A model generated the notes under the pieces. The model saw only the letters and a list, made by a program, of their open reading frames with translations. It searched no databases and was not told the origin of the DNA. 23,023 nucleotides of DNA, taken from the IMG/VR virus record IMGVR_UViG_3300004463_000496, positions 1 through 23,023 of that record. One strand, 5' to 3'. Made by a program: the position numbers and the translations under genes. This stretch comes from a virus. Below are positions 1 to 23,023 of this stretch, in pieces (position 1 is the first letter of the stretch; each line of letters starts with the position of its first letter).

Positions 1-1
1 C

Positions 2-190
2 TTCCTAAATTACAAGGAAGATAAGATCGAAGAAGAGATTGAATATACTATTGAGCTTCTTCATAATACAAAGTCTACTGCAGAACTTCAAACAGCATGG
101 GTTGGAATTCGCCGAGAAATCCAATCTAACGAAGATGTAATCAAAAAGAAAGATGAGATGAAAGCCAAGCTTTCACAAACGGTATCTTAA
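2..190 (+). CDS. C-terminal part of a truncated CDS, possibly an ssDNA-annealing protein
   Basis: An open frame enters from the left edge and runs for 62 sense codons to TAA at 188-190, one base before the ATG of the YqaJ-type gene. The visible part is charged and helical, with a segment reading TKSTAELQTAWVGIRREIQ followed by a Lys/Glu-rich end. As I recall, tails of this kind (a run like 'T-x-x-E-L-x-x-A-W' before a charged helix) occur at the ends of phage recombination proteins such as RecT/Erf-type annealing proteins, and such a gene commonly sits directly before a YqaJ exonuclease. The identity is inferred from position and style only; no catalytic or fold-defining part is in the window. 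The 5' end is missing. Confidence 0.7.
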   Translation, partial: FLNYKEDKIEEEIEYTIELLHNTKSTAELQTAWVGIRREIQSNEDVIKKKDEMKAKLSQTVS

Positions 191-191
191 T

Positions 192-1052
192 ATGATTATC
201 TTAAATCTTAAGCAAAACTCAGAAGAATGGTTTCAAGAGCGAAAGGGAACTATCTCTAGCTCTCGTGTTAAGAATGTTCTAACAGGTAAGGTCATTAACA
301 AGACTGACGCCGTAAATCACTTGCTAGAAGAACAAAAGAAAGCTTTACTAGAGCAGCTTGAAACAGAAGAGATTGATGAAAAAGAATTCAAGAAACTTCT
401 AGCTGCTGCTAAAAAAGAAATCTCAGCAAAATCTCAACGAGAACTTGAATCAATGATTCCAGAAGAAATGTACGAAGCTGCTTTTACAGAAAGCCAAAAG
501 AAAGAATATTACCGTCTATTAGCTGAGAAGCTTGGTTACTCAGATGATCTAGAGGAAGATCCTCGCGATCGTGGTCATCGCCTTGAACCAGAAGCCGCTG
601 AAAAGATTAGCGAAAAAACAGGACTTAAACTTATTGAAGTTGGTTTCTGTAAGCGAGAAGACTACGAAGGTATTGCATTATCTCCTGATCGTTTCGTTGT
701 AGAGAATACAGCGGTGATTGAAGTCGATGATGACGGTATTGTAACAAATACTGACGTACTTCGATTCTTAGGCGGAGTTGAGATTAAGAGCCCAGGGGTT
801 GTTAATCACCTTGAAATCTGGAAGACAAATAAAGTACCAGCTGAATACTGGTGGCAGGTTATTCAATACTTCGTCGTAGCGGATGTTGATTATGTGATCT
901 TCGCTTCTTACAATCCGCTTGTAAAAGAATATCCTCTTCATTTGATTAAGATTAATAAAGAAGATGTTCTAGCAGACATTACAGAATCATTTGACAATCA
1001 GGTAAATGTTATTAAGCACTTGGAGAAAGACGTACTCAGTCTAACATTCTAA
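192..1052 (+). CDS. YqaJ-family (lambda-exonuclease-like) recombinase nuclease
   Basis: A 286-residue protein with the layout of the YqaJ viral recombinase family, a PD-(D/E)XK 5'-3' double-strand DNA exonuclease. The N-terminal EEWFQERKGTISSSRV (residues 11-26) is the usual W-x3-R-x-G-x-I-x-x-S entry motif. RGHRLEPEA (127-135) supplies the conserved Arg/Glu helix, SPDRFV (164-169) gives the metal-binding Asp166, VEIKSP (196-201) gives Glu197 and Lys199, and WWQVIQY (220-226) gives the trailing Gln/Tyr motif. A charged helical insert fills about residues 40-115, making it longer than compact family members. The start directly follows the upstream stop (TAATATG) with no clear Shine-Dalgarno site, suggesting translational coupling. 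With an annealing protein it would form a two-component recombination system for phage DNA. Confidence 0.88.
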   Translation: MIILNLKQNSEEWFQERKGTISSSRVKNVLTGKVINKTDAVNHLLEEQKKALLEQLETEEIDEKEFKKLLAAAKKEISAKSQRELESMIPEEMYEAAFTESQKKEYYRLLAEKLGYSDDLEEDPRDRGHRLEPEAAEKISEKTGLKLIEVGFCKREDYEGIALSPDRFVVENTAVIEVDDDGIVTNTDVLRFLGGVEIKSPGVVNHLEIWKTNKVPAEYWWQVIQYFVVADVDYVIFASYNPLVKEYPLHLIKINKEDVLADITESFDNQVNVIKHLEKDVLSLTF

Positions 1053-1053
1053 T

Positions 1054-1503
1054 ATGGAAAATAAATTAGCAACACAACGAAAACAGCTTGAAGAATTAAA
1101 GCAAAAGTTCATTGACGAAACTGTTGCTGATGGTATTCCATATACTCAACAGCAAGTCGAGGTTCTCATCACTAAGATTCCAATTGCGATCTTTAATCAA
1201 GGCACAGCTTTAACTCAAGCAATGGTTGATTACAAAGAAGCAAAACGAAATCTTAAGAAAATCTATAACATGAAACTTATAGAAGCAAACTATGATGAGG
1301 ATCTTAAGTCTGCTGGAGAGCGAAAAGCTTGGGCAGAAAATCACAAAGAAACCCAAGAAGCAGAAGAAGATTTGATTATCGCTGAAGGTAACTATAAAGC
1401 GGCAGAGCTTCACTATAAAGCATATGAAAATCTATTCACTGCAGTGAAAAAAATGGCAACACTAATTGAAGACCAAAACAAAGCCGCTTCAAGAGGGTAT
1501 TAA
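1054..1503 (+). CDS. Coiled-coil protein of the recombination module, function unknown
   Basis: A 149-residue, highly charged protein predicted to be almost entirely helical, with heptad-like Lys/Glu/Leu/Ala spacing over residues 1-30 and 60-145. There is no signal peptide, membrane segment or recognised catalytic motif. Its start overlaps the style of the upstream junction (TAATATG), with no visible Shine-Dalgarno site, so it is probably translated by coupling to the nuclease. Its stop overlaps the next ATG (TAATG at 1501-1505). Small coiled-coil proteins of similar size occur next to phage exonuclease/annealing pairs, so a role as an accessory or single-strand DNA handling factor is possible, but nothing in the sequence proves that. 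Confidence 0.75.
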   Translation: MENKLATQRKQLEELKQKFIDETVADGIPYTQQQVEVLITKIPIAIFNQGTALTQAMVDYKEAKRNLKKIYNMKLIEANYDEDLKSAGERKAWAENHKETQEAEEDLIIAEGNYKAAELHYKAYENLFTAVKKMATLIEDQNKAASRGY

Positions 1504-1817
1504 TGAGTAAATATTACTATGGAAAACGATTTGACTTTAAGAAAACAGGACGACCAAATATCACCAGCTTCAGTTCTGCGAGCATTAAAAAGCTTCGTAT
1601 GGACAATAATCTTCCTATTAGATATAGTAATCCTACTGATCTTCCTTACATCATTCTTCGATGGTGGAAAGCTCATGTTCGATCTTTTAATAAGGTAATT
1701 AAAAAGTGGCGCAAGCAAACAAAGTATGTAAGATTTGTAATGAGGTTGGTCATAGTAAGTTCTATTGTAAGAAAAAACCTTTCAAACCTATTCCAAAAGT
1801 TTCAAAGAAAAGGTTAG
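1503..1817 (+). CDS. Small basic protein of unknown function, overlapping the HNH-like gene
   Basis: A 104-residue ORF starting at an ATG that overlaps the preceding stop (TAATG). Residues 1-67 (MSKYYYGKRFDFKKTGRPN onward) look like an ordinary basic, aromatic-rich phage protein. From about residue 69 the ORF runs 112 bases out of frame through the following zinc-knuckle gene, and this overlapping part looks like a shadow. Three readings are possible: a separate protein with an unusually long overlap; the N-terminal part of one longer protein joined to the next frame by slippage in the A-run at 1701-1705; or a missing A in the assembly. I recognise no family. Confidence 0.55.
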   Translation: MSKYYYGKRFDFKKTGRPNITSFSSASIKKLRMDNNLPIRYSNPTDLPYIILRWWKAHVRSFNKVIKKWRKQTKYVRFVMRLVIVSSIVRKNLSNLFQKFQRKG

Positions 1818-2164
1818 AAAATCCTCTTCCTAAAAAAGCTCCCAAGCCAATAAACAAAGTTGGCAAAAGAACTAAAGCATGGTATGCAGCGGCGGCTGAA
1901 TGGAAAAAACAGAATCCTCCAGATTTTTACGGTTATAGATATTGTAAAGTTGGTGGAGCTCCATTAGACGACAAGGACAATGAAGAGTATGGAGTCTATA
2001 GGCTTAATCTATGCCATGATAAGTCTAGAGCTAGATTCCCGTCATTAGCAACTGACTTAAATAATATATTTGCTGGCTGTCCAAGGCATAATCGTGAGCA
2101 AGGTAGCCGAAGCTTAGACGAATACTTGGCATCAAATTACACTAAATCGTGCGGAAACTATTAG
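1706..2164 (+). CDS. Zinc-knuckle plus HNH-like protein, NinG/Rap-like recombination nuclease candidate
   Basis: A 152-residue basic protein. Residues 8-21 form a perfect CCHC zinc knuckle (C8-x2-C11-x4-H16-x4-C21). A Lys/Pro-rich linker follows (24-55). The C-terminal half has the spacing of an HNH-type nuclease: C80, then LNLCHDKSRARFPSL (100-114) with His104-Asp105, Asn120, and GCPRHNREQGSRSLDEYL (124-141) with C125, H128 and N129. A metal-binding N-terminus plus an HNH-like core recalls NinG/Rap, which acts on recombination intermediates, and the gene follows a recombinase module. The start is GTG; AAGG lies 10 bases upstream and an in-frame TAA at 1700-1702 blocks any earlier start. The stop is embedded in the terminator hairpin. 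The NinG link is an inference from pattern only. Confidence 0.7.
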   Translation: MAQANKVCKICNEVGHSKFYCKKKPFKPIPKVSKKRLENPLPKKAPKPINKVGKRTKAWYAAAAEWKKQNPPDFYGYRYCKVGGAPLDDKDNEEYGVYRLNLCHDKSRARFPSLATDLNNIFAGCPRHNREQGSRSLDEYLASNYTKSCGNY

Positions 2165-2180
2165 TTTTTCGCACTTTTTT
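2149..2180 (+). terminator. Rho-independent terminator after the recombination module
   Basis: The arms GTGCGGAAACT (2149-2159) and AGTTTTTCGCAC (2163-2174) pair with a 3-base loop, one G-T pair and one bulged T, followed by six T (2175-2180). The hairpin overlaps the last codons of the HNH-like gene. Confidence 0.75.
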
Positions 2181-2191
2181 GTTAAAAACTA

Positions 2192-2220
2192 TGTACATTT
2201 CGGCACAAGCGTGATAAGAT
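2192..2220 (+). promoter_or_regulatory. Candidate promoter for the envelope unit
   Basis: TGTACA at 2192-2197 (four matches to TTGACA) is followed after 17 bases by TAAGAT at 2215-2220 (-10 box). It lies directly behind a terminator and 34 bases before the next gene. The -35 part lies in the palindrome ATGTACAT (2191-2198). The promoter candidate at 4042-4070 has the same ATGTAC-to-minus-10 distance. Confidence 0.5.
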
Positions 2221-2253
2221 AATAAAGTCAACATCTAATAGAAAAGGATATAC

Positions 2254-2526
2254 ATGACACAAGAAAAAACAACAAACATCGATATCAAAAAAATGAAAGC
2301 TGAAGTAGCGGCTAAGCAAAAGTTAGCTAAATCCGAGGAACAAGGTTTCTGGATTTCGACTAAGAATGTTATAATTGCTTTATGGCAAGTCACAATTTTT
2401 GCTAGTATTGTATTTAGCACGGTGATCATTTTCATCGGAACAGATGACAACACCACTAAAATTCTGACTCTTCCTGCAGCTAGCTATGCTGCCTACTTAT
2501 TGCTCAATAAGTTTCTTAAAAAGTAA
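2254..2526 (+). CDS. Small membrane protein with two predicted helices
   Basis: A 90-residue protein with a hydrophilic Lys/Gln-rich N-terminal segment (1-32), a hydrophobic helix at about 36-62 (NVIIALWQVTIFASIVF onward) and a second at about 68-85 (ILTLPAASYAAYLLL), ending in Lys residues. The likely topology is both ends in the cytoplasm. AAAGGA lies a few bases before the ATG. It is the first gene of a unit that also encodes a membrane-anchored lysozyme-like enzyme and a secreted CHAP enzyme. Size and topology would fit a holin or an envelope accessory factor, but a clear r1t-type holin sits in the late operon, so I do not assign a function. Confidence 0.75.
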   Translation: MTQEKTTNIDIKKMKAEVAAKQKLAKSEEQGFWISTKNVIIALWQVTIFASIVFSTVIIFIGTDDNTTKILTLPAASYAAYLLLNKFLKK

Positions 2527-2587
2527 AATAGGAGATATAACGGTCCATTATTATCAGTTTAATTCGTTAAAAAGGTAGGACTAGATT

Positions 2588-3265
2588 ATGCGTAAATTAA
2601 CATTAGTTTTAGGAATAGTACTTGTAATTGCATTTATTATTCTTGGAATTAACACCATAGTCTCCAACAACAATAAGCTAAAGCTTAGAGAAGTGCAATT
2701 AAAAAGCATGGGCTCAGAGTTGAAGGAACTAGAATCTAAATACGATGTTATTAACAAAGATTTAGATAAAGCTACTAACGAGAACAAAGCATCAGAAGAG
2801 GAAGTAAAGAAACTCAATGATGAAAAAGCTGAGCTAGAAAAGCATAAGCGAGAACTAGAATCTCAGCTTCAAGCTAAGTTAGAAGCAAAGAATAAATTAG
2901 CATCTGCATCGGCAAATCTTGTTGATACAGTTACTATGACAAAGACTGCATCTGCATCAAGCGGAAATGTTGAGTCAATTATTCGTAACGCGGCAATTAA
3001 AAATGGTTTAGACCCTGATTGGTTCTATGAGTTAGCTAAATGCGAATCTACATGGAATCCAAGTGCAGTTAACTACGGTTATTTTGAAGAAGTGAAGGGT
3101 GTTCGTCACTATCCTTCAGGTTTATTCCAACATTTAACAAATTATTGGCCTAAGCGAGCGGCAGATCATGGCTATGCAGGAGCAAGTGTCTTTGATGCTG
3201 AAGCAAATGCAAATGTTACTGCAGCTATGTGGAAATCAGGTTCACAACTATGGGAATGCCAATAA
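2588..3265 (+). CDS. Membrane-anchored coiled-coil lysozyme-like (lytic transglycosylase-type) enzyme
   Basis: A 225-residue protein. Residues 5-25 form an uncleaved N-terminal signal anchor, 28-108 a long coiled coil, 105-127 a Ser/Ala/Thr-rich linker, and 128-225 a lysozyme-like domain. The motif LAKCESTWNPSAVN (149-162) carries the expected catalytic Glu153, and YPSGLFQHLTNYW (175-187) matches the following SGLFQ-type motif of transglycosylases. Cys152 and Cys224 could form a disulphide outside the cell. The layout predicts a peptidoglycan-cleaving domain held off the membrane by the coiled coil. AAGG/AGGA precedes the ATG. The stop overlaps the start of the CHAP gene (TAATG), suggesting the two are made together. 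As I recall, the catalytic domain resembles Saccharibacteria secreted proteins; this is unverified. Confidence 0.82.
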   Translation: MRKLTLVLGIVLVIAFIILGINTIVSNNNKLKLREVQLKSMGSELKELESKYDVINKDLDKATNENKASEEEVKKLNDEKAELEKHKRELESQLQAKLEAKNKLASASANLVDTVTMTKTASASSGNVESIIRNAAIKNGLDPDWFYELAKCESTWNPSAVNYGYFEEVKGVRHYPSGLFQHLTNYWPKRAADHGYAGASVFDAEANANVTAAMWKSGSQLWECQ

Positions 3266-3993
3266 TGAAAGAGTGTTATAGATCGAGTATCATACTACTC
3301 ACATTGATACTAACAACAGTAATATCAAGTACGACAGCATTTGCCCAAACACCTTCAGCTAAGGTTGAAAAGAATCAAGCTATCGACCTTAGTATGCTTG
3401 AATTAAAAAGTCCTTTGCAAAATCAAAAAGATCCAATCATTGAGTTGAAAACTGATCTTGACAAAAAGACTGAAGCTGTGAAGACCACAGAATCTAAAGT
3501 CGAAGAGGTAAAGAAAAAGTCAGAAGAAATTGTCAAGACTAAGGAATCACTTTCTGAAGAGATCGCTAGATTAAAAGCTGAAATCGAAGATGCTAAAGCT
3601 AGAATTGAAGAAAAGAAGCGAATTGAAGCAGAAGCGGAGCAAGCTAAACTTCAACCAGTTTATCAATCAGCTCCTGTAGTTTCTTACGCTCAAACAGCTG
3701 GTAATACTTACGCTCCTGGTTATTGTACTTGGTACGTCAAGAATATGAAACCTAATCTACCAAATAGTTTAGGTAACGCAAACCAATGGTATTACAGCGC
3801 TCAAGCCCAAGGACTAGCAGTTGGATCAGCTCCAGCTGTAGGCGCAGCAGCTATGGCAATTGGTGAAAACCACGTTGCATACGTTACGGCAGTTAACGGG
3901 AATATGATCACAATTTCAGAAATGAATTATGGTGGTCTTTACCAAATGAACACTCGTACAGTTCCTGCTTCACAATTCTTATATATCTATTAG
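3265..3993 (+). CDS. Secreted CHAP-domain peptidoglycan amidase/endopeptidase
   Basis: Starting at 3265 gives 242 residues with a clear signal peptide (MKECYRSSIILLTLILTTVI, then AFA-Q at 25-28 as a cleavage site). A start at 3229 is possible by frame but would bury the signal peptide and overlap the previous gene by 37 bases, so the TAATG start is preferred. A Glu/Lys-rich coiled coil covers 60-130. A C-terminal CHAP domain follows: APGYCTWYV (150-158) with the nucleophile Cys154, ENHVAYV (201-207) with His203, and TISEMNYGG (216-224) with Glu219 and Asn221. CHAP domains cut peptide cross-links or stem peptides of peptidoglycan. Paired with the upstream lysozyme-like enzyme, glycan and peptide bonds would both be attacked from outside the membrane. 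It lies far from the lysis cassette, so a role in entry, exclusion or surface remodelling is possible. Confidence 0.87.
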   Translation: MKECYRSSIILLTLILTTVISSTTAFAQTPSAKVEKNQAIDLSMLELKSPLQNQKDPIIELKTDLDKKTEAVKTTESKVEEVKKKSEEIVKTKESLSEEIARLKAEIEDAKARIEEKKRIEAEAEQAKLQPVYQSAPVVSYAQTAGNTYAPGYCTWYVKNMKPNLPNSLGNANQWYYSAQAQGLAVGSAPAVGAAAMAIGENHVAYVTAVNGNMITISEMNYGGLYQMNTRTVPASQFLYIY

Positions 3994-4015
3994 ATTAAGA
4001 GTTAAAAAATAAATT

Positions 4016-4038
4016 AGAGGCTTTATAGCCTCTTTTTT
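4016..4038 (+). terminator. Rho-independent terminator after the CHAP gene
   Basis: The perfect arms AGAGGCT (4016-4022) and AGCCTCT (4027-4033) enclose the loop TTAT, followed by five T. Confidence 0.88.
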
Positions 4039-4041
4039 ATA

Positions 4042-4070
4042 TGTACTTTTTCAATCATAAGGATTATAAT
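4042..4070 (+). promoter_or_regulatory. Candidate promoter for the SPFH unit
   Basis: A perfect TATAAT lies at 4065-4070, with TGTACT at 4042-4047 as the -35 box and a 17-base spacer. The stretch TATGTACTTTT mirrors TATGTACATTT at the previous promoter, with the same 24-base step from ATGTAC to the -10 box. It follows a terminator directly, and the SPFH ATG is 33 bases downstream behind AAAGGGG. Confidence 0.6.
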
Positions 4071-4102
4071 TTTAATTACTACAAACAATAGAAAGGGGAA
4101 TA

Positions 4103-4912
4103 ATGGAAAAAAATCCAAACGATGTTGCTCTTGATAAGACAGCAAAGCGTGTATTAATCACGATTGTGCTTATTATCTTGGCGACACTATACTTCTTCAT
4201 CTTCTGTTTCCGAACAGTTGATGCAGGACAAGTCGGTATTATCACACGATATGGTGAGGTAAACCGAGTAGAAAAGAGCGGCGTAGCTATCAAGCTTCCA
4301 TGGCCAATCGAAAAGCTAACGAAGATGGACATTCGTGTTCAGAAAGAAGAGCAAGAATCTAAAGCAGCTTCTTCAGATCTTCAAGATGCGACAGCGACAA
4401 TTGCTCTTAACTACCGAATTAAGAACGAAACTGCTCTAGACGTTTACAAGACTCTAGGTAAAGACTACAAAACAAACGTAGTTATCCCAGCAGTTCAAGA
4501 AAGTTTCAAAGCAGCAGCCTCTAAGTATACTGTTCGTGAGTTAATCACGAAGCGTCCTGAGGTTAAGTCTGAAGCTCTCGCGGTTATTAAGACTCGTCTT
4601 GAGAAGTATGGCATTGAAGTAGTTGATGTTAATATCACAAACTTCGCTCTAAGCCAGCAATATAATGACGCAATCGAAGCAGTTCAAGTAGCTCAGCAAG
4701 AAGTTGAAAAGTCTAAGCAACAACTCGAGCAAACTAAGATTGAAGCTGAAAAGAAGATTACACAGGCTAAGGCAGACGCAGAAGCACAACGACTTCAGCA
4801 AGAAACTTTGACACCAGAACTTCTGCAGAAGTACGCAATCGACAAGTGGAATGGTATTCTACCAACCACAAATGCCGGTGGATCAACAATCTTTAGCATC
4901 CCATTAAAGTAA
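4103..4912 (+). CDS. SPFH/band-7 (prohibitin-like) membrane protein
   Basis: A 269-residue protein: a cytoplasmic N-terminus (1-16), one membrane helix (about 17-37), an SPFH domain (about 38-195) beginning with the typical VDAGQVGIITRYGEVNRVE (39-57), a coiled coil (190-235) rich in Gln/Glu/Lys/Ala, and a C-terminal LTPELLQKYAIDKWNGILP (236-254). The run from domain to coiled coil and end matches prohibitin/HflK/HflC-type proteins, which form large ring or cage assemblies in membranes and often control proteases such as FtsH. AAAGGGG lies 5 bases before the ATG, and the gene has its own candidate promoter. A 33-codon membrane ORF follows 19 bases after its stop. The family call is firm; the role in a phage (protease control, membrane organisation or superinfection exclusion) is open. 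Confidence 0.9.
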   Translation: MEKNPNDVALDKTAKRVLITIVLIILATLYFFIFCFRTVDAGQVGIITRYGEVNRVEKSGVAIKLPWPIEKLTKMDIRVQKEEQESKAASSDLQDATATIALNYRIKNETALDVYKTLGKDYKTNVVIPAVQESFKAAASKYTVRELITKRPEVKSEALAVIKTRLEKYGIEVVDVNITNFALSQQYNDAIEAVQVAQQEVEKSKQQLEQTKIEAEKKITQAKADAEAQRLQQETLTPELLQKYAIDKWNGILPTTNAGGSTIFSIPLK

Positions 4913-4931
4913 TATAAAGGAAATCAACACA

Positions 4932-5033
4932 ATGGTTTTTTTCAATAACTCACGCCGCGAATACTTTCTAATTGGTTTACTAGTTGGAACTGTCATCGCA
5001 GTTGGTACATTCTTCCTAGGTAAAATCTCTTAA
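4932..5033 (+). CDS. 33-residue single-pass membrane peptide
   Basis: This short ORF runs from ATG at 4932 to TAA at 5031-5033. The peptide starts MVFFNNSRREYFLIGLLVGT and continues as a hydrophobic helix to about residue 30, ending GKIS. AAAGGAAA lies about 9 bases before the ATG. It sits 19 bases behind the SPFH gene, and its stop overlaps the AAGGA ribosome site of the next gene. The Arg-Arg before the helix predicts the N-terminus inside the cell. Size, site and topology fit a partner or modulator of the SPFH protein; no family is recognised. Confidence 0.6.
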   Translation: MVFFNNSRREYFLIGLLVGTVIAVGTFFLGKIS

Positions 5034-5042
5034 GGATATGCC

Positions 5043-5249
5043 ATGGGCTCAAAGCACAGTATCATCAAGCGGAAGATACGAAATGGTGCAAAGCAAAGTC
5101 CTCACGAATTAGCTTCTTGCTATGGAAAAATACGTCATTCAAACTATGAAGCGGCTAGAACAGCAAATGCTAATAAGATAGATTTTGTAAAACCATACAA
5201 GTGTCAACATTGTCCGTACTATCACGTTGGTAGACGGCCAAAAGCATAA
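5043..5249 (+). CDS. Small zinc-finger protein
   Basis: A 68-residue basic protein. The C-terminal PYKCQHCPYYHVGRRPKA (51-68) contains C-x2-C-x3-H, the pattern of small phage zinc-finger proteins that end in 'Y-x-C-x-x-C-x-x-(W/Y)-H-x-G'. Cys27 in the middle could be a fourth ligand. The N-terminal part is Lys/Arg-rich. AAGGA is 6 bases before the ATG. Proteins of this type are common in actinophage genomes and are usually of unknown function; nucleic-acid binding is likely. It is the last gene of the plus-strand arm before the shared terminator. Confidence 0.75.
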   Translation: MGSKHSIIKRKIRNGAKQSPHELASCYGKIRHSNYEAARTANANKIDFVKPYKCQHCPYYHVGRRPKA

Positions 5250-5255
5250 TATAGA

Positions 5256-5284
5256 AAAAGAGACTGTATTACTCAGTCTCTTTT
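5256..5284. terminator. Two-way terminator between the converging arms
   Basis: The perfect 11-base arms AAAAGAGACTG (5256-5266) and CAGTCTCTTTT (5274-5284) enclose a 7-base loop. The A-run on one side and T-run on the other make it work in both directions. It ends the plus-strand unit and probably also stops the minus-strand late operon. Confidence 0.88.
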
Positions 5285-5386
5285 CCTTTGTGGGCTTACC
5301 AGGGACTCTCTGATGAACACTATAGTTTTTTATGCTAAGATATTCATCTAAGAGTTTGGATATAACCTGGGCGTCACATGGGGTTC
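5285..5386. other. Unassigned gap between the converging arms
   Basis: About 100 bases lie between the two-way terminator and the stop of the last late gene. I found no ORF above 12 codons with a ribosome site, no second terminator and no tRNA-like fold. It is probably the 3' untranslated end of the late transcript. Confidence 0.4.
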
Positions 5387-5653
5387 TTAACGAACTCGGC
5401 CTCTTGTAAATAGATTTACAATTGCTAGCAGAATCACAGAACCTGTTACAGTCATCAGGAAAGATGAAAGCGAAAGTTCGGTAACGCTAGCAGCTACACC
5501 GATAAGTGGAGCAATAAGTACGTTTGCGATAAACGCACCTATGATACCAACGATTACGTTTAGTACAATACCTTGGCTTCCATCACGGTTTAGTAAGATG
5601 CTGGCTATCCATCCTGCTAGACCACCGATAATTATAGCTAGTAGTATTCCCAT
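5387..5653 (-). CDS. GlsB/YeaQ/YmgE-family (transglycosylase-associated) membrane protein
   Basis: An 88-residue protein with three hydrophobic helices (about 2-20, 30-51 and 63-82) and the family pattern GGLAGWIAS (10-18), NVIVGIIGAFIANVL (32-46) and a Gly-containing third helix ending in basic residues. This is the GlsB/YeaQ/YmgE group, usually a bacterial stress-response membrane protein of unknown biochemical role. An AGGAGG site directly precedes the ATG, predicting strong translation. It follows the amidase and holin genes and is the last gene of the late operon, so it may help in lysis (for example as a second holin-like or anti-holin membrane protein). That role is inferred from position only. 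Confidence 0.83.
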   Translation of the reverse strand: MGILLAIIIGGLAGWIASILLNRDGSQGIVLNVIVGIIGAFIANVLIAPLIGVAASVTELSLSSFLMTVTGSVILLAIVNLFTRGRVR

Positions 5654-5666
5654 TTTCCTCCTTTGG

Positions 5667-5915
5667 TTAGTTTAGTTCTTTGGAATCGACAACAAGCGAT
5701 GCAGTGTCAGTTCCAGCTTTTCTAGCAGCAGCTAGTGATTTTAACACCGATAGCGCTGCTGCTACTCCACCTACTGCTAATACTGGGAGATAGTTGATTT
5801 GCATAAGAGTCAAATCAGAGGTTGGAGCAAGTACTGCTATGATAGCAATAATAGTTTGAGCAAAAGTTGCGATTGCGCGTTCTGCTGCGTCTTTCCAAAA
5901 TAGTTTTGTAAACAT
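5667..5915 (-). CDS. Holin, phage r1t type
   Basis: An 82-residue protein beginning MFTKLFWKDAAERAIATFAQ, the hallmark N-terminus of the r1t-type holin family (F-W-K-D-x-x-E-R-A-x-x-T-x-A-Q). Two membrane helices follow (about 17-31 and 41-63, the second with LSVLKSLAAARKAG after it), then a short polar tail. Holins of this type form the membrane lesion that releases the endolysin at the end of infection. It lies 15 bases downstream of the amidase gene, with AAGGAA before its ATG, forming a standard endolysin-holin pair. Confidence 0.9.
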   Translation of the reverse strand: MFTKLFWKDAAERAIATFAQTIIAIIAVLAPTSDLTLMQINYLPVLAVGGVAAALSVLKSLAAARKAGTDTASLVVDSKELN

Positions 5916-5930
5916 CTTTACTGTTCCTTT

Positions 5931-6980
5931 TTATTTAATTTTTTTATGAAGACTTGTTAGAGATCCCCATACTGATTTTAGTAGCTTCAAGATCTCTTGA
6001 ACAATTACTAACATCGCATTGTCTCTAGTACGATCTTCTTCTGTGTAGCCATCTTTTTCTGTGATTGGCTTTCCCGTGTCTGGCAGAGGGTTGCCATCAG
6101 GAGTTTGAGTTGTTGGAGAAGGGATAACAACTTCTGGGGCTGGTTTAGGTGGTACGATTTCAACTAGTGAACCAGCTGGGAAACCATACATCTTCTTAGC
6201 GCTGTCACGAGCATACTTAGTTCGATAGAACTTAGCACCATTTGAGTATTCAAATAGTTCAACAACGTCTTTAATTTCATCACCAATTTTGTAGACGGTT
6301 TTATTGTATGCACTACCATCAGGGATATTTGCAAGAGTTGTTGCTGCTGTAATCTTGAAGGTCTTTGGAATTTCGTATGTTGTTTTCTTTGTTTCAACAA
6401 TAGCCGGAGGAGTTACAGGAGTTGGAACTGGTGTAGGCGTTGGGGCTGGCGCTGGAGCTGGAGAAGTTTTGTTTCCACCTTTACCCCATTCAGTTGCATG
6501 GCTGTACTTAGTGTAGCTAAGAGCGTCAAGTCGTTCGATAGCATCTCGATAAACTCCAGGACATTGAGTAGGTGTAAAGTAAGAGTGCCAATATAGAGGA
6601 ACGTCACCATAAGCTGATCGAAGATCTGCAATAAGCTCAGCAACAACGTCGAAGTCTTCAGCTCGTCCTCGAGGGTCTACTTCAATACCAATTGTACGAG
6701 CATTTCCCCATGAAGAACCAGCATGCCAAGCTGCATCAGCTGGGCTAACAATACACGCAACTTGCCTATTTGTACCAGTTGCAACGAAGTGAGCTGATGA
6801 ATTGCCACCGGCTCGGCAAAGGTAATTTACGATACCTTCAAAGCTAGGATTCTGAGCAGGATCTCCCCACCAGTGAATTGTAATACCTTCAATTTGTCGG
6901 GGATAACCGAAAACGGCACCAACACTTGCGTTAGGTGTGTAGTTTGGAGAATCTCTATTTGTAATGTAATTGTATGCCAT
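5931..6980 (-). CDS. Endolysin: N-acetylmuramoyl-L-alanine amidase (Amidase_2) with linker and C-terminal domain
   Basis: A 349-residue protein. The amidase domain spans about 1-165: GITIHWWGD (32-40) with zinc ligand His36, SSAHFVA (61-67), RTIGIEVDP (95-103) with Glu100, YWHSYF (130-135) with His132, and TQCPGVY (138-144) with Cys140. It cuts between MurNAc and L-Ala of peptidoglycan. A Pro-rich linker (174-192, alternating Ala/Thr-Pro) leads to a beta-rich, SH3-like segment (about 200-278), a second Pro/Thr linker, and a C-terminal amphipathic helix with a Lys-rich end (about 315-349). There is no signal peptide, so export depends on the holin. The catalytic part resembles actinophage lysins as I recall them; the C-terminal domain probably binds the wall and is not a family I can name. 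Confidence 0.9.
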   Translation of the reverse strand: MAYNYITNRDSPNYTPNASVGAVFGYPRQIEGITIHWWGDPAQNPSFEGIVNYLCRAGGNSSAHFVATGTNRQVACIVSPADAAWHAGSSWGNARTIGIEVDPRGRAEDFDVVAELIADLRSAYGDVPLYWHSYFTPTQCPGVYRDAIERLDALSYTKYSHATEWGKGGNKTSPAPAPAPTPTPVPTPVTPPAIVETKKTTYEIPKTFKITAATTLANIPDGSAYNKTVYKIGDEIKDVVELFEYSNGAKFYRTKYARDSAKKMYGFPAGSLVEIVPPKPAPEVVIPSPTTQTPDGNPLPDTGKPITEKDGYTEEDRTRDNAMLVIVQEILKLLKSVWGSLTSLHKKIK

Positions 6981-6991
6981 TTTTTATTTCC

Positions 6992-7543
6992 TTATTTAAT
7001 TAGTTGGTCTAAGATTGACTGAGGTTGTGGAACTTGTATTGAAATTATCGGACGATTATCGTTTGGTTGAGAAGGAGTTCCAGGATTTTGAGGAGATGTA
7101 GGCGCTGGTTGTTGAGGTTGAGACGTTTGCTGAGGAGATACAGACTGTTGGGATCCTTGATCTGATTGAGTACCGTAGACTTGTGGTTGTGCTTGCACAG
7201 AAGGCGATGAAGACTGTCGAGTAGATCCATTAGATGACTTAGAAGATTCTGGCTCGTCTACATCAATACCACATTTGTCGAACATCTCTTTTGATCTATC
7301 TGATAATGGTAAGAGCTGTGTACTTGCAACGCATTTAATATACTGTTGAGTTTTCTTGTGTTCAGCAACGATCGTTTGTTTGTTTGCTTCGAGAGCATTT
7401 TCAATTTGATGTTGAATTGATACTAACTGGACAATAATAAGAATGAGTGTGCCAAAGAATATAACAAGAGCACTAATCGAACTTGCTTTAATAACGCTAT
7501 TAGCGTTATCAATCTTGTGATCTAATTCCTCTTGTCTACTCAT
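6992..7543 (-). CDS. Membrane-anchored protein with a long Gln/Ser/Pro-rich tail
   Basis: A 183-residue protein with one N-terminal membrane helix (about 20-43, SISALVIFFGTLILIIVQLV), a coiled-coil stretch (44-70), a pair of cysteines in KCVASTQ and FDKCGID (about 70 and 91), and a low-complexity Ser/Gln/Pro region from about 98 to 168. It starts at a TAATG overlap with the upstream gene and is followed 11 bases later by the endolysin gene. One-helix proteins with a Cys-containing outer segment occur beside the lysis genes of actinophages and have no proven job; a spanin-like or holin-modulating role is possible. The Pro/Gln tail could span or bind the wall. Confidence 0.78.
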   Translation of the reverse strand: MSRQEELDHKIDNANSVIKASSISALVIFFGTLILIIVQLVSIQHQIENALEANKQTIVAEHKKTQQYIKCVASTQLLPLSDRSKEMFDKCGIDVDEPESSKSSNGSTRQSSSPSVQAQPQVYGTQSDQGSQQSVSPQQTSQPQQPAPTSPQNPGTPSQPNDNRPIISIQVPQPQSILDQLIK

Positions 7544-7869
7544 TATTTCTTTTCCTTATCGGCTGCTATAGCTTTCATGACTTCCTTATGGTTATCTTGC
7601 ATTAACTTCATCATAGGAGCTAAAGGTGGTGTCTTGATTTTTTCTAGTGTATTTACACGACCGGTTAATTCATTGATTTTAGCGGCATATTCTGTTGTTA
7701 ACGCTTCAAGCTGAGTTTCTAGCTGTGCGTTTCTCTCCTTATAAGCATCATTACTTTCTCTAAGTGTTGTAATGATTGTCTTACTTCTAACTCCGTAGAA
7801 TGAAGCTGCTATAGTCCCTAAGATAGATGCGATCGTGAACGCTGTTAAGATGTAATTTATCAATGTCAT
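7543..7869 (-). CDS. Small membrane-anchored coiled-coil protein
   Basis: A 108-residue protein with an N-terminal membrane helix (about 5-25), a coiled coil (about 36-78, rich in Glu/Leu/Asn) and a C-terminal segment with PPLAPMMKLMQDNHKEVMKA (81-100). GGAG lies 11 bases before the ATG, and the TAG stop of the upstream gene forms part of this site (TAGGAG). The stop overlaps the next ATG (TAATG), so the two membrane proteins are likely co-translated. Its place between tail genes and endolysin suggests a lysis-accessory function, which is inference. Confidence 0.75.
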   Translation of the reverse strand: MTLINYILTAFTIASILGTIAASFYGVRSKTIITTLRESNDAYKERNAQLETQLEALTTEYAAKINELTGRVNTLEKIKTPPLAPMMKLMQDNHKEVMKAIAADKEKK

Positions 7870-7882
7870 ATATTGTCATCTC

Positions 7883-8431
7883 CTACGCAGTGCGTCTCCA
7901 CATGTAAACAGTAACGTAAGGTTGCAGGTTATTGTGAGGAGCGCCTGAACCTGAACTATAAATACCAATGCCTGTCCATTCGTGGCTTGTTCGACGAGAG
8001 TATGCGTCTACACTGTGAGACCACTCAATGTCTCGAGAGTTTGTAACGACTTCACTGTTTGAACCGTATAGAACGAATTCATGAGAGTGGCCAGGGTCAT
8101 ACACACCGTGTGAGTGAGGTCCATTTTGAGACTCATTTAGAGATACAGTTTTAGCTCCACCAGTTTTACCAATTGTATTGAACTCAGTTTGGCTTGAGTC
8201 TATACCAACTGGAACTCGTCCTGCACCAAATGCTTCCCATGTGCCAAAGCCTAGAAGTGAGCTAGGATTAGATGAGTTTGTTGCGTTGATATAAATACTA
8301 CCAATAGGATAAAGAACTGAAATGAAATCGCTTACCTTAATGTGCTTAGTTGTATTCGATTCGTTGTCATGGATAAGAAGCGCGTCAGGCGACGTCGGCG
8401 TCGACATATTTCCATAATCCATTATTTTCAT
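7883..8431 (-). CDS. Tail-collar-type fibre tip / receptor-binding protein
   Basis: A 182-residue protein with the signature of phage collar or gp10-C-like tips: VLYPIGSIYINATNSSNPSS (39-58), LLGFGTWEAFGAGRVPVG (59-76), a His-rich PHSHGVYDPGHSHEF (105-119) and the C-terminal HNNLQPYVTVYMWRRTA (166-182). The His pairs are typical of metal-threaded trimeric fibre tips. The short N-terminal part (1-38) with ALLIHDNESNTTKHIKVSDF presumably attaches to the tail. It lies last among the tail genes, as expected for the adhesion tip that touches the host. GGAG precedes the first ATG by 11 bases; further in-frame ATGs at codons 4 and 9 are less likely starts. Confidence 0.83.
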   Translation of the reverse strand: MKIMDYGNMSTPTSPDALLIHDNESNTTKHIKVSDFISVLYPIGSIYINATNSSNPSSLLGFGTWEAFGAGRVPVGIDSSQTEFNTIGKTGGAKTVSLNESQNGPHSHGVYDPGHSHEFVLYGSNSEVVTNSRDIEWSHSVDAYSRRTSHEWTGIGIYSSGSGAPHNNLQPYVTVYMWRRTA

Positions 8432-8484
8432 TTTTTGTTTTTCTCCGGTTTTCTATATTAATTATATCAATGACAGCTTATATT

Positions 8485-10356
8485 TTATGACGGCGTTGTT
8501 GGAACTGCATCAGTTTCTTGATTATTTAGTGCTCTCTTTAGATCCTCAAGACGCTTTGGAACAGAAGGTGGAACCGTGTCAAGCTGAAGAACAACTGAAT
8601 CAGGAGCATACGACAGACCAACAATCTGCATTTTCAAATTGTCTACGTAGTTACCAAAGTTTCTAAATGCTACAACCTGACCAATAGCTATGTTCTCAAT
8701 GTCATATGCCTTATCTAGAATTTCTACAGTTGATCGATATTGAATGCTCTTCTTTTCATCAATTTCGCCATTCGCTAAAAGATCAGCTGATGAAGCCAAA
8801 GTGACTCGGTTATCAGACATCTTTTGAAGACCTCTACGAGTTCCTGCGACAGGGGTTTGTGTGTATCTCTTATATAGCGCTGGCTCTCCACCACCGGTGA
8901 ATAGAACATCATTAACAACATCTCCAATATAGCTCTTGACATCTAATGTTTTGATATGTTTACCAAGATAAAATGTATGATGAGCCGTAGTAGAAATCTT
9001 GTGGAAGTGTACTTCATTTGTTGCAAGATCTACGTAATAGTACCATCCGCTTGGTGCAAGCTGAACAACTTTATCAAGTAATTCTTTATAAGTGTTTGCC
9101 TTGAATGTGTAGCTAACAACAGTGTTAGTTGGGCTTATCGATGCATTAGAATATGTCGTGAATGTAGGAGCACCGCTATTAAGATTGAACTGATCCATTC
9201 CTTCGATGATGATTCTACTTGGGTCGTAACTGTTGAACGCTACTGTTGTTGATGAGTTACTTGCAGGCGTAATTGCATATGCTTGAACATCGTCAAGATA
9301 GAAGTCGCTTCCGTTACAATAGAAATCTAAATTACCTGAAGGTGCTGATCCTGCTGCTACCGTAATTTCAAAGTATGTCCATGTTGAGTTATTGATTGCT
9401 ACTGTAGCAGGTGTTTCAGTTGATGTTCCGCCTTGATTCACCCCAACAGCCGCAGTCGCATTCACACTCTTCGCCCAGCCTGTAACTAATACGGTTGATC
9501 CAGCAGATAACCAGGCAGGAGTTGTAATATAAACTACACGATTTGATTGTGATCCAAAAGTTACTTTCAAAGATGCAACGCCAGAGTGATACGTTGTTGT
9601 ATCTCTTGCTATTGTTGTGTTAAACCCAGTCCAACCGCCGGTATTAACATTGAAGTGACCATTGTCAATTAGTTTTCCAGATGTAACTGGATATTGATCT
9701 AAGTCATAACCATAGCTTGTAAGCTGAACTTCTGTGTTTTCTTCATCACCGTACTTACTGTTAATTTCGCTAATGAAACCACTGAACTTAAGTTTACCGT
9801 TAGGAGCTCCTACAGAAAGAAGATCATGTGGGTTTGCCCCATAGAACACCCAAATATCGACTCGGTAGTTATGATTAACGTTTGAGCCTGGACCAATCTT
9901 TTGAGGACTCTTGTTAACTGTGTAGATGTAATCAGAGTATGTGTCTAGAACAAAACCACTAGATGAGTCTTCAAGTCTAGGGAGATCAATAACACTTGAA
10001 TCTGAGTTACGAGCGAGCTTAACTGTTGTTGTCGATCCAGCTGAGTTAAGTTCTTGAGACCAGTTTGGTTCAGAAATGACATCATCCCATACGCCAACAA
10101 AATTATTTGATTCATCATATACTTTATAGAGATATGTTTTCTTTTCAATTCTAGCTGAGTTTTCAAATACTTCGTAACCAACTGAACCATCGATGGACAT
10201 TGATCCACTTATTGCAGGTTTCGCAGTCTTCTTTCCAGATAGGTTTCCGCCAATGACCAAGCCAGCAGAAATAGATACTGTAATGTGATTAACAGCTTGA
10301 GTGTTAATTGTGAAAATCTCAACTGATGAGTATGTTGATCCGCCGCCGCCTGCCAT
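8485..10356 (-). CDS. Large minor tail (baseplate-like) protein with inserted carbohydrate-binding module
   Basis: A 623-residue protein. Residues 60-225 form a beta-rich tail-hub-like part containing WVFYGANPHDLLSVGAPNGK (169-188) and FSGFISEINSKYGDE (191-205). Residues about 228-361 look like a carbohydrate-binding module of the CBM4/9 (CenC-like) style: LIDNGHFNVNTGGWTGFN (229-246), a strand with SGVASLKVTFG (258-268) and FYLDDVQAY (352-360). After it the tail part resumes (TVAFNSYDPSRIIIEGMDQF), and the C-terminus is Pro/Thr-rich. This matches siphophage tail proteins related to ReqiPepy6 Gp37 as I know them. It is probably part of the tail-tip complex, with the inserted module binding wall glycans. 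Confidence 0.8.
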   Translation of the reverse strand: MAGGGGSTYSSVEIFTINTQAVNHITVSISAGLVIGGNLSGKKTAKPAISGSMSIDGSVGYEVFENSARIEKKTYLYKVYDESNNFVGVWDDVISEPNWSQELNSAGSTTTVKLARNSDSSVIDLPRLEDSSSGFVLDTYSDYIYTVNKSPQKIGPGSNVNHNYRVDIWVFYGANPHDLLSVGAPNGKLKFSGFISEINSKYGDEENTEVQLTSYGYDLDQYPVTSGKLIDNGHFNVNTGGWTGFNTTIARDTTTYHSGVASLKVTFGSQSNRVVYITTPAWLSAGSTVLVTGWAKSVNATAAVGVNQGGTSTETPATVAINNSTWTYFEITVAAGSAPSGNLDFYCNGSDFYLDDVQAYAITPASNSSTTVAFNSYDPSRIIIEGMDQFNLNSGAPTFTTYSNASISPTNTVVSYTFKANTYKELLDKVVQLAPSGWYYYVDLATNEVHFHKISTTAHHTFYLGKHIKTLDVKSYIGDVVNDVLFTGGGEPALYKRYTQTPVAGTRRGLQKMSDNRVTLASSADLLANGEIDEKKSIQYRSTVEILDKAYDIENIAIGQVVAFRNFGNYVDNLKMQIVGLSYAPDSVVLQLDTVPPSVPKRLEDLKRALNNQETDAVPTTPS

Positions 10357-10374
10357 TATGCTTTACCTTCCATG

Positions 10375-11328
10375 CTAATTAATCCAGAAATATGGTTGTA
10401 TTACGTTCGCTACTAAGTTATGTCCATAAGGAACTAGAGAAAAAGATCCTCTGTTTGTGTAAGTTACATTATCAACAGATGTGTCTAGATAGAACGTACT
10501 TGCTGATTCCCTAACCTTAAAATATAATGCTTGATCAGAGAACGCATAAGTAATTCTAGCTGCACCGCCGCAGTATACCTTCACGTCAGTTCCGCTAATG
10601 ACTAAGTATAAGTCACCTGTTAAGGTAAGACCGCACGCGCCTCCAGCTGCATTCACATCCATCTTGAAATATAGATATGAACTAGAAAGATCGTATGCGA
10701 CTTTAGATGTAATACTTGCGCTGTTCGTGCTACCACCATTGTATTCAAGCATTACTCTATCGCTAACAGAGATCACGCCTGTGCCAAACGTAAATGGTGT
10801 CCAGACTGACGTGTCTAGTGTTGTGCCAGGAAAACTATGAATAAAAGTTTCAGCTTTTGGAGCATCGAATGTCACTTCAACTTGAATCTGATATGCGACA
10901 GCAGTACCAGCAGCGCTAGAGTAAAATGTACCTTTAATGTCCTTAACTTTTTGCCATGTCCAACCACCGCTTGGAACGTTCATATTTACCCACGCGCCCC
11001 ATGATGCCGTAGTTGTTCCTGTTACGAATGGAGATACTCCTCCGGAAAGGGCACTTGGCCCTCCTGTGACATATCCGAATAAGAAAGCGCTCGAGCTAGG
11101 AGGTGTACCAAAGATTCTAGTTCGCACTTGAGTTATTGGACCAGTATATTTTACAATGTCAGCGTTTGTTCCTAAACCTGTAAGAGCATTATTTGTAGCG
11201 CCACCAGGAGTGGTTGTTGTAGCAGAAGAAGTGATATCGCCGTTAAAAGCGTTTGCGTCATTTGCCCAAACATTTTGTGCGTCAGTGATACCGTTGTGGG
11301 CATCTACGTAGAATACAGAAACTGACAT
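10375..11328 (-). CDS. Minor tail protein with two beta domains, C-terminal lectin-like fold
   Basis: A 317-residue protein rich in Ser, Thr, Gly and Val without charged coils. The N-terminal half (about 1-155) is a beta domain of the kind seen in phage tail proteins. The C-terminal half starts FPGTTLDTSVWTPFTFGTG (about 165-183), a 'L-D-x-S-x-W' opening typical of ConA/laminin-G-like jelly rolls that bind sugars, and continues with paired beta strands such as SSSYLYFKMDVNA and QALYFKVRESASTFYLDTS. AGG precedes the ATG. It sits between two tail genes and probably decorates the tail tip for glycan contact. The lectin assignment is a fold guess. Confidence 0.7.
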   Translation of the reverse strand: MSVSVFYVDAHNGITDAQNVWANDANAFNGDITSSATTTTPGGATNNALTGLGTNADIVKYTGPITQVRTRIFGTPPSSSAFLFGYVTGGPSALSGGVSPFVTGTTTASWGAWVNMNVPSGGWTWQKVKDIKGTFYSSAAGTAVAYQIQVEVTFDAPKAETFIHSFPGTTLDTSVWTPFTFGTGVISVSDRVMLEYNGGSTNSASITSKVAYDLSSSYLYFKMDVNAAGGACGLTLTGDLYLVISGTDVKVYCGGAARITYAFSDQALYFKVRESASTFYLDTSVDNVTYTNRGSFSLVPYGHNLVANVIQPYFWIN

Positions 11329-11337
11329 TTAGTTTAC

Positions 11338-11706
11338 CTAGCTTCCTGATAGGCTTACTGTTAATTGACCAACACCAATTGTGATGTCGTCACCAGCTTG
11401 TAGAACAATTGGAGTAGTGAAAGCTCCAAATACTTTTAGCGTACCGCCTGTTGATGCATTCTTAATTCCCCAGTGACTAACAGTCGTATTAGGCATTCCA
11501 CTGAATGTGATGCTTGAAACGTTAGAAACTGATCCACTTGTAATTGAACCGAAAGATACTGATTTTCGCACGTAGCTACCGCCAGTAACTTCAGTACCTG
11601 TGTCTGCCGCCGTTGGGTTATTTGTATAAAGCGCAATATAAGGAGTATCTCCTGTAATTGAGTTTAGAACGGAAGTAATTAATGCATTTGATGGTGTTGC
11701 TGCCAT
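11338..11706 (-). CDS. Small beta-rich phage structural protein ('tail fiber' family)
   Basis: A 122-residue protein with the pattern DTPYIALYTNNPTAADTGTE (20-39), GGSYVRKSVSF (42-52), SHWGIKNASTGGTLKVFGAF (77-96) and a C-terminal AGDDITIGVGQLTVSLSGS (104-122). This pattern is common in phage genomes, where such proteins are usually labelled tail fibre or structural protein, without a defined place in the virion. AAGGAT precedes the ATG. Lying between the distal tail protein and the minor tail proteins, it probably belongs to the tail tip. Confidence 0.75.
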   Translation of the reverse strand: MAATPSNALITSVLNSITGDTPYIALYTNNPTAADTGTEVTGGSYVRKSVSFGSITSGSVSNVSSITFSGMPNTTVSHWGIKNASTGGTLKVFGAFTTPIVLQAGDDITIGVGQLTVSLSGS

Positions 11707-11718
11707 AATTTATTATCC

Positions 11719-12498
11719 TTATGCCAATCTTGGCTTATATGTTACCGACATGTCATATGTTCTTGTCGTGAAACTATCATTATATTTAATTTGCTGAGCC
11801 CCTGTATTGAACATCGGGAAGATACCTGAAAAGTCTGTTAGGACACCGTTTACTGTAACTTGCATATTAGCTGAGTCAACAATAAGAGTGTCACCGTTAG
11901 ACCAGTTTCTGGTAATCTTAATACCTTGGTTCGTTGCTCCATTTAGAAGTTGAATGAATGCTCCTGTACCACCTGTTACTGATTGAACAACAATCGTAAT
12001 TGAAGTCTTTGCGGCTGATGATCCACCAACCGTGATTGGGATTGCGCTAAGACCAGATGTTTGCCCAGTTAAGATTGCAAGGTTTTCGATTGTCATACCG
12101 CGGCCGATTGGATCACTTGCTATAAAGTTAATTGTCACCAGCGCTGTAGCGTTAGAAATCCAGTTGATTTCAAACTCATTCATTGTTGCTGTATACTCAA
12201 CTTTTATCCCTGATTGCGAAACTACAAGTGAAGAGTTTTGAGCTTGAACACGAGACTTAAGAACACGAATAACGTCCTCTGTTGCTGAACGTTCAGTTCC
12301 ACCATTTACCTTTACATTGACTGTAATATTCTTAGCTGAATACTCTGACGATGTAATGATTGAAAGATCTTGACGAGCAAGCTTGTTAATCTTAATATCT
12401 CGAGATGGTAGATTATTAAAGTTATGGTTGTAGATTTCAGCGCCAGAGATAGCGTTGATGTCATTACCCGCGAATGATACTGAAAAATCGTCGTTCAT
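11719..12498 (-). CDS. Distal tail protein (Dit-like)
   Basis: A 259-residue protein directly downstream of the tape measure gene, the standard position of Dit in siphoviruses. The N-terminal half (about 1-135) has the ring-domain style: SFAGNDINAISGAEIYNHNF (8-27), a conserved LPSRDIKINKLARQDLSIIT (30-49) and alternating strands; a beta-sandwich C-terminal half follows (140-259). Dit forms the hexameric hub joining the tail tube to the tip. The start ATG overlaps the tape measure stop (TAATG). Confidence 0.8.
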   Translation of the reverse strand: MNDDFSVSFAGNDINAISGAEIYNHNFNNLPSRDIKINKLARQDLSIITSSEYSAKNITVNVKVNGGTERSATEDVIRVLKSRVQAQNSSLVVSQSGIKVEYTATMNEFEINWISNATALVTINFIASDPIGRGMTIENLAILTGQTSGLSAIPITVGGSSAAKTSITIVVQSVTGGTGAFIQLLNGATNQGIKITRNWSNGDTLIVDSANMQVTVNGVLTDFSGIFPMFNTGAQQIKYNDSFTTRTYDMSVTYKPRLA

Positions 12499-15485
12499 TA
12501 GTTATACCTCGTTTGTGGCGTTATACCATTCGAAATAATCTCTTGGTTCTTTGTTAGTTTTTGTAGCCATGCTTCGCCATCTACTTCGTTGCCGATTGTG
12601 ATTGATCCAATTTGATATTCATATACCTTTGTTGTACTGTCAACATCACCGTAGTCGCTTGATGATATAGGCGCAAGAGAGCCTGTCAGAGAGCCGCTAG
12701 CTGTCACGTTTATAGAATTATCTGATAGAGAACTAAAGCCTCCCAGAACGCCTTCAGAAGCTTTCTGCGCTGCATCTATTGCTGCACTAGCTGATCGATT
12801 AATACCTTTAGTCCAACCTTCCATCATATAGTCACCCATCTTGGCCATAACACGTGATGGTGATTTAATTCCGAAGAAACTCTTAACTGCGTCTAGAGCG
12901 CCGCTTGCAATTTCTTTAACCTTATTTACAACCGCACCAGCACCACCTGAAATACCTTTAACTAGACCGTCGATAACGTTCTTACCTGCACTTGTAAATT
13001 GATTTACAAAGTTAGATGCCGTGTTGTACGCATTATTTAGTCCATCTCTAACAAAGTTAACAACATTTCCAATCGCGCCAGATACTGCGCTTGCCGCTGC
13101 ATTGATTGCATTTGTAATGAAGCTTCTGATTGAGTTGAAAACATTCATCACGTTATTCATCAGATTGTTAAATCGTTCAACAACAAAGTTTACGATTGTC
13201 GTAACTACTGGACCAATGACGCTCCATATTGCATTCCATACTGCTGAGATAACTCCGAGGATGACATTCATTACAGAAGTGATTACACCCATTATAGCAT
13301 TAAATGCAGTGACGATGAAGTTCCAAATTGTTGTTGCTACAGTTATAATTATATTTAAATAAGCATTCCAAACGGTTGCGATAAAGCTTCCGATTGTTGT
13401 AAAGACACCAATTAAGAAGTTTAGAATGTTCGTAAAGATCATAACAAAGAAGTTATACGTAGGAATTAGAACGTTGTTCCATAGCCATAGGAAAGATCCG
13501 TATAGAATTACTCCTATAATTTGAACGATAGTACTAACTACTGTCCATACAATTTGAGCAATAGCAGAGAAGATCGTAAAGACAATTTGCCCAAACGCTG
13601 CGATAGCATAACCAATGAATTGGAAGATTTGAATTAACGGTTGGAAGAATGAGACAATGCTACTTACTACTGCACCAATAACTGCTCCAACTGTCGTAAA
13701 GATTGAAATAACAGTATTCCAAACCCATGTAAAGTAAGCTACGATACCACCCCAAATTGCTTGGAAGAAGCTACCAATTCCCGAGAATAAAGCTTGGAAC
13801 TGAGTTACAAAAGATGTAAGCCATTGAGTCGCGCCTGTTGAGAATCCTTGAACTACAGTGACTAGTCCATTCCATAGACCAATCCAGAAGTTTCTAAATC
13901 CTTCAACGTTGTTCCATAGCCAAATGAATGCGCCTACAATTGCAGTAATTGCTAGAATAATCCAACCATACGGAGTAGCCATAAATGCAGCACCAACTGC
14001 TCTTAGAGCAACCATTAATATGTTTAGAGAACTAACAAGTACTGTTCGAACGATACCACCTAATGTACCTGCAACACCGCTGAATACTGACGCGGCTACT
14101 TTCGCATTTGCAAACCCTTGACCAAATACTGTTAACCAAGTCACAACTGCTCCAATACCTCTAGAAATTCCAGAGACAACTGTTATTGTTGTACCGATAG
14201 CTCTAGCAAAAGTTCCTAAAGCGAAGGTAACAGGACCAATTGCAGCTGCTACGAGTCCAGCTCCAATAATAAAGTCTTGAATCTTAGGATCAAGTTCACC
14301 GAACTTATTAATAACATCTGTTAATCCTTTGGCTAGCTCAGTAGCCTTAGGTAGAAGTTTCTCACCGATCACTAGTCCTAATTCTGACATAGCATTTTTG
14401 AATGCTTCTAGTTGCTTTTCGTAAGGACCTAGTTGAGCAGCAGCAGCACCAATAGCTGAACCAGTTTGTCCAACTTTTGCTGACATTCTATCATAAGAAG
14501 CACCAGCATTGTCGCTTAGAATTGCTGCCGCACGGAATGCATCTGATCCGAAGATTGTTGCAAGTGCAGCTTGCTTTTGTTCGTCAGTTAAGCCTTGAAG
14601 ACTTTGATTTAGTCGTAGAGACATTTCACGAAGACCAACGAAGTTACCTTGAGCGTCATATGCATTAAATCCAAGTTGTTTCATTAAGCCTGCAGCTTCT
14701 TTCGAAGGAGTTGCAAGTTGAATAAGCATTGTCTTTAGTGATGTACCGGCGTCTGAACTCTTGATACCGTTGTTTGCGAATAGAGCAAGAGCTGTAACGT
14801 TATCATTTAATGATAGCTTGAATTGTTTTGCTACTGTTGCTGAGGCTGCAAGACCAAGACCTAAGTCGTGAAGGCTTGCTTGTGATTCATTCGCACCATT
14901 TGCTAGAGCGTCTGCGACCTTAATCGCATCTTTGCCTTCAAAGCCGAAAGCATTTAATGCGCCTGAAGCAATGATAGCAGCATCTGCAAAGTCCATATTA
15001 CCAGCGCGAGCAAGAGCCATAACACCCTTTGTTGCTGCTAGAGTATCTTTAACATCAAGACCGGCTTTTGATAGCTCGATCATTGTTGCAGATACGTCCT
15101 TTGCTGTAACACCTACAAGATCAGTGTCCTTACCTAGTGTTCTTGCAACAGCAGTCAACTGATCCATTTCAGAAGCAGTAGCGCCTGAAGCATACTTTAG
15201 TTGTGAAAGACTTGATTCAAATGAACCAGCAGATTTAACAGCTGTACCAAAACCAGCTGCGATAGGAGCTGAAACATAAAGAGACATTTGTTTTCCAATG
15301 CTCTGCATGTCTCTACCGATACCATCTAATGACTTAGCAATAGATGATGATGTACTTTGCATCTCTCTATCGATCTTTTGACCGGTAGATTTAGCCTGAT
15401 TTTCGGCCTGTAGCATAGCCCTAGTGAATTGGCCAGTTTCAGCGTCGAGAATCCAAACTACTGAACCTCCTGATATTCCTGCCAT
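12498..15485 (-). CDS. Tail tape measure protein (TP901 family)
   Basis: A 995-residue protein, the largest in the window. The N-terminal part (about 60-330) is a TP901-type core with MQSIGKQMSLYVSAPIAAGF, followed by segments on ALANGANESQASLHDLGLGL and GTSLKTMLIQLATPSKEAAG. A hydrophobic, Trp-rich region follows (about 430-745), with repeated 'I/V-x-x-x-W-N' stretches that would form many membrane-active helices. The C-terminus has FGIKSPSRVMAKMGDYMMEG (about 870-890), the conserved end motif of many tape measures. At about 0.15 nm per residue it predicts a tail near 150 nm. It guides tail length and probably helps DNA pass the host membrane. It lies just after the two tail assembly chaperone genes, as usual. 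Confidence 0.93.
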   Translation of the reverse strand: MAGISGGSVVWILDAETGQFTRAMLQAENQAKSTGQKIDREMQSTSSSIAKSLDGIGRDMQSIGKQMSLYVSAPIAAGFGTAVKSAGSFESSLSQLKYASGATASEMDQLTAVARTLGKDTDLVGVTAKDVSATMIELSKAGLDVKDTLAATKGVMALARAGNMDFADAAIIASGALNAFGFEGKDAIKVADALANGANESQASLHDLGLGLAASATVAKQFKLSLNDNVTALALFANNGIKSSDAGTSLKTMLIQLATPSKEAAGLMKQLGFNAYDAQGNFVGLREMSLRLNQSLQGLTDEQKQAALATIFGSDAFRAAAILSDNAGASYDRMSAKVGQTGSAIGAAAAQLGPYEKQLEAFKNAMSELGLVIGEKLLPKATELAKGLTDVINKFGELDPKIQDFIIGAGLVAAAIGPVTFALGTFARAIGTTITVVSGISRGIGAVVTWLTVFGQGFANAKVAASVFSGVAGTLGGIVRTVLVSSLNILMVALRAVGAAFMATPYGWIILAITAIVGAFIWLWNNVEGFRNFWIGLWNGLVTVVQGFSTGATQWLTSFVTQFQALFSGIGSFFQAIWGGIVAYFTWVWNTVISIFTTVGAVIGAVVSSIVSFFQPLIQIFQFIGYAIAAFGQIVFTIFSAIAQIVWTVVSTIVQIIGVILYGSFLWLWNNVLIPTYNFFVMIFTNILNFLIGVFTTIGSFIATVWNAYLNIIITVATTIWNFIVTAFNAIMGVITSVMNVILGVISAVWNAIWSVIGPVVTTIVNFVVERFNNLMNNVMNVFNSIRSFITNAINAAASAVSGAIGNVVNFVRDGLNNAYNTASNFVNQFTSAGKNVIDGLVKGISGGAGAVVNKVKEIASGALDAVKSFFGIKSPSRVMAKMGDYMMEGWTKGINRSASAAIDAAQKASEGVLGGFSSLSDNSINVTASGSLTGSLAPISSSDYGDVDSTTKVYEYQIGSITIGNEVDGEAWLQKLTKNQEIISNGITPQTRYN

Positions 15486-15488
15486 TAA

Positions 15489-15764
15489 CTAATCCTTTGC
15501 TATATTCCCAAAATAATCTAATAATTTCTTCACGTTCACTTGTTTCTTTGAGTGAGGTGCAGCTACAATCGATGTCATGTTATACATCTTGATAGCTTCT
15601 TGCTTTTGTGCTGTTTTTAAAAGTAGATTAAGGTCACGAGCTGGCATCTCTTGAACGTCTTTTAATGTATACTGTGGGTAAAAGTAACACACAGTTGCAT
15701 ATTGTTCACGAAGAGAAGTTCTCTTTCTAGAAGAGCCAACTCGCTTTACCTTAATTTCAGCCAT
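15489..15764 (-). CDS. Second tail assembly chaperone-like protein (T position)
   Basis: A 91-residue basic protein: TSLREQYATVCYFYPQYTLK (16-35), DVQEMPARDLNLLLKTAQKQ (36-55) and VAAPHSKKQVNVKKLLDYFG (67-86). This 'Y-F-Y-P-Q-Y-T ... A-P-H' layout fits the downstream partner of siphophage tail assembly chaperones, placed just ahead of the tape measure gene. It usually appears only as a frameshift extension of the upstream protein. Here it has its own ATG, and an in-frame TAA at 15767-15765 (minus strand) immediately precedes that ATG, so no frameshift from the upstream gene can reach it. Its Shine-Dalgarno site is weak (AAG only), suggesting coupling to the end of the upstream gene. Confidence 0.75.
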   Translation of the reverse strand: MAEIKVKRVGSSRKRTSLREQYATVCYFYPQYTLKDVQEMPARDLNLLLKTAQKQEAIKMYNMTSIVAAPHSKKQVNVKKLLDYFGNIAKD

Positions 15765-15768
15765 TTAC

Positions 15769-16077
15769 TTAAACGCTGAGTTCGGACTTGATCATCGTGT
15801 TGAAGTTCTGGAGGACCTTAATGTTCTCATTGCTGAGAGCTTCTTTGATCTGAACATCATGATCTACAGGCGAGATGAAGCTATATAGAGAATCAATTAA
15901 CTTTTCGTTAAGAGCTTTCTCTGCTTCTTTGTCACCTTCTTTTTCCTGTAACTCGTTGGTTATTTGCTGGATTTCTTCCAGCTCAGAAGTTTTTGGATAA
16001 CGCATTTCAAACTTATTTCCACGTAGTGAAAATACGAAGCTATCATTTACATTATCGGTTAGGTTGTACGAACTCAT
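15769..16077 (-). CDS. Tail assembly chaperone (G position)
   Basis: A 102-residue acidic protein: a short beta N-terminus (VNDSFVFSLRGNKFEMRYPK, 10-29), a Glu/Lys-rich helical middle (30-65) and a helical C-terminus ending MIKSELSV. Position between the major tail protein and the tape measure gene, size and composition fit the first tail assembly chaperone, which coats the tape measure while the tube polymerises. AAGGAA precedes the ATG. Its end shows no usable slippery site leading into the downstream frame (see the neighbouring gene). Confidence 0.78.
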   Translation of the reverse strand: MSSYNLTDNVNDSFVFSLRGNKFEMRYPKTSELEEIQQITNELQEKEGDKEAEKALNEKLIDSLYSFISPVDHDVQIKEALSNENIKVLQNFNTMIKSELSV

Positions 16078-16108
16078 AGGTTTTCCTTATTGTTAAGTGT
16101 TAAACTGA

Positions 16109-16618
16109 TTAACTGACTGTGTTGATTGCGCCTTCTTTGAAGAACTGGATGTTTGCAACACCTTGGTCAGGTTCTCCACGGAAGATAACTGATACAGTAC
16201 GGATAGCGTTGTCTGCGAATTCCATAGAATCAATTGATGTACGAGCGTTCTTAAGACGGAACACTTGTCCAGGGTTTCCACAAGCTGTAACGTCTAGGTC
16301 GTTGTAAACCTGCTCAGCGTCACAAGCTGCAGCTTTAACGTCGATTGCACCATCTTCGTCTGTAACAGTTTCACCGCTTGAAAGTGTACCACCGTTTGCA
16401 ACGTGGTATTGAGGTAGAACAGCTGCTAGTGCTGCAACATCGCTTCCAAGGAAGGTAATAGTTACTGATGAAGAAATAGCGCCGTCGACTGTGATCTTAC
16501 GGTTGTCTAATGTAGAATACTCATTAGAATCCTGTGAGAAGTCTAGAGAGATTTCAGACACGTCTTTAAGAGTGTTTGAACCCCACTTTACGTCGAATGG
16601 ACCTTTTACTAATGCCAT
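16109..16618 (-). CDS. Major tail protein (tail tube)
   Basis: A 169-residue beta-rich protein: GPFDVKWGSNTLKDVSEISL (6-25), ISSSVTITFLGSDVAALAAV (48-67) and RTVSVIFRGEPDQGVANIQF (139-158). This is the profile of siphophage tail tube proteins, in which a beta-sandwich with a long loop forms hexameric rings. It sits after the tail terminator and before the chaperones, the standard order. AAGGAG precedes the ATG by 11 bases, fitting strong expression. Four-base spacing to the upstream gene keeps it inside the operon. Confidence 0.85.
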   Translation of the reverse strand: MALVKGPFDVKWGSNTLKDVSEISLDFSQDSNEYSTLDNRKITVDGAISSSVTITFLGSDVAALAAVLPQYHVANGGTLSSGETVTDEDGAIDVKAAACDAEQVYNDLDVTACGNPGQVFRLKNARTSIDSMEFADNAIRTVSVIFRGEPDQGVANIQFFKEGAINTVS

Positions 16619-16622
16619 TTTA

Positions 16623-17048
16623 TTAGCACTCCTTTTTATATGTTTTTATATTTACCTGAAGCATACCAACTTCTCTCTCTTCTGAATCTATATCTTCATC
16701 AGAAGGAAATTGGGTGACATCAACTTCAACTACTTCAAAATTGGTTAGTTCAACGCATCTTGAGCAGTTAAGAAGTTCTTCAAGTTGAAAGAGTTTCTTC
16801 TCAACGTCTTTCGCGCTATCTGATCGGTAGTATATTCTTATTGTATACAACTTAACAATTTCACCTGTTCGAAGCTTAATTAATGGGCTTCCACCAGATG
16901 TTACTAACCAATACAGTTTCGTAGTAGTGTTGAGAGAGTTAGGCACTTTACTAGTGTAAAGGTCTTGCCCGAATGTAGCGATACCTTGATCAACTAAGAA
17001 TTGAGCGAAAGAACCAGTAATGGTTGATGTATCAATTGATTCGTCCAT
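16623..17048 (-). CDS. Tail terminator / minor head-tail protein
   Basis: A 141-residue alpha/beta protein: an N-terminal helix (ITGSFAQFLVDQGIATFGQD, 10-29), a beta strand set (TKLYWLVTSGGSPLIK, 43-58), KLYTIRIYYRSDSAKDVEKK (66-85) and EREVGMLQVNIKTYKK (124-139). The helix followed by paired strands fits tail terminator proteins, which cap the tail tube and bind the head connector. Its start overlaps the stop of the gp10-like gene (TAATG). The identity rests on gene order (between connector genes and the major tail protein) and the general fold pattern. Confidence 0.7.
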   Translation of the reverse strand: MDESIDTSTITGSFAQFLVDQGIATFGQDLYTSKVPNSLNTTTKLYWLVTSGGSPLIKLRTGEIVKLYTIRIYYRSDSAKDVEKKLFQLEELLNCSRCVELTNFEVVEVDVTQFPSDEDIDSEEREVGMLQVNIKTYKKEC

Positions 17049-17383
17049 TATTGAATTACTCTAGCCTTTCTTAGGTGTTGTTCAGATCTATCTACAGCTG
17101 ATGAAACAGCGTTCTCAGCGAAGTGAGGGCCAGTTCCAGGAGTAGTGTAATGCTGATACTGTTTATTTTCCTGATAGATAGCATACTCTTTCTTCCACAT
17201 GATAAGTCCTCTTTTACCAATAACCGTTTTAATGGTGTCTTGACGAAGATTACCTTTGTCTTTTGGAGTCTTAGGGAATGCTGTGCTATCAATATCATCA
17301 AGTAGAAATCTAATTGCCAGTGGAATATTTGCTTCTACTCTTGCGACGATCTCTGAAGTGTGGCTTGTGATCTTAACTGACAT
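17048..17383 (-). CDS. HK97 gp10-like head-tail joining protein
   Basis: From the preferred ATG at 17383 the protein has 111 residues starting MSVKITSHTSEIVARVEANI. A longer form starting at 17422 would add 13 residues and overlap the upstream gene by 50 bases without a good ribosome site, so the shorter start (overlap 11 bases) is chosen. Features: a helical N-terminus with IPLAIRFLLDDIDSTA, the segment TPKDKGNLRQDTIKTVIGKR, and YAIYQENKQYQHYTTPGTGP followed by HFAENAV. The 'P-x-D-T/K-G-x-L-R ... Y-A-x-Y-x-E ... G-x-x-F-x-x-x-A' pattern is the HK97 gp10-like signature of proteins found in the neck. Location between connector and terminator agrees. Confidence 0.77.
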   Translation of the reverse strand: MSVKITSHTSEIVARVEANIPLAIRFLLDDIDSTAFPKTPKDKGNLRQDTIKTVIGKRGLIMWKKEYAIYQENKQYQHYTTPGTGPHFAENAVSSAVDRSEQHLRKARVIQ

Positions 17384-17753
17384 TTGTAAGTCCAATACTC
17401 TTTGCAAGATATATATGAACATTATCTATGTTGTTACCGAGAAGTTTGTCTTGACCGACAACTACTCTATTGATCTTATACCATGCTTGTGACTCTTCTG
17501 ATCCAAATGGATTAGCCTTTACTAGCATTCCTTCTAATCGAAATGCGTTGTCAATGACGAAAGGATGTTCAGGATCTAGATATGCATGAGCGGTTGTATC
17601 AATCGTATCCCTCTGGAGCTCATGAGATGACCCTGTTGATTGCAAGAATAGTGCAGCTATATTATTTACTGACTCTATAGTTTTGTCGCCATAGCCATTG
17701 TAATCTACCTTATAGATTGCAACAGTATCTTTATAATCTAGTGGAACGCTCAT
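17373..17753 (-). CDS. Head closure / stopper-like protein
   Basis: A 126-residue protein with beta-strand character: KDTVAIYKVDYNGYGDKTIE (8-27), the His-containing THAYLDPEHPFVIDNAFRLE (54-73) and QAWYKINRVVVGQDKLLGNN (88-107). It lies directly after the connector gene, with which it overlaps by four bases (ATGA), and before the gp10-like gene, the standard place of the head closure (stopper) protein that seals the portal before tail joining. No motif proves this; the call rests on order and size. Confidence 0.65.
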   Translation of the reverse strand: MSVPLDYKDTVAIYKVDYNGYGDKTIESVNNIAALFLQSTGSSHELQRDTIDTTAHAYLDPEHPFVIDNAFRLEGMLVKANPFGSEESQAWYKINRVVVGQDKLLGNNIDNVHIYLAKSIGLTNVS

Positions 17754-18472
17754 ACAGGCATCACCGATACTGAGCCATAAGGTCCAGCATATTTACGAAT
17801 GATAGCTAGATTCTCTTTTTCAGTTTCGGGAGCGACTATTTCAGACTTAGTGTACGAGTGTCCTTCAATTGATTCAGATCGAATACGGCTTTTAGGATTA
17901 GAATAATATTCAACCATATCAGCCCATACATATTGAAGATCAAGGGGTAGGCAGCCTTCAAACATCCAGTTAGCATCAACTGCTAGTTGAACTTCGTGCT
18001 TGTGATTATGACTGCAGCCGCAGAAAAGTTGAGGGTGGCGAAGGATATATTTACCAATACCATCTCTACCAATTTGAGCATATACCTCGTTATCTTCAAA
18101 CGTCTTAAGAGTAACACCAGATGCTTCATCAAAATCACCAGTTTTAATATGAACAAGTTTAACCTTATTAATATTAACGAAAGGATCAATATGAAGAAAT
18201 TCATCTGCACTGTTAAACCTATATAGACGGTATGAGCCGATTACTTCATCAGCAGGAAGAAGATCAGATGTCTCTACATTCAGGCAAGACAACTCTGTTT
18301 TTGTCTTGCCTAGTTCGTTGTAAATGTTCGTGTTTGTTTTTCGAGAGTCTAAGGTGAATCCTAGCATAGATTCAAGCTTAGCCTGAGTTCTACGAATATG
18401 TGCTTTGACTGAAGCTTCTTTAGAAGAAGGTACTTCGATGCCAGTTAGCTCAGTATATTTTTGAAGATTCAC
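17750..18472 (-). CDS. Head-tail connector (adaptor) protein
   Basis: A 240-residue protein directly after the capsid gene. The N-terminal part is helical (MNLQKYTELTGIEVPSSKEA, then HIRRTQAKLESMLG), the typical start of gp6-like/gp15-like adaptors that bind the portal; the middle is beta-rich, and the C-terminus is helical with Tyr/Trp (LQYVWADMVEYYSNPKSRIR). The start codon is GTG, with AGGG 10 bases upstream. The stop is TGA, one of two TGA stops in the window. A Cys/His cluster, FCGCSHNHKHE (about 151-161), is unusual for this class and may bind metal. It is longer than common adaptors of about 100-180 residues. Confidence 0.72.
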   Translation of the reverse strand: MNLQKYTELTGIEVPSSKEASVKAHIRRTQAKLESMLGFTLDSRKTNTNIYNELGKTKTELSCLNVETSDLLPADEVIGSYRLYRFNSADEFLHIDPFVNINKVKLVHIKTGDFDEASGVTLKTFEDNEVYAQIGRDGIGKYILRHPQLFCGCSHNHKHEVQLAVDANWMFEGCLPLDLQYVWADMVEYYSNPKSRIRSESIEGHSYTKSEIVAPETEKENLAIIRKYAGPYGSVSVMPV

Positions 18473-18502
18473 CTTAGATTATCCCTATATTTTTTGTTTT
18501 AT

Positions 18503-18523
18503 TAAGCTATTAAGATTAGCTTA
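18503..18523. repeat. Short inverted repeat at the capsid gene stop
   Basis: TAAGCTA (18503-18509) and TAGCTTA (18517-18523) form 7-base arms around a 7-base loop and overlap the TAA of the capsid gene. No T-run follows on the minus strand, so it is not a standard terminator; mild attenuation or mRNA end protection is possible. Confidence 0.35.
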
Positions 18524-20741
18524 CTGATACAGCAACAGCTGAAGTCATACCTGAAACGCGAGCGTCATCAAGGATAGCACCACCGCGGAAGAATGATCCA
18601 CGAAGTACAAGTTCGTTGCGTTGGTAAGCTGACTTTACAACACCATTTTGTTCGTAGGCAGCTTCTGTTGATAGGTCGTATTGTAGACCACCACTTGTGC
18701 GTCCCGTGAAGTTTGATAGGTCGAAGTAGAATACAGCGTGGTTAACAACGACGTTTGCGCCTTCAACTACGTGAGTAACTGTAGCACCTGAGTTTAGAGC
18801 AGGCATTAGGTCGTTTGGAACAACGATGAATGGTCGTCCGAAGATTGTTGGTACATCACCTGTTAGGAAGATACCAGCTAGAGGACCGTTAGCACCAGCG
18901 TCAACTGCAGCTTTTTGGATCAGAGCGAACGTAGACATGTTGAAGATGAAAGTACCGTTGATAGTAGTTTCAGCAACCTTAGCCCATAGTTGTACCCATG
19001 ATGTAAGTGATTCAGCAGTATTAGGAGTTGCAGTGTAAGCAATTGAGTTGCTTGAGTTTGCAGCAACAGCTTGTTGTAGACGAGCAATAACAAGTTGTGC
19101 ACGCTTGCGGTCGTAGTCATTTCGGTAACCACGAGCAACGTCACCAAGTAGGTCAACAGCTAGGAAACGAGTTGCAGAGTTACATACTGGAGTAACAGCA
19201 GCTAGTTCTTCAAGCTTAGATACAACTGGTTCAGCAGAGTATTCGCTAATTGGCTTAAGGTTTCCGTCACCGTCTTCACCTGGTTCAAGATCAACTGATT
19301 GCATGTTGATGTCGCCAGAGCGCTTTAGCCATGCGAATTCTAGTGATAGAGTTTCACGCCAGTCAGTCGCGTTGATAAGCGCTGAGTAGTCGTTTCGGTA
19401 TCCTTGAATTTCTGTTAGAAGTTCAGGAGAGATAACGAAGTTACCGAAGTCAGAGATTGAAAGAGTGTTTTCAACTTTACCTTCGCTCTTAAGAGCTTCA
19501 AGGTTTACTTCGTTTAGTTCGTTTAGAGTGTTAGCAGCTTCGATGCGGCCAAGCTTTAGGTATTCCCAAGCAGCGTTGATTTGCTTAGCGTGGCGTTCCT
19601 TGTAACCAAGTTCAGCGTAAGCATTCTCAGACTTAGTAGCACCAGCTGGCTTAAATGCAGGTTCTTGAGCTGACTTTTCGAAAGCTTCTTTAAGAGCAGC
19701 AACTTGAGCTTGCATATCAGCAGTAGCAGCGTTAACAGCTTTTGCGATTTCAGCTGAGTTGTCAACCTTAGGAGCTTCAGCACCAGTAACTTGAGCTTCA
19801 ACAGCTTCTTGCTGATCTTCAGCTACGTCTACAGTCTTACCTGCTTCAAGGACAGTCTCTACGTCTTCACCAGCAGCGTTCTTGTAAGTAACGGTAACTG
19901 GGAAATCACGACTGTTTTTGATTGTTACGAATTTCATTTCGTCTTTTTCCTCATTTTTGTTATTTTGTTTTTCTTCTTCTTCAGAAATGCGTTTAGCTTC
20001 TTCAGCCTCTTCAGCTTCTTTAGCAATACGAGCTTCTTCTTCTGCTTTGGCTTCTTCAGCTGCTTTATCAGCGGCTTCTTTTTCCTCAGCTTCTTTTTTA
20101 GCTTGTTCTGCTTCTTCGGCTTCCTTGGCTTCTAGAGCTTTAGCTTCTTCTTCAGATTCGGCGGGAATTTCTTCAGTATGTTCTGAACTAATAGTTGTTT
20201 CAACTTCAGTTGCAAGAATCTTTTCTACTTCTGTCGTATCCAGACCGTCTTCTTTGGATTGCTCTAGAGAGTTCTTAACGATCGCGTTGACCGTTGCTCC
20301 CTTGTTATTGCCTACGACAACTTGACTTAGTCCGATAAGCTTTGCGTTCATGTAAACGCCCTCATCGCCAGGCCATGGTCCATAAGTTTCGATAGAGAAA
20401 TCGGTTGAGAATCCGTTAACTAAGAGATTGTAAGCAAGTCGTGCAAGTGGATTTTCCTTAACTGCATATACGAGTTTGTTTACCGTAACTTTGTTTTTTG
20501 TTTTCTGTACACCTTCTACTCGAGCGATAATATTTTCAAGAGTGTCAATATGGTTTGCAGTTACCTGCCCCTTATATTCACTGATGTCCATAGTTTCGAT
20601 ATCGTAACTTGTACCATTACGCTGGACGCTGTCGTCCGTTATTGCAAGACCCTTAGGGAATGTTACCACCCCGTCGCCTTCGTCAATAAAAGCGTTCTTC
20701 TCTACAAGCACACCCACATGATGTTTTTGGATTTTTGTCAT
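18516..20741 (-). CDS. Prohead protease-major capsid protein fusion (HK97 type)
   Basis: A 741-residue polyprotein. Residues 1-160 form an HK97-type prohead protease: His64 in TANHIDTL (61-68) and Ser112 in NGFSTDFSIETYG (109-121) stand at the expected catalytic sites. Residues 195-268 are a long Glu/Ala/Lys coil of scaffold (delta) style. Residues about 269-320 are a small beta-like segment (FVTIKNSRDFPVTVTYKNAA) and 335-365 another helix. The HK97-fold capsid protein covers about 375-735, with DFGNFVISPELLTEIQGYRN (431-450), IFLTGDVPTIFGRPFIVVPN (624-643) and AYQRNELVLRGSFFRGGAIL (705-724). Cleavage would free the mature capsid subunit. AAGGAA precedes the start. The gene also has a good internal start at Met269. 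In many phages the two functions are separate genes. Confidence 0.9.
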   Translation of the reverse strand: MTKIQKHHVGVLVEKNAFIDEGDGVVTFPKGLAITDDSVQRNGTSYDIETMDISEYKGQVTANHIDTLENIIARVEGVQKTKNKVTVNKLVYAVKENPLARLAYNLLVNGFSTDFSIETYGPWPGDEGVYMNAKLIGLSQVVVGNNKGATVNAIVKNSLEQSKEDGLDTTEVEKILATEVETTISSEHTEEIPAESEEEAKALEAKEAEEAEQAKKEAEEKEAADKAAEEAKAEEEARIAKEAEEAEEAKRISEEEEKQNNKNEEKDEMKFVTIKNSRDFPVTVTYKNAAGEDVETVLEAGKTVDVAEDQQEAVEAQVTGAEAPKVDNSAEIAKAVNAATADMQAQVAALKEAFEKSAQEPAFKPAGATKSENAYAELGYKERHAKQINAAWEYLKLGRIEAANTLNELNEVNLEALKSEGKVENTLSISDFGNFVISPELLTEIQGYRNDYSALINATDWRETLSLEFAWLKRSGDINMQSVDLEPGEDGDGNLKPISEYSAEPVVSKLEELAAVTPVCNSATRFLAVDLLGDVARGYRNDYDRKRAQLVIARLQQAVAANSSNSIAYTATPNTAESLTSWVQLWAKVAETTINGTFIFNMSTFALIQKAAVDAGANGPLAGIFLTGDVPTIFGRPFIVVPNDLMPALNSGATVTHVVEGANVVVNHAVFYFDLSNFTGRTSGGLQYDLSTEAAYEQNGVVKSAYQRNELVLRGSFFRGGAILDDARVSGMTSAVAVSVS
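19935..19952 (-). promoter_or_regulatory. Candidate internal ribosome site and start inside the protease-capsid gene
   Basis: On the minus strand GAGG (19952-19949) lies 11 bases before an in-frame ATG (19937-19935), codon 269. Starting there would give a 473-residue protein holding the second scaffold-like part and the whole capsid domain but no protease. The site falls exactly at the end of the charged coil, where a domain boundary is expected. Confidence 0.45.
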
Positions 20742-20821
20742 GTGTTTCCTTTTGGAAGTTTGTTTTTGTTAAGTTTTCTGACGCTCTACTTTTGACTTTC
20801 AAATAAGCTCTATCGGCATCT

Positions 20822-20847
20822 ATAGTTATTATATAAAGAATAACTAT
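20822..20847. promoter_or_regulatory. AT-rich inverted repeat with a TATAAT box before the capsid gene
   Basis: The arms ATAGTTATT (20822-20830) and AATAACTAT (20839-20847) are perfect, with an 8-base loop. On the minus strand TATAAT (20833-20828) falls in it, about 90 bases before the capsid gene. No good -35 box lies at 16-18 bases; TTAACA lies at 20. It sits in the only larger gap (about 120 bases) of the late operon and could be a promoter with an operator, or a weak terminator of the upstream fibre genes. Confidence 0.35.
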
Positions 20848-20861
20848 TTTGGCTGTTAATA

Positions 20862-21383
20862 TCAATCGTGCCCGAGTACAACTAGCTCTGTACCGACACC
20901 GAAGTTACCAGCATCGCTATTCAGATAATCAACACGGCTGATCGCTGCTGTACCAGTCCACTTCGCGTACTGAACACGGTGAAGGGGGAGAGTGGTGGCG
21001 TCAGAGCCGTTATAGGAAACGAATTCCGCCATAACCAGCTTTGGGCGACCTTCAAGGTTAGGGAATACCTTAGCCTCTGCGATGTGCGAAGAGTTAAGTG
21101 AGCTACCAAGCGAAACACTACTGTCGCTTACAGCAGTACCTGCGGTACCGAAGTCAGCTTGAACACGTCGCGAGTAATTTGCTGCCGAGTCGTTATTGAA
21201 TCGAAGCATACCGTTAATGTTACCACCTGAGCCAACACGGCAGTCAATTAGAATCATCAGATATTTGCGTGCAGGGAGGTTTTGTACTGTAATTACGTCA
21301 GCCTCTGAAGCGAGAGACGCCCGACCAATTTCTTCCCAAAATTGATTGTTTATTTGACTAGGTTGTATTTTAGTTCTTGACAT
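20862..21383 (-). CDS. Beta-rich phage structural protein (fibre/appendage type), last of the fibre cluster
   Basis: From the TAATG start at 21383 (GAGGAG just before it) the protein has 173 residues; a start at 21407 would overlap the upstream gene by 25 bases. It has IGRASLASEADVITVQNLPA, RKYLMILIDC, a repeated-strand middle with GNINGMLRFNNDSAANYSRR, and a C-terminal ISRVDYLNSDAGNFGVGTEL ending VVLGHD. I recall many phage proteins with this 'ARKYL ... MLRFNND ... YxSR ... G(D/N)F-x-x-G(S/T)-E-x-V-V-L-G-H-D' plan, annotated as structural or fibre proteins. The stop is TGA. It is followed by the 120-base gap before the capsid gene. Confidence 0.72.
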   Translation of the reverse strand: MSRTKIQPSQINNQFWEEIGRASLASEADVITVQNLPARKYLMILIDCRVGSGGNINGMLRFNNDSAANYSRRVQADFGTAGTAVSDSSVSLGSSLNSSHIAEAKVFPNLEGRPKLVMAEFVSYNGSDATTLPLHRVQYAKWTGTAAISRVDYLNSDAGNFGVGTELVVLGHD

Positions 21384-21847
21384 TATTTGCTCCTCATTGC
21401 ACACCAAAATGAACAGTTAGCCTCTGGCTCAGTCACTGAGTTATGAGTTACTGATGTTGATACTGTTGTATATACCTGCATAACTAGATAGTCACCAGCG
21501 TTAAGATAGAACTCTTTCGATATGTTTAAAATATTTAAGTTAGTACTTACGAAAGTCATTGTGCCTCCGCGAATATTTGTACCTGAACTATTAAATCTTT
21601 GAATCTTGATTCCACCTGTCGTGCTAGCATTGAATCTAGCCGTAGCTCCAAATCCGTAATAACCAGATTCTTTGATAGTAATACGGTGAGGATATGTTAC
21701 GTTCTCATGCATACCGTTCGTGTCGTAATCTTCGTCCAAGAAAGGTACATTGAACCAAGTACTTGTTAATGGAGTAAGATCTGATGTTAAATACAGCGAA
21801 CATCTGTTTCTTGCAATTAGAGTTGATTCTGGTACTTGTGTCGACAT
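21383..21847 (-). CDS. Fibre-like protein with C1q/TNF-like beta fold
   Basis: From the ATG at 21847 (GGAGCAATAATATG) the protein has 154 residues starting MSTQVPESTLIARNRCSLYL. A longer form from 21943 lies over the end of the upstream gene and has no ribosome site. The middle segment HRITIKESGYYGFGATARFN, followed by GGIKIQRFNSSGTNIRG and FYLNAGDYLVMQVYT, has the 'I-x-I-x-x-x-G-x-Y-x-F' and 'L-x-A-G-D-x-L-x-x-x-V' pattern of C1q/TNF-like jelly rolls found in trimeric phage fibres. It is flanked by other fibre-like genes with matching ribosome sites, suggesting even expression. Confidence 0.72.
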   Translation of the reverse strand: MSTQVPESTLIARNRCSLYLTSDLTPLTSTWFNVPFLDEDYDTNGMHENVTYPHRITIKESGYYGFGATARFNASTTGGIKIQRFNSSGTNIRGGTMTFVSTNLNILNISKEFYLNAGDYLVMQVYTTVSTSVTHNSVTEPEANCSFWCAMRSK

Positions 21848-21848
21848 A

Positions 21849-22229
21849 TTATTGCTCCGCCTTAAATACAAGTGGTGAAATTGATACCCATTCAGATGCT
21901 GGAACAGCAGAAGTTGTCTTAACAGTACCATCTGTCCATACATCTATCTGAACTGCAGAGTTACCGGCACCACCAGCATTTGTTATAAACCTAAGTTTGA
22001 ATGAAGGTCTATACCCCACAGGAAGGGTAAATATCGTATCATTACCGGCTTTAGATGATCCTGTGTTGTTCTTTACAAGACCTTTCATATGAACAAACCC
22101 CAACGAGTCTTTCATGTATCTGCCACCCATCCATTCTACTGCATCGTAATCAGCCCAACCAGTAGCATAAGGAACAGTGATCCATCCTTGCTCGTCAGGA
22201 GTTAATTGTGATGATTTTATCTTTGGCAT
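21849..22229 (-). CDS. Fibre C-terminal-type structural protein
   Basis: A 126-residue protein: WITVPYATGWADYDAVEWMG (16-35), YMKDSLGFVHMKGLVKNNTG (38-57), TIFTLPVGYRPSFKLRFITN (65-84) and VQIDVWTDGTVKTTSAVPAS (93-112). The 'W ... G-x-V-x-x-x-G-x-V ... F-x-L-P-x-G-Y-R-P ... V-x-x-D-G-x-V' pattern is common at the tips of phage tail or head fibres. AGGAG lies directly before the ATG, sharing bases with the stop of the upstream gene (TAGGAG). It is encoded as a separate short gene rather than as a domain of a longer fibre. Confidence 0.75.
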   Translation of the reverse strand: MPKIKSSQLTPDEQGWITVPYATGWADYDAVEWMGGRYMKDSLGFVHMKGLVKNNTGSSKAGNDTIFTLPVGYRPSFKLRFITNAGGAGNSAVQIDVWTDGTVKTTSAVPASEWVSISPLVFKAEQ

Positions 22230-22238
22230 ATTATTCTC

Positions 22239-23023
22239 CTACGCTAAATATATTGCTGTTAAATGAATTACTATTGTTCCGCTAGTACCTGCTCCAGTGT
22301 TTCTCACCCATAGGTTTGCTGACGTACTACCAGCACTATACTGTGTACCAAGTGTAGTATACTCAACGTACGCTCCTGAGTTATTCACGTGACTTGAGAT
22401 TGATTGAATTTGTGAGTATGTTTTACCATCTGGTAGTGTGACAGAAGAGCTAGCAGACGCACCAGCAGCTAACGTACCCATACTTATTTGTCTCGTAGCT
22501 ATTTTTAAAGCACCTATTCTTTGAACTGTCCAAGACGAAGATGTTGTTTGTTCAACCATCGCAGCTGATGGCATAATACCATTAGAATCTAGAACTGGTA
22601 TTTTATTTGCTGTTGGGGTTGACGAAGCATGGAATCCGTCGACTGTATCTGCATTTCCTGTTGTTGTGATTGACACCTGGTAACTAGCAGTTAATATATC
22701 AGTTGAAGCAGGAATATAACCAGATTGCATTGTGAATATACCGCTAGCTGGCGTTGTTTCAACAAAGTCAACTCCTCTTTGGAGAGCGACACCGTTCAAG
22801 AAGACTTCAAGACTACTAGGAACATATGAATTACTCAACACTGTAAATGTTGGATTAGTTCCATTTTTTGTTCCTGACGGGACCTCTCCTGTTGATAGTG
22901 AGTTTGATCCGCTGATTAGATAACCTGAACTAACATTGTAGTTAACTCTTAAAATAGATCCAGTTAATGGAGCGTTGCTAGCCACGAAAGAGAATGCAGC
23001 TCCACTTGGGTTTTCTGTATAGT
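22239..23023 (-). CDS. Fibre/appendage protein, 5' end outside the window
   Basis: The frame stays open to the window edge (first full codon at 23021), reading YTENPSGAAFSFVASNAPLT before the part that could begin at a GTG at 22985. That stretch looks like real protein and no ribosome site precedes the GTG, so the gene starts beyond 23023. Visible features: two matching strand segments, EVPSGTKNGTNPTFTVLSNS and YVPSSLEVFLNGVALQRGVD, a common fibre module; the motif GNADTVDGFHAS, typical of phage tail fibres before the tip; and a Ser/Thr/Gly-rich C-terminal domain ending VIHLTAIYLA. At least 260 residues are in the window. It is the first of four fibre-like genes ahead of the capsid gene. Confidence 0.78.
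   Translation of the reverse strand, partial: YTENPSGAAFSFVASNAPLTGSILRVNYNVSSGYLISGSNSLSTGEVPSGTKNGTNPTFTVLSNSYVPSSLEVFLNGVALQRGVDFVETTPASGIFTMQSGYIPASTDILTASYQVSITTTGNADTVDGFHASSTPTANKIPVLDSNGIMPSAAMVEQTTSSSWTVQRIGALKIATRQISMGTLAAGASASSSVTLPDGKTYSQIQSISSHVNNSGAYVEYTTLGTQYSAGSTSANLWVRNTGAGTSGTIVIHLTAIYLA

Follow-up and report, generated by a model that had tools for sequence, protein, structure and literature searches.

Genes and signals of the locus

The window analysed here is a whole linear IMG/VR fragment of 23,023 bp, in which genes A, B, C and D and a membrane peptide of 33 aa are encoded on the other strand from the late genes and adjoin a complete lysis cassette. The open reading frames of this set are found at the coordinates given in the initial annotation, and the sequence itself supplies the gene content, the domains with intact catalytic residues, the export signals, and the strand and position of the genes. 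Gene A (2254..2526, plus strand) encodes a 90-aa small membrane protein with two predicted helices and a short acidic loop. Gene B (2588..3265, plus strand) encodes a signal anchor, a coiled coil and an SLT lysozyme-type domain. Gene C (3265..3993, plus strand, with a further in-frame ATG at 3256) encodes a signal peptide, a coiled coil and a CHAP domain; B and C overlap in the motif TAATG and are thus probably translationally coupled. Gene D (4103..4912, plus strand) encodes a membrane-anchored SPFH/prohibitin-like protein, and downstream of it lie a single-helix membrane micropeptide of 33 aa with a good ribosome-binding site (4932..5033, plus strand) and a 68-aa Cys/His-rich protein (phrog_15216; 5043..5249, plus strand).

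Export signals were called by hydropathy and by reading of the sequence. B, C, D and the micropeptide each show a clear hydrophobic N-terminal segment, and the main helix of A is also clear. The row of membrane or exported products first described for this region holds for these five genes; the product of 5043-5249 is no envelope protein but a probable zinc protein.

Two transcription units, each with its own promoter and terminator, had also been proposed. A terminator scan places a hairpin with a T run at 2149..2174 (plus strand), where it ends the upstream gene block, and another terminator-like hairpin at 4016..4033 (plus strand), at the end of the unit A-B-C. The inverted repeat AGAGACTG-N7-CAGTCTCT with A/T flanks (5256..5284), seen by eye, is likely a bidirectional terminator between converging units; it is missing from the scan, probably because its T run is absorbed in the stem. 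The promoters are weak and consist of -10 boxes read by eye: a possible extended -10 (TGATAAGAT; 2212..2220, plus strand) without a good -35 for the unit A-B-C, and a perfect TATAAT box (4065..4070, plus strand) with a poor -35 for the unit D-micropeptide-E. Promoter-like sites are not in excess in the scan of the window (29 versus 22.9 +/- 4.5).

Facing these units on the minus strand are a PF04226 small membrane protein of the lysis side (5387..5653), which also occurs in the related phage L005, the canonical holin (5667..5915; r1t holin PF16945, phrog_443), and the canonical Amidase_2 endolysin (5931..6980; PF01510, phrog_4018), which has no evident signal peptide. The holin and the amidase confirm the core of the separate true lysis cassette previously assigned to 5387-7869. 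Also supported is the view that exported or anchored wall hydrolases are encoded outside it, with predicted targets in glycan strands and in peptide or amide bonds.

The anchored lysozyme-type protein B and its neighbour A

The SLT domain of B occupies window positions 2960-3262, carries its catalytic Glu in the motif CESTWNP, and scores 22.1 bits against PF01464 (cut-off 21.3), or 24.5 bits when the domain is taken alone. Inspection by eye finds no signal-peptidase-like site in B, which is therefore read as having a signal anchor. Full-length B as a query matches nothing among viral contigs, and its relatives were reached only via C and via alignment of the anchor. A-B is carried by three phages only, the window and the relatives L005 and L104, with A upstream of B in each. 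Among the three, the anchor of B is kept at 38-44% identity over about 115 aa and the catalytic domain is swapped: an SLT domain in the window versus an aggregation-promoting-factor C-terminal type in L005 and L104, whose domains score 60.8 and 58.0 bits with NF052397 (cut-off 40). A sequence search of the PDB with both catalytic domain types returned no match, and the AlphaFold model of B (mean pLDDT 44.5) is too poor for use.

The two ends of B differ in their affinities. Sequence comparison marks the anchor and coiled coil as phage-specific, and in 393 genomes (the class of a Saccharibacteria genome) the anchor module finds only two weak coiled-coil matches. The catalytic domain is 52-53% identical to Saccharibacteria, and in individual comparisons the window domain is 55% identical to L169 and 45% to L171, and that of phage L104 63% to L179 and 60% to L184. 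Saccharibacteria encode RpfB-like proteins, often near a ksgA-like gene, that run from a signal or anchor through DUF348 and G5 to a lysozyme domain, and both the SLT and the aggregation-promoting-factor types are present in such host proteins. B has the catalytic domain of this family, with DUF348 and G5 replaced by the phage-specific helix and coiled coil; it is not filed as RpfB because profile searches find PF03990 and PF07501 (DUF348, G5) in the host homologues and not in B. It is tentatively suggested that a fixed phage handle, made up of A together with B's anchor and coiled coil, takes the RpfB-like catalytic domain of its host lineage, SLT or aggregation-promoting-factor, and that the enzyme thereby tracks host wall chemistry and takes over the wall-growth site.

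The hydropathy of A fits a class II holin (two helices, a short loop and a charged C-terminus), the second helix being weaker in the window. This topology, the N-terminal helix of B and the position of A always directly upstream of B would also suit a self-contained second lysis cassette of pinholin and signal-anchor endolysin, in which pores formed by A depolarise the membrane and free or activate B. That arrangement is improbable: A matches no holin family in Pfam and PHROG profile searches, the phage already has a genuine holin and endolysin, and the N-terminal helix of the window B is strongly hydrophobic (Kyte-Doolittle 2.88), unlike weakly hydrophobic releasable anchors, although the value is lower in L005 (2.02) and L104 (1.77).

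The secreted CHAP enzyme C

C matches PF05257 CHAP (E=2.4e-13) above cut-off, and its conserved residues Cys154, His203 and Glu219/Asn221 include the Cys and His of CHAP amidases and endopeptidases. A signal-peptidase-like site, AFA|QT, is seen by eye. In a CHAP tree the window C lies inside a Saccharibacteria/phage clade (97/91) and the L005 C falls outside it, at a position that the tree does not fix, so that one origin of both coiled-coil CHAPs is not established. The AlphaFold model (mean pLDDT 56.6) is too poor for use. PADLOC matches of B and C were rejected as chance coiled-coil matches, as were many weak Pfam and PHROG matches.

Two kinds of cellular enzyme resemble C. Saccharibacteria encode secreted proteins with a signal peptide, LysM and CHAP and with the same catalytic residues, in which LysM stands where the window C has a coiled coil. 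The streptococcal division hydrolase PcsB shares the order signal peptide, coiled coil and CHAP, and its CHAP domain is similar in sequence to that of C (PDB 9r6w, 4cgk), but C scores far below the PcsB equivalog NF046104 (77.8 versus a cut-off of 450). Exported CHAP genes lie opposite the terminase, amidase or tail strand in about 15 further contigs.

The likeness of C to host LysM-CHAP and PcsB-type division enzymes, the catalytic domain that B shares with host RpfB-like growth enzymes, the early-strand position in units of their own, and a Saccharibacteria prophage edge (L170) with a similar SLT domain beside recT are all consistent with wall remodelling in the living host, as exclusion of a second phage or as continued Rpf-like wall growth, with no role in lysis. 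This is nevertheless unlikely. In each of the three A-B phages the module adjoins lysis-side genes, and PADLOC matched no exclusion gene. A search of 20-22 related contigs, themselves fragments, also found neither a tyrosine nor a serine integrase, which leaves the formerly suggested role in lysogeny unsupported. A reading of the set as a defence system likewise found no support and was dropped.

Gene D and the micropeptide

D matches PF01145 Band_7 (E=2.4e-29) behind an N-terminal helix, which places it in the SPFH/prohibitin superfamily, and its closest relatives are Saccharibacteria chromosomal genes, with 59% identity to one. No relatives of the micropeptide were found. It is quite possible, at somewhat less than even odds, that D and the micropeptide form a separate accessory unit, controlling for example FtsH proteolysis, that lies beside A-B-C by chance; this would be compatible with any reading of A-B-C. 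The unit is bounded by its own terminator, D is absent from the A-B relatives, the HflK and HflC models match D below cut-off (TIGR01933 50.9 versus 159.4; TIGR01932 37.1 versus 134.4), and SPFH genes occur in 324 annotated phage records of great diversity. Against chance proximity, in Kayvirus, too, an SPFH gene separates the gene for the endolysin from that for the secreted transglycosylase.

Host and relatives

Saccharibacteria are tiny bacteria living attached to other bacteria. Sequence likeness makes them the most likely host of this phage, on the identities of D (59%) and the B catalytic domain (52-53%) and the place of C in the Saccharibacteria/phage CHAP clade, and the epibiotic host first proposed for it is upheld in this form. 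Nucleotide relatives are absent among 50,697 phage records. Protein comparisons indicate a host-like origin for the domains of B, C and D, together with the recurrence of A-B and the exchange of the B domain. L005 has the same order A-B-C as the window, and in L104 A-B directly faces holin and M23 lysis genes. The five genes are not conserved as one unit: A-B recurs in both relatives, C in one of the two, and D with the micropeptide in neither.

An epibiotic host also raises the idea that the enzymes act outward, on the partner's wall, and help nutrients to flow or virions to escape where the two cells touch. This is very improbable, with B tethered to the producer's own membrane, enzymes that resemble the epibiont's own wall enzymes, and no partner-specific binding domain seen, the window C being even without LysM.

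A proposed accessory lysis module

The lytic region of Kayvirus runs holin - LysK - MbpV (small membrane protein) - MbpS (SPFH) - Tgl, the last being a secreted Rpf-like transglycosylase that is transcribed early by host RNA polymerase (PMC7150955). In both sets the main holin and endolysin genes have as neighbours a small membrane protein, an SPFH protein and an exported, Rpf-like enzyme of lysozyme fold that resembles host autolysins; this likeness is drawn from gene content and not from sequence kinship of the whole module. As in the Tgl type, B is a lysozyme-fold hydrolase that has a catalytic Glu and, at its N-terminus, a predicted export signal, and the module adjoins yet stands apart from the canonical cassette. 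In contrast to Kayvirus, where CHAP and amidase activities lie within LysK, CHAP is here a separate exported protein; B has a membrane anchor and a coiled coil, the strand of the module is the opposite one, and the inferred host is Saccharibacteria. B and C resemble fOg44 Lys44 and SAR endolysins as wall hydrolases exported without holin passage, and differ in that the window has two enzymes and a strong anchor, added to a canonical cytosolic amidase. The initial annotation held that such enzymes need no holin; this applies to their export only, since Tgl, the closest analogue that has been studied, lyses its host, S. aureus, only once the membrane potential has collapsed (PMC7150955).

With a probability of about one half, the units A-B-C and D are read as an accessory, export-dependent wall-hydrolysis (lysis) module of a Saccharibacteria phage, which fits the gene position and the Kayvirus precedent better than remodelling, exclusion or action on a partner cell. 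Expression of B and C would precede that of the late genes or be independent of it, and the host Sec machinery would export the two proteins. B, retained in the membrane through its anchor, would cut glycan strands, secreted C would cut peptide or amide bonds, and the two may weaken or preload the wall ahead of late lysis, when the r1t-type holin would collapse the membrane potential and free the cytosolic amidase for fast and full opening. A may be a small membrane protein that resembles a holin or antiholin and is paired with B, and D may build a prohibitin-type scaffold in the membrane, which could collect or shield the enzymes or FtsH-type proteolysis machinery. The time of expression, the cooperation of the enzymes, the dependence on membrane potential and the role of D are what we infer in this scheme. 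The early strand would put the enzymes outside long before lysis, which counts against this reading, and D and the micropeptide are missing from both A-B relatives, so that D may be functionally unrelated.

To our knowledge, phage lysis of Saccharibacteria is almost unstudied. The set described here names two exported enzymes and their host-like source domains, which are testable in cultured Saccharibacteria. Such a module is already known in staphylococcal phages, and its Saccharibacteria-phage form is new. The lysis genes of two unrelated phage groups are accompanied by an exported Rpf-like enzyme, an SPFH protein and a small membrane protein, which points to a general design for accessory lysis and suggests a use for many phage SPFH genes without known function.

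Organization of the plus-strand gene block

The IMG/VR record is complete at 23,023 bases and linear, and represents a phage fragment. The late genes are on the minus strand, the first being a lysis cassette of an r1t holin (PF16945) and an Amidase_2 endolysin. On the plus strand, a terminator-like hairpin (2149-2174; hairpin scan) precedes gene A (2254-2526), which encodes a small membrane protein. By domain search and hydropathy, both gene B (2588-3265) and gene C (3265-3993), which overlaps B at a TAATG junction, contain a coiled coil. In B it lies between a signal anchor and an SLT lysozyme-type domain; in C it lies between a signal peptide, with an AFA|QT site, and a CHAP domain. A plus-strand hairpin (4016-4033) ends A-B-C. 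Gene D (4103-4912, plus strand) encodes a Band_7/SPFH protein by domain search. Two short genes follow it on the same strand, one for a membrane peptide of 33 aa (4932-5033) and one for a Cys/His-rich protein of 68 aa (5043-5249), and an inverted repeat (5256-5284) ends this block.

The initial annotation described 2254-5249 as five envelope genes in two units, each with its own promoters and terminators. This description holds in general, except that the Cys/His-rich product of 5043-5249 is no envelope protein. The promoters, too, are not firm (signals for the plus-strand units are weak in a scan of the window).

Elsewhere on the minus strand, a small membrane protein with PF04226 (Transgly_assoc; 5387-5653) adjoins the holin and has a counterpart in the related phage L005 (53% over 45 residues). 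A 741-aa protein (18516-20741, minus strand) reads as a putative prohead protease-major capsid protein fusion; Pfam at E 0.001 returns zero matches for it.

Host of the phage

Four lines of sequence evidence make a Saccharibacteria lineage very likely the host. Alignment of CHAP against 84,980 species genomes yields a top block that is nearly all Candidatus Saccharibacteria / Patescibacteria, where the usual protein form is signal peptide-LysM-CHAP. Among 383 genomes from the class to which one Saccharibacteria genome belongs, the closest relatives of D are chromosomal genes (59, 57, and 53% identity), whereas identity to SPFH proteins of 324 annotated phage records is at most 40%; in the tree, D pairs with one Saccharibacteria-class chromosomal relative (support 87/89). 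The catalytic domain of B is 52-53% identical to two Saccharibacteria-class sequences. Lastly, a phage-like contig of 42,979 bases in a Saccharibacteria-class genome (L142-L144, G293:C8) has the tape measure and three further late proteins in common with the window. By eye, this contig also carries a GroEL-like gene and an XerC-like recombinase.

Conservation of the block

By sequence comparison, the conserved core is A-B, with C in some cases. The window's gene order is recovered in part in relatives: phage L005 (IMGVR_UViG_3300023106_000027) has A-B-C, ordered as in the window, and phage L104 (IMGVR_UViG_3300020147_000020) has A-B and lacks C, but D and the micropeptide occur in neither. The micropeptide and gene 5043-5249 have zero relatives among the fetched loci. 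The genes that face A-B on the opposite strand of L104 encode a LysM protein, an M23 peptidase, and a product resembling a holin. In about 15 further contigs of the same kind, an exported LysM-CHAP gene lies on one strand and the terminase, amidase, or tail genes on the other; L002 and L003 are exceptions in that their CHAP gene follows the capsid gene and shares its strand.

Many Saccharibacteria-type phage contigs (among L002-L022 and L125-L130) carry a lone signal peptide-LysM-CHAP gene in this opposed arrangement. In L104, one protein (3806-5788), encoded after a RecT gene, fuses a PD-(D/E)XK nuclease to an FtsK-type domain.

A role in lysogeny, as initially proposed, is unsupported: tyrosine or serine integrases were not found in 20-22 related contigs, with the caveat that these are fragments. 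An XerC-like protein is nevertheless encoded (by eye) on a phage contig related to them from a Saccharibacteria-class genome, and locus L170 has the look of a prophage edge, next to tRNA-Gly.

Catalytic domain exchange in B

Across the window, L005, and L104, B has a similar anchor and coiled coil (38-44% over about 115 residues), and all three linkers have the pattern T-TASA-SG; among 393 Saccharibacteria-class genomes, this region matched nothing except two weak coiled-coil hits. The catalytic domain is SLT in the window and of the aggregation-promoting-factor C-terminal type (NF052397) in L005 and L104. Host DUF348-G5 (RpfB-like) proteins end in either type, SLT in L169 and L171 and aggregation-promoting-factor in L179 and L184, and alignments show the catalytic Glu retained in both. 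Given alike phage anchors, differing catalytic domains, and both types in host proteins, host wall-growth domains were apparently joined to a membrane handle of the phages' own on two or more occasions, or one type was exchanged for the other. A ksgA-like gene lies near the DUF348-G5 gene in L169, L171, and L179 (by eye); rpfB and ksgA are linked in actinobacteria.

At the apparent Saccharibacteria-class prophage edge (L170:2096-2757; genome G020, contig C42), the ORF for a membrane protein of 85 aa is overlapped at a slippery heptamer, U UUA AAA, by an SLT ORF in the -1 frame. A shift into that frame, whether programmed or due to a mutation or an assembly error, would yield an anchor plus SLT architecture like that of window B. 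Next comes a CAP protein (PF00188) with a signal peptide.

Proposed role

The closest studied case is Kayvirus, where three genes adjoin those for the holin and LysK: one for a holin-like membrane protein, one for the SPFH protein MbpS, and tgl (PMC7150955). Tgl is a secreted Rpf-like transglycosylase similar to host autolysins. Host RNA polymerase transcribes its gene early, and the exported enzyme lyses S. aureus only after the membrane is depolarised; the authors of that study name it an additional endolysin (PMC7150955). The window has the same elements, although their order and strand differ.

Phage SPFH proteins are already known, as are accessory endolysins that are exported. An anchored, domain-swapped RpfB-like enzyme paired with a secreted coiled-coil CHAP protein in Saccharibacteria phages was not found in the literature searched. 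Superinfection exclusion, surface remodelling, or action on a partner cell are each possible rival tasks for such exported enzymes. By the elements in common with Kayvirus, A-B-C is most likely an accessory lysis module, for which D may serve as a scaffold. B and C would be expressed early, exported, and work together, becoming fully active once the late holin fires and the membrane potential, their presumed gate, is lost.
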